NCBI RefSeq assembly: GCF_001043175.1 | Contig: NZ_CP011494.1 | Location: 2,666,001-2,730,000 of the forward strand | Length of the DNA: 64,000 nt | Direction of reading: 5' to 3' | Source: Marinobacter psychrophilus | GTDB taxonomy: Bacteria; Pseudomonadota; Gammaproteobacteria; Pseudomonadales; Oleiphilaceae | Shown here: positions 1 through 64,000 of the stretch, piece by piece | Position numbering within the stretch: the first letter of the stretch is position 1 | Layout of the letters: the number at the start of each line of letters is the position of its first letter | Program-made: the position numbers and the translations under genes | The notes under the pieces: generated by a model | Seen by the model: the letters and a program-made list of their open reading frames with translations, nothing else | What the model was told of the DNA's origin: nothing | Databases searched by the model: none

Positions 1-1321
1 TCACGCGGAACAGTTCTGAAAACTCGGGATCGTATTCCTGCAGCAGCATCCAGGTTTCACGGTCGCCGAACAGTACGATTTTCACGTCCAGTGGCACCGG
101 CTCGGGCTCAATGGAGATGGTGCCAGACAGGGTCAGCTCGCGCTCCAGGGAGTTAATCTGGATACAATGAGACTGCAACGCACGCTTGAGGGCGTCCCAA
201 GCGAACGGCTGCTCCAATACTTTTGTGGCGTCCATCAACAGATAACCGCCGTTGGCGCGATGCAAGCTGCCCGGGCGAATCAGCGAAAAGTCGGTAAACA
301 CCGTGCCTTTATAGGTAACGTTTTCAACGTAACCGAACAAGTTGTGATAAGTCGGGTTGTCTTCCACCTCTACTGGAATCTCTTTGGTTTTCTGATGTAC
401 CAGCAGATTCACCAAATAGCGCCGCGGCATTTTCTTATCCAGTGACGCGTAGGCAATCATGGCCTGCTCATCATCGTCATCCAGAAAAATCTCCAGATTC
501 TCGGACAAATCTTTACGCACGGCTTCAATAAAACCGGCCACTTCTGGCAGGTCTTTGTAACGTTCTTTTAACTCATCAATCTGGTGACCGGTAACGCCTT
601 CCAGAGTTTCCTGGTTTAGCGCTTGCAGTTTGTCAGCGTATTCCTGCTCCCAGTCGGCCAGTTTGCGCAGGGCGCGGCGCAGGCGTTTTTCGAGATTATT
701 GACAATTTCTTCGAACTTTTCGCGTTGAGCGTCCGTCAGGGCCTTAAACGACTCGGCGGTATGAGCCTCATCACCACTCATAGCCACTAGCCGATAACCG
801 CCCGGGGTGCTTATGGTCAAGCTGACTTTTTGACGCTTGGCCTGCTTCGCGACTTTTTCCAGCTCACCATCCTGAAGCGCGGTGTAATCGCTTTTCAACT
901 TTTCAGCACGTTCCAAAAAACCATCGCTATCGAAGGTTTGCGGAATCACCTTCACCAGCCGGCTCATCAGTTTTTCCATATCGCGTTTTAGCTGCGTGCC
1001 CTGACCGGCCGGCAGTTTCAGCAGCTTTGGCACCCGCGGCTCTTCAAAGTCGGCCACGTAGCACCAATCGTGGGATTTCAGATTGGTGTCTTTATGGTGT
1101 TCCAGGTACCGCAGCATCATGGTGCGCTTACCCAGGCCATTGATACCGACCGCATACACGTTGTAACCACCGTGCGGCATAGCCAGCGCAAATCGCACCG
1201 CTTCCTGAGCACGATTCTGACCCACAATTTCAGCCAGGGGCTCTAGCTGGCGGGTGCTTTTAAATGGCAAATCTTTCAGAACACAGGCTTTATAGAGCTG
1301 ATGCGAAGGCAATGACTTCAA
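1..1321 (-). CDS. Lon-like AAA+ ATP-dependent protease, N-terminal part (cut by window start)
   Basis: The frame is open from a TTG at 1321 to the window edge, about 440 residues, and the C-terminal protease part lies outside. The N-terminus has the LonB-like AAA layout: a Q-N-R-A-Q-E-A helix, then a Walker A loop GINGLGKRT near residues 50-58, then a long helical insertion. Near the edge the residues GDRETWMLLQEYDPEFSELF match the conserved segment of this family. The TTG start is chosen because an in-frame TAA lies two codons upstream and AGGA sits seven bases before it. The family consists of soluble ATP-driven proteases related to Lon but without its N-terminal substrate domain. Substrates are unknown. 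Confidence 0.85.
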   Translation of the reverse strand, partial: MKSLPSHQLYKACVLKDLPFKSTRQLEPLAEIVGQNRAQEAVRFALAMPHGGYNVYAVGINGLGKRTMMLRYLEHHKDTNLKSHDWCYVADFEEPRVPKLLKLPAGQGTQLKRDMEKLMSRLVKVIPQTFDSDGFLERAEKLKSDYTALQDGELEKVAKQAKRQKVSLTISTPGGYRLVAMSGDEAHTAESFKALTDAQREKFEEIVNNLEKRLRRALRKLADWEQEYADKLQALNQETLEGVTGHQIDELKERYKDLPEVAGFIEAVRKDLSENLEIFLDDDDEQAMIAYASLDKKMPRRYLVNLLVHQKTKEIPVEVEDNPTYHNLFGYVENVTYKGTVFTDFSLIRPGSLHRANGGYLLMDATKVLEQPFAWDALKRALQSHCIQINSLERELTLSGTISIEPEPVPLDVKIVLFGDRETWMLLQEYDPEFSELFRV

Positions 1322-1437
1322 GGTTTAATCCTGTAACAGTCGGAATACAAAGATGACTTACTGCACACGGCGGCAAGTCTGATTAAATAGTAGAGCTATT
1401 GTACATTTTTTAGAGGCGAGGGGCTGTTGCAAGCCGT

Positions 1438-1968
1438 TTAGATCAGACCGTTATCGAGACTGGCCGCAATGTACAATCCCAACTCTTCGCACTGCTGTTC
1501 AAACTCATCGGCGTAATTGCCGCGGCACAGCAGAGGCTCTTGCACCAGTTTCCAGCGCAGGCCGATGGTAATGCTGTCAATCGCACGGCGGGTGCCAGTA
1601 CCATCATGGCCGGCCCTTATATAAAAGGTAAATGGCAAGCCTTGGGTTTTTTCCAAGCACGGATAATAACAGCGATCGAAAAAATCTTTCAACGCGCCGC
1701 TCATGTAACCCAGATTTTCGGTGGTGCCGAGAATAATAGCGTCGCAAGCCAGAACATCTTCGGGGCCAGCATCCAGCGGAGCAAGAACCGTTACATTAAC
1801 GTTTTCAATATCGTTATGGTTAGCACCAGCGGCGACTGCGTTGCGCAATTTGAGGGTATTTGGCGAGGGAGCGTGGGCAACAATCAATAGCTGTTTGGCG
1901 CAGGGCTGTCCGACTTCTGACGTTTCAGAGTCTGAACCTTTAGAGTCTGACTTTTTAGAGCCTGGCAT
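1438..1968 (-). CDS. Flavodoxin-fold NAD(P)H-dependent oxidoreductase
   Basis: About 176 residues with a flavodoxin-like fold: beta strand LLIVAHAPSPNT near the N-terminus, then DAIILGTTENLGYMSGALKDFF, the flavin-loop region typical of WrbA/NADPH-dependent FMN reductase relatives. It probably binds FMN in the cytoplasm; the substrate is unknown. The start at 1968 is preferred over an upstream ATG at 2001 because GAGG sits six bases before it and the 2001 ATG lies in the loop of a strong hairpin. The N-terminus is low-complexity (Lys/Ser/Asp/Glu-rich) before the first strand. It directly follows recA, the position recX often occupies. Confidence 0.75.
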   Translation of the reverse strand: MPGSKKSDSKGSDSETSEVGQPCAKQLLIVAHAPSPNTLKLRNAVAAGANHNDIENVNVTVLAPLDAGPEDVLACDAIILGTTENLGYMSGALKDFFDRCYYPCLEKTQGLPFTFYIRAGHDGTGTRRAIDSITIGLRWKLVQEPLLCRGNYADEFEQQCEELGLYIAASLDNGLI

Positions 1969-1989
1969 AGCCGGCCTCACATTTAGTGC

Positions 1990-2023
1990 TTGCCAGCGCA
2001 CTGCATCAACAGTGCGCTGGCAA
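1990..2023 (-). terminator. Strong hairpin between recA and the downstream gene
   Basis: A perfect 14-bp inverted repeat (1990-2003 with 2010-2023) closes a six-base loop just after the recA stop. No U-tract follows on either strand, so it may be a 3' stabiliser or a factor-dependent terminator rather than a classic intrinsic one. It occludes the upstream ATG at 2001. Confidence 0.6.
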
Positions 2024-2033
2024 ACTAACGGTC

Positions 2034-3149
2034 TTACAGTAGTTCGTCGCTAGCTGCTGCAGGCGCCACTGCAGCAGCCTTTCCTGCATTTTTCCCTGCA
2101 TTCTTTCCTGCGTCTTTCCCCGCATCTTTCCCCGCGTCTTTTGCCGCGTCTTTTTTCTCTGGCTTGGGCATCAGCTTGTCGCGCACTTTGGTTTCAATTT
2201 CTTTCGCCATTTCCAGGTTTTCTTCTAGAAATTTGCAAGCATTGGCTTTGCCTTGGCCAATTTTATCACCGTTGTAGGCGTACCAGGCGCCAGCCTTATC
2301 TACAAAGCCTTCCTTTACACCCATGTCCACCACTTCGGCCATGCGGTAAATGCCCTTGCCGTACAAAATCTGGAATTCGGCCTGGCGGAACGGCGGTGCC
2401 ACTTTGTTTTTAACCACTTTCACCCGGGTTTCGTTACCGGTGACTTCGTCGCCGTCTTTCACTGCGCCAATGCGACGGATATCCAGACGCACAGAGGCAT
2501 AGAATTTCAACGCGTTGCCGCCGGTAGTAGTTTCGGGACTGCCGAACATCACACCTATTTTCATGCGAATCTGGTTGATAAAAATCAGCAGGACGTTGGC
2601 ATTCTTGACGTTGCCATTCAGTTTGCGCAGAGCCTGTGACATCAGGCGGGCCTGAAGACCAACATGAGAGTCACCCATTTCGCCTTCAATTTCAGCTTTT
2701 GGCGTCAATGCGGCAACGGAGTCCACAATGATGACATCCACCGCGTTGGAGCGCACCAGCATGTCGCAGATTTCTAACGCCTGCTCACCGGTGTCGGGCT
2801 GGGAGACCAGCAGCTCATCAACGTTCACGCCCAGCTTTTCAGCATATTGAGGATCAAGGGCGTGCTCAGCATCAACAAAAGCACACGTTTTGCCCTGCTT
2901 CTGGGCTTCGGCAATAACCTGCAAAGTCAGCGTAGTTTTACCAGAGCTTTCAGGGCCGTAGATTTCACAAACCCGGCCATAAGGCAGGCCACCAATGCCA
3001 AGAGCAACGTCCAGACCAAGAGAACCGGTAGAAACGGACGGGATTGCCTCGCGGGGGTGGTCGCCCATCTTCATGATGGCGCCTTTACCAAACTGGCGTT
3101 CAATCTGGGTCAGAGCGGCGGATAAAGCTTTCTTGCGGTTGTCATCCAT
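2034..3149 (-). CDS. recA: RecA recombinase
   Basis: 371 residues. ATP-dependent strand-exchange protein for homologous recombination and the co-protease that triggers LexA self-cleavage in the SOS response. Visible motifs: Walker A GPESSGKT (65-72), the second ATP-binding glutamate region (95-97), Walker B VDVIIVDS (138-144), the L1 and L2 DNA-binding loops (about 157-165 and 195-210) and the MAW-like C-terminal domain. The C-terminus is odd: after residue 330 it runs into K-[DN]-A-G/A repeats (about 334-357) encoded by a 12-bp tandem repeat, then Ala-rich residues ending SDELL. It is longer than the 353-residue E. coli protein mainly because of that tail. A LexA-type site lies upstream. Confidence 0.98.
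2079..2150 (-). repeat. 12-bp tandem repeat in the recA 3' end
   Basis: Six consecutive 12-bp units (2079, 2091, 2103, 2115, 2127, 2139), each reading roughly YTTTCCYGCRTY on the plus strand. They encode Lys-Asp/Asn-Ala-Gly/Ala tetrapeptides. Unit differences are mostly C/T and A/G transitions, as expected of a repeat grown by slippage and then drifting. Confidence 0.85.
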
Positions 3150-3257
3150 AGGTACGAACCTTCTTCAAAATGGTACGTTAGAATAATAGGCTGATAAGGT
3201 GCGCCGGTAATATGATGCGCCAAACTAAACTTGGGAACTGGTTGCCCCGGAAAATCA

Positions 3258-3273
3258 CTGTATATTTAACCAG
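3258..3273 (-). promoter_or_regulatory. LexA-binding (SOS) box upstream of recA
   Basis: CTGTATATTTAACCAG matches the CTG-N10-CAG core of the gammaproteobacterial SOS box with an AT-rich centre. One half-site departs from the CTGT/ACAG ideal. It lies about 110 bp before the recA start, leaving room for a promoter and 5' leader. Confidence 0.75.
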
Positions 3274-3336
3274 CATTAAACCACATTAGACAAAGCAGAC
3301 CAACCCTTGTGTGGGGGATTTTTTAACCATTGCGGG

Positions 3337-3840
3337 TCAGATATCACTCGATAAGAAACGGCGCACACTTTCAATCGCAAAGATCACAGCCTGGCGCCGC
3401 ACCTGGTCGCGATCGCCGTCAAAATACTTCAAACCGGTGCTGATATTTTCAGCGCTGCCCCAGGCGAACCACACCGCTCCTACCGGCTTGGCGTCGCTGC
3501 CACCGCCCGGCCCGGCAACGCCGCTTATTGAAATGGCGACGCTTGCACCCGACGCTCGCAGCGCTCCGGCGACCATCTGCCGCACCACCGGCTCGCTCAC
3601 CGCGCCGTGTTCCGCCAGCGTCTGCTCACTGACACCCAGCAACGCGTGTTTAGCGTGGTTGCTGTAGGTAACCAGCCCACCCGTGACGTAAGCCGAAGAT
3701 CCAGCTTGGTCGGTCATGGCCTTTGCCACCCAGCCGCCGGTGCAGCTTTCTGCAGTCACCAGCATGGCGCCGGCGCGGGTTAATACGCTTCCCAGCTCTA
3801 TCGCCTGCTGGCGGATGTCTTCATCAGTGATCTCAGGCAT
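3337..3840 (-). CDS. pncC: CinA-family nicotinamide-nucleotide amidohydrolase
   Basis: 167 residues, the length of a stand-alone CinA C-terminal domain. These enzymes deamidate nicotinamide mononucleotide to nicotinate mononucleotide in the pyridine nucleotide salvage cycle. Diagnostic stretches are [21 protein letters not shown] near residues 29-49, [14 protein letters not shown], and [19 protein letters not shown]. The serine and lysine residues of the active site fall in the first and second stretches. It lies upstream of recA in the same orientation, a common gammaproteobacterial order. The 187-bp gap with the LexA box suggests recA has its own promoter. Confidence 0.92.
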
Positions 3841-3931
3841 GGTGACCTCATTTATAATCCACGTTTCATCCTGCGGTGTAATTTTCTACAATCCACCGCC
3901 CGTTCCTCAAAACAGCCATCGCGGATGTCCC

Positions 3932-6559
3932 ATGTCAGCAGCACACACCGAAAGCTCAAAAATCACGCCCATGATGCAGCAATACCTGAAAATAAAGGGC
4001 CAACATCCCAACGAGCTGGTGTTCTACCGCATGGGAGATTTTTACGAGCTGTTTTATGACGACGCTAAAAAAGCCTCGGAACTGATGGATATCACCCTGA
4101 CCGCCCGCGGCCAATCGGGGGGAAATCCGATCCCCATGGCGGGCATTCCGTACCATGCGGCTGAGGGTTACATTGCCCGCCTGGTGCGTGCAGGTCAATC
4201 TATTGCAATTTGTGAACAGATGGGTGATCCGGCCACCAGCAAAGGCCCTGTCGATCGCCAAGTGGTGCGCATTGTCACCCCCGGCACCCTGAGCGACGAC
4301 GCTTACTTGGAAGACCGCCGTGACAACCTGCTGGTGGCGATTTATCACCATAAGCAGCACTTCGGTTTTTCCTCTCTGGATATTTCCAGTGGCCGCTTCG
4401 CAGTGTCAGAGCTGGACAGCCCTGAGGCCTTGCAAGGCGAACTGCAACGGCTGCGTCCGGCGGAGATTTTGATCAGCGAAGACTTTCCTTTTACCGATTT
4501 ACTGGAAGGCTTTACCGGCATTCGTCGCCAGGGGCCCTGGCTGTTCGAACCCGACACCGCGCGACGGGTGATTACCCAGCAATTGCAGGTGCGCGACCTG
4601 ACCGGTTTTGGCTGTGAAGATATGCACTTAGCCGTGTGCGCCGCCGGTTGCCTGCTGCAATACGCACGGGAAACCCAGCGCACCGCCCTGCCCCACATTC
4701 GCAAACTCAGCCGCGAACGCCGCGAAGACGCTGTCATTATGGACGCTGCCAGCCGTCGCAACCTGGAAATTGACACCAACCTTATGGGAGGCACCCAGTA
4801 CACTTTGGCCTGGGTAATGGACCGCACTGCCACAGCCATGGGTGGGCGGCAGCTGAGGCGTTGGTTGAACCGTCCGCTACGCGATGTGGCGATGGTCCGT
4901 CAGCGCCAGCAGGCGGTCAGCGCACTATTGAAAGATTTTGACTATGAACCGATTCACAACCAGCTGAAATCCATCGGCGATATAGAACGCATTCTGGCGC
5001 GCGTGGCGCTGCGTTCGGCACGGCCCCGTGACCTGGCGCGGCTGCGGGATGCGTTTGCCGTGTTACCCGATTTGCAAAAATCTATGGCTGCGGTTGATTC
5101 CACCCACGTCAGCGAGCTTGCCACGGCTGTTGGCGAATATCCGCAGTTAGCGGATTTGCTGGGCCGGGCAATCATCGATAACCCACCGGTAGTGATTCGT
5201 GAAGGCGGGGTAATTGCAGACGGGTTTGACGCCGAACTGGACGACTTGCGCAACATCAGCGAAAACGCTGGCCAGTATCTGTTGGACGTAGAAACACGCG
5301 AAAAACAGCGTACTGGCATCAGCACCCTAAAAGTGGGCTACAACAGGGTACATGGCTATTACATTGAAATCAGCCGCTTACAATCGGCCCAGGCGCCTGC
5401 GGATTATATTCGCCGGCAAACCCTGAAAAACGCCGAGCGTTTTATTACCCCGGAACTAAAAGAGTTTGAAGACAAGGCTCTAAGCGCCAAAAGTCGTGCC
5501 TTGGCTCGGGAAAAAGCCCTGTGGGATGGGGTTCTGGAGACGGTCGCGGCAGAACTTGCACCGCTGCAAGATGCCGCTCAAGCGCTGGCCGAGCTGGACG
5601 TGCTAAGCAACTTTGCCGAGCGCGCCTCCAGTTTGCGCCTTTGTGCACCGCAGTTCAGCGATGAACCCGGCCTGCAGATTGAGGAAGGCCGGCACCCGGT
5701 GGTCGAGCAGCTATTAGACGATCCGTTCGTGCCTAACAATCTGCTGATAGACGCCAAACGCCGCATGCTGGTGATTACCGGCCCCAACATGGGCGGTAAA
5801 TCCACCTATATGCGCCAGGTAGCACTGATCGCTTTACTGGCTTACACCGGCAGCTTTGTGCCTGCCGACAGCGCGGTGCTTGGGCCGGTAGACCGAATAT
5901 TCACCCGCATGGGGTCGTCTGACGACATTGCCGGCGGGCGCTCCACGTTTATGGTGGAGATGACCGAAACCGCCAATATTCTGCACAACGCCACCAAACA
6001 CAGCTTGGTGCTGATGGATGAGGTAGGCCGCGGCACCAGCACCTTTGATGGTTTGTCATTGGCCTGGGCCACGGCCGAATACTTAGCGCGGGACATTCTG
6101 TGCTACACGCTATTTGCCACCCACTATTTTGAGCTTACCCAGCTCGCGGATGAACTGGAGCACGCCGTTAACGTTCACCTGACAGCGACCGAGCACGATG
6201 ACAGTATTGTGTTTCTGCACAACGTTCACGAAGGCCCCGCCAGCCAGAGCTACGGTTTGCAGGTGGCCAAACTGGCCGGCGTGCCGCTAGAGGTTATCCG
6301 CAATGCCAAAGCTCAGTTGGCGAATCTGGAAGGCGCCAGTGCAACGCTCGATGCAAAACGCCCAACCAACGGGTTACCGCACAAGGTGACGCGACGGGCG
6401 ACGGCTATTGCGGAGTCAACTGCGTTTCAGGGGGATATGTTCGCCAGGCTAGAGCCCAGCGCGTTAGAGCTGGCGGTGAGCGCGCTCAACCTGGATGACA
6501 TGACTCCGCGCCAGGCGCTCGAGCATCTGTATCAGCTGAAACAGCAACTTAAAACGTAG
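3932..6559 (+). CDS. mutS: DNA mismatch repair protein MutS
   Basis: 875 residues from the ATG at 3932; the frame extends upstream into cinA but that part has no MutS similarity. MutS recognises mismatches and small loops and recruits MutL. The N-terminal mismatch-reading motif is GDFYEL with Phe37 and Glu39. The ABC-type ATPase shows Walker [10 protein letters not shown] (617-625), Walker B ending DE at 696-697 followed by [10 protein letters not shown], and the helix-turn-helix near the C-terminus. The C-terminal end ([16 protein letters not shown]) is the tetramerisation segment seen in E. coli MutS. It is divergent from pncC with a short shared promoter gap. Confidence 0.97.
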
Positions 6560-6723
6560 TGGCAGAAAAAGTGCGAATAAATTGATCTAAGTATAACGTT
6601 ATAGAATACGGGTGCTTGCGACCGGAGTAGTGGCTCCCTACAATATCGCGCATCAAACTATAATCTTAGGAGCCCGCGTTCGAAGCTCCTGATGAGACAG
6701 ACCTGCCAACCAGGAATATGAAC

Positions 6724-7047
6724 ATGACGTTTATCGTTACTGATAACTGCATCAAGTGCAAACACACCGACTGTGTGGAAGTTTGCCCGGTAGATTGCTT
6801 CTACGAGGGCCCGAACTTTTTGGTTATTGACCCTGACGAGTGCATCGACTGCGCCCTGTGCGAGCCTGAATGCCCGGTTGAGGCTATTTTCTCGGAAGAC
6901 GAGCTGCCTGAAAACCAGAAAGTGTTTATCGAACTGAACGCAGATCTGGCCGGAAAATGGCCTAACATCACAGAGAAAAAAGAGGCAATGGTTGACGCTG
7001 AAAAATGGGACGGAGTACCAGACAAGCTGCAGTATCTGGAAAAGTAA
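6724..7047 (+). CDS. fdxA: 7Fe-8S ferredoxin FdxA
   Basis: 107 residues from the ATG at 6724. An ATG two codons earlier (6718) lies only two bases after AGGA, while 6724 has an eight-base spacing and gives the usual FdxA N-terminus [10 protein letters not shown]. Two cysteine clusters are visible: C-x2-C-x4-C-x3-C (near residues 9-20) and C-x2-C-x2-C-x3-CP (near 40-50). They bind a [3Fe-4S] and a [4Fe-4S] cluster. It is a soluble low-potential electron carrier, partner unknown. The gene following mutS in this order is common in pseudomonads and Marinobacter-like genomes. It has its own terminator. Confidence 0.96.
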
Positions 7048-7092
7048 CTATTCATAAATAGTAAAACCGTTAACGTGTGCGAGATAGCAAAC

Positions 7093-7116
7093 AGCCGGCT
7101 GACTGCCGGCTTTTTT
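7093..7116 (+). terminator. Intrinsic terminator of fdxA
   Basis: Stem AGCCGGC/GCCGGCT with loop TGACT, followed by a run of six T on the plus strand, 45 bp after the fdxA stop. Confidence 0.9.
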
Positions 7117-7145
7117 GTGTCTGGTGATCGTGTTTTTTCAGACAC

Positions 7146-7171
7146 AAAAAAGGGAGGCACCAAGGCCTCCC
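7146..7171 (-). terminator. Intrinsic terminator of the minus-strand permease gene
   Basis: Stem GGGAGGC/GCCTCCC (7152-7158 with 7165-7171) and a six-base loop, followed on the minus strand by six T (7146-7151). It faces the fdxA terminator, so the convergent transcripts are separated. Confidence 0.9.
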
Positions 7172-7226
7172 AAGGACACACATCGTTTTGCCGCAAGGGC
7201 CTTGTGACCCCGGTCGGCAGAATTCT

Positions 7227-8624
7227 TTAGCTTTTTGGTATGATTTCCGCCTGAACGATCACATCATCGGCACCCGGGGAGTCCGGATCCGGCGTGAAGC
7301 CCAGCAGCTTTGTGCGCTCAATCAGGAAGTAGAGCACCGCACCCGTGGCCAATCCCCAGCCCGCGCCATATACCGCAAGCACCACACCCATGGTGCCGGC
7401 AATGCCGCGTTCGGTGTTGTTCTCCAGTTGCTCCAGGCCCACCATCAAACAGATGTAACCGGTCAGCAGCAGGGTCAGCGACAGCGCGATGGGCAGCACC
7501 GGCTGAAAGAAGCTCACCAGCGGCAATACAAACAGCGCAATGAAACCGGTGATCCAGAAGGTACCGCCGCCGCTGTAGATAGAATCCATCGCATTGCGGC
7601 CATACTTGTAACGCTCGGCCATGGTGGCAGTAACAGCGGTCCAGATCGGGCCGGCCAAACCGGGGTAAGGGGCGAAGAAAGCGTGACCACCGTTACGGAT
7701 AGCGGTGACCAGATGGACGCGGTCGATGCTGTTGTCAATGTCTTCGTCACGACGCAGGTGATCGACACGATTCATCAGTGACTGACCCACAACAATGTCA
7801 CCAAAGGCAATTACGTAGGCAATCACCGCGGTCGGTATGGCGTACATAAATACGCTGGCATCCGGGAAACCGACGCTGAATGGCAGGTAGTTCCACAGCT
7901 CACCAAAATTGGGGGTGGTAATGCCCCACTTTACGTCCGGAACAGCATATTCGCCGGTGGCAAAGCCCACCAGAATCGCCACAATCATGCCCGGCACCAT
8001 GCCGTAGTTGGCAATTTTGCGCGCAAACGAGTTGGTTTCAACAAAGCCTTTAAACGACACCGAGAACATCAGGTACAGACACACCAGCCCGCCTACAATC
8101 AGCGAAATAGGTGTGGTTGCCAAACGGCCACCGGCTTCGATCTCGCCCATCAGAGCAGCAATACCCGCACCGATAATAATGCCGCCTTTCATGGAGCGCG
8201 GTATGAAGTCGACGAGTTTGCTGCCAAGACGTGTCACGCCCAGAAACAGGAAGATGATAAACACCAGGAACTGCAGGGCGAACAACGCCTGAATGGCTTC
8301 AGGGCCGGGCTCATAATCGCTCAAGAACAGCAGCACCACGGGAATACCTGGTGTAATCCAGCCTGGAATCAGCGGCACACCCAACAGCGCCGGCAACATA
8401 AAACCAATGCCGCAGATAACCACATACGCCAGGGCAACGTCATACGGCACGCCCAAGTAGTTCTCAAGCAGTGGAATCATGGCCAAGCTGACCACGAACA
8501 TAATCAGCGCTTGCGCCATTTCCGCAAATTCCCAGCGGTAATGCACAAACGGCAGGCGAATCTTGAAGGGGCCCGCCGGCCAGTAGGGTTGTTCTTCGCC
8601 ATTCTTGCGATGGAACATTTGCAT
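7227..8624 (-). CDS. NCS2-like (SLC23-type) membrane permease
   Basis: 465 residues, with about 12 hydrophobic segments. The Gly/Pro-rich stretch GFMLPALLGVPLIPGWITPG and the later TAVIAYVIAFGDIVVGQSLMNR resemble the half-helix regions of the NCS2/SulP fold, where substrate is bound. Many NCS2 members carry xanthine, uracil or ascorbate, but this divergent branch has no assigned substrate and I do not claim one. Both termini are hydrophilic. It is 101 bp downstream of the acyl-CoA ligase in the same orientation and ends at a clear terminator, so the two may be co-transcribed, which would favour an organic acid substrate. Confidence 0.7.
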   Translation of the reverse strand: MQMFHRKNGEEQPYWPAGPFKIRLPFVHYRWEFAEMAQALIMFVVSLAMIPLLENYLGVPYDVALAYVVICGIGFMLPALLGVPLIPGWITPGIPVVLLFLSDYEPGPEAIQALFALQFLVFIIFLFLGVTRLGSKLVDFIPRSMKGGIIIGAGIAALMGEIEAGGRLATTPISLIVGGLVCLYLMFSVSFKGFVETNSFARKIANYGMVPGMIVAILVGFATGEYAVPDVKWGITTPNFGELWNYLPFSVGFPDASVFMYAIPTAVIAYVIAFGDIVVGQSLMNRVDHLRRDEDIDNSIDRVHLVTAIRNGGHAFFAPYPGLAGPIWTAVTATMAERYKYGRNAMDSIYSGGGTFWITGFIALFVLPLVSFFQPVLPIALSLTLLLTGYICLMVGLEQLENNTERGIAGTMGVVLAVYGAGWGLATGAVLYFLIERTKLLGFTPDPDSPGADDVIVQAEIIPKS

Positions 8625-8725
8625 CTAACGTTTTCTCCAAATACCCGGCGAACCGGGTGTTAATGTTGTTTTTGTGTAAGCTCTTCTGTGAGCTCTTGTA
8701 TAAGTCCTCGCAAGGCGCTTTCCAG

Positions 8726-10354
8726 CTACTCGATTTCCTTAGCCTGGTCGCGCAGCAGGAATTTCTGGACTTTACCGGTCGAGGTTTTTGGCAGGTCCGA
8801 AAACACCACGGTTTTCGGAACCTTAAAGCGAGCCATGTGCTTGCGGCAAAAGTCGATCATTTCTGCTTCGGTCACGTTGCCGGCGTCGGGCTTTAGGGTC
8901 ACAAAGGCGCAGGGCGTTTCGCCCCACTTTTCATCCGGGCGGGCGACAACAGCCGCTTCCATAACCGCTGGGTGACGGTAAAGAACGTTTTCAATTTCAA
9001 TGGTGGAAATGTTCTCGCCGCCGGAAATAATGATGTCTTTCAGGCGATCCTTGATTTCCATGTAACCGTCTTCGTGCCAAACAGCCAGGTCGCCGGTATG
9101 GAACCAGCCGCCGCGGAAGGCTTCTTCGGTCGCTTTCGGGTTTTTCAGGTAGCCCTTCATCACGGTGTTACCGCGCAGAAAGATTTCACCAATGGTTTTG
9201 CCGTCTTTCGGCGTCGGCTTCATGGTGCCCGAATCTGCGATCATGGTGCCGCCCAGAGTGTGGTAGCGAACGCCCTGGCGGGATTTGATGGCAGCGCGCT
9301 CTTCCAGTGGCAGATCGTTCCAACGATCTTTCCAGGCACAGACGGTCACCGGGCCGTATACTTCGGTCAGGCCGTAGGTGTGGGTCAACGCGATGCCCAT
9401 TTCTTCAACTGCACCAATAACCTGGGCCGGAGGCGGAGCACCGGCAACCATAGCCTTCACAACGTGATCAATACCTGCCTTGGATGCAGGTGGCACGTTC
9501 AACAACGCGTTCAGCACAATCGGGGCGCCGCACATGTGGGTAACACGATGCTCGCGAATCAGCTGCAGAATTTTTTCCGGATCAACCCGGCGCAGGCACA
9601 CGTGGGTGCCGGCCATGGCGGTAACGGTCCAGGGGAAACACCAGCCGTTACAATGGAACATCGGCAGGGTCCACAGGTACACCGGATGCATGGCCATAGA
9701 CCATACCGCGGTATTACCCAATGAATTCAAGTAAGCCCCACGGTGGTGATACACCACACCTTTGGGGTTGCCGGTGGTGCCAGAGGTGTAGTTCAGGGAA
9801 ATGGCGTCCCATTCATCCGTCGGCATATCCCATTGGTATTCGGGGTCGCCTTCTTGCAAAAAGGCTTCATAATCCAGATCGCTGACCTTGACGCCTTCAC
9901 CGTATTCGGGGTCGTCTACATCAATTATCAGCGGCTTTTTATCCAGGCGGCTGACGGCGTCCAGAATGACTTCGCCAAATTCGCGATCAACGAGGATGAC
10001 TTTGGCTTCTGCGTGTTCAAGCATGAAAGCAATCACTTCGGCATCGAGCCGAACGTTCAGGGCGTTCATTACCGCGCCGGTCATGGGCACACCAAAATGA
10101 CACTCGACCATGGCTGGAATATTGGGCAGCATGACGGCGACGGTATCGCCTTTTTTGATGCCGCGGCCGACCAGCGCCGACGCCAGGCGCAAACAGCGCT
10201 CGTGGGTCTCGGCCCAGGTTCGGCGAATGGCACCGTGAATAATCGCAGGATAATCCGGATAAACACTGGCGGTGCGAGTAATAAAATCGATAGGTGTTTG
10301 AACGGCGTAATTGGCATCAACGGGCGTAAGGCCCTGATCGTAGATTGAAGTCAT
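8726..10354 (-). CDS. AMP-forming acyl-CoA synthetase (AlkK/DmdB-like)
   Basis: 542 residues, ANL superfamily. It makes acyl-CoA from a carboxylic acid, ATP and CoA via an acyl-adenylate. Motifs: P-loop LNYTSGTTGNPKGVVYHH (near 185-203), A5 THTYGLTEVYGP, A7 GGWFHTGDLAVWHEDGYMEIKDR, A8 hinge KDIIISGGENIST and A10 PKTSTGKVQKFLLR containing the catalytic lysine. Sequence style is that of AlkK medium-chain ligases and methylmercaptopropionate ligase DmdB; chain-length preference cannot be told from sequence. It is divergent from a two-component system that may control it. Confidence 0.88.
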   Translation of the reverse strand: MTSIYDQGLTPVDANYAVQTPIDFITRTASVYPDYPAIIHGAIRRTWAETHERCLRLASALVGRGIKKGDTVAVMLPNIPAMVECHFGVPMTGAVMNALNVRLDAEVIAFMLEHAEAKVILVDREFGEVILDAVSRLDKKPLIIDVDDPEYGEGVKVSDLDYEAFLQEGDPEYQWDMPTDEWDAISLNYTSGTTGNPKGVVYHHRGAYLNSLGNTAVWSMAMHPVYLWTLPMFHCNGWCFPWTVTAMAGTHVCLRRVDPEKILQLIREHRVTHMCGAPIVLNALLNVPPASKAGIDHVVKAMVAGAPPPAQVIGAVEEMGIALTHTYGLTEVYGPVTVCAWKDRWNDLPLEERAAIKSRQGVRYHTLGGTMIADSGTMKPTPKDGKTIGEIFLRGNTVMKGYLKNPKATEEAFRGGWFHTGDLAVWHEDGYMEIKDRLKDIIISGGENISTIEIENVLYRHPAVMEAAVVARPDEKWGETPCAFVTLKPDAGNVTEAEMIDFCRKHMARFKVPKTVVFSDLPKTSTGKVQKFLLRDQAKEIE

Positions 10355-10444
10355 ACTGTGTGGTCCTATAGGTAGGCATAAACGCTGTTTTTTTTGGTAT
10401 ATTCTGACGAATCACCAAATTATTTATAATTTACAGCTGAACAA

Positions 10445-10506
10445 ATAGTATTGAATAGAAGTCTTACTATAAATTGCACCAATGTATTATAGTACAAATA
10501 CTATAA
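10445..10506. promoter_or_regulatory. Paired inverted repeats in the divergent ligase/kinase intergenic region
   Basis: The AT-rich gap 10355-10536 holds ATAGTA (10445-10450) with TACTAT (10465-10470), and a tighter TTATAGTA-CAAA-TACTATAA (10487-10506). The shared half-site in both repeats suggests a regulator binding region; the FixJ-type regulator encoded next door is the obvious candidate, but that is inference. Confidence 0.45.
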
Positions 10507-10536
10507 AATTGACCGAATATCGAAGATCTCCTTGCC

Positions 10537-12066
10537 ATGAACGCGAATTGCTTTGACTTATCAATGGGCTTTGCCGCCACCGATCCGCAACCACTGCTGA
10601 TTGTTGACCACAAAAGTCGCACGCTGAGTATGAATCCGGCCATGAAAAACCTGGCCGAAGCGGATGACGAGTCGCCCAATACAGCTGACCATTCCGGCCC
10701 GATAGCCGATCCTCGACGTTTTTTGCCGGTGAACGTAGAAGAACTGGTGCGAGCCTGCCTGAATCAACAACGCCCTGTGGACAACGCAGAGGCGCGTTAT
10801 AAGGGCCAAATTTACCTTTGGGCGCTGGTTCCTGACGTTGCTCAAAATCAGGTGTTGTTAAAATGTCGGGATGCAACCCGAGAGCTGGAACTGCAAGAAC
10901 AGGCAGTGCGTTCCAACCGTTTGTACCGGCTGATCACCGAGAACACCACCGACCTGATTTCCCGCCACGCGCCGGATGGCCGTTTTATTGACGCTACGCC
11001 GGCGTCGTGGCGGCTGCTGGGCTACTGGCCGGAAGACCTACGCGGGCGCCTGCTGGAAGACCTGTTTCCCAGTGGCCAGCCACAAAAACACCTGATAGAA
11101 GCCCGCAACCGGCTCAGCGAAGATGGCTACGCTATTGTGACCGCGCAAATTGTGCACCGTGACGGCACCCCACGCTGGTTTGAAATTGCCAGCCGCGCCA
11201 TTCGTGAAACCTACACAGGTGCAGTGGTAGAGGTGATCAGTGTATCCCGAGACATAAGCGCGCGGGTGGCGTCGGAAGAAAATAATCGCCGCCTGGCGAA
11301 CGAACTGGCCCACACCGCACGGCTGGCCACTCTGGGTGAACTGGCCAGCAGCATTGCCCACGAAATGAATCAGCCGCTGGCGTCTATTGTAAATTTTGCC
11401 AGCGCCAGCCAGCGCTTTCTGAAAACCGCAGACACCCAGCCCTCTAACTTGACCCGGGTAGGCGACGGCCTGACGAAAGTGATTCACCACGCCAATCGCG
11501 CCTCGGAAGTCATTCGCCGGCTGCGGGCGTTTTTGCGCAAGGGCCGCAAACGTTCAGAACTGCTGGTGCTGAATCAGTTGGCCAGCAACGTTGCCCTTCT
11601 GTGCCAGTGGGAAGCCGACAAGCATCGAGTATCGGTCGTGTGCCGGCTGCCAGAAAGCAGCCCTAACCTGACCGCAGACCCGGTCCTGCTAGAACAGGTA
11701 CTCATCAACCTGGTGCGTAACGCCATCGAAGCCAATGTGGAGGCCCGCGTTGATGCCAGCTCCGCATCGGCCATTACCCTCACCATTCGAGTGAACGATC
11801 TGGGCGAGACCCTGGTCGAAGTGACGGATCAAGGGCCGGGCTTGAACGCCGATGGCATCCGCCAGATGTTTCAACCATTTTACACCAGCAAGCCTGAAGG
11901 CCTGGGGCTGGGACTGTCCATGAGCCGTTCTATTGTTGAAGGTTTCGGCGGTTTTCTGGATGCTTACCCGGCGCCAACCGGCGGTTTAACGCTGGTTTGC
12001 CGGTTTCCACCACCGGCCTGTCAAAAATCTATTATGAGTCCACGGGAGGCACCCAATTGCCAATGA
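10537..12066 (+). CDS. Soluble PAS-domain sensor histidine kinase
   Basis: 509 residues with no membrane segment or signal peptide, so a cytoplasmic sensor. A degenerate PAS-like region covers about 15-115. A clear PAS domain follows (about 130-245: ITENTTDLISRHAPDGRFID through VEVISVSRDISAR). The kinase core has the H box SSIAHEMNQPLASI with His275, N box NLVRNAIEA, G1 DQGPGL and G2 GLGLGLS. The layout is like FixL/StyS/TodS kinases. No haem-binding histidine pattern can be asserted. The stop overlaps the regulator start (ATGA), so they are translationally coupled. Confidence 0.9.
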   Translation: MNANCFDLSMGFAATDPQPLLIVDHKSRTLSMNPAMKNLAEADDESPNTADHSGPIADPRRFLPVNVEELVRACLNQQRPVDNAEARYKGQIYLWALVPDVAQNQVLLKCRDATRELELQEQAVRSNRLYRLITENTTDLISRHAPDGRFIDATPASWRLLGYWPEDLRGRLLEDLFPSGQPQKHLIEARNRLSEDGYAIVTAQIVHRDGTPRWFEIASRAIRETYTGAVVEVISVSRDISARVASEENNRRLANELAHTARLATLGELASSIAHEMNQPLASIVNFASASQRFLKTADTQPSNLTRVGDGLTKVIHHANRASEVIRRLRAFLRKGRKRSELLVLNQLASNVALLCQWEADKHRVSVVCRLPESSPNLTADPVLLEQVLINLVRNAIEANVEARVDASSASAITLTIRVNDLGETLVEVTDQGPGLNADGIRQMFQPFYTSKPEGLGLGLSMSRSIVEGFGGFLDAYPAPTGGLTLVCRFPPPACQKSIMSPREAPNCQ

Positions 12067-12716
12067 CTGACCAGCCCACAGCCCAAACAACCTTGGTGTA
12101 TGTCGTGGACGACGACGCAGGCATGCTGGAGTCCACGCAATGGCTACTGGAATCGGTGGGCCTGGCCGTGGAAGCCTACAGCGACGGCCGTAAATTTCTG
12201 GATTCCATGACCGCACAAAGCAACGGCTGCGTTGTGCTTGATATCCGCATGCCCGGGCTCGGAGGCCTGAACGTGCAGGAAGAGCTGCAAAAGCGTGGGT
12301 TAGCGCTGCCCATTATCTTTGTATCTGGCCACGCCGATGTGCCCATTGTGGTGCGCGCGTTCAAATCCGGCGCCTTTGATTTTATTGAGAAGCCCTTTAA
12401 CGAACAGCTACTGCTAGACAGCGTGCAACAGGCACTGCAGGAGCGGCAACAGACCAGCCATCAACAGCAGGACAGCAGCCAGACCGCTGCGCTACTAGAC
12501 ACCCTCACCCGTCGCGAGCGGGATGTATTTTTGCCTTTAGCAAAAGGCTACACCAGCCGTGAAATTGCCGAACAGTTGGGGGTAGGCGTAAAAACCATCG
12601 ACCTTTATCGTGCGCGGGTGATGAAACGGCTAGGGGCAGACAGGCTGCCAGACGTCACGGGCATCGCTCTTGCCGCAGGTTTGGTTGACGCGCTGGATTT
12701 GCGCAACAAACGCTAA
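12063..12716 (+). CDS. FixJ-type (LuxR-family) response regulator
   Basis: 217 residues from the ATG at 12063, which overlaps the kinase stop by four bases. Receiver domain 10-125: acidic pair DDD (16-18), phospho-acceptor Asp60 in VVLDIRMPG, Thr/Ser position in VSGHAD, and Lys110 in EKPF. A C-terminal LuxR-type helix-turn-helix (about 150-210: LTRRERDVFLPLAKGYTSRE) binds DNA. The closest style is FixJ/StyR/TodT, which activate catabolic or respiratory operons. The divergent acyl-CoA ligase is the likely target, by position only. Confidence 0.92.
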   Translation: MTDQPTAQTTLVYVVDDDAGMLESTQWLLESVGLAVEAYSDGRKFLDSMTAQSNGCVVLDIRMPGLGGLNVQEELQKRGLALPIIFVSGHADVPIVVRAFKSGAFDFIEKPFNEQLLLDSVQQALQERQQTSHQQQDSSQTAALLDTLTRRERDVFLPLAKGYTSREIAEQLGVGVKTIDLYRARVMKRLGADRLPDVTGIALAAGLVDALDLRNKR

Positions 12717-12731
12717 CTGGCAATATAATCG

Positions 12732-14147
12732 CTAAATCGACCGCGCCTGTACTTCGTGGGCAAGCGCGCCAAGCCTTACAACAGCGTGGTCGATTCGGTC
12801 ACTCCATGGGTTGCCACAGTTTATTCGCAGGCAAGATTCAAACTTGTTTGAAATAGAGAACATCAAGCCCGGTGCAACATTGATGTTCTCTACCCTGGCA
12901 AGCTGATAGACCAGTGTGCCGGAAACTCCAGGCGGCAGTTGAACCCAAAGCACAAAGCCGCCTTGGGGCCGGCTTATGGCTGTACCTTCGGGAAATGATC
13001 GAGCAACCGCTGTACGCATTCGTTCCGTAGCTTGGCGATAATTCTGTCGCGCAAAACGCAGATAACGATCATAACCGCCCTGTTCAAGAAAATGCGCAAC
13101 GGCCATTTGTGGGATAGAAGACGTCGCCAGATTCGAGAAATATTTGTGTTGCCTGGCGTTCGCCATATAGCGCCCGGGCAACATCCAGCCCACTCTCAAT
13201 CCTGGCGAAATGGTTTTTGATACGGAGCTGCAGTAAATTACATTACCTGTGTGGTCAAAGGCCCTCGCGGGTTTCGGTCTTTCACCGGAATGGTACAAGT
13301 CGCCATAAATGTCATCTTCAATCAATGGTACGCCCGCAACGGCAAGCATTGAAACCAGCTGTTGTTTGCGCTCATCCGACATTCTGGCGCCCATTGGATT
13401 GCTGTGATTACACACCACCACACAAGCTTTGACAGGCCACTGTTCCAGGGCCAACTCCAAACCCTCAAGACTGAGGCCTTCCGCGGTATGAGTGGGGATC
13501 TCCAGCGCTCTCAGCCCAACAACTTCTAGCGCTTGAAGAATTCCGGGAAACGACGGTGACTCAACCGCGACGATGTCTCCGGGTTGGGTCACCGCCCTAA
13601 GACCAAGAATGATTGCTTCCTGCGCTCCGTTGGTGACGAGCACGTCCTCAGGAGTGATCGGCACGCCTATCGTCGCCATACGCTGAGCGATTTGTCGGCG
13701 TAATGGTTCCTTGCCGGGAAAAGCATATTCCAGTGTTTCAATGCCACGTCGTGCCGCCCAGAGTGCGCTTTGCTGAATCTGGCGAAAGGGCAGAAAATCC
13801 GCATGAGGAATGGCTCCAGAAAGGGGCACCATGCGTTTTTGCTCGTCAGCGCACAATTCCACGGTCATTTCCCGTGCATTAACAGGAACGGGACGGCTCC
13901 GATCGGTTTGCATGACGGGTTCCGGAGCATCCCGCAGCGGCAAGCGTGCAAAGTAGCCGCTGCGCTCGCGAGCCTGAACATAACCGCGGGCCTCAAGCGT
14001 CTGGTGCGCGTGCAATATCGTCGAAACGCTGACGCCAAACTGCCGGCTTAGTGCCCTGACACCGGGCAGCCGATCGCCATCCCGAAAGACCCCATCCTGA
14101 ACCTGAGCCTGAAGCCTGTCTGCTACCTCGTTATAAAGAGCGCCCAT
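12732..14147 (-). CDS. MocR-family regulator (GntR-HTH fused to aminotransferase domain)
   Basis: 471 residues. Winged helix GntR domain 1-70 (DRLPGVRALSRQFGVSVSTI), a short linker, then a fold-type I aminotransferase domain. The PLP lysine is Lys311 in SSVSKTISPGLRVGW; the aspartate of the cofactor site lies in LIEDDIYGDL. MocR proteins use PLP, often with an amine or amino acid, as effector rather than for catalysis, and commonly control the divergent gene. Here that is the small ORF plus phzF-like gene. It is convergent with the response regulator gene, with only 15 bp between stops. Confidence 0.9.
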   Translation of the reverse strand: MGALYNEVADRLQAQVQDGVFRDGDRLPGVRALSRQFGVSVSTILHAHQTLEARGYVQARERSGYFARLPLRDAPEPVMQTDRSRPVPVNAREMTVELCADEQKRMVPLSGAIPHADFLPFRQIQQSALWAARRGIETLEYAFPGKEPLRRQIAQRMATIGVPITPEDVLVTNGAQEAIILGLRAVTQPGDIVAVESPSFPGILQALEVVGLRALEIPTHTAEGLSLEGLELALEQWPVKACVVVCNHSNPMGARMSDERKQQLVSMLAVAGVPLIEDDIYGDLYHSGERPKPARAFDHTGNVIYCSSVSKTISPGLRVGWMLPGRYMANARQHKYFSNLATSSIPQMAVAHFLEQGGYDRYLRFARQNYRQATERMRTAVARSFPEGTAISRPQGGFVLWVQLPPGVSGTLVYQLARVENINVAPGLMFSISNKFESCLRINCGNPWSDRIDHAVVRLGALAHEVQARSI

Positions 14148-14373
14148 CCTGTTTGCCTCGTTAAACCAAAAAGATTATAGCCTTTAAGCAGACGTTGACT
14201 TTATTTCAACAGACCGGCGGCAAAACGGAACATCACAGATGCCACTGAAAATTGCAGTACAGAAAACCGAAAATACAATCTGTACCGGTTCAAAACCAGG
14301 TTATCTGATTCTGTTTTGGAATTTGGTATGGGCGGAAAATAGCAATACCGTAACGAGAAGAAGGAATTTGATC

Positions 14374-14652
14374 ATGGGTATAACCAACAATCCCGCGTTC
14401 AGCGCAAGTCAAAATAACCTTTTTGGTTTCAGGCCGCCATCTGTGAAACTTGCTGCAAAACATCCTGATCAAACCCGTAAGGATTTGGCAATACTAGGTC
14501 TATCTGTTTGCCAGTGCGAGTCAAAACACTGGATGGTAACGCATCGCGCTACCCTGCCCGAGCTGCACTTTTACAGTGAGTGGGAATTAACGCAGTTTGC
14601 CAACCACAAGGCATACCAATACGCCAATCAACCATCAACGGAGAACACATGA
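14374..14652 (+). CDS. Small hypothetical protein coupled to the PhzF gene
   Basis: 92 residues from the ATG at 14374, which has AAGGA eight bases upstream; a longer reading from 14239 has no such signal. Its stop overlaps the next start as ATGA, typical of translational coupling. I recognise no domain. The middle (ILGLSVCQCESKHWMVTHRA) and the acidic-aromatic end are not low-complexity. It could be a real small protein or a translated leader for the downstream gene; the spacing favours a real ORF. Confidence 0.5.
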   Translation: MGITNNPAFSASQNNLFGFRPPSVKLAAKHPDQTRKDLAILGLSVCQCESKHWMVTHRATLPELHFYSEWELTQFANHKAYQYANQPSTENT

Positions 14653-15458
14653 CACGCTATCCCATTTATCAGGTAGACGCGTTTACCAGCGAAATTTTCA
14701 AAGGTAACCCGGCCGCGGTCATGCCCTTAAAGGCGTGGCTTCCCGACGAGGTTCTTCAGGCTCTTGCCGCCGAGAACAACTTGTCAGAAACGGCCTTTTT
14801 TATTCCTGAGCCAGAGGCTAGTGAAGCAGACTTCCATATTCGCTGGTTCACGCCAGAAATCGAAGTTCCGCTGTGCGGTCACGCTACGCTGGCGAGCGCC
14901 TGGGTTATTTTCAACAAACTGGGTTGGACTTCGGACCGGATTCGCCTGCGCTCTAAAAGCGGTCCGCTTGGCGTGCACAAGCAATCCGACGGTTGGCTGG
15001 TTTTGGACTTCCCAAACCTTGCGGTTACCGAACAATCTACACCCAGCATCATTCTTGAAGCTTTGGCGGGTGCGCCGACTACAATTTTTTACGTCGCCAA
15101 AGACACCAACTACATGCTGGTGTTAGAAAATGAAGCTGCGGTAAAAGCAACACAACCCGACATGCAGAAAATTAAACAGCTTAAGAGCTTGGGGTTGATA
15201 GTCACCGCGCCCGGAACTGATTCGGACTTTGTTAGTCGTTACTTTGTGCCGTGCGCCGGTATTAACGAAGACCCTGTGACGGGCTCTATACACAGTGCGC
15301 TGGTACCGTATTGGGCAGAAAAATTGGGCAAGAAAGTTCTGGAAGCGCGTCAGCTGTCTGCACGTGGTGGTCTGCTGCGCTGTGAATTGAAGGGAGAACG
15401 GGTAGCCATTGCCGGCCAAGCAGCGTTTTACATGGAAGGCACCGTATACCTTCAATAG
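14649..15458 (+). CDS. PhzF-family isomerase
   Basis: 269 residues from the ATG at 14649 with GGAG five bases upstream. The diaminopimelate-epimerase-like double fold is marked by FTSEIFKGNPAAV, Glu47 in NNLSETAF (equivalent to the catalytic Glu45 of PhzF), ISGHAT-like LCGHATLASAW, and EDPVTGSIHSALVPYW in the second half. PhzF itself isomerises a phenazine precursor, but most members are of unknown substrate. No other phenazine genes are present, so that role is not inferred. Control by the divergent MocR is likely. Confidence 0.88.
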   Translation: MTRYPIYQVDAFTSEIFKGNPAAVMPLKAWLPDEVLQALAAENNLSETAFFIPEPEASEADFHIRWFTPEIEVPLCGHATLASAWVIFNKLGWTSDRIRLRSKSGPLGVHKQSDGWLVLDFPNLAVTEQSTPSIILEALAGAPTTIFYVAKDTNYMLVLENEAAVKATQPDMQKIKQLKSLGLIVTAPGTDSDFVSRYFVPCAGINEDPVTGSIHSALVPYWAEKLGKKVLEARQLSARGGLLRCELKGERVAIAGQAAFYMEGTVYLQ

Positions 15459-15500
15459 GGCTGGTATACTCTGTGCCCACATTTTTAGCGGCAGACGGTA

Positions 15501-16736
15501 ATGACAACGCTTTCCAGTAACCAGAACGCCAGCAATCAGCACGCTAATGACCATCGCGGCAGCCATTACGATGTCATCATCGTCGGCGCCGGCGCGGCCG
15601 GGCTGATGTGCGCCGCTACCGCTGGTTATCGCGGCCGTAAGGTGCTGGTGCTGGACCATGCTAATAAGGCCGGCAAGAAAATTCTGATGAGCGGCGGCGG
15701 GCGTTGTAATTTCACTAACCTGAACAGCACCACCGCGAACTTTCTGTCGGACAACCCGCATTACTGCATTTCGGCGTTGAAACGCTACACTCCTCGGCAT
15801 TTTCTGGAGCTGGTGGAACGGCACGGTGTGGAATACGAGGAAAAGACACCGGGCCAGTTATTCTGCCAACACAGCGCTAAAGACATTCTGAACATGCTGC
15901 TAACCGAATGTGAATGGGCCGGCGCTGAAGTGCGCCTGAAAACCGGCGTAACGCAGGTGGCCAGAACGCCCAATGGTTATTGCCTGACGGCGGGTGGCCA
16001 GGCATTAACCTGTGAGTCTTTGGTCGTTGCCTGTGGCGGGCTGTCTATCCCCACCCTGGGGGCTTCCGGCTTCGGCTACGACCTGGCCCGCCAATTCGGG
16101 CTGGAAATACTTCCCACCCGCGCCGGGCTGGTGCCCTTTACCCTCCACCCCGAGCTGAAGATGACACTGGCGCCGTTGGCCGGCATCAGCTGCCCGGTCA
16201 GCGCGGAGTGCAATCATGAACAGTTCCAGGAACCGATGCTGGTTACCCATCGCGGTTTAAGTGGCCCCAGCATGCTGCAAATTTCCAGCTTCTGGCAGCC
16301 CGGTGACGAACTGCACATCAACCTGCTACCGCAGCAGCAGGTTGAGCAAGATCTGCTAAGCCTGCGCAAGCTCAAACCACAAAGCACGCTCGAACACTAT
16401 CTGAATGCGCACCTGCCAAAACGCTTCGCGCAAGCCTTCAATGAGCTGCAGCGCTGGGCCGGTCCGCTTCAAAGCTACCGCAACCCGGATATCGAACACA
16501 TCAGCCGCACGCTGCAGCAGTGGACCATAAAGCCCGCAGGCACCGAAGGCTACCGCACTGCGGAAGTGACCCTGGGCGGCGTAGATACCCGCCAGCTGTC
16601 CTCAAAAACCATGGCGGTTCTGGAACAGCCGGATTTGTACTTTATCGGTGAAGTGGTAGACGTAACTGGCCACCTGGGTGGCCATAACTTTCAGTGGGCC
16701 TGGGCATCGGGGGTGGCGGCCGGGCAGGCGGCGTAA
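15501..16736 (+). CDS. HI0933/BaiN-like FAD-dependent oxidoreductase
   Basis: 411 residues. Dinucleotide-binding motif DVIIVGAGAAGLMCAATAG (residues 24-42), then the family signature KKILMSGGGRCNFTNLN, an internal Rossmann-like insertion and the C-terminal VDVTGHLGGHNFQWAWASG FAD-closing motif. Family members are widespread (YhiN in E. coli); a few reduce steroid or other enoate bonds, and most are unassigned. It follows the phzF-like gene by 42 bp, but there is no clear functional tie. A 25-bp palindromic repeat lies just after the stop. Confidence 0.85.
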   Translation: MTTLSSNQNASNQHANDHRGSHYDVIIVGAGAAGLMCAATAGYRGRKVLVLDHANKAGKKILMSGGGRCNFTNLNSTTANFLSDNPHYCISALKRYTPRHFLELVERHGVEYEEKTPGQLFCQHSAKDILNMLLTECEWAGAEVRLKTGVTQVARTPNGYCLTAGGQALTCESLVVACGGLSIPTLGASGFGYDLARQFGLEILPTRAGLVPFTLHPELKMTLAPLAGISCPVSAECNHEQFQEPMLVTHRGLSGPSMLQISSFWQPGDELHINLLPQQQVEQDLLSLRKLKPQSTLEHYLNAHLPKRFAQAFNELQRWAGPLQSYRNPDIEHISRTLQQWTIKPAGTEGYRTAEVTLGGVDTRQLSSKTMAVLEQPDLYFIGEVVDVTGHLGGHNFQWAWASGVAAGQAA

Positions 16737-16748
16737 GTTTGCAAAAGC

Positions 16749-16773
16749 GGGGACGGATTTGAAATCTATCCCC
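16749..16773. repeat. 25-bp palindromic intergenic repeat, copy 1
   Basis: Begins GGGGACGGATTT and ends AAATCTATCCCC around a central G. It sits in the 51-bp gap between two convergent genes. Other copies are at 20499, 40711 and 51542. Confidence 0.8.
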
Positions 16774-16787
16774 TAGTCGGTAAAACC

Positions 16788-17729
16788 TCAGCGCAAAATA
16801 ACCAATGGTTTTTTCGCTGTTTTCAACATGTTGGTGGTGGTACTACCGAGCAGAAACCTGCGGATTTTTGAGTGGCCGTAGGCGCCCATCACCAGCAAGT
16901 CGATGTTGTGCTCATCTTGATACCGGTGCAGCACTGGCTCTACCTCACCACTGCGAATGGCCAGGGTTATTTCGGCTTCCAGCGGCGCCAGCATGGCCTC
17001 GGCTTTGCGCAACTGCACCATGGCATCCGGGCTTTCCTCGCCCACCATCACCAAGTGCAGCGGCATGCCTCTCAAAACCTGGCTGGCGGCTAAGTGCTCT
17101 ACTCCACGGAACGCGGTAGCACTGCCGTCAAAAGCCAACATCGAGCTTTGCGGAGCAGAAAAGTTGTCAGGCACTAGCAGAATTGGGCGACTCATGCTGC
17201 GAATGACCGTCTCCAGCTGACTGCCAATGTTCACATTGCGGTCGGAGCTGCTTTCGCCATAAAGGCCTATCACCAGCAAGCGCGTCTGTTCCTGAAGCGC
17301 CAGTAGGGATTCGGTCAGGTCGCCGTGGCGCTGACGCTTTTTGACATCACTAATGCCCGCCTGCTTCACTCGCTGCTCGGCGTTTTCCAGCATGTGATTG
17401 CCGTGCTCCAACGCGAGTTTAGAGCGTTTTCGATCCAGTTCGGCCAGTTCGTCCAGCAAATGCTCCCGGCTGCCAAGACCAATGTTGCCGGCTAGGTCCG
17501 GCTCTGACGGGTAGCGCTCTTCGTCCAGCACGTGCAGCAGGGTCAGCGGCGAGTCCATGTATTTGCTCGCCCAGGCAGCGTAGTCACACACCGCCGGCGC
17601 AGCGCGTGAACCGTCAATGCAGGCCACCACGTGCAAGGTGTCTTGCGGCGCGTTTTGCGGCATCTCTTGTGACGTTTTTTGCGACGTTTGTTGTAAAGAG
17701 TGCTTGGCGTTCGGTGTGGTATTTTGCAT
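16788..17729 (-). CDS. Tandem universal stress protein (UspA family)
   Basis: 313 residues with two Usp domains (about 32-180 and 190-313). The first begins HVVACIDGSRAAPAVCDYAAW. The second ends with the ATP-binding motif GAYGHSKIRRFLLGSTTTNML, of the G-x2-G-x9-G-S/T type. The first 30 residues are Gln/Ser/Thr-rich and probably disordered. The one-base gap to the SulP transporter upstream indicates one operon. SulP-Usp pairs are common, and the Usp protein may modulate the transporter; that link is inference. Confidence 0.9.
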   Translation of the reverse strand: MQNTTPNAKHSLQQTSQKTSQEMPQNAPQDTLHVVACIDGSRAAPAVCDYAAWASKYMDSPLTLLHVLDEERYPSEPDLAGNIGLGSREHLLDELAELDRKRSKLALEHGNHMLENAEQRVKQAGISDVKKRQRHGDLTESLLALQEQTRLLVIGLYGESSSDRNVNIGSQLETVIRSMSRPILLVPDNFSAPQSSMLAFDGSATAFRGVEHLAASQVLRGMPLHLVMVGEESPDAMVQLRKAEAMLAPLEAEITLAIRSGEVEPVLHRYQDEHNIDLLVMGAYGHSKIRRFLLGSTTTNMLKTAKKPLVILR

Positions 17730-17730
17730 A

Positions 17731-19218
17731 TTAATGGCCTATCAGCTGGTCAACGCCTTCCGGCTTGTCGTGCACACCAAAGCGGTCAACGATGGTGGCA
17801 CTGGCTTCGTTCATACCAATAACTTCTACCTCGGCGCCTTCGCGGCGGAACTTGATAACAACCTTGTCTAGCGCTCCCACAGCGGTAATGTCCCAGAAGT
17901 GGGCGCGACTCACATCTACGACTACCTTATCGACCACTTCACGGAAGTCAAAGGCGGCTATGAACTTTTCCGACGAACTGAAAAATACTTGCCCGGTAAC
18001 CCTGTAGGTACGGGTACTGTCGGCCTCGTTCAAAACGCTGTCCACGCCCATGTAATGGCCAATTTTGTTGGCAAAGAACAGCGCAGCCAACAGCACACCG
18101 GCAAATACGCCCAGTGCCAGGTTGTGAGTGAACACCACCACAACCACCGTCACCAGCATCACGATGTTGGACGACAACGGATGGGTTTTCAGGTTGCGGA
18201 TAGACTCCCAGGAGAAGGTGCCGATGGACACCATGATCATCACCGCTACCAACGCGGCCATGGGAATGCGCACTAGAAAGTCGTCCAGCACCAGAATCAA
18301 CACCATCAGGAAAACACCTGCGGTAAGCGTTGACAGGCGGCCACGGCCACCGGATTTGATATTGATGATCGACTGGCCAATCATCGCACAGCCGGCCATA
18401 CCACCAAGTAAGCCAGAACCAATATTGGCAATACCCTGCCCCTTACATTCGCGGTTGCGGTCGCTTTCGGTATCGGTCAGGTCGTCCACGATGGTGGCGG
18501 TCATCATCGATTCCAGCAGGCCCACCGCCGCCAACGGTATGGCGTAAGGTAAAATAATCATCAGGGTTTCAAGATTCAACGGCACATCTGGCCATAGGAA
18601 AATCGGCAGTGTATCCGGCAGGTCGCCCATATCGCCGACGGTGCGTACGTCGATATCAAACAGGAACGCAACAACCGTCAGCCCCACAATGCAAACCAAC
18701 GGCGACGGCAGCACCTTGCCCAGTTTCGGTATATAAGGAAACAGATAGATGATGCCCAGCCCAGCCGCCGTCAGCGCGTATACGTGCCAGGTAACGTTGG
18801 TTAGTTCCGGCAGCTGAGCCATGAAGATCAGGATAGCCAGGGCGTTGACGAAGCCGGTCACCACCGAGCGCGACACAAAACGCATTAAGCTACCCAGCTT
18901 TAAGTAGCCGGCTACAAGCTGAATCAGACCGGTTAGCAAGGTAGCTGCCATCAGGTATTCCAGGCCGTGTTCTTTTACCAGGGTAACCATGAGCAGCGCC
19001 ATGGCGCCAGTGGCTGCGGAGATCATGCCTGGCCGGCCGCCGACAAAGGCGATGATCACGGCGATGCAGAATGACGCATACAGCCCTACTTTCGGGTCTA
19101 CGCCGGCAATAATGGAAAAGGCAATGGCTTCGGGAATCAGCGCCAGCGCCACCACCACGCCAGCGAGTAAATCGCCGCGCACATTCGACAGCCATTGATG
19201 TTTAAGGGTGTTCACCAT
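17731..19218 (-). CDS. SulP-family inorganic anion transporter with STAS domain
   Basis: 495 residues. About ten to twelve membrane segments, starting at residue 14 with [20 protein letters not shown], the SulP family signature. A cytoplasmic STAS domain covers about 385-490 ([15 protein letters not shown] through [12 protein letters not shown]). SulP proteins carry sulfate, bicarbonate or other anions, usually with Na+ or H+. This shorter type is often annotated as sulfate permease without proof; a bicarbonate role (BicA-like) is an equally plausible alternative. Confidence 0.88.
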
Positions 19219-19644
19219 ATCGGGTTCCGTTTTTACTTAAGAGTTACTTAAGAGTTTTTCAAGGGGTACTCAGGTCGAGTCATTGCGACAGCCGCTACGT
19301 CTACAACCGTCTGCGGTTGTGGTCATGGGTTGTAAGCGTAAAAATAGCTGTAAAAAGGCGATAGAGTTTAGCAGATTGTGTTGCCTGGCAAAAACCGCTG
19401 TGCAGGACCGTTATTACCATGGGCGACGTAACCGCTGATTTTTAGCCAGTAATCAACCCACTATCTTTTTAGCCATTGCTTTGTGGCTGGTGGCCAGTTT
19501 ACTGACGGCATTATTAAAGGCGCCTTAAACCTGAATCAGAGGCCAAAAATTGTGCAAAAATATCGTTATAACGCGCTATTCATGTATTAAGTGGCAAAAA
19601 CCCGTATATTTCCACGGTCTAAATCTTTTACAAAGGATACCTTA
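19219..19644. other. 426-bp gene-free region between sulP and djlA
   Basis: It must contain divergent promoters for sulP-usp and djlA. Near sulP is an exact 11-bp tandem duplication TTACTTAAGAG (19233-19243 and 19244-19254). A hairpin ACAACCG-TCTG-CGGTTGT lies at 19303-19320 without a T-run. A 20-codon hydrophobic open stretch near 19465-19530 lacks a usable start. I see no gene. Confidence 0.6.
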
Positions 19645-20424
19645 ATGCTGTTTGCAATCATTCTGGGTGGCCTGATTGGCTCAGCCTTTGGCGGCTTCGT
19701 CGGCTTCATTATTGGCGGCGCGATTGGTGGATTTTTACTGAACCGAATAAAAAGCCGGTTAATTGGGAAGCTGCAAAATATTCAAAGCGGTTTTGTTGAG
19801 TCTGTGTTTGCGGTCATGGGCGCGGTGTGCAAAGCCGACGGCGTGGTTTCACAAAATGAAATCGCCGTGGCGGAAGCTATGTTTACCCGCTTTCGCCTGA
19901 ACGAGAACCAGAAAACCAACGCCCGCGCCGCGTTCAACCGCGGCAAAGCACGGGAATTTGATCTGGACGCCGAACTGCAACGCTTTATGCGCGTCAGCGG
20001 CGGCCAGCCGGCTTTGTTGCAGATGTTTCTGCAAGTACAGGTATCTGCGGTAGCCGCTGATGGTGTGGTGCACCCGGCCGAGCACGACATGCTGGTTAAA
20101 ATTGCCCGCGGCCTGGGGTTGCCAGAAAGCCAGGTTGACCAGCTGGAAGCCATGCTGCGTGGTGCTCATTATAGCCAGACGGGCGGCGGCCAGCGCTCCA
20201 GCAGCCAACAGACTGACGACGCTTACAAAGTGCTGGGCGTATCGCCGCAAGACAGCGATGACGACATCAAAAAGGTGTACCGCAAGCTGATGAGCGAAAA
20301 CCATCCGGACAAACTGGCCGGCCGCGGCTTACCGGAAAGCATGCGCGAGATGGCCGAAGAGCGCACCGGCGAAATCACCCATGCTTACGATGTAATCAAA
20401 GACGCCCGCAGTGCAAATGGGTAG
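19645..20424 (+). CDS. djlA: DnaJ-like co-chaperone DjlA
   Basis: 259 residues from the ATG at 19645, preceded by AAGGA with a seven-base gap; an upstream in-frame start adds residues before the membrane anchor and is unlikely. A Gly-rich hydrophobic N-terminal segment (ILGGLIGSAFGGFVGFIIGGAIGGF) is the single, glycine-zipper-like transmembrane anchor typical of DjlA. A central TerB-like helical domain covers about 40-165. The C-terminal J domain (about 190-255) includes the HPD motif in SENHPDKLAG. It is a type III inner-membrane J-protein that stimulates DnaK. Confidence 0.93.
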   Translation: MLFAIILGGLIGSAFGGFVGFIIGGAIGGFLLNRIKSRLIGKLQNIQSGFVESVFAVMGAVCKADGVVSQNEIAVAEAMFTRFRLNENQKTNARAAFNRGKAREFDLDAELQRFMRVSGGQPALLQMFLQVQVSAVAADGVVHPAEHDMLVKIARGLGLPESQVDQLEAMLRGAHYSQTGGGQRSSSQQTDDAYKVLGVSPQDSDDDIKKVYRKLMSENHPDKLAGRGLPESMREMAEERTGEITHAYDVIKDARSANG

Positions 20425-20434
20425 TGAAATAGAT

Positions 20435-20470
20435 AGTGCAAACAAAGAGTGCAAACAAAAAGTGCAAACG
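20435..20470 (+). repeat. 13-bp tandem repeat after djlA
   Basis: Nearly three units of AGTGCAAACAAA plus G or A (20435, 20448, 20461), with a related AGTGCAAA at 20410. Short slippage-type repeat; no function evident. Confidence 0.7.
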
Positions 20471-20498
20471 GATGGCTCTAATGGTCACCTCGACTCCC

Positions 20499-20523
20499 GA
20501 GGACAGATTTCAAATCCGTTTCC
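20499..20523. repeat. 25-bp palindromic intergenic repeat, copy 2 (degenerate)
   Basis: Reads GAGGACAGATTT, then AAATCCGTTTCC around a central C, matching copies at 16749, 40711 and 51542 with several changes. It lies between convergent djlA and the RND gene and abuts the RND stop codon. Confidence 0.65.
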
Positions 20524-23500
20524 TAACTCCGAGCTTGTCCCTTAGCTCCGAGCAACTGTTTCACTTTCTGCCCGGTTTGTTCGCCCAATACCAGCAGCGC
20601 CGGTGTTAGCAGCAGCGTAAGCAGGGTTGCGAACGTCAGTCCACCAGCAATGGCGCTGGACATCTGGGTCCACCATTGGGTAGATGGCGCGTTTAACCCT
20701 AGCGACGGCGTAATCAAATCCACGTTTATGCCCAGTACCATCGGCATCAGGCCCAGCACTGTGGTAATGGCGGTTAGCAACACCGGGCGCAGGCGCAAAC
20801 AGCCGGTTTCCAGTGCCGCTGCCGCCGGTTCCATGCCGTCGGCCCGCATCTGGTTGTAAGTATCGATCAGAATGATGTTGTTGTTCACCACAATACCGGC
20901 CAACGCAATGGTGCCCATTCCCACCATCACAATGCCAAACGGCTGACTGTTCAGTAACAGGCCCAGCAGCACGCCGGCGGTGGACAGCACAATGGCCGAC
21001 AAAATCAAAAAGCTTTGGTACAGCGAGTTGAACTGGGTCACCAGAATCAGCAGCATCAGCCCTATAGCCACCATAAATGCGTTAATCAGGAAGTTGGCCG
21101 CTTGTTGCTGATCTTCACTTTCGCCACCTTCAAGCACGGTTGTGCCGTCCGGCAACTCGGGCATGGTGGCGCGCAGCTCTCGCAGCGCCTCTTCCACCTG
21201 CCGGCCGGGTTGCAGATCGGCTTTGATGGTGATGGTACGGCGGCCATCCACCCGCACGATGTTGCCGGTTTTATCACCGGGTTCTAAACTGACAAACTGC
21301 GACAGCGGTACCTGGCCCCGTGAGGTGTTCAGGGTTTGCCGTTCCAGCTGATCCAGTTCACGCCAGTTGTTAGGAACGCGTACCACAATGTCCACTTCGT
21401 CACGCACGTCTTCAGGGCGGTAACTGGCCAGTACCAAGCCGTTGGTAACCAGCCGCACGGCGTTGCCGATGCTGGCGACGTCGGTACCGAAACGGGCAGC
21501 CGCTTCGCGGTTCACCTTCAGGCGCCATTCAATACCGTCAAGGCTGCGGTCGTCTTCGGTGTCGACATACGCGTCCTGCGCTAGCATTTGCGCACGAATC
21601 GCGCTGACCGCGGCTTCCAGCTCGTCGGGATTACCGCTGCTAACCAGTAACTCAATCGGTTTGCCACCGGCCGGGCCATCTTCCTGCTTACGAAACTCTA
21701 ACTCCACACCCGGAATGTCTGCGGTGCGCTGGCGAAAATCCTCCAGAATAATATCGGCGGCACGCCGGGTGTACCAATCGTTGAACTGAAACTGCAATAC
21801 ACCAATAACGTCCGGCGCCATCTGCTGGCTGCCGCCGATCATCGAACGGCTGTACAAGGCACGTACTTCGGGCATGCCCTGTAAACGGCTGGCCACGGTC
21901 TGCACAATGGCGTCGCGCTCCCAGATGGACAAATCGCCGCGGGCGCGCACCTGAACCTGGGCCGACTCCGGTTCTACGCTGGGGAAAAATTCCACGCCGT
22001 GGTTTAAACGGCCATAAATCGCGTAAACCACGCCAATCACCAGAATCACCGCTAGTAGCGTCAGTCCGGGGCGACGCAATATGGCGGCCAGGGTGGAGCG
22101 GTAGACGCCCATCAGCTGATTGTCTGTTTGCACCGCCCGCGCCCGGCGACCGCCGCCAATACCACCAAGCACCGGCAAAAACACCAGTGCCATCGCTAAA
22201 GACGCCAGCAGGCAGATAATCACCGTGATAGGCAAAAACTTCATGAATTCGCCGACCAAACCGGGCCAGAACAGCAAAGGCACAAACACTGCCAAGGTGG
22301 TCGCAGTGGATGCAATAATGGGCCAGGCCATGCGGCTGGCGGCTTCGCCCCAGGCATTGTTAACGTTCAGGCCGTCCGACAGATTCCGGTCTGCCAGCTC
22401 CGATACCACAATGGCGCCGTCTACCAGCATACCGGTGACCAGAATCAGGGAAAACAGCACAATAATGTTAAGGGTCATACCCATAGACCAGATCACCAGA
22501 ATTGCCGTCAGGAAGGCGCCCGGAATGGTCAGGCCGACTAAGATTGCCGCACGGGGCCCCATGGTCGCGATGATCACGATGGTGACCAGCACAATGGCGG
22601 TCAGCACGTTGTTCAGCAGGTCGATCAGCATGTCCTGCACCTCGCCCGACTGGTCCATGATGTAACGGATATCCAGCTCGTCGGGCAGACGTTCTTGCGC
22701 CGCCACGATCAATGCGCGCACCTGAGTACTGGTCGCGATGATATTGGCGCCGGAACGCTTGGACACTTCCAGCACCAGTGCCGGTTCACCGTTAATACGG
22801 GCAAAGCCCTGGGGGTCTTTGTAACTGCGCTGCAACATGGCCACATCACCAAAGGTGATCACCGTGTCGCCATCTACCTTGACCGGTATCGACATCACAT
22901 CTTCGACGTTTTCAATCACGCCTGGCACTTTCAACGTCATCCGTCCGTTGCCGGTGTCAATAGAGCCAGCCGCCACCAGCTGATTGTTACGCGACACCAG
23001 TGTGCCTAACTGGTTGAAGTCCAAGCCGTAGCTTTCCAGCACCTGGGGATCGACCACAATTTCCAGCAGATCTTCGCGGTCGCCGGCAATGTCAACTTCA
23101 AGAATTTCCGGAATGGCTTCGATGGCGTCTTTCAAGCCGCGGGCGATAAAGATCAGTTCACGCTCGGCCAGCGGTCCGGAGAGGCCAATAGACATCACAG
23201 GAAACAGTGCAATATTTACTTCATTCACCCGCGGCTCGTCGGCTTCCTCTGGCAGATTGCTGCGTGCCGTATCCACCTGTTCGCGCACGTCTTGCAGGGC
23301 TTTGTCGGCGTCGAAACCGGCGTCAAATTCCAGCATGACGGAAGCGTGGCCTTCGGAGGCGTTGCCGCGCATTTCCTTAACGCCTTCCAGCGAGCGCAAC
23401 TCCTGCTCCATCGGCCGCACTAACAAACGCTCGGCGTCTTCCGGACTGACGCCTTCGAGGCTCATGGATACATAAATCATCGGAATGGCGATGTCAGGAT

Positions 23501-23612
23501 TGGCTTCTTTGGGAATGGCCATGTAGGCGGCGTAACCGCCAACCACCAGAAATAGAAGTAACAGCAGCGTGGTGCGGCTGCGGTCCATGGCTGCAAATAT
23601 AAGAGAGCGCAT
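20523..23612 (-). CDS. RND efflux transporter permease (AcrB superfamily)
   Basis: 1029 residues with the RND layout: an N-terminal membrane helix (14-32), a large periplasmic loop, helices 2-6, a second periplasmic loop, and helices 8-12. The inner-membrane pump exports substrates through a tripartite complex using proton flow. In TM4 the sequence is GMLVDGAIVVSE, with Asp398 followed by Gly where AcrB has Asp407-Asp408. In TM10 it has VNNNIILID with Asn910 at the AcrB Lys940 position. The canonical relay is therefore altered, which marks a separate RND subfamily. It forms an operon with the adaptor upstream; no TolC-like gene is present. Confidence 0.93.
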   Translation of the reverse strand: MRSLIFAAMDRSRTTLLLLLFLVVGGYAAYMAIPKEANPDIAIPMIYVSMSLEGVSPEDAERLLVRPMEQELRSLEGVKEMRGNASEGHASVMLEFDAGFDADKALQDVREQVDTARSNLPEEADEPRVNEVNIALFPVMSIGLSGPLAERELIFIARGLKDAIEAIPEILEVDIAGDREDLLEIVVDPQVLESYGLDFNQLGTLVSRNNQLVAAGSIDTGNGRMTLKVPGVIENVEDVMSIPVKVDGDTVITFGDVAMLQRSYKDPQGFARINGEPALVLEVSKRSGANIIATSTQVRALIVAAQERLPDELDIRYIMDQSGEVQDMLIDLLNNVLTAIVLVTIVIIATMGPRAAILVGLTIPGAFLTAILVIWSMGMTLNIIVLFSLILVTGMLVDGAIVVSELADRNLSDGLNVNNAWGEAASRMAWPIIASTATTLAVFVPLLFWPGLVGEFMKFLPITVIICLLASLAMALVFLPVLGGIGGGRRARAVQTDNQLMGVYRSTLAAILRRPGLTLLAVILVIGVVYAIYGRLNHGVEFFPSVEPESAQVQVRARGDLSIWERDAIVQTVASRLQGMPEVRALYSRSMIGGSQQMAPDVIGVLQFQFNDWYTRRAADIILEDFRQRTADIPGVELEFRKQEDGPAGGKPIELLVSSGNPDELEAAVSAIRAQMLAQDAYVDTEDDRSLDGIEWRLKVNREAAARFGTDVASIGNAVRLVTNGLVLASYRPEDVRDEVDIVVRVPNNWRELDQLERQTLNTSRGQVPLSQFVSLEPGDKTGNIVRVDGRRTITIKADLQPGRQVEEALRELRATMPELPDGTTVLEGGESEDQQQAANFLINAFMVAIGLMLLILVTQFNSLYQSFLILSAIVLSTAGVLLGLLLNSQPFGIVMVGMGTIALAGIVVNNNIILIDTYNQMRADGMEPAAAALETGCLRLRPVLLTAITTVLGLMPMVLGINVDLITPSLGLNAPSTQWWTQMSSAIAGGLTFATLLTLLLTPALLVLGEQTGQKVKQLLGAKGQARS

Positions 23613-23615
23613 GGA

Positions 23616-24698
23616 TTAGTCCTCGCCGCTGTTTGCGGCAACAGCGGTGACTTCCTCACCCACGCTGACAAATCCAGCGCCGCGGGTAATCAAGCGCAGG
23701 TTGTCCGGCAAGCCATCGACCCAGGCGCCATCGGTTTTCACGCTGAGCAGGCGAACCCGGGAAAACACCACTTTGTTGTCGTCGCTGACGTGTTTTACGC
23801 CAGGCTTACCGTTGTTATCCAACGCCAAAAATGCAGGCGACAGGTGATGGGCGCTGACCTCTGGCAAGGCAATGACCAGGTTGGCGCTGCCACCGGCGAT
23901 GCGCCTTTGCTGCGGGTTTTCTACCTCTACTTCAATCGCAAAGCTGCGGGTACCGGTGTCGGCGGCGCTGGCGACAAACCGGATGCGTCCGCTTAATTCA
24001 TCTCCATCCAGCAACCGCACACTAACCAACTGACCCTCGGCAACTTGGTGCACCGCCTGTTGGGGTATCTGGGCCGTGGCTTTTAGCCGGTCTACCTGAA
24101 CCACGCGCATTAATGCCGAGCCTGGCTGTACCAGATCGCCTGCGTCGATGGACTTCTGATTGACCACGCCATCAAAGGGCGCTTGGGGCGCTAAATCGGC
24201 AATTGCCTGATTGGCCATTTCCAGTTCGGCTTTGGCCTCCGCCAGTTCGCTTTCCAGGCCCAGCAACTCCGACTCAGACGCCAGATTGCGACTGCGCAAA
24301 CTCTGGGCCGCGTTCAAATCCGCGTTCAGTTTGCGCACCCGTGCCTGCCAGCGACTGCGTTCGGCGCTGCGGCCGTCGTCGGTGAGGGTGAGTAATGTTT
24401 GCCCCTGGCTGACGGTGTCACCCAGTTCCACTGCCAGTGATTTCACCGTTGAGGACACCCGTGCCGACACCATAACGGATCGCCACGGTAAGACCTGCCC
24501 CTGTACCAACAATTCGGGCTGATAATTAAGAGCGTTCAGGGTTGTGACCTCTACCCGGCTCAACTCAGTGTTCTGCTTTACCGATAGTTCCGGCGCTTTG
24601 GTTTCTGTCTGTTTGATTTCGCCGCTGGCCATCCAGACTAGCAACGCCAAAATTAACAATACAGACAGGCCGACAGAACTCCATTTGAATTTGTTCAT
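23616..24698 (-). CDS. RND efflux periplasmic adaptor (membrane fusion protein)
   Basis: 360 residues from the ATG at 24698 (GAGAG just upstream); an earlier in-frame ATG adds 12 residues of no MFP character. An N-terminal membrane anchor (about 7-23, VGLSVLLILALLVWMASG) is followed by split biotinyl-lipoyl and hairpin segments: VMVSARVSSTVKSLAVELGDTVSQGQTLLTL, a coiled-coil hairpin about 115-165, then APFDGVVNQKSIDAGDLVQPGS. The beta-barrel domain follows. It is three bases upstream of the pump gene and bridges the pump to an outer-membrane channel encoded elsewhere. Confidence 0.92.
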   Translation of the reverse strand: MNKFKWSSVGLSVLLILALLVWMASGEIKQTETKAPELSVKQNTELSRVEVTTLNALNYQPELLVQGQVLPWRSVMVSARVSSTVKSLAVELGDTVSQGQTLLTLTDDGRSAERSRWQARVRKLNADLNAAQSLRSRNLASESELLGLESELAEAKAELEMANQAIADLAPQAPFDGVVNQKSIDAGDLVQPGSALMRVVQVDRLKATAQIPQQAVHQVAEGQLVSVRLLDGDELSGRIRFVASAADTGTRSFAIEVEVENPQQRRIAGGSANLVIALPEVSAHHLSPAFLALDNNGKPGVKHVSDDNKVVFSRVRLLSVKTDGAWVDGLPDNLRLITRGAGFVSVGEEVTAVAANSGED

Positions 24699-24749
24699 AC
24701 TGCTCTCATTGAAAAAACCGGTTGTTGCGAACACGACTGAAAAAACGGG

Positions 24750-24778
24750 TTGCCAAGCGCATAAAAATCAGGTTAGAT
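24750..24778 (+). promoter_or_regulatory. Sigma-70-type promoter of the ilv leader
   Basis: TTGCCA (24750-24755), a 17-bp spacer, and TTAGAT (24773-24778). It predicts a transcript starting near 24785 and a leader ATG about 38 nt downstream. It is found by eye, so the exact hexamers are tentative. Confidence 0.6.
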
Positions 24779-24822
24779 TCTACACAAGTTGGATAGATGA
24801 ATTTTAAAGAGACACATATTAA

Positions 24823-24924
24823 ATGAACTTTAACGTTGTGGTTGTCCTAGTGAAGCTAGTCCTGGTGGTGATGGTATCCCCCGGGGGCTTTTGCGTGGAT
24901 ACACAGTTGAGGCGAGATTTCTAA
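24823..24924 (+). CDS. ilvL: ilvGM leader peptide (Val/Leu-rich, 33 residues)
   Basis: A short ORF from ATG 24823 to TAA 24922-24924. Residues 5-18 read VVVVLVKLVLVVMV: nine valines and three leucines in fourteen codons, with no isoleucine. This is the hallmark of a branched-chain amino acid attenuator peptide (IlvL/IvbL type). It is followed by overlapping antiterminator and terminator stems and then by ilvG. Ribosome stalling at valine or leucine codons when the charged tRNA is scarce would favour read-through. The symbol is by analogy; the sequence is not an orthologue by residue identity. Confidence 0.88.
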   Translation: MNFNVVVVLVKLVLVVMVSPGGFCVDTQLRRDF

Positions 24925-24981
24925 ACCGACACTGCAAACACCAAAGCCCCCGGCACCGAAAGGTTCTGGGGGCTTTTTTTT
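24874..24981 (+). promoter_or_regulatory. ilvGM transcription attenuator (1:2, 2:3 and terminator stems)
   Basis: Terminator: 24943-24957 pairs with 24962-24976, 14 of 15 positions, over a GAAA tetraloop, followed by eight T (24974-24981). Antiterminator: CCGGGGGCTTT (24881-24891) is a perfect 11-bp complement of AAAGCCCCCGG (24943-24953), the terminator's 5' arm. A protector stem GTATCC/GGATAC (24874-24879 with 24897-24902) overlaps the end of the Val/Leu codons. All parts of a classic attenuator are present in order. Confidence 0.88.
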
Positions 24982-25035
24982 GGCCTTTTTGGAAACACTT
25001 GAAACGGTACACCAACACTCAGAAGGACTCAGACC

Positions 25036-26769
25036 ATGAACGGCGCGCAACACATACTTCAGGCTTTCCAACAGCACAGTATTACCACGGTATTTGGCTA
25101 CCCTGGCGGTTGCATCATGCCGCTATACGATGCTCTGGTGGGTGATGTGAGTGTGGAACATGTGCTGTGTCGCCATGAGCAAGGCTGCGCCCTGGCCGCT
25201 GACGGCTACGCCCGCGCAAGCGGCAACTTGGGCGTGTGCATTGCCACGTCCGGCCCGGGCGCTACCAACCTGATCACCGGAGTGGCTAATGCGTTTCAGG
25301 ATTCGGTGCCGCTGCTGGTGATCACCGGCCAGGTGCCCGCCGCGCTGATTGGCACCGATGCGTTTCAAGAGACCGATGTACTGGGCATGACTTTGGGCAT
25401 TGTTAAGCACAGCTATCTGGTGGATGACGCCGACAGCCTGCCCGGCATTCTTATTGAAGCGATTGCATTGGCGCAAAGCGGTCGGCCAGGACCGGTATGG
25501 ATCGATATTCCCAAGGATATTCTGCTGACTCAGGTAAACCTGGAAGCAGCTGATCAGAAGGAACGCGAGGGTTGTGAAAGCGCAGAGCCACGAACTGATT
25601 CGGCCACACATAACGGCGCTATTGATAAAGGCATCAACGAGACTCTGCAGCTGCTGCGCGCGGCCCATAAGCCATTGTTGTACAGCGGCGGGGGCATCAC
25701 GTTAGCCGGCGCTGAGGACAGCTATCGCGAGTTTGCTGAACACTCTGCTCTGCCCGGTGTTGTCACTCTGAAGGGCATTGGCAACCCAGGGCGGCACAAC
25801 CCGAATCACTTGGGCATGCTAGGCATGCACGGCTGCCGTGCAGCCAATCGCGCGGTAGACGAGTGTGATTTACTTCTGGTGTTCGGCGCCCGCCTGGACG
25901 ACCGCGCGACCGGCAAGCCGGAAACCTTTGCTCCCAACGCAAAGATTATTCACATCGATGCCGACAGCGCCGAGTTTCATAAGATCAAAGCGGCGGTATT
26001 AACCATCAGTGCCGATCTTAATGACGTATTGCACGCTCTTACCTGCGGGGTGAAAGCGCAGCCGCTGAATATCGAAGCCTGGCAGAAGCAATGCCGCACC
26101 TGGCTCACTACCGGTGGATTTCAGGCGGCAGATAACGAGGAAGCCCTGGCCCCCATCACCGGCCCGGCGTTTGTGCGCCAGCTTTCCCGTATTGCCAGTG
26201 ATGACACCATTATTTCCTGCGACGTAGGCCAGCACCAGATGTGGGTAGCGCAGCATTATCAGTTCAATCATCCGCGCCAGCACCTGACCAGCGGTGGTCT
26301 GGGCACCATGGGTTTTGGCCTGCCGGCGGCCATAGGTGCGCAGTTTGCCAAGCCGGGCACCAAGGTTATCAACGTAGCCGGAGATGGTTCGTTCATGATG
26401 AACGCCCAGGAGCTGGCGACTATTCGCCGTTATCGCCTGCCGCTGAAAATAATCATTCTGGATAACCAGTGCCTGGGCATGGTGCGCCAGCAGCAGGAGC
26501 TGTTTTACGACAACCGCGAAAGCCATATCAATCTGGACGACAACCCGGATTTTGTGGCTATGGCAAGGGCTTTTGATATTCCAGCCTTGCACATCAACCG
26601 CACAGATCAGATTCGCCGGGGCATCGAGACGATTCTGGCCTTCAAGGGCCCGATGCTGTTGCACGTAACCATTGCCCGTGAGGAGAACGTGTGGCCAACC
26701 GTAAGGCCCGGCGGCAGCAATCGCGACATGATGGAAAAAACCAAACCTGCCAAGGAGAACGCAGCATGA
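25036..26769 (+). CDS. ilvG: Acetolactate synthase isozyme II large subunit
   Basis: 577 residues. ThDP-dependent condensation of pyruvate with pyruvate or 2-oxobutyrate, the first common step of valine, leucine and isoleucine synthesis. The N-terminus MNGAQHILQAFQ through VFGYPGG is close to E. coli IlvG. Glu48 in LCRHEQG is the cofactor-activating glutamate. SGPGATNLITG follows. The ThDP/Mg motif begins GDGSFMMNAQEL and ends at LDNQ. The start has AAGGA eight bases upstream. It lies 55 bp after the attenuator T-run and overlaps ilvM by ATGA. No ilvEDA genes follow, unlike E. coli ilvGMEDA. Confidence 0.95.
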   Translation: MNGAQHILQAFQQHSITTVFGYPGGCIMPLYDALVGDVSVEHVLCRHEQGCALAADGYARASGNLGVCIATSGPGATNLITGVANAFQDSVPLLVITGQVPAALIGTDAFQETDVLGMTLGIVKHSYLVDDADSLPGILIEAIALAQSGRPGPVWIDIPKDILLTQVNLEAADQKEREGCESAEPRTDSATHNGAIDKGINETLQLLRAAHKPLLYSGGGITLAGAEDSYREFAEHSALPGVVTLKGIGNPGRHNPNHLGMLGMHGCRAANRAVDECDLLLVFGARLDDRATGKPETFAPNAKIIHIDADSAEFHKIKAAVLTISADLNDVLHALTCGVKAQPLNIEAWQKQCRTWLTTGGFQAADNEEALAPITGPAFVRQLSRIASDDTIISCDVGQHQMWVAQHYQFNHPRQHLTSGGLGTMGFGLPAAIGAQFAKPGTKVINVAGDGSFMMNAQELATIRRYRLPLKIIILDNQCLGMVRQQQELFYDNRESHINLDDNPDFVAMARAFDIPALHINRTDQIRRGIETILAFKGPMLLHVTIAREENVWPTVRPGGSNRDMMEKTKPAKENAA

Positions 26770-27047
26770 GCCCAACCACCTCACCCGGTATCGCCCAACC
26801 CGACAGCCATATTTTGCGTTGCCGCATGGAGGCGGAAGCGGCTGGTCTTGAGCGTTTGTGCCGCGTGGTACGAGTGCGAGGATTCAGGATTGCCTCTATG
26901 GCGGTGGAAAGCAGCGGAGGGCATTTTGATATCGCTCTGACTCTGGAGGGTGCCCGGCCGATTGCTATGTTGCAGTCGCAGCTGTTGAAGCTGCATACGG
27001 TGACGGAGGTTGTTCTGGGTGTTCAGCAGGCTCGTTCTGTGGCTTGA
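26766..27047 (+). CDS. ilvM: Acetolactate synthase isozyme II small (ACT) subunit
   Basis: 93 residues from the ATG at 26766, overlapping the ilvG stop by four bases. A single ACT-type fold with LERLCRVVRVRGFRIASMAVE and QLLKLHTVTEVVLG corresponds to E. coli IlvM (87 residues) rather than the two-domain IlvH. The subunit activates and stabilises the large subunit; isozyme II in E. coli is not valine-inhibited, which may apply here but is inference. The first 16 residues are Ser/Thr/Pro-rich and not conserved. Confidence 0.9.
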   Translation: MSPTTSPGIAQPDSHILRCRMEAEAAGLERLCRVVRVRGFRIASMAVESSGGHFDIALTLEGARPIAMLQSQLLKLHTVTEVVLGVQQARSVA

Positions 27048-27354
27048 GTGTCTGTAATCGGTAGCCTGCTTGTTTAATGGCAGCTACCCCCGCCTTGCTG
27101 CGCGCCCCAATGTCAAAATACAGGAGGAAGAACCGCTAATACAATGGCCACTGCAGTGGCCTCCTGCTGGTGCTCTCACCCGCTTCAACGAACCAAAACT
27201 GTGCATACACTATTAGAGGAAAACGCTCTTTATTGCATACAACAATAATAAAAAAAGCTAACTCCTTGTTTTAATTTAATTGTATCTACACTGTAAGAAG
27301 TTGGCTCAATATCTGCTCACGATTCTGGCAAAACTGGAAAATGGAGCATACAAG
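27048..27354. other. 307-bp gene-free region between ilvM and the peptide transporter operon
   Basis: It holds a 16-bp perfect palindrome GGCCACTGCAGTGGCC (27146-27161), flanked by CAGGAGG (27121) and CCTCCTG (27160), which can form a longer stem but has no T-run. Nearer the operon, TGCATACA occurs twice (27202-27209 and 27234-27241), 32 bp apart on one face of the helix, inside AT-rich promoter-like sequence. I see no ORF. Confidence 0.55.
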
Positions 27355-28974
27355 ATGAATCGTCGTAATTTTCTAAAAGGTGCAACCACTCTTTCTGTAG
27401 GCGCCAGCCTTCTTCCTCTGACCCAGCTCCTCCCTCGCGTAGCCCAGGCCGCCACCAATGAGACAGCCGTTGTTGTTTTTGGGGGCACCATCAACAGCCT
27501 GGATATCCATCGCAGCGGCACCAACCGGGACAGCTACCAGGTTGCCATTAACTGCTACGACAGACTGGTCAGCTTTGGCACCAAAAAAATGCCCGACGGC
27601 TCTTTGAGCTACGACTATGATAACGTCCAACCGGAGATGGCTGAATCCTGGAAAATTAGTGAAAACGGTACGGTGATGACCTTCAAAATCCGCGAAGGCG
27701 CCTCCTTCTGGGATGGCAAGCCTGTTACCGCGCACGACGTAAAATGGTCTCTGGATCGCGCCGTCTCCGTGGGTGGTTTCCCGACCGTTCAAATGAGAGC
27801 TGGTCGTCTTGAGTCGCCAGATCAGTTCAAGGCACTGGATGATCGCACCATTCAAATTACCCTGCCGTTTCCCTCCAAGCTGGCATTGCCAGATCTGGCT
27901 ACTCCAATCCCTATCATTATCAACTCGGAAGTTGCCAAGGCCAACGCAACCCCTGACGACCCCTGGGCGACGGAATACCTGCACCGCAACCCTGCAGGAT
28001 CCGGTGCCTTTAAAGTATCCCAATGGAATGCCGGTGAGCAGCTGGTTTACGAACGCAATGACGATTGGGCTTGCGGGCCACAGCCAGGCTATCAGCGCGT
28101 CATCCTTCGCGAAGTACCTGCCCAGTCGACTCGGCGCGCTTTAATCGAGCGGGGCAGCGTGACCGCATCGCAGAACATCCCCAACAAAGACGCCAAAGAA
28201 TTAGCAGAAAAAGACGGCGTAAAAGTAATCACAACGCCTATTGAGAACTGTATTTACTCACTCTGCACAAACCTGGATTTTGAGCCGTTTAAAGATAAGC
28301 GGGTTCGACAGGCCATTGCCTGGTCTATTCCCTACGAGGAGATTTTTGAGCAGGCAGCCTATGGTCAGGGCATGCCCATGTGGGGAGGTAGTAACGAGGT
28401 CACCAGTATCGCCTGGCCGCAGAAATCACCGTACGAACAGAACTTGGATAAAGCCAGAGAACTGCTGGCGCAGACAGACTACAAAGACGGCTTCGAAGTT
28501 CCACTGTCCTTTAATCTCTCGGTCGCCGACTGGGCAGAACCCACCGCATTGCTGATTCAGCAGGGTCTGGCGCAAATCGGCATCACCGCAACTATTGAAA
28601 AGATTCCGGGCGCCAACTGGCGGACCGTCGCTCTTGTTGAAAAGAAGCTACCGCTGCACTTGGAGAACTTTGGCGGTTGGCTGAACACCCCGGATTACTA
28701 CTTTTTCTGGGCCTACATCAAAGGAAACCTCTTCAATTCCTACAACTACGACAACCCAGAAATGACCGGGCTGATCGAAAAGACACTCGATATGCCGGTC
28801 GATGACCCGGCCTACGCACCCAATGTGACGCGGATGATTGAGCTTGCATTCGACGATATTCCCCGTATTCCACTTTGGCAACCAACTCTGAACGTGGCCT
28901 TTAAAGAAGGCGTTGAAGGCTACGAATACTGGTTCCATCGCCAGATGGACATCCGTCCGTTAAAGCCGGCCTGA
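27355..28974 (+). CDS. ABC transporter substrate-binding protein (peptide family SBP_bac_5)
   Basis: 539 residues from the ATG at 27355 with GGAG eight bases upstream. The N-terminus NRRNFLKGATTLSVGASLL is a twin-arginine signal with cleavage expected after VAQA (about 32). Family 5 signature features follow: the ligand-domain start VVVFGGTINSLDIHRS, TFKIREGASFWDGKPVTAHDVKWS (near 110-133), and VRQAIAWSIPYEEI. It binds a peptide or peptide-like solute in the periplasm and feeds the permeases encoded next. The linked gamma-glutamyltransferase suggests a gamma-glutamyl ligand, an inference. Confidence 0.9.
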   Translation: MNRRNFLKGATTLSVGASLLPLTQLLPRVAQAATNETAVVVFGGTINSLDIHRSGTNRDSYQVAINCYDRLVSFGTKKMPDGSLSYDYDNVQPEMAESWKISENGTVMTFKIREGASFWDGKPVTAHDVKWSLDRAVSVGGFPTVQMRAGRLESPDQFKALDDRTIQITLPFPSKLALPDLATPIPIIINSEVAKANATPDDPWATEYLHRNPAGSGAFKVSQWNAGEQLVYERNDDWACGPQPGYQRVILREVPAQSTRRALIERGSVTASQNIPNKDAKELAEKDGVKVITTPIENCIYSLCTNLDFEPFKDKRVRQAIAWSIPYEEIFEQAAYGQGMPMWGGSNEVTSIAWPQKSPYEQNLDKARELLAQTDYKDGFEVPLSFNLSVADWAEPTALLIQQGLAQIGITATIEKIPGANWRTVALVEKKLPLHLENFGGWLNTPDYYFFWAYIKGNLFNSYNYDNPEMTGLIEKTLDMPVDDPAYAPNVTRMIELAFDDIPRIPLWQPTLNVAFKEGVEGYEYWFHRQMDIRPLKPA

Positions 28975-28996
28975 ATCGCTCACTTAGGAGTAACAC

Positions 28997-30025
28997 GTGT
29001 CTCTCGGAGTCAAAACTAGGCGGGTATTGAACCGCTTGCTGCAAGCCGTGCCCACGATCTTCGGCATTCTGGTCGTTTGCTTTTTGCTGACCCGGGCGTT
29101 ACCCGGGGATCCAGCCGCCTATTTTGCGGGCGATATGGCCGATGAGGCGTCCATTGAACAGGTGCGTGAAAACCTGGGGCTGAACCAATCCACGCCGATA
29201 CAGTTCATCAACTATGTGAGCGACTTGGCGCATGGCGACCTGGGTGTCGCCATATCAACCGGGCAAACCGTTACCCAAGAGCTCGCAAAGCGGTTACCCG
29301 CGTCTCTGGAACTGACTCTGGCAGCACTCTTGCTATCACTGGTGATCGCCATTCCACTGGGGGTTCTGGCGGCGACCCGGCCCAACACCTGGGTTGATCA
29401 CCTGTGTCGTTTTCTGGTTACGGCCGGTGTTTCATTACCGACATTCTTCACCGGGCTAGCCCTGCTGTATGTTTTCTACTACCTACTCGGCTGGGCGCCA
29501 CCGCCCATAGGGCGACTGGACATGATGTTTCTGCCGCCGGAAACGGTCACTGGTTTTTACACCATCGATTCATTGATTGCTGGTGACTGGACTCTATTCA
29601 AAGCATCTCTTGCGCAAATGACACTTCCGGTTATTACCCTTGCCCTATTTACCCTTGCGCCCATTGCCCGAATGACCCGGGCAGCAATGCTGCAAACCCT
29701 TTCAAGCGACTACGTTCGCACAGCACGCGCAGCTGGTCTGAGCGGCCGCCGGGTCTTGGTCACCTACGCATTCAGAAACGCCCTGTTGCCGGTTGTGACC
29801 ACCCTCGGAATGGTGTTCTCGTTCGTGCTTGGCGCTAACGTGCTGGTCGAAAAGGTTTTTGCATGGCCGGGCATCGGTTCATTCGCCGTCGAAGCGCTTG
29901 TGGTATCCGACTACGCCGCGGTTCAGGGATTCGTCCTGTCCATGGCACTTTTGTTTGTGTCTCTTAACCTGCTGATCGATTTGGCGTATACCCTGATCGA
30001 TCCGCGGGTGGCTGAAGAGGAATGA
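28997..30025 (+). CDS. Peptide ABC transporter permease, DppB type
   Basis: 342 residues starting at GTG (28997) with GGAG six bases upstream. Six membrane segments, the DppB-family N-terminal signature LLQAVPTIFGILVVCFLLTRA-like stretch and LPGDPA. The EAA loop that docks to the ATPase is RTARAAGLSGRRVLVTYAFRNAL (about 245-267). It forms the inner-membrane channel with the next gene's product. Confidence 0.92.
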   Translation: MSLGVKTRRVLNRLLQAVPTIFGILVVCFLLTRALPGDPAAYFAGDMADEASIEQVRENLGLNQSTPIQFINYVSDLAHGDLGVAISTGQTVTQELAKRLPASLELTLAALLLSLVIAIPLGVLAATRPNTWVDHLCRFLVTAGVSLPTFFTGLALLYVFYYLLGWAPPPIGRLDMMFLPPETVTGFYTIDSLIAGDWTLFKASLAQMTLPVITLALFTLAPIARMTRAAMLQTLSSDYVRTARAAGLSGRRVLVTYAFRNALLPVVTTLGMVFSFVLGANVLVEKVFAWPGIGSFAVEALVVSDYAAVQGFVLSMALLFVSLNLLIDLAYTLIDPRVAEEE

Positions 30026-30026
30026 T

Positions 30027-30920
30027 ATGACGTCATCACCAGCCAAACCAACCACCTCCCCGGCCGCTCCAGCTCGCGAGAGACACTGGCATCACTTTAG
30101 ATACATCATGGCGGAAAACCCGCTCACTGGCATTTCGTTCGCTATGTTCATTGGCCTGATCGTTATGGCCATTTTCGGCCCTTACCTTGTGCCTTTTGAC
30201 CCGGTTGCAACAGGTGCTGGCCCGGCGTTGAAGCCGCCTAGCCTGACGCACTGGTTTGGCACGGACCACCTCGGACGGGATGTCTTCTCCAGAGTAGTCG
30301 TCGCAACCCGTCTGGATTTGCTGATTTCGGTATCCGCAGTCACTCTGTCGTTTGTCTTCGGTTCCATCATCGGTTCGCTGTCCGGATATTTCGGCGGCTG
30401 GACCGACCGGATTGCAGGGCGGTTTATGGACACCATCATGGCCTTCCCACTGTTCGTTCTTGCCATGGGCATTGTAGCCGCGGCTGGCAACTCCGTTGAA
30501 AACATTGTTTACGCCACCGCTATAATCAACCTGCCGTTTTATGCACGCATGGCCCGAGCCGAAGTCAGCATCCGGCGCAACGCTGGATTTGTGCAGGCGG
30601 CCAGGCTATCGGGCAATTCAGAACTACGGGTTCTTTTTGGACACATTTTCCCGAATACCCTGCCCCCGATGATGGTTCAAATTTCGCTCAATATGGGATG
30701 GGCCATTCTCAACGCAGCCGGCCTGTCGTTTATTGGTTTGGGTGTGCAACCACCAACGCCGGAGTGGGGAATCATGGTTGCTGAAGGTGCCAATTTCATT
30801 ATTTCCGGCGAGTGGTGGCTGGTAGTCTTTCCCGGTATGGCGCTGATGCTGGCCGTGTTCACCTTTAATCTTATCGGCGACGGGCTGCGTGATCTTGTCG
30901 ATCCTCAGCGACGGACGTAG
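30027..30920 (+). CDS. Peptide ABC transporter permease, DppC type
   Basis: 297 residues, one base after the previous stop. A 30-residue hydrophilic start is followed by six membrane segments. Diagnostic stretches are HWFGTDHLGRDVFSRVV (near 78) and the EAA loop FVQAARLSGNSELRVLFGHIFPN (about 190-212). It is the heterodimer partner of the DppB-type permease. Confidence 0.92.
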   Translation: MTSSPAKPTTSPAAPARERHWHHFRYIMAENPLTGISFAMFIGLIVMAIFGPYLVPFDPVATGAGPALKPPSLTHWFGTDHLGRDVFSRVVVATRLDLLISVSAVTLSFVFGSIIGSLSGYFGGWTDRIAGRFMDTIMAFPLFVLAMGIVAAAGNSVENIVYATAIINLPFYARMARAEVSIRRNAGFVQAARLSGNSELRVLFGHIFPNTLPPMMVQISLNMGWAILNAAGLSFIGLGVQPPTPEWGIMVAEGANFIISGEWWLVVFPGMALMLAVFTFNLIGDGLRDLVDPQRRT

Positions 30921-30929
30921 GGAGTTACC

Positions 30930-32609
30930 ATGGCCATACCTTTACTTGATGTGCAACGGCTGACTGTCGACTTCACCACCCGCAAAGGAATTGTTCGTGC
31001 CATTGACGCCGTATCACTGTTCGTCGCCAAAGGTGAAACCCTGGGCATTGTTGGCGAATCCGGCTCCGGCAAATCCGTCACCTCCTACGCGGTGATGAAA
31101 ATACTGGACCGGGCGGGCAAGATTACCAACGGCAAGATCACCTACAACGGTATGTCTCTGCATAAAATCGCTGAATCAGACATGCGCGATGTCAGGGGTC
31201 GGGAGATCTCCATGATCTTCCAAAATCCGCGAGCTGCTCTGAACCCAATTCGAAAAATCGGTAAACAAGTAGCTGATGTGTTGATTCAGCACAATCAGGC
31301 AACAAGAGCGAATGCTCGAGAAAAAGCCATTGAAATGCTCAAAGCGGTCAAAATCGCGGATGCCGAGCAACGCTTCCATGCCTACCCGTTCGAACTCTCC
31401 GGCGGCATGTGCCAGCGGGTTATTATCGCCATTGCTCTTGCGTGCCGCCCTCAGTTATTAATCGCCGACGAGCCCACAACCGGTCTGGACGTTACCACCC
31501 AGAAGGCGGTAATGGATCTGATTGTGGAGCTCACGGCACGCTTCAGCATGTCCACCATACTGATAACCCACGATCTTGGCCTGGCGGCCGCCTACTGTGA
31601 CCGCCTGATGGTGATGGAAAAAGGCCGTGTCGTTGAGCAAAATGCGTCCACAGTCTTGTTCCAGTCACCCCAGAAGGATTACACCAAAAAACTGCTTAGG
31701 GCCACACCACGTCGCGACTCAAACGTTCGGGATCTGCTGCCGGATGCGATGCGCGACAAGGCAGATTCACTGCCACAGTCGATTCCTCCCGGGCCACCGG
31801 TGTTAACCGTCAGCCACCTCAAGAAGGGATTTGGAAAGCCAGAGTCGAAAAGCTATCACCTCGCAGTTCGGGATTTGTCATTCACGATTCGCCAAGGCGA
31901 GAGTTTGGGTCTAGTGGGCGAAAGCGGGTGCGGAAAATCCACCACATCGGCGATGGTCATGCGGTTATTGGATGCTACCGACGGGCACATCGAGTTTCTA
32001 GGTCAAGACATTTCCAGCATCCCGGCAAGTCAATTCGCATCTCACCCTCTGCGAGGCAAGCTGCAAATGGTGTTTCAAGACCCAACCGACAGCCTGAACC
32101 CGCGCTGGAGCGCTGAGCGTTCTATCGAAGATCCGCTGAAGCAGCTATCGAAGGGATTGGGAAAAGCTGAACGTAAAGCGCGTGTGGTGGAACTTGCCGG
32201 TCTCGTGGGTTTACCAACGCATCTTCTCGACCGTTTTCCTCACCAACTATCAGGCGGCCAAAAAGCGCGGGTTGGCATCGCTCGGGCCGTTGCGCTTGAC
32301 CCGCAGCTTCTGATTCTGGACGAACCGACGGCGGCGCTGGACGTCTCGGTGCAAGCCGTGATTTTGAACTTGCTGGAGGACCTGAAACATCGGCTCGGCA
32401 TGAGCTATCTGTTCATCAGCCACGACCTGAACGTGGTTCGCCTGCTGTGTGATCGCATTATTGTTATGCAACAGGGAGAAGTCGTAGAGGAAGGCGACGC
32501 CCGAACCATCATGGATTACCCTGAGACAGACTACACCCGCAGCCTTTTAGCCGCGATTCCGCATCCGCCAGCCAGCGAGACGAACACTCATTCAGGCGCT
32601 CCAGCATGA
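30930..32609 (+). CDS. Fused peptide ABC transporter ATPase (DppD-DppF type)
   Basis: 559 residues with two ABC domains in one chain. Domain one (about 5-255) has Walker A GESGSGKS, signature LSGGMCQR and Walker B LLIADEPTTGLD. Domain two (about 290-545) has GESGCGKST, LSGGQKAR and LLILDEPTAALD. Each ends with an oligopeptide-transporter C-terminal tail (YTKKLLRATP and YTRSLLAAIP). The fusion is common for GsiA/YejF-type importers. It powers uptake with the two permeases; its stop overlaps the regulator start. Confidence 0.93.
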   Translation: MAIPLLDVQRLTVDFTTRKGIVRAIDAVSLFVAKGETLGIVGESGSGKSVTSYAVMKILDRAGKITNGKITYNGMSLHKIAESDMRDVRGREISMIFQNPRAALNPIRKIGKQVADVLIQHNQATRANAREKAIEMLKAVKIADAEQRFHAYPFELSGGMCQRVIIAIALACRPQLLIADEPTTGLDVTTQKAVMDLIVELTARFSMSTILITHDLGLAAAYCDRLMVMEKGRVVEQNASTVLFQSPQKDYTKKLLRATPRRDSNVRDLLPDAMRDKADSLPQSIPPGPPVLTVSHLKKGFGKPESKSYHLAVRDLSFTIRQGESLGLVGESGCGKSTTSAMVMRLLDATDGHIEFLGQDISSIPASQFASHPLRGKLQMVFQDPTDSLNPRWSAERSIEDPLKQLSKGLGKAERKARVVELAGLVGLPTHLLDRFPHQLSGGQKARVGIARAVALDPQLLILDEPTAALDVSVQAVILNLLEDLKHRLGMSYLFISHDLNVVRLLCDRIIVMQQGEVVEEGDARTIMDYPETDYTRSLLAAIPHPPASETNTHSGAPA

Positions 32610-33328
32610 CAGTGACACCCGTTGGCAGTCCGCGAAAGGGAACGACCGTCGATACCATCGTTCATACGCTGGCTGATGACATTGTTAGCGGGAAGCTGGT
32701 GCCCGGCACCAAACTTGATGCCAAAGCCGCAGCAGAACGTTTTAGCGTCTCCCGTACGCCGATTCGCGAAACCTTTGGTCATCTTGCGGCTATGGGACTG
32801 GTTACCCATCGTCCAAATCGGGGGGTGATTGTTTCAACCCTTTCTGCGGATGCCTTAAGCTACCTCTACGAGGCCATGGCAGAACTAGAGGCATCGCTGA
32901 CGAGGCTGGCGACGTTGAGAATGAACAGTTGCCAGAGGCAGGCCTTGCAAAAGCTGCATAACGATTCGATTCACCTAGTGAGGGACGGCACCTCGGATCA
33001 GTACAACCAGTTCAACCACAACTTTCACTCGCTGATTTTCGACGCGGCTCAAAGCCCTCAACTCAGACAACTTGCGGAGGCCACCCGCACTCGGCTTGCA
33101 CCCTTCCGGCGCGCACAGTTCCGTATGAAGAACCGTATGAGCAAATCCTGGGAGGAACATGACGCGATTGTGTGTGCCATTGTCGCGGGCGATGCCGATG
33201 GCGTCGCCAGGCTGATGCGTGGCCATGTGCAGAATGTGAGCGCCGTGTCTGCAGAATTTGTGGCGGCGCACCGGCCGCGCAATAAGCCCGATGACACAGA
33301 ACCATCTTGCTCCGAAGGCCGCCCATGA
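32606..33328 (+). CDS. GntR-family regulator with FCD domain
   Basis: 240 residues. Winged helix at 10-80 (LVPGTKLDAKAAAERFSVSR and TPIRETFGHLAAMGLV), then an all-helical FCD ligand domain (about 90-225) with histidines in FNHNFHSLIF and LMRGHVQNV that usually hold a metal for organic acid binding. It is in the transporter operon, overlapping both neighbours by four bases, so it likely regulates the operon it belongs to. The effector is unknown. Confidence 0.9.
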   Translation: MTVTPVGSPRKGTTVDTIVHTLADDIVSGKLVPGTKLDAKAAAERFSVSRTPIRETFGHLAAMGLVTHRPNRGVIVSTLSADALSYLYEAMAELEASLTRLATLRMNSCQRQALQKLHNDSIHLVRDGTSDQYNQFNHNFHSLIFDAAQSPQLRQLAEATRTRLAPFRRAQFRMKNRMSKSWEEHDAIVCAIVAGDADGVARLMRGHVQNVSAVSAEFVAAHRPRNKPDDTEPSCSEGRP

Positions 33329-34914
33329 AGGCGGTATCCCGATACGGAACCATCTGCACGCCTCATCGGCTGGCTTCCGAGGCCGGTGTGGAGATTCTTC
33401 GGGACGGCGGCAACGCTATTGATGCGATTCTCACCGCAGCTGCCGCGCTCTCCGTTTGCTACCCACATATGACAGGTATTGGTGGTGACGCGCTGTTGAT
33501 GGTCAACGATGGCAAACAACTAAAAGTCATTATGGGCCTGGGGCAATCAGGGCAGAGTCTCCCCGACACTGGCCGAATTACCACGCGCGGCCCGGCATCG
33601 GCCGCAACCACCGCCGGTGCTCTCAAAGCCTGGCATCTTGCCAAGCAGGTAAGTGACCAACAATGGTCGTCAAAGCTAAAGTGGCCTACCCTGCTCAAGC
33701 CAGCTATTGATCTTGCGCAGCAAGGTACACCGGTGTCGAAGTCCCAAGCATTCTGGCAACATCAACGTCGCGATATGCTGTTAGACCTCCCGGATATGCA
33801 GCGGCTCTGCAACGATTCAGACGGCAATCAACTGCCCGAAGGCCACCGGATCGTCCAACCCCAACTGGCGGATACAATGGAACAGTTGGCGCACGCCGGG
33901 ATCGAGGATTTTTATCATGGCGAGGTCGCCGAGGCTTTGGCCAAAGGGTTTGACCGACTCGGCAACGGCTTGACCCGTTCAGACCTGGAAAACACCCAGG
34001 CGACACTGACTGACCCTTTGAAGATCCGTTACCGGAACGGCTACCTCTACAACTTTCCGCCGCCAACCCAAGGCCTGTACACATTGAGCGCCCTGTCGGC
34101 ACTGGGCCAGATGCCCTTGTCCGATATCCGCAACGGCAGTGCCGATTACTACCACTACCTAGTAGAGGCAATCAAAGCCCAACTTGTGTTGCGCAACAAA
34201 GAATTGGCAGATCCGTCGCAGCACCCTTTACCCCTGCAACAGCGATTATCAGTAAACGCCGCTGTCGGCAGGCTTCTGGCCATCAGCCCGGACACAGCTG
34301 GCCCCTGGCACGAAACAGGACGGCCGGCGGATACCATCTGGATGTCAGCCTCTGACAACCAAGGGCGAACCGTGTGTCTGATGCAAAGCCTGTTTCACGA
34401 TTTTGGTTCCGGTTGTTTTGTCGGTGATACCGGCGTGCTCTGGTCAAATCGCGCCGCCAGCTTTCATTCAGATCCTGAGCACCCAAATTGCTGGGCACCG
34501 GGAAAAATCCCGGCGCATACCCTGAATCCGTCCTGCCACATAGGCGATGATGGCCAGCAGTGGTATTTCGGTAGCCAGGGTGGCGACGGCCAGCCTCAAA
34601 CCCAGATGGTGCTGGCCACCCAGTTGATTGACTACCAGCAAACCATCGAGGCTGCATTGAGCGCGCCTCGATTTTTACTTGGCCGGAGTTTTTTTGGCGG
34701 AAGCGAAAGTCTTAAGCTCGAAAAATCCATTCCAAGTTCTGTTGCGCGGACGCTAGCCGCCCGCGGACACCTGACCGAATGGGTTCCGGAGTTGAGCCCG
34801 CTTACCGGTCAGGCTGGCGTTCTTCATATTCATGCCGATGGCCTGAAAGAGACCATGCACGACCCCAGGGGTGAAGGCATTGCGCTGGGTCTGGGATCAA
34901 ATCCGAACACCTAA
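33325..34914 (+). CDS. Gamma-glutamyltransferase family protein
   Basis: 529 residues from the ATG at 33325, overlapping the regulator stop. N-terminal-nucleophile hydrolase fold. The candidate self-cleavage and catalytic residue is Thr337 in ADTIWMSASD, the position of the conserved threonine in GGT. SLFHDFGSGCFVGDTGV and GSQGGDGQPQTQMV are the other family stretches. It has no signal peptide, so unlike classic periplasmic GGT it should act in the cytoplasm on imported substrate. It may cleave gamma-glutamyl bonds; related proteins include acylases, so the substrate is open. Confidence 0.85.
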   Translation: MKAVSRYGTICTPHRLASEAGVEILRDGGNAIDAILTAAAALSVCYPHMTGIGGDALLMVNDGKQLKVIMGLGQSGQSLPDTGRITTRGPASAATTAGALKAWHLAKQVSDQQWSSKLKWPTLLKPAIDLAQQGTPVSKSQAFWQHQRRDMLLDLPDMQRLCNDSDGNQLPEGHRIVQPQLADTMEQLAHAGIEDFYHGEVAEALAKGFDRLGNGLTRSDLENTQATLTDPLKIRYRNGYLYNFPPPTQGLYTLSALSALGQMPLSDIRNGSADYYHYLVEAIKAQLVLRNKELADPSQHPLPLQQRLSVNAAVGRLLAISPDTAGPWHETGRPADTIWMSASDNQGRTVCLMQSLFHDFGSGCFVGDTGVLWSNRAASFHSDPEHPNCWAPGKIPAHTLNPSCHIGDDGQQWYFGSQGGDGQPQTQMVLATQLIDYQQTIEAALSAPRFLLGRSFFGGSESLKLEKSIPSSVARTLAARGHLTEWVPELSPLTGQAGVLHIHADGLKETMHDPRGEGIALGLGSNPNT

Positions 34915-34945
34915 AACGCTCTCATTTACCAATCAGGATTCTTAC

Positions 34946-35737
34946 ATGGACATACTTGTCGCCTTTTCGGCGCTGGGCATAATTTCCGGCATCCTAGCGG
35001 GAATGCTGGGTATTGGCGGTGGGGTTGTCATCGTTCCCGCACTGATCTTTATTCTCGATCTGCAAGGTTTCCCAGCGGAATACATTGTTATAACGGCGGT
35101 CGCCACATCGCTGTGCACCATCATCTTTACTTCCGTCTCCGCTGCCAGGGCTCAAATTCGGCGATCCGCGGTGGATTGGGGCATCTTCAAACGTTGGTCA
35201 CTGACGGTTGTGCTGGGAAGTTTTTTATCCGGATTCATCGCTGCTCGCTTGCCACCTGAGGCACTCGAAATTGGCATTGCCGGCTTTCTGTTTGTCGTCG
35301 CCGTGATCATGTTGAGCCGCTGGGCACCTGACCCATCTCGAAAAATGCCGGGGACGGCGGGCACCTCAGGCCTGGGCCTTTTCAGTGGAACCGTATCAGG
35401 AATGGCCGGTATTGGTGGCGGCAACGTGATGGTTCCGCTGATGGTCTTTTTTAACGTGCCTATGCAACGAGCCGTCGCCACATCAAGCACCTTGGGCTTT
35501 CCTTTGGCACTGGTTGGTACCATCGGTTACGCAATATCCGGCTGGGGTGCCGGCATTACGGAAGGATCGGTAGGTTATGTTTATCTGCCGGCGGCCGCCT
35601 GTATCGCTCTATTTACCGTCATCATGGCTCCCATCGGCGTATCGCTAAGCCACAAAATTCCAGCGGCTACCCTTAAGCAAGGTTTTGGCGCCTTCCTTTT
35701 GGTCGTTGCCGGTCGAATGCTGTTTCATGCATTTTAA
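34946..35737 (+). CDS. TauE/SafE-family membrane exporter
   Basis: 263 residues from the ATG at 34946 with AGGA seven bases upstream. Seven to eight membrane helices in two repeats, each carrying a Gly-rich motif: GMLGIGGGVVIVPAL (about 20-34) and VSGMAGIGGGNVMVPLMV (about 150-167). Relatives export sulfite, sulfoacetate or other sulfonates. As the last gene of the peptide/GGT operon it could dispose of a sulfur product of substrate breakdown. Confidence 0.9.
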   Translation: MDILVAFSALGIISGILAGMLGIGGGVVIVPALIFILDLQGFPAEYIVITAVATSLCTIIFTSVSAARAQIRRSAVDWGIFKRWSLTVVLGSFLSGFIAARLPPEALEIGIAGFLFVVAVIMLSRWAPDPSRKMPGTAGTSGLGLFSGTVSGMAGIGGGNVMVPLMVFFNVPMQRAVATSSTLGFPLALVGTIGYAISGWGAGITEGSVGYVYLPAAACIALFTVIMAPIGVSLSHKIPAATLKQGFGAFLLVVAGRMLFHAF

Positions 35738-35809
35738 GCGAGAAATTATCCTGAAAGGCACAACAACCCGCCATCTTTTCCACTTAGAGGTTTTTTGTCT
35801 CTACTGGCA

Positions 35810-37003
35810 TCAGACCAGTTCGATGGCCACAGCCGTTGCCTCACCACCGCCGATGCAAAGTGCAGCAACGCCGCGCTTCAGGCCTTTTTGCTTCAATGCG
35901 TTAATCAGAGTGACCAAAATTCTTGAGCCGGAGGAGCCAATGGGGTGGCCGAGGGCGCAGGCGCCGCCGTACACGTTTACTTTATTGGCATCCAGGCCCA
36001 GTTCGTTGATGGCCAAAAGGGAGACCACCGCGAAGGCTTCGTTTATTTCGTAAAGGTCTACGTCGTCTTTGCCCCAGCCGGCTTTTTTCAGGACTTTGTC
36101 GATGGCGCCGATGGGGGCCAGGGTGAACTCAGCGGGTAACTGGGCGTGGGTGGCGTGGGCAATGATTTTTGCCTGTGGGTGCAAGCCACGAGCTTTGGCT
36201 TCTTTTGCAGAAGCCAGTACCAGTGCTGAGGCGCCGTCGCTGATGGAGCTGGCATTGGCAGCGGTTACCGTTCCGTCTTTCTTGAACGCAGGTTTCAGCG
36301 TGGGGATCTTGTCCGGGCGAGCATTGCCGGGCTGCTCGTCGGTATCTACCACTGTATCGCCACCACGACCGGCGATGCTGACCGCGCAGATTTCGGGCGC
36401 GAACCAGCCGTTATCGATAGCTGCATTAGCACGGTTAAGGGACTCGATGGCAAAGTTATCCATTTGCTCACGGGTGATCTTATAGTCATCCGCGCTCTTT
36501 TGTGCAAAAACGCCCATCAGACTGCCTTCATAGGCGTCTTCCAGGCCGTCGAGGAACATGCTGTCCATGACTTGGCCATGGCCCATGCGCATTCCGCCGC
36601 GAGCCTTGGGTAGCAGATACGGCGCCTGGCTCATGTTTTCCATACCACCGGCAACCATAATGTTGTTGGTGCCGGCTTTGATCTGATCGTGGGCGATCAT
36701 GACCGCCTGCATGCCCGATCCGCACATTTTGTTAACGGTGGTGCAGCCGGAGCTGTCTGGTATGCCGGCACCGCGGGAGGCTTGGCGTGCGGGTGCCTGA
36801 CCCAAGCCGGCCGGCAATACGCAACCCATGATGACTTCATCAATGTCAGCAGGCTTCAGGCCCGAACGCTCGATGGCGGCTTTTATCGCAACCGCGCCCA
36901 ACTGTGGCGAAGGCACGCTGCTCAGCGAGCCCATCATGCCGCCCATGGGCGTGCGGGCGGCGCCGGCTATTACTATGAAATTATCATTGGAGGTGTCAGT
37001 CAT
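35810..37003 (-). CDS. Acetyl-CoA C-acyltransferase (thiolase)
   Basis: 397 residues. The nucleophilic cysteine lies in CTTVNKMCGSGMQAV (near residue 90) and the acid-base cysteine in AALCIGGGEATAV; the His of GGACALGHPIGSSG completes the site. It cleaves 3-ketoacyl-CoA, or condenses acetyl-CoA. As the last gene of the SDR/acyl-CoA dehydrogenase operon, thiolysis of 2-methylacetoacetyl-CoA (isoleucine route) or acetoacetyl-CoA from leucine is likely. Short-chain type by its similarity to AtoB. Confidence 0.93.
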   Translation of the reverse strand: MTDTSNDNFIVIAGAARTPMGGMMGSLSSVPSPQLGAVAIKAAIERSGLKPADIDEVIMGCVLPAGLGQAPARQASRGAGIPDSSGCTTVNKMCGSGMQAVMIAHDQIKAGTNNIMVAGGMENMSQAPYLLPKARGGMRMGHGQVMDSMFLDGLEDAYEGSLMGVFAQKSADDYKITREQMDNFAIESLNRANAAIDNGWFAPEICAVSIAGRGGDTVVDTDEQPGNARPDKIPTLKPAFKKDGTVTAANASSISDGASALVLASAKEAKARGLHPQAKIIAHATHAQLPAEFTLAPIGAIDKVLKKAGWGKDDVDLYEINEAFAVVSLLAINELGLDANKVNVYGGACALGHPIGSSGSRILVTLINALKQKGLKRGVAALCIGGGEATAVAIELV

Positions 37004-37056
37004 CGTTGCTTGTCCCCGTTTTATTGAAAGGTTTGATCGTTATTAGTCATCGTTAA

Positions 37057-38208
37057 TCAGGCGCGCCCAAAAATTGAGCGAGCAATAATTTCCTTCATAA
37101 TTTCCGACGTACCGCCGTAAATGCGCTGCACGCGGGCATCCGCAAAGGCCCGTGAAATCGGGTACTCACTGGTATAGCCGTAACCGCCAAACAGTTGCAG
37201 GCAGCCATCCGTCACCCGGCACTGCATTTCAGTCGCGCTGTATTTGGCCATAGAGGCCGTCGCAGCATCCAGAGTGCCGGCGACGTATTCGTTGATGCAC
37301 TGATCTACAAAAGCCTTGTTGATGCGGTATTCGGTTTCCATGCGGGCCATTTCAAAACGGGTGTTCTGCAACTGGGCCAACTTCTGGCCAAACAACACCC
37401 GCTCCTGACAGTAAGCAACGGTCAGGTCTAGGGCACCGCGGGCAGCCGCAACGCCCAACGCACCAATCACCAAGCGTTCACGCGCCAGTTCCTGCATCAA
37501 ATAAACAAAGCCTTTGCCGGCCTCGCCTAATAACGCCGACGCTGGCACCCGCATATCCGCAAAGAACAACTCGGAGGTATCACCGGCATGCTGGCCAATT
37601 TTGTCCAGATTGCGACCAACGCCATAACCTTCCAGAGTGGTGTCCACCAGAAACAGGCTGACGCCCTTGGCACCGGCGGAAGGATCGGTTTTGGCGGCCA
37701 CGATCACCATATCCGCGTGCTGGCCATTGGTAATAAAGGTCTTGGAGCCGTTCAGAATGTAGTCGTCGCCATTTTTTACGGCACTGGTGCGCATCGCCTG
37801 CAAATCACTGCCAGCGCCGGGTTCGGTCATGGCAATGGCGCCCACGGCTTCACCGGAAACCATTTTTGGTAGCCACTGCTTTTTTTGCTCGTCGTTGCCC
37901 AAGTGGCTCAGGTAAGGCGCGACAATATCGGAGTGCACCATCACATTGGTGGACAACGCACCAAAACCCATCCGCGCCAGCTCCTCACCCACCACCACCG
38001 AATACTGAAAGGGTGCGCCGCAACCGCCACAGTCCTCGGGCACGTCTACGCACAGCATGCCGGCATCGCCCAGAGTGTTCCAAAGCTTGCGCGGGGCAAT
38101 GCCGTCTTTTTCCCACTGCTCATAGTGAGGTTTGATTTCTTTTTCCAGTGCCTTGATTACCGACTCACGGAATAACGTCAATTCTTCTTGATCGACAGTC
38201 GCAGTCAT
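37057..38208 (-). CDS. Acyl-CoA dehydrogenase (probable short/branched-chain)
   Basis: 383 residues, FAD enzyme of the ACAD fold. AIAMTEPGAGSDLQAMRTSA is the FAD-binding motif, FITNGQHADMVIVAAKT the adjacent strand, and LFGGYGYTSEYPISRAFADARVQRIYGGTSEI the C-terminal cofactor motif. Passing electrons to ETF, it makes an enoyl-CoA. Position between an HSD10-like dehydrogenase and a thiolase suggests 2-methylbutyryl-CoA as substrate; this is inferred from the operon, not from residues. Confidence 0.92.
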   Translation of the reverse strand: MTATVDQEELTLFRESVIKALEKEIKPHYEQWEKDGIAPRKLWNTLGDAGMLCVDVPEDCGGCGAPFQYSVVVGEELARMGFGALSTNVMVHSDIVAPYLSHLGNDEQKKQWLPKMVSGEAVGAIAMTEPGAGSDLQAMRTSAVKNGDDYILNGSKTFITNGQHADMVIVAAKTDPSAGAKGVSLFLVDTTLEGYGVGRNLDKIGQHAGDTSELFFADMRVPASALLGEAGKGFVYLMQELARERLVIGALGVAAARGALDLTVAYCQERVLFGQKLAQLQNTRFEMARMETEYRINKAFVDQCINEYVAGTLDAATASMAKYSATEMQCRVTDGCLQLFGGYGYTSEYPISRAFADARVQRIYGGTSEIMKEIIARSIFGRA

Positions 38209-38245
38209 ACAAACTCCTGCTTATGATAAATTGCTGAAGGGCCGC

Positions 38246-39007
38246 TTATCTCGGGGCCATACGCAAAGCGCTATCAAGACGGATGACTTCGCCATTCAGC
38301 ACCGGGTTACGCACCATCTGGTCTACCATCATGCCAAACTCTTCCGGCTTACCCAGGCGTTTGGGAAACAGCAAAGTTGCCGCCAGGCTGTCTTGTACTT
38401 CCTGCGGCATGCCGGCAATCATCGGCGTCATAAACAGCCCAGGGGCAATGGTATTCACTCGAATACCCTCACGCGCCAGCTCACGAGCAGCCTGCAGAGT
38501 TAAGGCAACAACGCCGCCCTTGGACGCACTGTAGGCCGCCTGACCAACCTGCCCTTCATAGGCCGCGATAGACGCAGTGTTGATGATAACGCCCCGTTCA
38601 CCGTCAGCATTGGGTTCACGCTGAGCCATTTCCGCCGCTGCCAGTCGCAGTATGTTAAAGGTTCCGATCAGATTGACTTGCACCACCTTACTGAAGTTTT
38701 CCAGTGGCAGCGCACCCTCGCGCCCTAGAATTTTACCTGCGGTGGCGACGCCTGCGCAGTTTACGGCAACGCCACAAAAACCATGCGCTTCGTTGGCTTT
38801 GGTAAAAGCTGCTTCGGCACTTGCGGCGGAACTGACGTCACACTCAACAAAGATCCCCCCCAACTCTTTTGCAACAGCTTCACCGCGTTCCTTCTGCAAA
38901 TCGAAGATCGCTACCTTGCAACCCGCTGCCGCCAGCGCCCGCGCTGCGCCTTCGCCAAGGCCAGATGCGCCGCCTGTTACAATGGCTGCTACGTTCTTAA
39001 ATTCCAT
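38246..39007 (-). CDS. HSD10-like SDR, probable 3-hydroxy-2-methylbutyryl-CoA dehydrogenase
   Basis: 253 residues from the ATG at 39007 (GGGAG six bases upstream). SDR motifs: TGGASGLGEG (13-22), NCAG, and YSASK catalytic pair. The long stretches GVIINTASIAAYEGQVGQAA and the C-terminal NGEVIRLDSALRMAP closely follow human HSD17B10 and bacterial type II 3-hydroxyacyl-CoA dehydrogenases, which act on short and 2-methyl-branched substrates in isoleucine degradation. It is first in the minus-strand operon, divergent from liuR across a shared operator. Confidence 0.9.
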   Translation of the reverse strand: MEFKNVAAIVTGGASGLGEGAARALAAAGCKVAIFDLQKERGEAVAKELGGIFVECDVSSAASAEAAFTKANEAHGFCGVAVNCAGVATAGKILGREGALPLENFSKVVQVNLIGTFNILRLAAAEMAQREPNADGERGVIINTASIAAYEGQVGQAAYSASKGGVVALTLQAARELAREGIRVNTIAPGLFMTPMIAGMPQEVQDSLAATLLFPKRLGKPEEFGMMVDQMVRNPVLNGEVIRLDSALRMAPR

Positions 39008-39048
39008 CGGATACTCCCGTTGCTGTAGATAACAATACAATCAAATGC

Positions 39049-39065
39049 TTTACGTTTACGTAAAC
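39049..39065. promoter_or_regulatory. LiuR-type operator, site A
   Basis: TTTACGTTTACGTAAAC, containing the perfect palindrome GTTTACGTAAAC. It lies 34 bp before liuR and 42 bp before the divergent SDR gene. The same motif recurs at 56471 and 58680. MerR proteins such as LiuR bind near-palindromes of this size; the assignment to LiuR is inferred from position. Confidence 0.8.
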
Positions 39066-39098
39066 TTTAACTAACCTGACAAAAAAAGGAAACACTCA

Positions 39099-39512
39099 AT
39101 GGCTGCAAAGAAAACATACAGCATCAGCGAACTGGCTCAGGAGTTTGACGTAACGACCCGTAGCGTTCGCTTTTACGAAGATCAGGGCTTGCTAAAACCC
39201 AGCCGTAAAGGCCAAACCCGCATCTTTAGTTCCAAAGACCGGGTGCGGCTGAAATTAATCCTGCGCGGTAAACGAATGGGACTGTCGCTGGCCGAGACCA
39301 AAGAGTTGTTTGACCTGTGGGACGAAACCACCAGTGGTAATGAAAAACAGCTGTTGCTGATGCTGCAAACTATAAAACGCCGCCGTGAGGCGCTCGCTCA
39401 GCAAAAGGAAGACATCGCGATCGTTGAGATGGAGATGGAAAACGCCGAGGCCCGCTGTCTCGAAGCATTGAGCGAACTGCAAATAAAAAAGCAGACGGCA
39501 ACACAGCACTAA
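39099..39512 (+). CDS. liuR: MerR-family regulator of branched-chain amino acid degradation
   Basis: 137 residues. Winged helix SISELAQEFDVTTRSVRFYEDQGLLKPSR at the N-terminus and a dimerisation coiled coil (about 85-125). No cysteine or histidine metal site is evident, as expected for LiuR rather than metal sensors. In proteobacteria LiuR commonly heads the liu operon and controls leucine and often isoleucine/valine catabolic genes. Here it is the first gene of the operon and has a palindromic operator in its promoter. Confidence 0.92.
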   Translation: MAAKKTYSISELAQEFDVTTRSVRFYEDQGLLKPSRKGQTRIFSSKDRVRLKLILRGKRMGLSLAETKELFDLWDETTSGNEKQLLLMLQTIKRRREALAQQKEDIAIVEMEMENAEARCLEALSELQIKKQTATQH

Positions 39513-39536
39513 CGACCCAATAACAAGGTGACCATC

Positions 39537-40703
39537 ATGAAATCGCAATACTCGGAACTGAACTTCGGCCTTGGCGAAACCCTGGACATGCTGCGCGAGC
39601 AAATCAACGGTTTCGCCACCCGCGAAATTGCACCGCGTGCGGCAGACATTGACCGGTCCAACGAATTCCCCATGGATTTGTGGAAGAAGTTTGGCGACAT
39701 GGGCCTGCTCGGCATCACTGTCGACGAGGCCTACGGCGGTTCCGGCATGGGCTACCTGGCCCACGTAATTGCGATGGAAGAAATCAGCCGCGCCTCCGCA
39801 TCGGTAGGTTTGTCGTACGGCGCTCACTCTAATTTGTGTGTGAACCAGATTCACAGCAACGGCACCGAAGAGCAGAAACAGCAATATCTGCCCAAGCTGC
39901 TCAGCGGCGAACACATAGGCGCTTTGGCCATGTCTGAACCCAACTCTGGTTCCGACGTCATCTCCATGAAACTGAGCGCCAAAGACGCCGGTGACCACTA
40001 CGTGCTGAACGGCAATAAAATGTGGATCACCAACGGCCCTGACGCCCACGTTTACGTGATCTACGCCAAAACTGACGTGAAAGCCGGCTCGAAAGGCATC
40101 ACCGCCTTCATCGTAGAACGCGACGCGCCTGGCTTCAGTCGCCACCAGAAACTCGACAAGCTGGGCATGCGCGGCTCCAACACCTGCGAACTGGTGTTTC
40201 AAGATTGCCAAGTACCCAAGGAAAACATCCTTGGCCAACTCGGTGGCGGTGCCCGAGTACTGATGAGCGGCCTCGACTACGAACGCTTGGTACTCGCAGG
40301 TGGCCCGTTGGGTATTATGCAAGCCGCCATGGACGTGGTTGTGCCCTACATCCGCGAACGCAAACAGTTCGGCCAGGCGATCGGCGAATTCGAACTGGTA
40401 CAAGGCAAAGTGGCCGACATGTACACCTACATGAACACCGCCAAATCCTATGTTTACATGGTCGCCCAGTCTGCCGACCGCGGTGAAACCACCCGCAAAG
40501 ACGCCGCCGGTGCAATCCTCTACTCCGCCGAAATGGGGACAAAACTGGCCCTGGACGCGATCCAGCTGCTGGGCGGCAACGGCTACGTCAACGACTACCC
40601 CACCGGCCGCCTGCTGCGCGACGCCAAGCTGTACGAAATCGGGGCCGGCACCTCGGAAATTCGCCGCATGCTGATTGGACGAGAGCTGTTTCTAAACAAG
40701 TAA
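39537..40703 (+). CDS. liuA: Isovaleryl-CoA dehydrogenase
   Basis: 388 residues from the ATG at 39537; an in-frame GTG at 39528 is an alternative but AAGG spacing favours the ATG. FAD-dependent conversion of isovaleryl-CoA to 3-methylcrotonyl-CoA in leucine degradation. [16 protein letters not shown] is the FAD motif. [19 protein letters not shown] contains the catalytic glutamate at the position specific to isovaleryl-CoA dehydrogenases, in the YERLVL stretch. [22 protein letters not shown] closes the cofactor site. The gene lies 24 bp after liuR. Confidence 0.95.
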
Positions 40704-40710
40704 GACACCA

Positions 40711-40733
40711 GGGACAGATTTAAAATCTGTCCC
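40711..40733. repeat. Palindromic intergenic repeat, copy 3
   Basis: Perfect 11-bp arms GGGACAGATTT and AAATCTGTCCC around a central A, seven bases after the liuA stop. Same family as 16749, 20499 and 51542. A run CCCCTTTT follows, so it could act as a partial terminator. Confidence 0.85.
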
Positions 40734-40762
40734 CTTTTAAACGCACACTCAAATTATGACGA

Positions 40763-40870
40763 GGGGCTGGCGGGGTGTCTTTCCGGGAATGTCTGTGGCC
40801 ATGAATGGCCACAGCGAAGCGCACATGGATGTGCTCGTAGCGGTTCCCGGAAAGACGCCCCGCCAGCCCC
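40763..40870. repeat. 108-bp cloverleaf-like inverted repeat between liuA and liuB
   Basis: Outer arms 40763-40789 and 40844-40870 are 27 bp each and match at 26 positions; the one difference (T against C) keeps a G-U pair in RNA. Two further hairpins lie inside: TGTGGCCAT-GA-ATGGCCACA (40794-40813) and GCACAT-GG-ATGTGC (40821-40834). The fold is a three-way junction. It looks like a non-autonomous repeat element; no coding potential. Confidence 0.85.
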
Positions 40871-40898
40871 GCCGCCCCGAAACTCGAGGCCAGGAAAC

Positions 40899-42506
40899 AT
40901 GACAATACTCCAAAGCAAAATCAACTCCAGATCTGAAGAATTTCAGGCCAAACACCAATCCATGACAGACGCCGTAGCCGACCTGCGAGAAAAAGTTGCC
41001 ACTATTCAGCAAGGCGGCGGCCCCAGCTACCAGGAACGCCACATTGCCCGTGGCAAATTGCTGCCCCGGGAACGTATTAACCGCTTGTTGGACGACGGCT
41101 CGCCGTTCCTCGAAATCGGCCAGCTCGCTGCATATGACGTCTATGAAGACAACATACCCGCCGCCGGTCTGGTTGCCGGTATAGGCCGCGTTAACGGCAC
41201 CGAATGCATGATCATCGCGAACGACGCCACCGTAAAAGGCGGCTCCTACTACCCGCTGACCGTTAAGAAACACCTGCGGGCCCAGGAAATCGCCCTTGCC
41301 AACCGCCTGCCCTGTATCTACCTGGTAGACTCCGGCGGCGCCTACCTGCCGCGCCAGGATGAAGTGTTCCCTGATCGTGATCACTTCGGCCGCATATTTT
41401 ATAATCAGGCCCGCATGTCTGCCGAAGACATCCCCCAAATTGCCGTGGTGATGGGTTTGTGCACCGCCGGCGGCGCTTACGTTCCGGCCATGGCCGACGA
41501 ATCCATCATCGTGCGCAACCAGGGCACCATCTTTCTGGCCGGCCCGCCACTGGTCAAAGCCGCCACCGGTGAAGTGGTCAGCGCCGAAGATCTGGGCGGT
41601 GCCGACGTACACTGCAAAGTGTCCGGTGTGGCCGACCATTACGCCGAAAATGACGCCCACGCCTTAGACATCGCGCGCCGCTGCGTGTCTAACCTGAACC
41701 GCCGTAAACCCGCAGACGTGCAAATTCGCAAACCCAAGGCGCCCCTGTTCGACGCCAGCGAAATTTACGGCATTGTCGGCACCGACCTGCGCAAACAGTT
41801 TGACGTGCGCGACGTCATCGCCCGCGTTGTCGACGGCTCAGAATTCGACGAATTCAAACGCTATTACGGTCAGACCCTGGTCACCGGCTTTGCCCATGTG
41901 CACGGCTATCCGGTAGGCATTATTGCCAACAACGGCATACTGTTCAGCGAATCCGCCCAAAAAGGCGCCCACTTCATAGAGCTTTGCTGCCAGCGCAATA
42001 TTCCACTGCTGTTCCTGCAAAATGTGACCGGCTTTATGGTGGGCCAGAAGCACGAAGCCGAAGGCATTGCCAAACACGGCGCCAAAATGGTGATGGCCGT
42101 CGCTTGCGCCAACGTGCCAAAAATTACCGTACTGATCGGCGGCAGTTTCGGCGCAGGAAACTACGGCATGTGCGGCCGCGCCTACAGCCCCGATTTCCTG
42201 TGGATGTGGCCTAACGCCCGCATTTCCGTAATGGGTGGCGAACAAGCTGCCGGTGTACTCGCACAGGTTCGCCGCGACGGCATGGAACGCAATGGCGAAA
42301 CCTGGAGCCAGGACGACGAAGCCGCGTTTAAACGACCGATTATTGACACCTACGAACACCAGGGCCACCCCTACTTCGCCAGTGCCCGCCTGTGGGACGA
42401 CGGCGTGATAGACCCAGCCCAAACCCGTGAAGTAGTGGCTCTGAGTCTGTCGGCCACACTTAACCGCCCCGCCCAGCCAACACGCTTCGGCGTGTTCCGC
42501 ATGTAA
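40899..42506 (+). CDS. liuB: Methylcrotonyl-CoA carboxylase, carboxyltransferase (beta) subunit
   Basis: 535 residues. It transfers carboxyl from biotin to 3-methylcrotonyl-CoA, forming 3-methylglutaconyl-CoA. The N-terminal half has the acyl-CoA site ([33 protein letters not shown]). The C-terminal half has the biotin-side site ([27 protein letters not shown]). The length and the [12 protein letters not shown] end are those of MCC rather than propionyl-CoA carboxylase. It follows liuA after a 195-bp gap filled by two repeat elements. Confidence 0.95.
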
Positions 42507-42519
42507 CGGGGGAATGACC

Positions 42520-43365
42520 ATGACCGAACCAAATTCTGTCCCGAACCCGGCGCCTAACTCTGCCCAAAATCGAGCTGTTGTGATCCACACCCGCAGCCCC
42601 GGTGTGACCGAGGTGGTGTTAAACCGCCCTGAAAAACGCAACGCCTTTGATGACGTGATCATCAGCCAGTTGATTGCCGCGTTCGAACAGATCGGGCAAG
42701 ACAGCAGCACAAACGTGGTGGTACTGCGTTCCGAAGGCAAACACTTTTCCGCCGGAGCGGATCTGGGCTGGATGCGGCGCATGGCCGACAACAGCCAACA
42801 GGAAAACCTGAACGATTCGCGGCAGCTCGCGCGCCTGATGTCGGTGCTGAACAGCCTGCCACAGCCTGTGATCGGGCTGGTTCAGGGTGCCGCTTTTGGC
42901 GGTGCCGTAGGCCTTGCAGCCTGCTGCGATATGGTGATCGCAACCGAACAAAGCACATTCTGCTTAAGCGAAGTGAAGCTGGGGCTGATTCCAGCCGTGA
43001 TCAGCCCGTACGTGGTGCGTGCCATCGGCGAACGCCAGGCACGGCGATATTTTCTGACGGCGGAAGTATTCAACGCCCATCAGGCCTGCGAGTTTGGGCT
43101 GGTCCACATGGTGGCGAGCGACAACGACGACCTGCAAACCCGCTGCGACCGAATGCTGCAGCAGCTGGCCGGCAATGGCCCGCAAGCCATGGGCGCCGCC
43201 AAAGCACTCATTTTTGCCGTCAGCCAACAGCCACTGAGTGCAGACGTGATTGAAGATACGGCCCAACGCATTGCTGATATCCGCGTGGGACAAGAAGGCC
43301 AGGAAGGCCTTGCCGCTTTCCTTGAAAAACGTGCCGCCAGCTGGGTTCCGGAGGACCAACACTGA
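42520..43365 (+). CDS. liuC: Methylglutaconyl-CoA hydratase
   Basis: 281 residues from the ATG at 42520 (GGGGG seven bases upstream; the ATG at 42514 is too close to it). Crotonase fold. Oxyanion-hole segments are HFSAGADLGWMRRM (near 72-85) and GAAFGGAVGLAACCDMVIA (near 117-135). SEVKLGLIPAVISPYVVRAIG is typical of the leucine-pathway hydratase that makes 3-hydroxy-3-methylglutaryl-CoA. The first 20 residues are Pro/Asn-rich and variable. Its stop overlaps the liuD start (TGATG). Confidence 0.93.
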   Translation: MTEPNSVPNPAPNSAQNRAVVIHTRSPGVTEVVLNRPEKRNAFDDVIISQLIAAFEQIGQDSSTNVVVLRSEGKHFSAGADLGWMRRMADNSQQENLNDSRQLARLMSVLNSLPQPVIGLVQGAAFGGAVGLAACCDMVIATEQSTFCLSEVKLGLIPAVISPYVVRAIGERQARRYFLTAEVFNAHQACEFGLVHMVASDNDDLQTRCDRMLQQLAGNGPQAMGAAKALIFAVSQQPLSADVIEDTAQRIADIRVGQEGQEGLAAFLEKRAASWVPEDQH

Positions 43366-45371
43366 TGTTTACAAAGATACTGATCGCCAACCGCGGCGAA
43401 ATCGCCTGCCGGATTATAGAAACCGCTCACGCCATGGGTATCCGCTGTGTGGCTGTCTATTCCGATGCCGACGCCAACGCCCGCCACGTGGCCATGGCCG
43501 ACGAGGCCTTTCGCATCGGTCCCGCCGCCAGCTCTGAAAGTTATTTGCGCGGTGACATCATTATCGAGGTCGCGCTGAAAAGTGGGGCTCAGGCCATTCA
43601 CCCCGGTTACGGATTTTTGTCCGAAAATACCGGCTTTGCCGAGTCCTGCGAGACTAACAATCTGGTGTTTATTGGCCCACCCTCCTCGGCCATCGCTGCC
43701 ATGGGTTCCAAATCCGCCGCCAAGGAAATTATGGGCAAAGCCGGCGTGCCGTTGGTGCCAGGCTACCACGGTGCTGACCAGGCACTGGAAACCTTGCGCG
43801 CCGAAGCCGAAAAATGCGGTTTCCCGCTGCTACTGAAAGCCGTTGCCGGCGGCGGCGGCAAAGGTATGCGAGTAGTGACTCACATGGGCGAGTTTGATGA
43901 AGCCCTGGCCGCCGCCCAGCGTGAATCTAAAAACGCGTTCGGCAACCCGGATATGCTGATCGAGCGCTATCTGACCCAGCCCCGCCACGTGGAAATCCAG
44001 GTGTTTTGCGACCAGCACGGCAACGGCGTGTATCTGGCCGAGCGCGACTGCTCGGTACAACGGCGCCACCAGAAAGTGCTGGAGGAAGCCCCCGCACCCG
44101 GTCTGAGTGATGACACCCGCAAGGCCATGGGTGAAGCCGCTGTAACCGCCGCCAAAGCGATACATTACGTTGGCGCCGGCACCGTTGAATTTCTCTACGA
44201 CGTCGACGGCTCGTTCTTCTTTATGGAAATGAACACCCGGTTGCAAGTAGAGCACCCGGTCACCGAAATGGTCACCGGCCAGGATCTGGTGGAATGGCAA
44301 TTGAAAGTGGCCTGGGGCGACCTGCTGCCACTGGCGCAAGACGAGGTAAAAACCCGTGGTCACGCACTGGAAGCCCGGATTTACGCCGAAGACCCGGATC
44401 AGGACTTTCTGCCCGCCACCGGCACCCTGCGTTATTTAACCACGCCCGATGAAAACGCACACGTGCGGGTAGACACCGGCGTGACCGAAGGCGACGAAAT
44501 CAGCATTCATTACGACCCGATGATTGCCAAACTGATTGTCTGGGATGAAACCCGGGAACAAGCCATTAACCGAATGGTGCAGGCACTGGAGAGCTACCGC
44601 ATCGCAGGCGTGAAAACCAACATCCGCTTCTTGCACGCTCTGGCCGATGCCCAGCCCTTCCGCGAGGCAAAGCTGACCACCGGGTTCATCGACGACCACC
44701 ACGATTTGCTGTTCCCGAAATCACGGCTAGACACTCAAAAAGCCCTGGTACTGGCCGCTGGCTTCGTACTGGAGCAGCGTAAAGCCGGTGAAGTAAACGC
44801 CCAGGATCCCTGGTCGCCATTCGGCCGCCAAAACAGCTGGCGCATGAATTCGGAATACGCTCAACCATTGCAGTTCAAAGTGGGCGACGACATCCACGAG
44901 CTGAAGGTGTTGGAGCAAGACGACGGTTATCAGGTCACGGTAAACGGCAACCTTTACAACTTGAATGCCCGGCTCGACGATGATCACCTGCAAGCGGTGG
45001 TTAACGGTCACCGTCTGAGCGTGCACGGCAACCTGCATAAGGATCAACTGGTTTTGTTCCATCAAGGGCAAACCTTCCCGTGTGTGGTCTATCGTGAAAC
45101 CTACGGCTTTGAAGAAATGGCCAGCGAAGGCAGCTTGGCCGCACCCATGAACGGTGCAGTAGTGGCGATTCAGGCCAAAGTAGGCGATAAAGTAGTCAGC
45201 GGCCAAACTCTGGTGATTATGGAAGCCATGAAAATGGAGCACGCCATTAAGGCGCCATCAGACGGCGTAGTAACCGACATCTTCTACGCCGAGGGTGACC
45301 AGGTGGCGGAAGGCGCAGAATTGATTGCAGTGCAAGTAGAAACTGAGAGCGAGCAACAGGAGGCAGGCTAA
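43365..45371 (+). CDS. liuD: Methylcrotonyl-CoA carboxylase, biotin-containing (alpha) subunit
   Basis: 668 residues. The biotin carboxylase domain (1-445) has [14 protein letters not shown] at the start, the ATP-grasp glycine loop [13 protein letters not shown], and catalytic [20 protein letters not shown] linker domain and a C-terminal BCCP domain follow, with the biotinylated lysine in [12 protein letters not shown] (about 622-633). It works with LiuB in an alpha6-beta6 complex. The 1-base overlaps with both neighbours show tight coupling. Confidence 0.95.
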
Positions 45372-46282
45372 TGGCCTTTCCCAAGCGTGTAAGACTGGTA
45401 GAAATGAGCCCCCGCGATGGCTTGCAGAACGAGCCCGGCCCGGTGATTCCTACCGCAGTAAAAGCTCGGCTGATCAAGCGTTTGGTAGAGTGCGGGCTTA
45501 CCCATGTGGAAGCTGCCAGCTTTGTATCACCACGCTGGGTGCCGCAAATGGCTGACGCCAGCGACGTGATGGCACTGATCGAGCGCAAGCCCGGTGTGTG
45601 CTATGCAGCGCTAACACCCAACCTGCGTGGTTTTGAAGGCGCGCTCGCCGCGGGCGCTGGAGAAGTGGCCGTGTTTGGCGCAGCCTCAGAATCGTTCAGC
45701 CAGAAAAACATCAACTGCTCCATCGCCGAAAGCCTTGAGCGCTTTTTTCCAGTCATAGAAGCCGCAAAGCACAACGGCATTCCAGTGCGTGGCTACGTGT
45801 CCACCGTGCTGGGCTGCCCTTACGAAGGCGAGATTGCCCCGGCCAAAGTAGCCGAAGTGGCCAAAGCCCTGTTTGACATGGGCTGCCATGAAATTTCACT
45901 CGGCGACACCATTGGCACCGGCACCCCGGTCAAGGCCAAGCGTATGCTCGAAGCCGTTGCCCGTCAGGTTCCGGTTGAACATCTGGCGGCACACTTTCAC
46001 GACACCTACGGCCAGGCCTTGGCCAATCTGTACGCGGTGCTAGAAGAAGGCGTGGCGGTGATAGATGCCTCTGTGGCCGGCCTGGGTGGTTGCCCCTATG
46101 CCAAAGGTGCCTCTGGCAATGTGGCCACCGAAGACGTGCTGTACATGCTGGATGGGCTGGGCATTGAAACCGGCGTTGATCTGCGCCAACTGGTGGCGAC
46201 AGGCAATTGGATCAGCTATCGCCTGAAGCGCCGCAACGGCTCCAAGGTTGGACTGGCCCTGGCAGAAGCTGACTCTCGCTAA
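45371..46282 (+). CDS. liuE: Hydroxymethylglutaryl-CoA lyase
   Basis: 303 residues, TIM-barrel DRE-TIM family. It splits HMG-CoA into acetyl-CoA and acetoacetate, ending the leucine pathway. The N-terminal metal and catalytic segment is [15 protein letters not shown] (with Arg and Asp of the RDG motif). The flexible catalytic-cysteine loop is [14 protein letters not shown] (near 233-246). [12 protein letters not shown] holds metal-binding histidines. The start overlaps the liuD stop by one base. Confidence 0.95.
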
Positions 46283-46335
46283 TGGCGCGACATGCCTAAT
46301 ACCTGACACCTAATACATGAAACGAAGGACCTGAC

Positions 46336-46914
46336 ATGAACCAGAACAACAATGCTGTCGCTCTCGATCTACCCATTCCCGAAATCGCCGAGCTACCGGA
46401 CGACGTTCGCAAATACTTTGAAATTTGCCAGGAAAAGCTGGGCATGATCCCAAACGTATTGACCGCCTACAGCCAGAACCTGAAACAGCTGGATGGTTTT
46501 TCCCGTCTTTATAACGAGCTGATGATGGGCGAAGGCGAGCTTAGCAAGCTGGAGCGCGAAATGGTGGCCGTGGTGGTGTCCGCGGAGAACAAATGCTTTT
46601 ACTGCTTGGTGGCCCACGGCGCCGCGGTGCGTGTACTAAGTGGCGACCCGACGTTAGGCGAGCACTTGGTGATGAACTACCGGACCGCAACGCTGGATAA
46701 ACGCCAGCGAGCCATGCTGGATTACGCATCACTCCTGACCCGCTCACCCGCCACCGTCGGCGAAGAACAGGTGCATGCCTTGCGCGGCGCTGGCTTTAGT
46801 GACAGCGGCATCTGGGATTTGGGCAACGTGATCGGTTTCTACAACATGTCGAACCGCGTAGCGATCACCAGCGACATGCGACCGAACCCCGAATATCACA
46901 GCAAGGCCCGCTAA
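46336..46914 (+). CDS. AhpD-like peroxidase-related enzyme
   Basis: 192 residues, all-helical AhpD/carboxymuconolactone decarboxylase fold. The redox or proton-relay site is AENKCFYCLVAHG: a C-x2-C followed by His four residues on. Such proteins reduce peroxides or remain unassigned. It lies 53 bp after liuE with its own ribosome-binding region and continues the operon direction; its role in leucine catabolism is unknown, perhaps dealing with peroxide from acyl-CoA oxidation. Confidence 0.85.
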   Translation: MNQNNNAVALDLPIPEIAELPDDVRKYFEICQEKLGMIPNVLTAYSQNLKQLDGFSRLYNELMMGEGELSKLEREMVAVVVSAENKCFYCLVAHGAAVRVLSGDPTLGEHLVMNYRTATLDKRQRAMLDYASLLTRSPATVGEEQVHALRGAGFSDSGIWDLGNVIGFYNMSNRVAITSDMRPNPEYHSKAR

Positions 46915-46979
46915 CAGTAGCATTAACTTTTTAGCCGGTGCGCCGGACCGTCCCGAACAACAATAAATGGAGGCAGACA

Positions 46980-48698
46980 ATGACTCAGACTCTTCCTAGC
47001 GACTCTTTACCAAATTATTCTTTACCGAGTTATACAAGCGGGCCATCCACAACCCCACTGTTGGGCATGACCATCGGTGAAATGCTCGACTGTACCGCTG
47101 AGAAGTTTCCCGATAACGAAGCCCTGGTGTGCCTGCACCAAAACATTCGCTGGACCTATAAAGAATTCTTGGCCAAGGTCAACCAGGCGGCGCGAGCTTT
47201 CCTGGCCATTGACGTCAAGCGTGGCGATCGGGTGGGCATCTGGTCGCCCAACCGTTACGAATGGACCGTTACCCAGTTTGCCACGGCCAAAATAGGCGCC
47301 ATTCTGGTGAATCTAAACCCGGCCTACGGTGCTTATGAGCTGGAATACGCCATGAACCTGTCCGGCATCAGCGTGCTGGTCACCGCTGACCGATTCAAAG
47401 CATCTGATTACCGTCAAACACTCTATGAGCTGGCGCCCGAACTGAAAGCCAGCGCCGCTGGCAAGATCAAAGCCCGGCGCCTGGCAGACTTGCGTGCCGT
47501 GGTCAATATGGACACCGAGCAACACGCAGGCATGTGGAGCTGGGCCGAATTTATCGAGTTTGCCGATCAGGTCGACCAGAAAAACGTCGACAAGATCCAA
47601 AGCCAACTCCAATTCGACGACCCTATCAACATCCAATTCACCTCTGGTACCACCGGAAGCCCGAAGGGCGCCGCTCTTACCCACCACAACATCCTTAACA
47701 ACGGCTTTTTTGTCGGCGAAAGCCAGCGCCTGAGCGAGAAAGACCGATTGGTCATTCCGGTACCCCTGTACCACTGCTTTGGCATGGTGATGGGGAACCT
47801 TGGCTGCGTCACTCACGGTTCTACCATGATCTACCCCGGCGAAGGCTTTGAGCCAAAAGCCGTGTTGCAGGCCGTGCACCAGGAAAAAGCGACTGCGCTT
47901 TACGGCGTACCCACCATGTTCATTGCGGAATTGGCAGATCCAGAGTTTGAAACCTATGACTTGTCGACTCTGCGCACCGGTATTATGGCCGGCTCTATCT
48001 GCCCGGCCGAGGTGATGAAAAAGGTCAATGGCAAGATGAACATGAAGGAAGTTCAAATAGCCTACGGCATGACCGAAACCAGCCCGGTATCTACCCAGAC
48101 CAGCTCCCAGGATCCGTTCGAGAAGCAGGTGACCACCGTAGGCCGCACTCAGCCCCACCTGGAGAACAAAATTATTGAGCCGGCCAGTGGTAATATAGTG
48201 GCCCGCGGCACGATTGGAGAGCTGTGCACCCGCGGTTACAGCGTCATGCTGAAGTATTGGAACAACGCTGAAAAAACCCGCGAAACCATAGACGATTCAG
48301 GCTGGATGCACACCGGCGACCTGGCCACCATGGATGAAGACGGCTACATTCAGATTGTCGGCCGAATTAAGGACATGGTGATTCGCGGCGGCGAAAACAT
48401 CTATCCGAAAGAAGTTGAAGAGTTTTTGTACACCCACCCTTCCATTGAAGAGGTTCAGGTAACCGGCATTCCAAACGAAAAATTCGGTGAAGAACTGGTG
48501 GCTTGGGTGAAACTTCGGCCCGATGCAGACTCGGTCGATGCCGATGATCTGATTGCATTCTGTAAAGGCAAAATCGCCCATTACAAGATTCCGCGGAACT
48601 ACAAATTTGTGGAGGCGTTCCCGATGACAGTGACGGGCAAGATCCAGAAGTTTAAAATGCGGGAAATGTCCATCGAAGAAATGGGGTTAAAAAAATAG
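46980..48698 (+). CDS. AMP-forming acyl-CoA synthetase
   Basis: 572 residues from the ATG at 46980 with GGAGG six bases upstream. ANL motifs: [20 protein letters not shown] (A3), [23 protein letters not shown] (A5), [20 protein letters not shown] (A7), [14 protein letters not shown] (A8) and [12 protein letters not shown] (A10 lysine). It resembles the fatty-acid or propionate/isobutyrate-type ligases often found in liu and isoprenoid-degradation clusters. A short branched acid or acetoacetate is a reasonable guess for substrate. Five bases separate it from the next gene. Confidence 0.9.
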
Positions 48699-48703
48699 AA
48701 CCT

Positions 48704-50347
<1,644 letters not shown>

Positions 50348-50348
50348 C

Positions 50349-51038
50349 ATGAAAACCATTGGCCTCATCGGTGGTATGAGCTGGGAATCAACTCAGACTT
50401 ATTACCGCCTGATTAACCAGAAAGTACGAGAACAGCTCGGCGGGCTCCACTCGGCAAAACTCATACTCTACAGCGTGGACTTTTCCGAGATTGAAGCGCT
50501 CCAGCACAAGGGCGACTGGGAGGGGGCCGCCAGAATACTGGTCGCCGCAGCGCAATCCGTGCAGTCCGCCGGAGCTGATTTTTTGGTTATTTGCACCAAC
50601 ACCATGCACAAGGTCGCCCCGCAAATTGAGCAGGCCACGGCCATACCCCTGCTTCATATTGCTGACGCCACCGCTAAAGCACTGCTCAACGATGGAATAA
50701 CCTCGGTGGGGCTGCTTGGTACCCAATTCACCATGGAACAAGCGTTCTACCGGGAACGGCTTGAGCAAAAGGGCATTACCGTTATCATTCCAAATGATAA
50801 CGAACGAGCTGTGGGCCACCGAATAATCTTCAACGAATTGTGTCAGGGCATTGTTAATCCTGAGTCAAAGGCCTGGTATCTTGATGTGGTCGTTGCCTTG
50901 GCCGCTCGAGGGGCGCAGGCCGTTATTCTAGGGTGCACCGAGATCAGCCTGCTCATCCAGGCCTCCGATACACAGGTTGCGCTTTATGACACAACAGACA
51001 TTCATGCCGGCCAGGCTGTTACGCTCGCGCTGAATTGA
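50349..51038 (+). CDS. Aspartate/glutamate racemase family protein
   Basis: 229 residues. N-terminal IGLIGGMSWESTQTYYRLIN and the two catalytic cysteines in VICTNTMHK (near 81) and ILGCTEISLLI (near 197) are those of cofactor-independent amino-acid racemases of the YgeA type. The full pair of cysteines is present, so it is likely active. It is one base after the preceding stop and is probably the last gene of the plus-strand operon. Confidence 0.9.
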   Translation: MKTIGLIGGMSWESTQTYYRLINQKVREQLGGLHSAKLILYSVDFSEIEALQHKGDWEGAARILVAAAQSVQSAGADFLVICTNTMHKVAPQIEQATAIPLLHIADATAKALLNDGITSVGLLGTQFTMEQAFYRERLEQKGITVIIPNDNERAVGHRIIFNELCQGIVNPESKAWYLDVVVALAARGAQAVILGCTEISLLIQASDTQVALYDTTDIHAGQAVTLALN

Positions 51039-51165
51039 ACCTGCGGTCACCTTTGGCCTCCGAGGCGTTAAATACACCCATCCGTGCAAATCTAAAGCCC
51101 ACAGCGGGTGGCTGTGGTATTACCATGTTGGACTCCGCGGTGAGCGGCCCACCTGGGGCGATTTA

Positions 51166-51531
51166 GTGTTTGTGTGGCTGATGCTGTTTTTCCTGTTTAC
51201 TTCGATTGAAGAAGCCGCCGTGGATCTGGGCTACACCCCACTAAAAACGTTTTTTGTCGTGACACTACCGGTGATTACCCCAGCGCTGGCGTCTGGCTGG
51301 TTACTGGCGTTTACCCTATCACTGGGCGATCTGGTGATTGCCAGCTTTGTGTCTGGCCCAGGCGCCACAACCCTGCCAATGGTGGTATTGTCGTCAGTGC
51401 GCATGGGTGTATCACCAAAGATTAACGCGTTGGCCACGTTGATTATTCTGGCAGTATCGCTGGTGGCGTTTGTGGCTTGGTACATTATGCGCCGCAATGA
51501 AAAAAAGCGGCGCAGCGGCCACCTCTCTTAA
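51166..51531 (+). pseudogene. C-terminal remnant of a PotI-like polyamine ABC permease
   Basis: From about 51195 the sequence matches the last third of putrescine permease PotI: SIEEAAVDLGYTPLKTFFV is the EAA loop and SLGDLVIASFVSGPGATTLP a family signature. Everything upstream in PotI is missing. The 50 or so codons before it are open but unrelated (for example GLRGERPTWGDLVFVWLM), and no plausible start with a ribosome site is seen. No polyamine transporter neighbours exist. It looks like debris of a deletion or rearrangement; three or four helices remain, so function is unlikely. Confidence 0.8.
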
Positions 51532-51541
51532 TGCCAAAACC

Positions 51542-51566
51542 GGGGACAGACTTGAAGTCTGTCCCC
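51542..51566. repeat. 25-bp palindromic intergenic repeat, copy 4
   Basis: Perfect 12-bp arms GGGGACAGACTT and AAGTCTGTCCCC around a central G. Relative to the other copies it has ACTT/AAGT in place of ATTT/AAAT, a change on both arms that keeps pairing. It lies between the potI remnant and convergent livM. Confidence 0.88.
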
Positions 51567-51581
51567 AACCTTATATCGTGC

Positions 51582-52577
51582 TTAACCGATATTTTTCTTC
51601 ATGAACTTCTGCACTTGGCCAACAATCCCGCTCTGAAACATCAGCACCGTCAGTACAAAGATAGCGCCAAGAATGGCATCTACCCAGTCAGCCAGCGGGC
51701 CTTGCGATAGCTGATATTCCAGGTTAACCACAAAAGCTGCGCCCACCACCGGGCCCAACAGGGTTCCAGTGCCGCCTAGCAACGTCATCAGAATGACTTC
51801 ACCCGACATGTGCCAATGGGCGTCATTGAGAGAGGCCAACTGGAACACCACGGTTTTCATGGACCCCGCCAAGCCTGCCAAGCCTGCAGAAATTACAAAA
51901 GCGATGATCTTGTAACGGTTAACGTTATAGCCCAGAGAAATCGCCCGTGGCTCATTCTGCTTTATGGCTTTGAGCACCTGGCCATAGGGGCTGCCCACAA
52001 TCCGCTGCACCAGAAGATACCCGGCTAGAAACACCGCCAACACAAAATAGTACATATTGAGATTATCGTTCAAATCGATCAGCCCCAGGAACTGACCACG
52101 GGGTATGCCGTGCAAGCCATCTTCGCCGCCGGTGAAACTCGATTGCACAAAGAAGAAAAAAACCAGCTGCGACAGCGCCAAGGTGATCATCGCAAAGTAG
52201 ATACCCTGGCGACGAATAGCCACCAACGCAAAGCCGAGACCCAGCAAGGTTGCTACCAGCGTGCCTGCAATAATGCCAAGCTCGGTGCTCAAGCCCGAAA
52301 AAGTGGTTAACAAATAACCGGTGGTATAGGCACCACTTGCCAAGAAGGCAGCATGGCCAAACGACAGCAAACCGGTGAAGCCCAGCAGTAGGTTAAAAGC
52401 AACCGCAAACAGGGCAAAGCACAGGATTTTCATCAAAAACACCGGGTACATCACCATCGGTGCCACTATAAGCAGCGCCAGCAGCACCAGGTTCAATATC
52501 AAACGCCTGCGATGTTCTGATTTTTGCTGATCCAGCATGGTTTTGTGAATATCCGCCGGATTTACCGAATCGCTCAT
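51582..52577 (-). CDS. livM: Branched-chain amino acid ABC transporter permease LivM
   Basis: 331 residues. A 24-residue hydrophilic start, then about eight to nine membrane helices with the family stretches LLLGFTGLLSFGHAAFLASGAY (about 63-84), FALVAIRRQGIYFAMITLAL and LLGGTGTLLGPVVGAAF. It pairs with LivH in the inner-membrane channel of a HAAT-type importer. The gap to livH is two bases. Confidence 0.92.
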   Translation of the reverse strand: MSDSVNPADIHKTMLDQQKSEHRRRLILNLVLLALLIVAPMVMYPVFLMKILCFALFAVAFNLLLGFTGLLSFGHAAFLASGAYTTGYLLTTFSGLSTELGIIAGTLVATLLGLGFALVAIRRQGIYFAMITLALSQLVFFFFVQSSFTGGEDGLHGIPRGQFLGLIDLNDNLNMYYFVLAVFLAGYLLVQRIVGSPYGQVLKAIKQNEPRAISLGYNVNRYKIIAFVISAGLAGLAGSMKTVVFQLASLNDAHWHMSGEVILMTLLGGTGTLLGPVVGAAFVVNLEYQLSQGPLADWVDAILGAIFVLTVLMFQSGIVGQVQKFMKKNIG

Positions 52578-52579
52578 GG

Positions 52580-53467
52580 TTACGCCTCCTTTCCAAACAA
52601 GCCGGATGGACGCACAAACAGCACTACCACCATCACCAGAAAAATCACCGCCGACGAAGCTGGCGGGTAGAAGGTTTTGGTCAGCCCCTCTACCACCCCC
52701 ATCAGAACTCCAGTGATGATCGCACCAGCAATAGAACCCATGCCGCCAATGACCACCACCGCAAACACCACAATCAAAATGTGCGAACCCATATCCGGGG
52801 TAACTGAATAAATGGGTGCCGCCAATGCGCCGGCAAAAGCCGCCAGCATGACCCCAAAACCGTAGGTGAGGCTAACCAGCAAGGGCACGTTGATGCCAAA
52901 GCCCTGCATCAGTTGCGAATCTTCGGTGCCGGCTCGCAGATAAGCACCGAGCTTGGTTTTTTCGATCATGAACCAGGTACCAAAGCACACCAATAGGGCA
53001 ATCACGATCACCCAGGCTCGGTAGTAAGGCAGGAACATGAAACCCAGATTCATACCGCCTTTGAACACGTCGGGCATGGAATAACGCAAGCCAGACACTC
53101 CATACATGTTGGTCAGCACGCCCTGAATAATCAGCGCGACGCCAAAGGTCAACAACAGGCTGTAAATGTGATCCTGACCTGCGATTTTACGCAGCAGGAA
53201 ATACTCGATGGCGACACCCACGCAGCCCACCAGAATCGGCGCCACAAACAGCGCGGCCCAATAGCTGATACCCAGGGTATCGAACAGAATAACGGTGGCC
53301 ATGGCGCCGAGCATGTACAGGGCGCCGTGAGCAAAGTTAATGATTTTCAGAAGACCAAATATAACAGCGAGGCCCAGGCTTAAAAGCGCGTAAAAGGCTC
53401 CGTTAATCAGCCCAAGCAGTAACTGGCCGAAGAGCACAGCGACAGGGACTCCCAAAATCATGGACAT
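52580..53467 (-). CDS. livH: Branched-chain amino acid ABC transporter permease LivH
   Basis: 295 residues, eight membrane segments. FGQLLLGLINGAFYALLSLG at the N-terminus, then FGLLKIINFAHGALYMLGAM and FAVVVIGGMGSIAGAIITG are LivH-family marks. Its start is 107 bp downstream of the binding-protein stop, across two hairpins. Partner of LivM. Confidence 0.93.
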   Translation of the reverse strand: MSMILGVPVAVLFGQLLLGLINGAFYALLSLGLAVIFGLLKIINFAHGALYMLGAMATVILFDTLGISYWAALFVAPILVGCVGVAIEYFLLRKIAGQDHIYSLLLTFGVALIIQGVLTNMYGVSGLRYSMPDVFKGGMNLGFMFLPYYRAWVIVIALLVCFGTWFMIEKTKLGAYLRAGTEDSQLMQGFGINVPLLVSLTYGFGVMLAAFAGALAAPIYSVTPDMGSHILIVVFAVVVIGGMGSIAGAIITGVLMGVVEGLTKTFYPPASSAVIFLVMVVVLFVRPSGLFGKEA

Positions 53468-53493
53468 GTAGCTAACTCCAAAAGCAATGCAGG

Positions 53494-53561
53494 GGGCACC
53501 AAAGGTTGGTGCCCGTTCTGCTTGAGTCCGAGGGCTCCCCGCCGGGATTGCCGGGGGGCCC
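53494..53561 (-). terminator. Two hairpins between the binding protein gene and livH
   Basis: Hairpin 1: GGGCACC/GGTGCCC (53494-53500 with 53508-53514). Hairpin 2: 10-bp stem 53532-53541 with 53552-53561, nearly all G-C. Neither has a T-run on the minus strand. They probably cap the 3' end of the binding-protein message and lower read-through into livHM, giving more binding protein than permease. Confidence 0.6.
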
Positions 53562-53574
53562 GTGGTTCAACTGC

Positions 53575-54789
53575 TTACTTGCTGGTTACCAGCGGGCACT
53601 GACTTTCAGACAGCGGGCGGAAAGCTTCTTCAGCCGGGATGGTGCGCACGATGTTGTACAGATCCCATTCGTTTGTAGACTCGGCCGGGGTTTTCACCTG
53701 CGCCAGGTACATATCGTGGACCATGCGGCCGTCTTCACGAATGCGGCCGTTGGTGGCGAACATATCGTTGATGGGCGTGTCCATCATTTGCTTGCGCACT
53801 GCTTGAGCTTCGTCTGAACCCGTGGCTTTTATGGCGTTCAGATACTGCATGGTGCTGGAGTAGATACCCGCGTGAACCATGGTCGGGCGCACTCCGGTTT
53901 CTTCCATAAAGCGATCAGCCCAGGCACGGGCGTCGGCGTTCATATCCCAGTACCAGCCTGTGGTCAGCTGAATACCCTGAGCTGCTTCAGCGCCGAGTGC
54001 GTGCACGTCAGTGAGGAACAACAGCAAAGCAGCTAAGGTCTGGCCAGACTGGGTAAGCCCAAACTCGCCGGCCGTAGTGATAGCGTTGGTTGTGTCTCCA
54101 CCGGCGTTGGCCAGAGCCACAACATCCGCTCCAGAGCCTTGGGCCTGTAGAATAAATGACGAGAAATCCGGAGTCGGGAAAGGATGACGAATAGTACCAA
54201 TGACTTCACCACCGTTGGCTTCCACTACCTTTGTTACGTCTGCCTCAAGAGCGTGGCCAAAGGCGTAATCAGCGGTGAGGATAAACCAGGTCTTGCCACC
54301 TTCTTTAACGATGGCGCTGGCGGTGCCGTTGGCCAGTGGGTAGGTGTCATACACATAATGGATATGGTTTGGCGTGCAATGCTCGTTGGTAATGCTGGAG
54401 GCCGCAGACCCGGATACAATGCCCAGCTTGCCATTTTCTTCCAGAATGTCGCTGACCGCGATGCTGACCGACGATGCCACCAGGCCGGCAACCATGTCGA
54501 CGTTGTCATTTTCAACCCAGCGACGCGCCGTGCTGGATGCAACGTCCGGGCTGTTGCGGTCATCTGCGCTGACGATTTCAATTTTTTTGCCGTTCACCTG
54601 GCCACCAAAGTCGGCCACGGCCATTTCCAGGGCTATCAAGCCATTTGGGCCCGCAAGATCGCGATAGGTGCCTGACATATCTGCCAAATAGCCGATTTTA
54701 ACCATATCATCGGAAATTTGTGCCTGGGCAGCACCGGCCATCAGAGTGGTCGCTATGGCGGTGGTCAGCAGCTTTTTAATCATTGTCAT
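53575..54789 (-). CDS. Branched-chain amino acid-type ABC substrate-binding protein
   Basis: 404 residues. A signal peptide at 1-23 (KKLLTTAIATTLMAGAAQA, cut before QISDD) and a type I periplasmic fold beginning VKIGYLADMSGTYRDLAGP. GKKIEIVSADDRNSPDVASS and the ligand-cleft serine/threonine stretch SAASSITNEHC follow. This LivK relative binds a branched-chain amino acid or a related acid in the periplasm; exact ligand is unknown, as the family also includes aromatic-acid and amide binders. It lies between livF and livH. Confidence 0.9.
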   Translation of the reverse strand: MTMIKKLLTTAIATTLMAGAAQAQISDDMVKIGYLADMSGTYRDLAGPNGLIALEMAVADFGGQVNGKKIEIVSADDRNSPDVASSTARRWVENDNVDMVAGLVASSVSIAVSDILEENGKLGIVSGSAASSITNEHCTPNHIHYVYDTYPLANGTASAIVKEGGKTWFILTADYAFGHALEADVTKVVEANGGEVIGTIRHPFPTPDFSSFILQAQGSGADVVALANAGGDTTNAITTAGEFGLTQSGQTLAALLLFLTDVHALGAEAAQGIQLTTGWYWDMNADARAWADRFMEETGVRPTMVHAGIYSSTMQYLNAIKATGSDEAQAVRKQMMDTPINDMFATNGRIREDGRMVHDMYLAQVKTPAESTNEWDLYNIVRTIPAEEAFRPLSESQCPLVTSK

Positions 54790-54893
54790 TGTTATTTCTC
54801 CACTACGTTCATGCGTGATTTTTATTGGTTTTCGACGTCGCTTACTGCACTTATACTTCTCTTTATTGGGCCCCGTTCCGCAAGTTTTTGTAA

Positions 54894-55631
54894 TTACACC
54901 CCCAGATATCCGTTCAGCAAAGAGCGCTTGGAGTCCAGTTCTGAGGCACTTACTTCCTCCACAATCTGGCCATGCTCGACCACGTAGTGCCGATCCGCCA
55001 GAGGTGCAGCGAAGTGGAAATTCTGCTCTACCAGAATAATAGTCAGACCTTTACGTTTGAGCTTCATCAGAACCTCACCCAGCTTTTCCACAATGACCGG
55101 GGCTAGGCCCTCGGTAATCTCATCAAGCAGCAGCATGTTGGCACCGGTGCGAAGAATGCGTGCCAGAGCCAGCATCTGCTGCTCGCCGCCTGACAGTTTA
55201 TTGCCAGGGCTGGCGCGGCGCTCATACAGGTTAGGAAACATGGTGTAAATTTCTTCCAGACTCATACCACCACTGCGCACAACAGGCGGCAACGTCAGAT
55301 TTTCCTCTACGTTCAGCGACGCGAAAATTCCGCGGTGTTCGGGACAGAACCCCACACCCAGACGCGCTATGTGGTGGGGCGCGCAGCTCATGGTTTCTTC
55401 GCCGTTGATCATGATCGAACCGGTGCGCCGGCCCACCATGTTCATAATAGCTTTGAGCGTGGTGCTACGCCCGGCGCCATTGCGCCCAAGCAGTGTCACC
55501 AGTTCACCCCGGTTCACGACCAGATCAATGCCGTGAAGAATGTGAGATTCGCCGTAAAACGCATGCAAGCCAGAAACACGAAGCTGTTCGTAGTCTTTTT
55601 TTCCAACTTGGTTTTGGACAGCCGGGCTCAT
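54894..55631 (-). CDS. livF: Branched-chain amino acid ABC transporter ATPase LivF
   Basis: 245 residues. ABC ATPase with signature LSGGEQQMLALARIL, Walker B MLLLDEITEGLAPVI and H-loop near LVEQNFHFA. The Walker A reads GRNGAGRST (49-57): the invariant lysine is Arg55. The Q-loop region and D-loop are otherwise normal. Its start overlaps the livG stop by four bases. Either the pair relies on LivG for hydrolysis at one site, or Arg is tolerated in this lineage. Confidence 0.93.
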   Translation of the reverse strand: MSPAVQNQVGKKDYEQLRVSGLHAFYGESHILHGIDLVVNRGELVTLLGRNGAGRSTTLKAIMNMVGRRTGSIMINGEETMSCAPHHIARLGVGFCPEHRGIFASLNVEENLTLPPVVRSGGMSLEEIYTMFPNLYERRASPGNKLSGGEQQMLALARILRTGANMLLLDEITEGLAPVIVEKLGEVLMKLKRKGLTIILVEQNFHFAAPLADRHYVVEHGQIVEEVSASELDSKRSLLNGYLGV

Positions 55632-56413
55632 GCGTTTGCCTCCTTTTCCGACGCATTAGGATCGCTGGCGCTGCCCATATAAACTTCCCGCACCCGCGGG
55701 TCTGCCGACACGGTTTTGTAGTCGCCTTCAGTAAGCACTGCCCCTTGGGCCAGCACAGTGATGCGGTCGCAGAGTTTACTGACAACGCCCAGGTTGTGTT
55801 CCACCATCAGCACTGTGCGGCCGACAGCCGCCTTGCGCACCAATTCAACCACCTGACCAACATCCTCAGCACCCATTCCCTGGGTGGGCTCATCCAGCAA
55901 CATCAACTGCGGCTCCATCGCTAGAGTGGTCGCCAGTTCCAACGCGCGCTTGCGGCCATAGGCCAGCTCAACGGTAGTAATATGGGCGAACTCTGCGAGC
56001 CCTACCGAATCCAGCAGCTCCATGGCGCGATGGTTCAATTTGTTCAGGCAGTTGCCGGATTTCCAAAAACTGAATGAGTTGCCTTCGAAGCTTTGCAGCG
56101 CCACCCGGATGTTCTCCAAGGCCGTCATATGGGGGAACACCGCCGAAATCTGAAACGACCGCACCACGCCTTCGCGGGCAATAGCGGCGGATTTCATCGT
56201 GGTGATGTCGCGACCATTGAACAAGATCTGGCCCCGAGTAGGAATCAGGAATTTTGTGAGCAGGTTAAACACTGTGGTCTTTCCTGCACCGTTAGGCCCT
56301 ATCAGCGCGTGAATATGGCCTTTGCGGATGTTCAGGTTAACGTCGTCAACGGCGACAAAGCCTTTGAATTCCTTAACGAGGTTGCGCGTTTCCAGAACGT
56401 ACTCTTCGCTCAT
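55628..56413 (-). CDS. livG: Branched-chain amino acid ABC transporter ATPase LivG
   Basis: 261 residues. Walker A GPNGAGKTT (37-45) with the normal lysine, LAYGRKRALELATTLA in place of the signature helix, Walker B LMLLDEPTQGMG, and the LivG-type C-terminal VREVYMGSASD. First gene of the operon livG-livF-binding protein-livH-livM. Upstream, 58 bp before the start, is a LiuR-type operator, so uptake appears to be co-regulated with degradation. Confidence 0.94.
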   Translation of the reverse strand: MSEEYVLETRNLVKEFKGFVAVDDVNLNIRKGHIHALIGPNGAGKTTVFNLLTKFLIPTRGQILFNGRDITTMKSAAIAREGVVRSFQISAVFPHMTALENIRVALQSFEGNSFSFWKSGNCLNKLNHRAMELLDSVGLAEFAHITTVELAYGRKRALELATTLAMEPQLMLLDEPTQGMGAEDVGQVVELVRKAAVGRTVLMVEHNLGVVSKLCDRITVLAQGAVLTEGDYKTVSADPRVREVYMGSASDPNASEKEANA

Positions 56414-56470
56414 GAGCCAATATGCCTTTTTTATTGTTGTACATCAGAACTAATCATAGATTGGCTTAAC

Positions 56471-56487
56471 GTATACGTAAACGTCAA
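56471..56487 (-). promoter_or_regulatory. LiuR-type operator, site B (liv operon)
   Basis: On the minus strand TTGACGTTTACGTATAC, matching site A at 15 of 17 positions. It is 58 bp before livG. A TATGAT -10-like hexamer lies downstream at 56453-56458. Confidence 0.78.
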
Positions 56488-56556
56488 TCATTAATTCAGC
56501 GATTTTTCCGTGTTTTTTTGCTGAACACTTGTGGCCGCAACTCTGAAGACCATCTA

Positions 56557-56973
56557 TCAGCGTTGCGGAGGCATGGAGTAAGTCATCGTGGAGTGCGCGA
56601 CTGGCTCCTCGACTCCCCGAGAATATATAAACACCTCCCCTACCGCCATTGTTTTGCCCACCTTAAGCATGGTCGCACGGGCCCATATGGGCTGATTCGC
56701 CACTGGCTTGCGTAGAAAATTGATATTCAGGTTGGTGGTCACCGCCAGCGGCACCAAGCCGATTTTGGACAACAACGCAGCGTAGAGCGTGACATCCGCC
56801 AGCCCCATCATCACCGGTCCAGACACGGTGCCGCCGGGACGCAAATGGGTTTCGTCTACGTCGAGCATCATTTCTGCGCTGCCATCGCCCAGCTCGTACA
56901 GAGTCCCAAACGCCGCGCCTTGGGGAAACTGCTCGTCTAGAAAAGCCTGCAACTGCTCCATTGTTACTTTCAT
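56557..56973 (-). CDS. PaaI-type hotdog-fold thioesterase
   Basis: 138 residues. Hotdog fold with the PaaI-like catalytic loop RPGGTVSGPVMMGLADVTLYAALL (about 46-69), in which the Gly-x-x-x helix and Asp are conserved. It hydrolyses acyl-CoA, likely as a CoA-releasing valve. Its start overlaps the stop of the acyl-CoA ligase by four bases, so ligase and thioesterase are made together, a pairing that can prevent CoA depletion. Confidence 0.87.
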   Translation of the reverse strand: MKVTMEQLQAFLDEQFPQGAAFGTLYELGDGSAEMMLDVDETHLRPGGTVSGPVMMGLADVTLYAALLSKIGLVPLAVTTNLNINFLRKPVANQPIWARATMLKVGKTMAVGEVFIYSRGVEEPVAHSTMTYSMPPQR

Positions 56974-58619
56974 TCGCTGGTGTCTTCCCTAGCGCGATCA
57001 CGCAGAATAAAGCGCTGTATCTTGCCGCTCGGCGTTTTGGGTAGCTCGTCAACAAACTCGATTTCCCGCGGGAAAGCGTGGGTGGACAGACGCCGGCGCA
57101 CATGGTTCTGCAGTTCTTCTCTCAGAACCTGGTCATCGGCCGGAATCTGGTCGCCTTTGATCACCACGTAGGCCTTGATGATGGCGCCACGCTTTTCATC
57201 GGGCTTGGCTACCACACCGGACTCCGCCACAGCAGGATGCTCCAACAATGAGCTTTCAACATCGGCTGGCCCCACTCGATAGCCTGAGGTAGTAATGATG
57301 TCGTCGTCGCGCCCACTGAACGAAAAACTGCCGTCGCCGTTGTTAATGGCCATATCGCCGGTCAGGTAGTAACCCTGGGCGAACGGGTCTTTTTCACCCC
57401 AGGTGTAGCCATCGAAATGAAACAAAGGCGATGCAGCCACATCAATGGCAACTTGCCCGGCTTCACCGGTGCCCACCTCTGCATGCTTTTCATTCAGCGC
57501 TACAACACGGTGCCCTAACGATGAGAAACCCATGGCGCCCTCTTTTACCGGGTGCGCCAAACCGTGGAAGTTGCAGCAGGTCATGCCCGTTTCAGTCTGA
57601 CCGTAGTGATCTTTTACCTCACAGAAATGACGACGACGGATCCAGTTAACCACCTCCGGATTCAAGGGCTCGCCGGCGCTACTCGCTACCCGCAGCCCGA
57701 GATTTTCACCTTCAGGCAGCACGTGATCATTCGCTTTTAACAACCGATAGGCCGTGGGCGCCGCCGCAAGATTTGTAATTTTGTACTTGCGGATCATGTC
57801 GTAGGTGCTTTCAGGGGTAAACGCGTTGGGATTGAAGTGGGTAGCGTGGCCCATCAGCAGCGGCCCGATAACCGCATAGTACAAACCGTAGGCCCAACCC
57901 GGGTCTGCCACGTTCCAGAATGTGTCGCTGTCACGAAGGCCCACCGCATCGCGCATGTAAACATAGAATGACAACAGTGCCCGGGCTGGAACAGACACCC
58001 CTTTGGGCTTGCCCACGGTGCCCGAGGTAAACATTTGCAGGAAAGGGTCAGTGCCTTTAATCAGCACCGGTTCAAATTGGCCGGACTGCTCGCCCAGCGC
58101 CTGATAAAAGTCAGCATCACCATGGCCAGCTTCCGCCGAATCGACACACAATACCGACGGGCAGTTTTTAACGTCATCCAGCTTTGAACGATTTGCCGGG
58201 TTGGTGACGATCAATTTGGTGCTCGCCCGTTCCAGGCGGTATTCGATAGCGCCAGAGCCAAACGCAGTAAACAACGGTTGATAAACAGCGCCAATGCGCC
58301 AAGCGCCCGCCATAACAATGAGCAGTTCCGGGGTGCGCGGTAACAAACCCGCAATACAGTCGCCCTTGGCCACTCCCTGCAACTTCAGGTAGTTGGCAAA
58401 ACGGGCGGACGCCTGTGTCAACTCGGCAAAAGTAAGAACGCCGTCACCGCCGTCTTCCGTTTCGTAATACAGCACAACTTTTTCGGCATTGGCTGCCCAT
58501 TTATCGCAAATTTCGTGGCAAACATTCAGCCCGCTGTCCAGGCGACCATCCAATACTTCGGCCTCCAGAGCAGCAAGATCAAAATTGTTGTACGCATCGA
58601 CGTATTCCGGAAGGCTCAT
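56970..58619 (-). CDS. AMP-forming acyl-CoA synthetase (ACSM/acetyl-CoA synthetase-like)
   Basis: 549 residues. ANL motifs: LQMFTSGTVGKPKGVSVPA (A3), DHYGQTETGMTCCNFHG (A5), GYYLTGDMAINNGDGSFSFSGRDDDIITTSGYRV (A7-A8) and LPKTPSGKIQRFILRD (A10 lysine). This subtype, with FWNVADPGWAYGLYYAV, resembles medium-chain and branched-acid ligases. A LiuR-type operator 61 bp upstream suggests isovalerate, 2-methylbutyrate or a similar branched acid as substrate. Confidence 0.9.
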   Translation of the reverse strand: MSLPEYVDAYNNFDLAALEAEVLDGRLDSGLNVCHEICDKWAANAEKVVLYYETEDGGDGVLTFAELTQASARFANYLKLQGVAKGDCIAGLLPRTPELLIVMAGAWRIGAVYQPLFTAFGSGAIEYRLERASTKLIVTNPANRSKLDDVKNCPSVLCVDSAEAGHGDADFYQALGEQSGQFEPVLIKGTDPFLQMFTSGTVGKPKGVSVPARALLSFYVYMRDAVGLRDSDTFWNVADPGWAYGLYYAVIGPLLMGHATHFNPNAFTPESTYDMIRKYKITNLAAAPTAYRLLKANDHVLPEGENLGLRVASSAGEPLNPEVVNWIRRRHFCEVKDHYGQTETGMTCCNFHGLAHPVKEGAMGFSSLGHRVVALNEKHAEVGTGEAGQVAIDVAASPLFHFDGYTWGEKDPFAQGYYLTGDMAINNGDGSFSFSGRDDDIITTSGYRVGPADVESSLLEHPAVAESGVVAKPDEKRGAIIKAYVVIKGDQIPADDQVLREELQNHVRRRLSTHAFPREIEFVDELPKTPSGKIQRFILRDRAREDTSE

Positions 58620-58666
58620 TTTTTGCTCCTGTTATTTTTGTCTGTGGCTCTACGTACACCAGATTT

Positions 58667-58696
58667 ATCATAGGTGCCAGTTTACGTAAAGGTAAA
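58667..58696 (-). promoter_or_regulatory. LiuR-type operator, site C, and promoter of the ligase/thioesterase operon
   Basis: Operator at 58680-58696; on the minus strand TTTACCTTTACGTAAAC, 16 of 17 identical to site A. A perfect TATGAT (58667-58672) lies downstream; a TTTACC at the start of the operator is 18 bp away and could be the -35, so a bound MerR protein would sit between the hexamers. Confidence 0.78.
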
Positions 58697-58809
58697 CTTT
58701 AGGCCAAGACAAGTCCAAGCAAGCGTTATAAGCTTCTTTGCGAGCAATAAATTTATGAACTGGACGCCGGCGCAGAATCTGCTGGAATACCCCCTGAACA
58801 GCCCTCATC

Positions 58810-58915
58810 AATGGCGCCGCCAGCAGGCCCCACACTGCCGGATTGGGCAGACCAATAGTCCATGCCGTCAGCCCGGTGGCAATGCCCACCAGCAGTAAAT
58901 AGGGGGGCAGCTTAC
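58810..58915 (-). pseudogene. Decayed fragment of an AI-2E-family transporter
   Basis: On the minus strand PYLLLVGIATGLTAWTIGLP and then NPAVWGLLAA match the conserved region of AI-2E family (UPF0118) permeases around the helix preceding FIPY-type residues. After this the sequence turns into unrelated residues and no full gene is present. The surrounding 58697-58975 gap holds nothing else recognisable. Confidence 0.5.
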
Positions 58916-58975
58916 CTGCACCGCTGAATTGGCGCGTGGCGATTAAACAATGGCTCGCCTATTGCCATCAAAACC

Positions 58976-60925
58976 TTACCGCTTGCCTAAAAACCGTGGT
59001 TGTTCAATATCATGGTGCTGCAGCCACCGATATATGGTGGGCCGGGACACATCGAAGCGCCGGGCCACTTCGGTAATGTTCCACCGATAGGTTTCAAGTG
59101 CCAGCAGCAGACAACGCCGCCCATCAGGGCTTTCACTCGGTTCTGTGGGCACAGCCACACTCTTTTGCTTCAAACAGGCTTCTGGCAGATCTTCAGCGGT
59201 GATTTCGTGGTTATCACAGGTGGCTTCCGCAAAGGCCAAAGCGTTGACCAATTCACGGATATTTCCTGGCCAATGGTACGCAAGCATGGCACTCATGGCG
59301 TCGGCCCGAATGTGGACATCCTCGACTTGACCCTGCTTTATAAGCTTTCGCAATACACTGTTAATAACATGCTGGCGATCAGCTCTCTGGCACAGCGAGG
59401 GCAATTTTAAAGTCGCACCGTTCAGGCGATAGTATAGGTCAGAGCGGAAAGCCCCCGACTGAACCAGCTGCTCAAGGTTCTGATGCGTTGCTGCCATGAA
59501 ACGGCAGTTCACCCGAATCGGTGCCTCTGCGCCAACCGGAAGAACTTCACCTTCTGCAAGCACCCGCAACAGCCGCGTCTGTAGATGCAGGGGCATGTCT
59601 CCGATTTCGTCCAGAAACAGTGTTCCACCTTCTGCCTGTTGAATAAGGCCGCGCATGCCTTTGGCACGCGCGCCGGTAAATGCTCCGGCCACATAGCCGA
59701 ACAACTCACTTTCAATCAGGGATTCTGGAATTGCCGCACAGTTAACAGCAATGAACGCGCCGCTTGCCCGGCTGCCTGACTGATGTATGGCCTTGGCCAA
59801 AACTTCTTTGCCAGTGCCCGTTTCGCCAAGAATAAGTAGCCCGACATCGCGGTTCCGCAGGCGTTTGGCCAACGAAAGGGTACGCCGCATAACCGGGTCG
59901 TCTGCGGCCAGCTGGTCTAACTCCGGCACGCGCTCGTCGTTACTGGCTTTTACGCTACCGGAGTAATCGGCCGGTTTGGCTTTTGGTTTGATCAGTGTGG
60001 CAAACAAGGTGTCTTTATTGGCGTAATGCCTGAATGCTTTGACCTGATCATCGTGATCGTACGGGATGCTCCAGATATCTCGAAGATCGCATTCAAACAA
60101 TTCGGTCATCCCGGAAACCCCATCGATAAGGCCGGCGGCATTTTTGGGCATGAGCGAGCGCCCTGCGGTATTGACGGCTTCGATGCGGCCACCTTCGTCA
60201 ATCGCAAACAGATACTGGCCATTAACCTGGACAAATTCGCGGGAAACGCCGCAGCGTAGAACGGTCTGATTACGGTAGCGTCGTAAAAAATAAGCGTCTT
60301 CTATCAAGCGTGCATAGAGCTGGGTTAAGTGCAGCGCGAACGTCTGGCTTTCACGGGCATTTGGCGAATCCAGGGCCGATATGTCGAGCACCGCAAGCAA
60401 ATCGCCGGAAGGGTCACGAATCGGCGCCGACGTGCAGGTAAGGCTGATGTGCGTTGCATCAAAATGATCAACCCGGTGGCAGGTCAACGCTTGCTGTTCC
60501 TGAATGCAGGTGCCCACAGCGCAAGTGCCGGCGTACTGCTCGTTCCAATCGGCACCTAGATAAAGCCCGGCTTTGCGCAAACGGCGGTCGTAACGTCGGT
60601 CGCCGAGGTATTGAACGGTAATCCCCCGGTGGTCGGTCAACAGCACCACGTAACCAAGGCCCGCAATAATCCCGTAAAGCTGGTCTACCCCTGCCCGGGC
60701 CACGTTCAGGAACTCGTCCACCGAATCCTGATGCTCGCGCAAGGTCTGCTGCGTAACAATGCGAGCGCTGCGCGGCCGGCTCGGATCCATGCCGTAGTCT
60801 TCAATACAGCGTTTCCAGGATCGCCCAATCAACTCGGCGTTTGGCGTTAACGCAGGGTAAGAGTCTTTCGCCGCAAAGTTCAGGATCGAATGAATATGAC
60901 GACTCTGCGCCAGCTGATGGGTCAT
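58976..60925 (-). CDS. AcoR-type sigma-54-dependent transcriptional activator
   Basis: 649 residues from the ATG at 60925 (GAGG six bases upstream); a longer frame to 61048 lacks such a signal. A GAF-type sensor region (about 80-220) senses a small molecule. The AAA+ domain has Walker A GETGTGKE (367-374), the sigma-54 contact loop GAFTGA (414-419) and Walker B GGTLFLDEIGD. A C-terminal Fis-type helix-turn-helix (WNITEVARRFDVSRPTIYRW) binds DNA. It is divergent from a monooxygenase gene that has a -24/-12 promoter, so it very likely activates it. Confidence 0.93.
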   Translation of the reverse strand: MTHQLAQSRHIHSILNFAAKDSYPALTPNAELIGRSWKRCIEDYGMDPSRPRSARIVTQQTLREHQDSVDEFLNVARAGVDQLYGIIAGLGYVVLLTDHRGITVQYLGDRRYDRRLRKAGLYLGADWNEQYAGTCAVGTCIQEQQALTCHRVDHFDATHISLTCTSAPIRDPSGDLLAVLDISALDSPNARESQTFALHLTQLYARLIEDAYFLRRYRNQTVLRCGVSREFVQVNGQYLFAIDEGGRIEAVNTAGRSLMPKNAAGLIDGVSGMTELFECDLRDIWSIPYDHDDQVKAFRHYANKDTLFATLIKPKAKPADYSGSVKASNDERVPELDQLAADDPVMRRTLSLAKRLRNRDVGLLILGETGTGKEVLAKAIHQSGSRASGAFIAVNCAAIPESLIESELFGYVAGAFTGARAKGMRGLIQQAEGGTLFLDEIGDMPLHLQTRLLRVLAEGEVLPVGAEAPIRVNCRFMAATHQNLEQLVQSGAFRSDLYYRLNGATLKLPSLCQRADRQHVINSVLRKLIKQGQVEDVHIRADAMSAMLAYHWPGNIRELVNALAFAEATCDNHEITAEDLPEACLKQKSVAVPTEPSESPDGRRCLLLALETYRWNITEVARRFDVSRPTIYRWLQHHDIEQPRFLGKR

Positions 60926-61068
60926 AACGGGCCTCGCGATGCTGTGCTCATTTTGTTGTTGTTGACAACGAATATAAAGGCAACCAATGAAGAGCATAGA
61001 CCGCACAGCACCATAACGACATGCTTCATTAGTACACTCTACCGGCAATCTCTATTCGCCCCCCTTGC

Positions 61069-61115
61069 GTTACACCTGTAACACCAATGAGCTCTGCAAT
61101 GTTTCAGGTGTAACA
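61069..61115. promoter_or_regulatory. Paired upstream activating sites for the sigma-54 activator
   Basis: GTTACACCTGTAACA (61069-61083) and TGTTTCAGGTGTAACA (61100-61115) are near-palindromic copies of TGTTnCAGGTGTAAC in opposite orientation. Centres are about 31 bp apart, three helical turns, and they lie 110-150 bp upstream of the -24/-12 promoter, the usual enhancer distance. Confidence 0.75.
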
Positions 61116-61222
61116 CCAAAATCTTCTCTAATCCGCTCACACCCCCAACGCCCGCACAGTTAAAAACCATTTATTTTATTATTTTCAATAATTTATATTT
61201 CACAGAGTTTTCTGTAAAAAAA

Positions 61223-61239
61223 CTGGCATGCCTGCTGCA
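61223..61239 (+). promoter_or_regulatory. Sigma-54 (-24/-12) promoter of the monooxygenase gene
   Basis: CTGGCATGCCTGCTGCA matches YTGGCACG-N4-TTGCW with two changes. The essential GG (61225-61226) and GC (61237-61238) are separated by exactly 10 bp. Transcription should begin near 61250. Confidence 0.85.
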
Positions 61240-61326
61240 TCCTGACAATTGTCATGAAGGAGTAAATTCCTGCAGTGGGTGCCATGCACCCCGGTAACAA
61301 AAACAATCTAACACCGGAAAGCTAGG

Positions 61327-63144
61327 ATGACGGAGACCAAGATGACTGAGAATAAAGTGACAGCGACCCAACAAGCCCAGCAATGGCTTGACAGCTTTGA
61401 GGAAACCCTGAATTCGGACAACCCCGCGCAAGCCGCCGATCTGTTCGAAGACGGTGGTTTCTGGCGCGACCTGGTCACCATGACCTGGAATATTAAAACA
61501 ATGGAAGGGCGCGGAGCCATTCGCGACATGCTCAGCGCCACGGCCAAGCGAACCCAGCCCGCAAACTGGCAGGTTTCCGAAGAGGCAACCGAACAGGATG
61601 GCGTGATCGACGCCTGGGTCACCTTCGAGACCGTTGATGCCATTGGCAAGGGCCATCTGCGCCTACGCAACGGCCATGCATGGACACTGCTGACAACCAT
61701 GCAGGAGCTGAAGGAATTTCCGGAGAAGCGCAAATTCAACCGCGCCAAGGGCGCGGAGCACGGCGCCAGCAAATCCCGTAAATCCTGGCTCGAAACCCTG
61801 CAAGACGAGCAGCAGGAATTAGGTTATAGCCGCCAGCCTTACTGCGTCATTATCGGCGGCGGCCAGGGTGGTATTGCCCTGGCCGCCCGGTTGAAGCAAC
61901 TGGACGTGCCCACTATTGTTGTAGAACGCAGCGCCAAAGCCGGTGACTCCTGGCGCAACCGTTATAAGTCCCTGTGTCTGCACGACCCGATATGGTACGA
62001 CCACCTGCCTTATTTACCGTTTCCCGATCACTGGCCCGTTTTCGCACCAAAAGACAAAATTGGTGATTGGCTGGAAATGTACACAAAAGTCATGGAGCTC
62101 AACTATTGGAGTTCTACCGAATGCACCGCCGCCCGCTATGACGAAGCCAGTAAAGAGTGGGTAGTAGACGTGGTTCGTGATGGCGAAAAGGTGACCCTGC
62201 GCCCGCAACAGCTGGTGCTGGCCACCGGCATGTCCGGCATCCCGAATGTTCCCGACATTCCCGGTATGGACACGTTTGAAGGCGAGCAACATCACTCCAG
62301 CCGGCACCCCGGCGGCGAAGCCTTCAAAGGTAAAAAGTGCGTGATTCTTGGCGCCAACAACTCCGCTCACGACATCTGTGCAGCGCTTTGGGAAAACAGC
62401 GCCGACGTGACTATGATCCAGCGTTCATCGACTCACATCATCAAGTCGGACACCTTGATGGATGACGTTCTTGGCGGGCTCTATTCGGAACAGGCGATTG
62501 CCGATGGCATGACGACGGAAAAAGCGGACCTTACCTTTGCGTCTGTACCTTTCCGAATCATGCCCGATTTCCATATTCCGGTTTACAAACAGGTGGCCGA
62601 AAAGGACGCAGATTTCTACGGACGGCTGAAAAAAGCCGGATTTATGCTGGACTTCGGTGACGACGGTTCCGGCCTGTTCATGAAATATCTTCGCCGGGGA
62701 TCGGGTTACTACATTGATGTGGGTGCGTCAGAGTTGGTCGCAGACGGCGAGATAAAACTGAAAAGTGGCGTCGGTATCGAACACATCAACCCACGTTCTG
62801 TAACCCTGACAGACGGCACGGAGCTGCCTGCTGACCTGATTGTTTACGCCACCGGTTATGGCTCTATGAACGGCTGGGCGGCACGCATTATTTCTGAAGA
62901 AGTTGCTGACAAGGTGGGGAAATGTTGGGGAATGGGATCGGACACCACCAAAGACCCAGGCCCGTGGGAAGGTGAACTGAGAAACATGTGGAAACCCACG
63001 CAACAGGAAGCCCTGTGGTTCCACGGCGGCAACCTGCACCAGTCCCGGCACTATTCGCTGTATCTGGCGCTGCAGTTAAAAGCGCGTAAAGAAGGCATTG
63101 ATACGCCGGTGTATGGACAGGAATCGGTACATCATTTGTCTTGA
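61327..63144 (+). CDS. Flavin-containing monooxygenase with N-terminal SnoaL-like domain
   Basis: 605 residues. The start may instead be the ATG at 61342, which has GGAG six bases upstream. Residues about 10-135 form an NTF2/SnoaL-like domain. The FAD motif IIGGGQGGIALAAR lies near 175-188, the FMO fingerprint FEGEQHHSSRH near 317, the NADPH motif ILGANNSAHD near 340, and the YATGYGS motif near 510. It uses NADPH and O2 to oxygenate a ketone, amine or sulfide; the substrate is unknown. A sigma-54 promoter and AcoR-type activator imply induction by substrate. Confidence 0.88.
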   Translation: MTETKMTENKVTATQQAQQWLDSFEETLNSDNPAQAADLFEDGGFWRDLVTMTWNIKTMEGRGAIRDMLSATAKRTQPANWQVSEEATEQDGVIDAWVTFETVDAIGKGHLRLRNGHAWTLLTTMQELKEFPEKRKFNRAKGAEHGASKSRKSWLETLQDEQQELGYSRQPYCVIIGGGQGGIALAARLKQLDVPTIVVERSAKAGDSWRNRYKSLCLHDPIWYDHLPYLPFPDHWPVFAPKDKIGDWLEMYTKVMELNYWSSTECTAARYDEASKEWVVDVVRDGEKVTLRPQQLVLATGMSGIPNVPDIPGMDTFEGEQHHSSRHPGGEAFKGKKCVILGANNSAHDICAALWENSADVTMIQRSSTHIIKSDTLMDDVLGGLYSEQAIADGMTTEKADLTFASVPFRIMPDFHIPVYKQVAEKDADFYGRLKKAGFMLDFGDDGSGLFMKYLRRGSGYYIDVGASELVADGEIKLKSGVGIEHINPRSVTLTDGTELPADLIVYATGYGSMNGWAARIISEEVADKVGKCWGMGSDTTKDPGPWEGELRNMWKPTQQEALWFHGGNLHQSRHYSLYLALQLKARKEGIDTPVYGQESVHHLS

Positions 63145-63150
63145 TTAGCC

Positions 63151-63181
63151 ACAAGGGCTGGCCGTAACGGTCAGCCCTTGT
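63151..63181 (+). terminator. Hairpin between convergent monooxygenase and mmsB genes
   Basis: Inverted repeat 63151-63165 with 63167-63181 (ACAAGGGCTGGCCGT and its near complement). Short T-poor tails on both strands; it probably ends both transcripts. Confidence 0.65.
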
Positions 63182-63237
63182 CATTTCCTGCCGGTCGCTC
63201 TCTAGCGGATACCCTTTACCCGTTAAACTCTGCTGGC

Positions 63238-64000
63238 TTACTTTGGACTGTAAAGCCGCTGAATACTGGAAAAATCCAGATCTGCATTTCCCTGTCCCGC
63301 GTGAAGCGAGAACAAGTTACGAGCCAGTGAGCCCATGGGAATCGACGCCTCGTTTTTCACTGCGTTGTCGAATGCCAGGCCCAAATCTTTGGTCATCAGT
63401 TTTACCAAAAAGCCACCTTCGTAGTTGCGTGATGCCGGCGCCGCTTCCATCACTCCCGGCCAGGGGTTATACACGTTCAACGCCCAGTTACCGCCAGAGC
63501 TTTGCTTCATGATTTCCGACAGTACGGCTGGGTCCAGCCCGTTCTTCACACCCAAAGCCAATGCTTCGCTGGTGCCCGCCATCAAGATGGCCAGCAGCAT
63601 GTTGTTGCAGATTTTGGCCACCTGCCCCGAACCGTGTTCACCAGCGCGAAAAATGTTCTTGCCCATGTCCTGCAGAATGGGCTGGGCAGCCGCGTAATCG
63701 GCCTCGGAGCCACCGCAGATGAACGTTAACGTGCCAGCCTTTGCACCACCAACGCCACCGGACACCGGTGCATCCAGAAATCGGATTTTGTGCTCTGAGG
63801 CTTGCGCCGCTACTTTTTTGGCGGTTTCCGGAGCAATGGTCGAGGAATCAATTACCAGGGTGCCTTCCGGCAGAGCTGCCAGCAAACCTTCAGCGCCCAG
63901 ATAAACCGCTTCTACGTGCTGGCCAGCAGGCAGCATAGTAATCACGCACTCAGCGCCTTTAACGGCTTCATGAGCGGTGTCGGCGCTGCCTGCACCTTCG
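63238..64000 (-). CDS. mmsB: 3-hydroxyisobutyrate dehydrogenase, C-terminal part (cut by window end)
   Basis: The frame stays open to the window edge; the first 254 residues seen are the middle and end, and the Rossmann glycine motif lies outside. CVITMLPAGQHVEAVYLG, the substrate motif DAPVSGGVGGAKAGTLTF, and the catalytic lysine in GSGQVAKICNNM are those of valine-pathway HIBADH, which oxidises 3-hydroxyisobutyrate to methylmalonate semialdehyde. The C-terminus GNADLDFSSIQRLY is also family-typical. Its partner genes would lie beyond the window. Confidence 0.92.
   Translation of the reverse strand, partial: EGAGSADTAHEAVKGAECVITMLPAGQHVEAVYLGAEGLLAALPEGTLVIDSSTIAPETAKKVAAQASEHKIRFLDAPVSGGVGGAKAGTLTFICGGSEADYAAAQPILQDMGKNIFRAGEHGSGQVAKICNNMLLAILMAGTSEALALGVKNGLDPAVLSEIMKQSSGGNWALNVYNPWPGVMEAAPASRNYEGGFLVKLMTKDLGLAFDNAVKNEASIPMGSLARNLFSLHAGQGNADLDFSSIQRLYSPK

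Follow-up and report, generated by a model that had tools for sequence, protein, structure and literature searches.

In Escherichia coli, stalling of the ribosome at cognate codons of a leader ORF favors the 2:3 structure of the leader RNA over the 3:4 structure, and RNA polymerase enters the operon. Two E. coli leaders are the closest to the locus considered here. The ilvXGMEDA leader, ilvL (PF08046, NF007744, and, for the enterobacterial RNA, RF02744; read here from NC_000913), has 32 codons, including five for Ile and a VVVIII run before PP, and CCCCGCAC of its terminator arm is complementary to nucleotides 66-73 of the leader ORF. The ilvBN leader, ivbL (PF08049), has Val and Leu codons without Ile. 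Shewanella ilvG is named among predicted attenuators in a passage citing Vitreschak et al., 2004 (PMC2659441).

A similar arrangement is found in the window, i.e., the whole stretch of 64,000 nucleotides of Marinobacter psychrophilus DNA analyzed here (Table 1). Region 24750-25035 very probably attenuates transcription of ilvGM in the ribosome-mediated manner of ilvGMEDA (ilvL), responding mainly to Val and Leu. As in ilvL, the leader (33 codons) is placed before ilvG and holds segment 2 inside the ORF; both loci have a C5/G5 terminator stem with T8 and share CACCGAAAGG in the terminator loop region (CACCGAAAGGT in E. coli) as well as a large part of the terminator sequence, and both have a hairpin over the leader stop codon, the one in E. 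coli (AAGGCTT..AAGCCTT) being longer. Unlike ilvL, the window leader has no Ile codons and reads VVMV at codons 15-18, and no ilvE, ilvD, or ilvA follows ilvGM within 9 kb. With ivbL it shares a place ahead of an operon for acetohydroxy acid synthase (AHAS) and Val and Leu codons with no Ile among them, but the enzyme of ilvBN is AHAS I, its terminator has another sequence, and the window peptide does not match PF08049. The first-pass annotation of this DNA had set the locus apart from the E. coli ilvGMEDA leader; the contrast in Ile codons holds for the window, whereas leaders of the Val/Leu-only sort have a precedent in ivbL.

Table 1. Features of the putative attenuator and of the genes downstream (positions in the window).
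Feature	Position	Strand	Evidence
sigma-70-like promoter TTGCCA-N18-TAGATT	24750..24779	+	scan; column conservation in genus
leader peptide ORF, Val/Leu-rich, 33 aa	24823..24924	+	sequence; homologue at 116/116 genus ilvG loci (own included)
control codons 5-18 (9 Val, 3 Leu, 1 Lys, 1 Met)	24835..24876	+	sequence; codon comparison
putative 1:2 (protector) hairpin, uses segment 2	24850..24894	+	24850-24912 fold -18.9 kcal/mol
segment 2 (antiterminator 5' half), within leader ORF	24881..24891	+	exact complement of 24943-24953
small hairpin straddling leader stop codon	24905..24930	+	4-pair helix, 106 sequences
intrinsic terminator (segments 3:4), T8 tail 24974-24981	24943..24981	+	fold -25.1 kcal/mol; covarying stem
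Shine-Dalgarno AGAAGGA of ilvG	25021..25027	+	sequence
ilvG, AHAS II large subunit	25036..26769	+	NF006524 829.9 bits, cut-off 738
ilvM, AHAS II small subunit	26766..27047	+	NF008362 E 4.5e-15, 55.3 bits, below cut-off 68

Existing family models do not recognize the Marinobacter homologue. No Rfam family reaches its gathering score anywhere in the window; in region 24600-25100, searched up to E 10, the best match is RF02744 (E 0.0011, 19.6 bits, with 88 needed), covering the terminator only, and ten other matches (E 0.42-9) were taken as chance. Among the 17 loci searched with RF02744, four matched, all of them upstream of enterobacterial ilvG (Pectobacterium, Serratia, Citrobacter, and Escherichia albertii; L028:2686-2985, L009:2683-2985, L012:2691-2981, L013:2691-2981), and neither Marinobacter locus (L006, L091) did. 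This family, "Rev39_5p_UTR," takes its name from the Pectobacterium RNA rev_39, given as the 5' UTR of ilvG in the source paper (PMC4710047). Its description goes no further than a 5' UTR of soft-rot bacteria, but it is the enterobacterial ilvG leader, i.e., the ilvL attenuator, a function hidden by the name. For both the window leader and the commonest leader of the genus, no Pfam family, PF08046 (IlvGEDA_leader) and PF08049 (IlvB_leader) included, was matched at E up to 10, and no NCBIfam leader model was matched either, while the positive controls, E. coli ilvL and ivbL, were matched by the Pfam and NCBIfam leader models. In the open-licence literature we found no publication on a Marinobacter acetolactate synthase leader, nor one joining ilvGM with Marinobacter.

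Leader, promoter, and genes in the window

The leader ORF begins with ATG at 24823 and ends with TAA at 24922-24924, and its 33 sense codons, read directly, give the peptide MNFNVVVVLVKLVLVVMVSPGGFCVDTQLRRDF. The ORF proposed in the first-pass annotation was exact to the base, including the nine Val and three Leu codons, so that 12 of the 14 codons 5-18 are Val or Leu, the clustering of end-product codons characteristic of attenuators. Among the 588 ATG-started ORFs of 12-60 aa in the window, only this one has at least 10 V/L/I per 14 codons (12, vs. nine in the next best), and it is also alone in combining such codons with a complement of 9 nt or longer and a T run within 100 nt. First-order Markov resampling (20 resamples, 18451 ORFs) produced no ORF reaching 12 V/L/I and none with the combination of V/L/I codons, complement, and T run.

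The promoter-like pair noted earlier ahead of the leader is present as well, with nine of 12 consensus matches (shuffles average 0.4 such sites) and its -10 box ending 43 nt 5' of the leader ATG. The motif accompanies the leader in the genus: over 115 distinct upstream sequences, the TTGC columns are more than 95% conserved and the TAGATT (-10) columns mostly more than 80%, and a loose TTG..TA motif occurs at all 116 genus loci, a count that carries no chance control. Conservation extends beyond the -10 box, over region 24771-24785 (GGTTAGATTCTACAC in the window, GGGGTAGATTCTACAC as the genus form), and includes the near-palindrome GTAGATTCTAC, which could be an operator. The divergent neighbors on the minus strand (20523-24734) are, by the look of their translations, an RND-type efflux transporter and its membrane-fusion partner.

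The downstream enzyme is of the IlvG type, as had been claimed, its model match lying above the cut-off (Table 1); the closest named IlvG relatives are from Marinobacter species (74-76%). A Shine-Dalgarno-like motif precedes ilvG at 108 of the 116 genus loci, and ilvG and ilvM share an ATGA overlap. When E. coli IlvM, IlvE, IlvD, IlvA, and IlvC were used as queries against the next 9 kb, only IlvM was matched. In this 4.0-Mb single-contig genome, threonine deaminase (ilvA) was found above the family cut-off at C1:3598386, about 0.9 Mb from ilvG, and a simple scan upstream of ilvI (L002/L201) and ilvA (L205) revealed no V/L/I-rich leader with a nearby T run (best 8/14). Among 33 Marinobacter loci whose downstream 1.5-3 kb was inspected, one (L104) carries an IlvD-like gene behind ilvM in the same orientation (positions 4-867, minus strand; over 299 aa, 38% to E. 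coli IlvD).

Conservation and alternative RNA structures

With the IlvG threshold set at E of at most 1e-150, 116 of 124 genus genomes match, the window's own included (the match in G092 is partial), and a homologous leader is found ahead of ilvG at all 116 loci, own included, with the caveat that the leaders were picked by a V/I/L-run pattern and the selection is therefore biased towards finding one. They form 62 distinct peptides with 10-13 V/L/I in the best 14 codons, the commonest, MNLNAVIVLVKLVLVVVVPSGGFCVDKRVR, occurring in 24 genomes.

The codon comparison covers 113 of the 116 genomes and 82 distinct leaders (L193, L194, and L199 were omitted as out of register). In codons 5-18 of these 82 leaders, 24 of 41 possible synonymous single-nucleotide variants are observed, vs. 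15 of 85 nonsynonymous ones (Fisher p 8e-6); similarly, 27 of 62 V/L/I-preserving variants are seen, vs. 12 of 64 V/L/I-losing ones (p 0.004). All four Val codons are in use at codon 6 and three at codon 16. V/L/I is kept in 93-100% of leaders at 11 of the 14 codons, while the constraint is absent or partial at codons 5, 10, and 11 (5, 76, and 11%, respectively). The conservation of Val and Leu codons in relatives, which the first-pass annotation had suggested checking, is thus seen through synonymous variation, and this pattern of codon changes shows selection on the leader at the amino-acid level. The peptide PSGGFCVD from codon 19 onward is also conserved, which can be explained by RNA segment 2.

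RNA structures were compared in 106 distinct genus sequences, with partners slid along the alignment as controls and, for z scores, mononucleotide shuffles of 22 of the 106. The earlier claim of a strong terminator with eight T after the leader is well borne out. Its stem (3:4) is 99.8% paired with 88 double-change cells (14-80% and at most seven cells for slid partners), and the mean energy over the 106 sequences is -28.1 kcal/mol (z -7.33). At all 116 loci, at least one of the C-rich arm and the T tail was detected by a pattern search, and at 110 both were, the remaining six having variants of arm or tail with the stem visible on reading the printed sequence. The terminator was not listed on the plus strand by a simple terminator scan, probably because the stem has an internal bulge.

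The 11-nt complement to the 5' arm of the terminator, noticed inside the leader at first pass, was confirmed: 24881-24891 (CCGGGGGCTTT) is the exact reverse complement of 24943-24953 (AAAGCCCCCGG). The 2:3 pairing is kept in 94.9% of cells (37-73% for slid partners), one internal pair being broken in 46 of the 106 sequences, and the mean energy is -32.1 kcal/mol (z -4.48). The compensatory changes proposed as a check of this pairing did not emerge, as its four double-change cells do not exceed the slid versions (0-10, with 10 for the -1 slide and six for the -2 slide), but this comparison is nearly uninformative because the pairing hardly varies; segment 3 co-evolves with segment 4, not with segment 2. 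The antiterminator 2:3, mutually exclusive with 3:4, is thus supported as a possible structure by conserved complementarity rather than by covariation.

The putative protector stem 1:2 is weakly supported. Its region has a mean energy of -20.3 kcal/mol and is no stabler than shuffled sequence (z -0.18); the outer helix is 85.1% paired (slid, 29-42%) with six double-change cells (slid, 0-9) and, read from the alignment, is weakened in the window, and the pairing probabilities are divided between two alternative folds. The hairpin straddling the leader stop codon may serve in pausing or release. It shows 97.6% pairing and 16 double-change cells, against at most 69% and four for slid partners; the window has three of its four pairs in the alignment, its own fold being a shifted GUUG/CGAC stem of -3.0 kcal/mol.

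Isoleucine codons and amino acid specificity

The absence of Ile codons reported by the first-pass annotation is true of the window leader but is not conserved in the genus. At least one Ile codon is present in 87 of the 116 leaders (none in 29, one in 54, two in 21, three in nine, and four in three). In the 113 in-register leaders, Ile is found at codon 7 in 71, codon 8 in 17, codon 13 in 13, and codon 18 in 13. Codons 15-18, the predicted stall site, read VVVV in 93 of them, VVMV in six, VVVL in one, and VVVI in 13, i.e., Ile is absent in 100. Judging by this codon comparison, the conserved trait is Val at the predicted stall site, not absence of Ile. The early Ile codons probably matter little: with a ribosome footprint estimated to reach some 13 nt past the A site, a stall on codon 7 would be expected to end short of segment 1. 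The multivalent pattern, with codons for all three amino acids, does not occur in the window leader; attenuators as a class do not need it (ivbL has no Ile codon).

Predicted ilvG attenuators of other Gammaproteobacteria have a leader and a terminator before ilvG, as here, but all 40 leaders compared outside the clade defined below (24 of 80 named loci and 16 of the 19 loci L215-L233) contain 2-7 Ile codons; these were chosen as the most V/L/I-rich short ORF, with the resulting bias towards finding one (L229 is weak, 7/14), and the 24 from named loci include identical ones (L012, L013, and L018; also L009 and L031). The three remaining loci of L215-L233 are L215 and L223, with one Ile codon each and inside the clade, and L225, omitted for having no clear leader and an IlvG with internal stops. 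In-frame stop codons were observed in the IlvG matches of both L225 and L226 (order-level genomes G320 and G402).

In the midpoint-rooted FastTree tree of 65 IlvG proteins, 30 Marinobacter sequences, a set that excludes genomes with 3-4 Ile codons, form a clade with L215 of the same family (support 0.98, a value for the clade without L223), and L223 adjoins it. From this topology we infer a single loss of the stall-site Ile at the base of the clade and a partial regain later. We propose, with the chances evenly balanced, that replacement of the stall-site Ile with Val turned an attenuator sensing Ile, Val, and Leu into one sensing Val and Leu in the IlvG clade of Marinobacteraceae and one sister lineage (G391).

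Operon content, with Ile codons tracking ilvA in the operon, was considered as a cause and rejected. In 19 named non-Marinobacter loci, whose leaders have 3-7 Ile codons, ilvA (TIGR01124) follows ilvG at about 2-4 kb in the same orientation, going by coordinates and contig numbers, while ilvE, ilvA, and ilvC are found in none of 33 Marinobacter loci over 1.5-3 kb downstream. However, 16 order-level relatives from other families have leaders with 2-6 Ile codons, and in 15 of these (all but G249) ilvE, ilvD, ilvA, and ilvC were not seen in the downstream stretch (8.4-9 kb in 12 and 1.5-3.3 kb, to the contig end, in three); since relatives without these genes downstream keep 2-6 Ile codons, gene content does not account for them.

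Alternatively, as in E. coli, the attenuator could sense all three branched-chain amino acids or slow translation generally, and the stall-site Ile would have been lost by drift, with specificity unchanged. The Ile codons at positions 7, 8, and 18 in relatives fit this explanation, and so does the behavior of ilvL, where even Pro codons act as stall codons: in the ilvL experiments of one study on E. coli, deficiency in tRNA m1G37 makes ribosomes stall at Pro-Pro just after the Ile run, with ilvG up 3.1-fold, and the rise is lost when the Pro-Pro codons are exchanged for Ala (PMC8384417). Nevertheless, the explanation seems unlikely to us, given codons 15-18 without Ile in 100 of 113 leaders as opposed to at least two Ile codons in 40 of 40 leaders outside the clade, and the window leader without any Ile.

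Proposed mechanism and its standing

A complete ilv-type attenuator, as first suggested for this locus, is supported by the leader at 116 of 116 loci, the accompanying terminator and promoter motifs, and the same topology in E. coli ilvL. The anatomy, conservation, amino-acid-level selection, terminator covariation, and ilvL layout were observed in the sequences, and from them we infer termination, stalling, the 1:2 helix, and specificity. When tRNA-Val and tRNA-Leu are charged, the ribosome would pass codons 9-18 and reach the stop; segment 2 would be held from segment 3, hairpin 24943-24973 would form, and RNA polymerase would halt in the T run at about 24981. With too little charged tRNA-Val or tRNA-Leu, the ribosome would stall at codons about 9-18 and the 1:2 structure would be prevented; 24881-24891 would then pair with 24943-24953, the terminator would be blocked, and ilvGM would be transcribed. 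The E. coli homologue behaves in this way in the ilvL experiments described above (PMC8384417). The Marinobacter Val run, with the Pro or Ser-Pro after it, is about as far from segment 2 as its E. coli counterpart, and stalls there should have the same effect. In the clade, the stall-site Ile of other ilvG leaders would have become Val, and AHAS II should answer mainly to Val and Leu. Counting against the attenuator reading, besides the structural data on 1:2 and 2:3 given above, are the position of segment 2 inside the ORF, whereby a stall at codon 18 would, by our estimate, partly cover it, and the Ile codons in 87 of 116 leaders, at codon 18 in 13 of 113.

We regard it as highly improbable that the leader peptide or the short terminated RNA acts in trans instead, with the terminator as the end of that gene. 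The Pectobacterium counterpart, the 5' UTR rev_39, is presented among novel small RNA candidates (PMC4710047), and a trans-acting leader peptide, peTrpL, is reported (PMC7298713). Still, the conserved alternative pairing, the position before ilvG at all 116 loci, and the failure of the search for the leader in near-complete genomes that lack ilvG point to cis control. Eight genus genomes have no IlvG match at the threshold; in one of them, incomplete (G074, 58%), the leader is present near a contig end, while in the four near-complete ones (at least 91%; G013, G053, G081, G087), BLASTN gave no convincing leader (best E 0.09, 30 nt), with a single query, that of relative L091, which a very divergent leader could escape. 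The best IlvG match in these four is a 40-41% identical AHAS, like the second enzyme of the window genome. The evidence for cis control is compatible with an extra role in trans, which the leader may have.

A coincidental hydrophobic ORF ahead of an ordinary terminator, without attenuation, can practically be dismissed. In its favor, folding of the 191-nt leader as a whole is little better than that of shuffles (z -1.44; of 200 shuffles, 15 were equal or better), and matches to Rfam, Pfam, and NCBIfam at cut-off are absent, but the leader is unique in the window, absent from the Markov resamples, and conserved with synonymous variation at 116 of 116 loci.

The preferred reading, that of an attenuator responding mainly to Val and Leu, would add a genus-wide case, listed in none of the searched family libraries, to the textbook class. 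The 116 genomes with 0-4 leader Ile codons form a natural series on which the link of codon content to amino acid specificity can be tested. If the proposed retuning is true, AHAS II would have been uncoupled from isoleucine supply in this clade, the RNA switch itself being unchanged.
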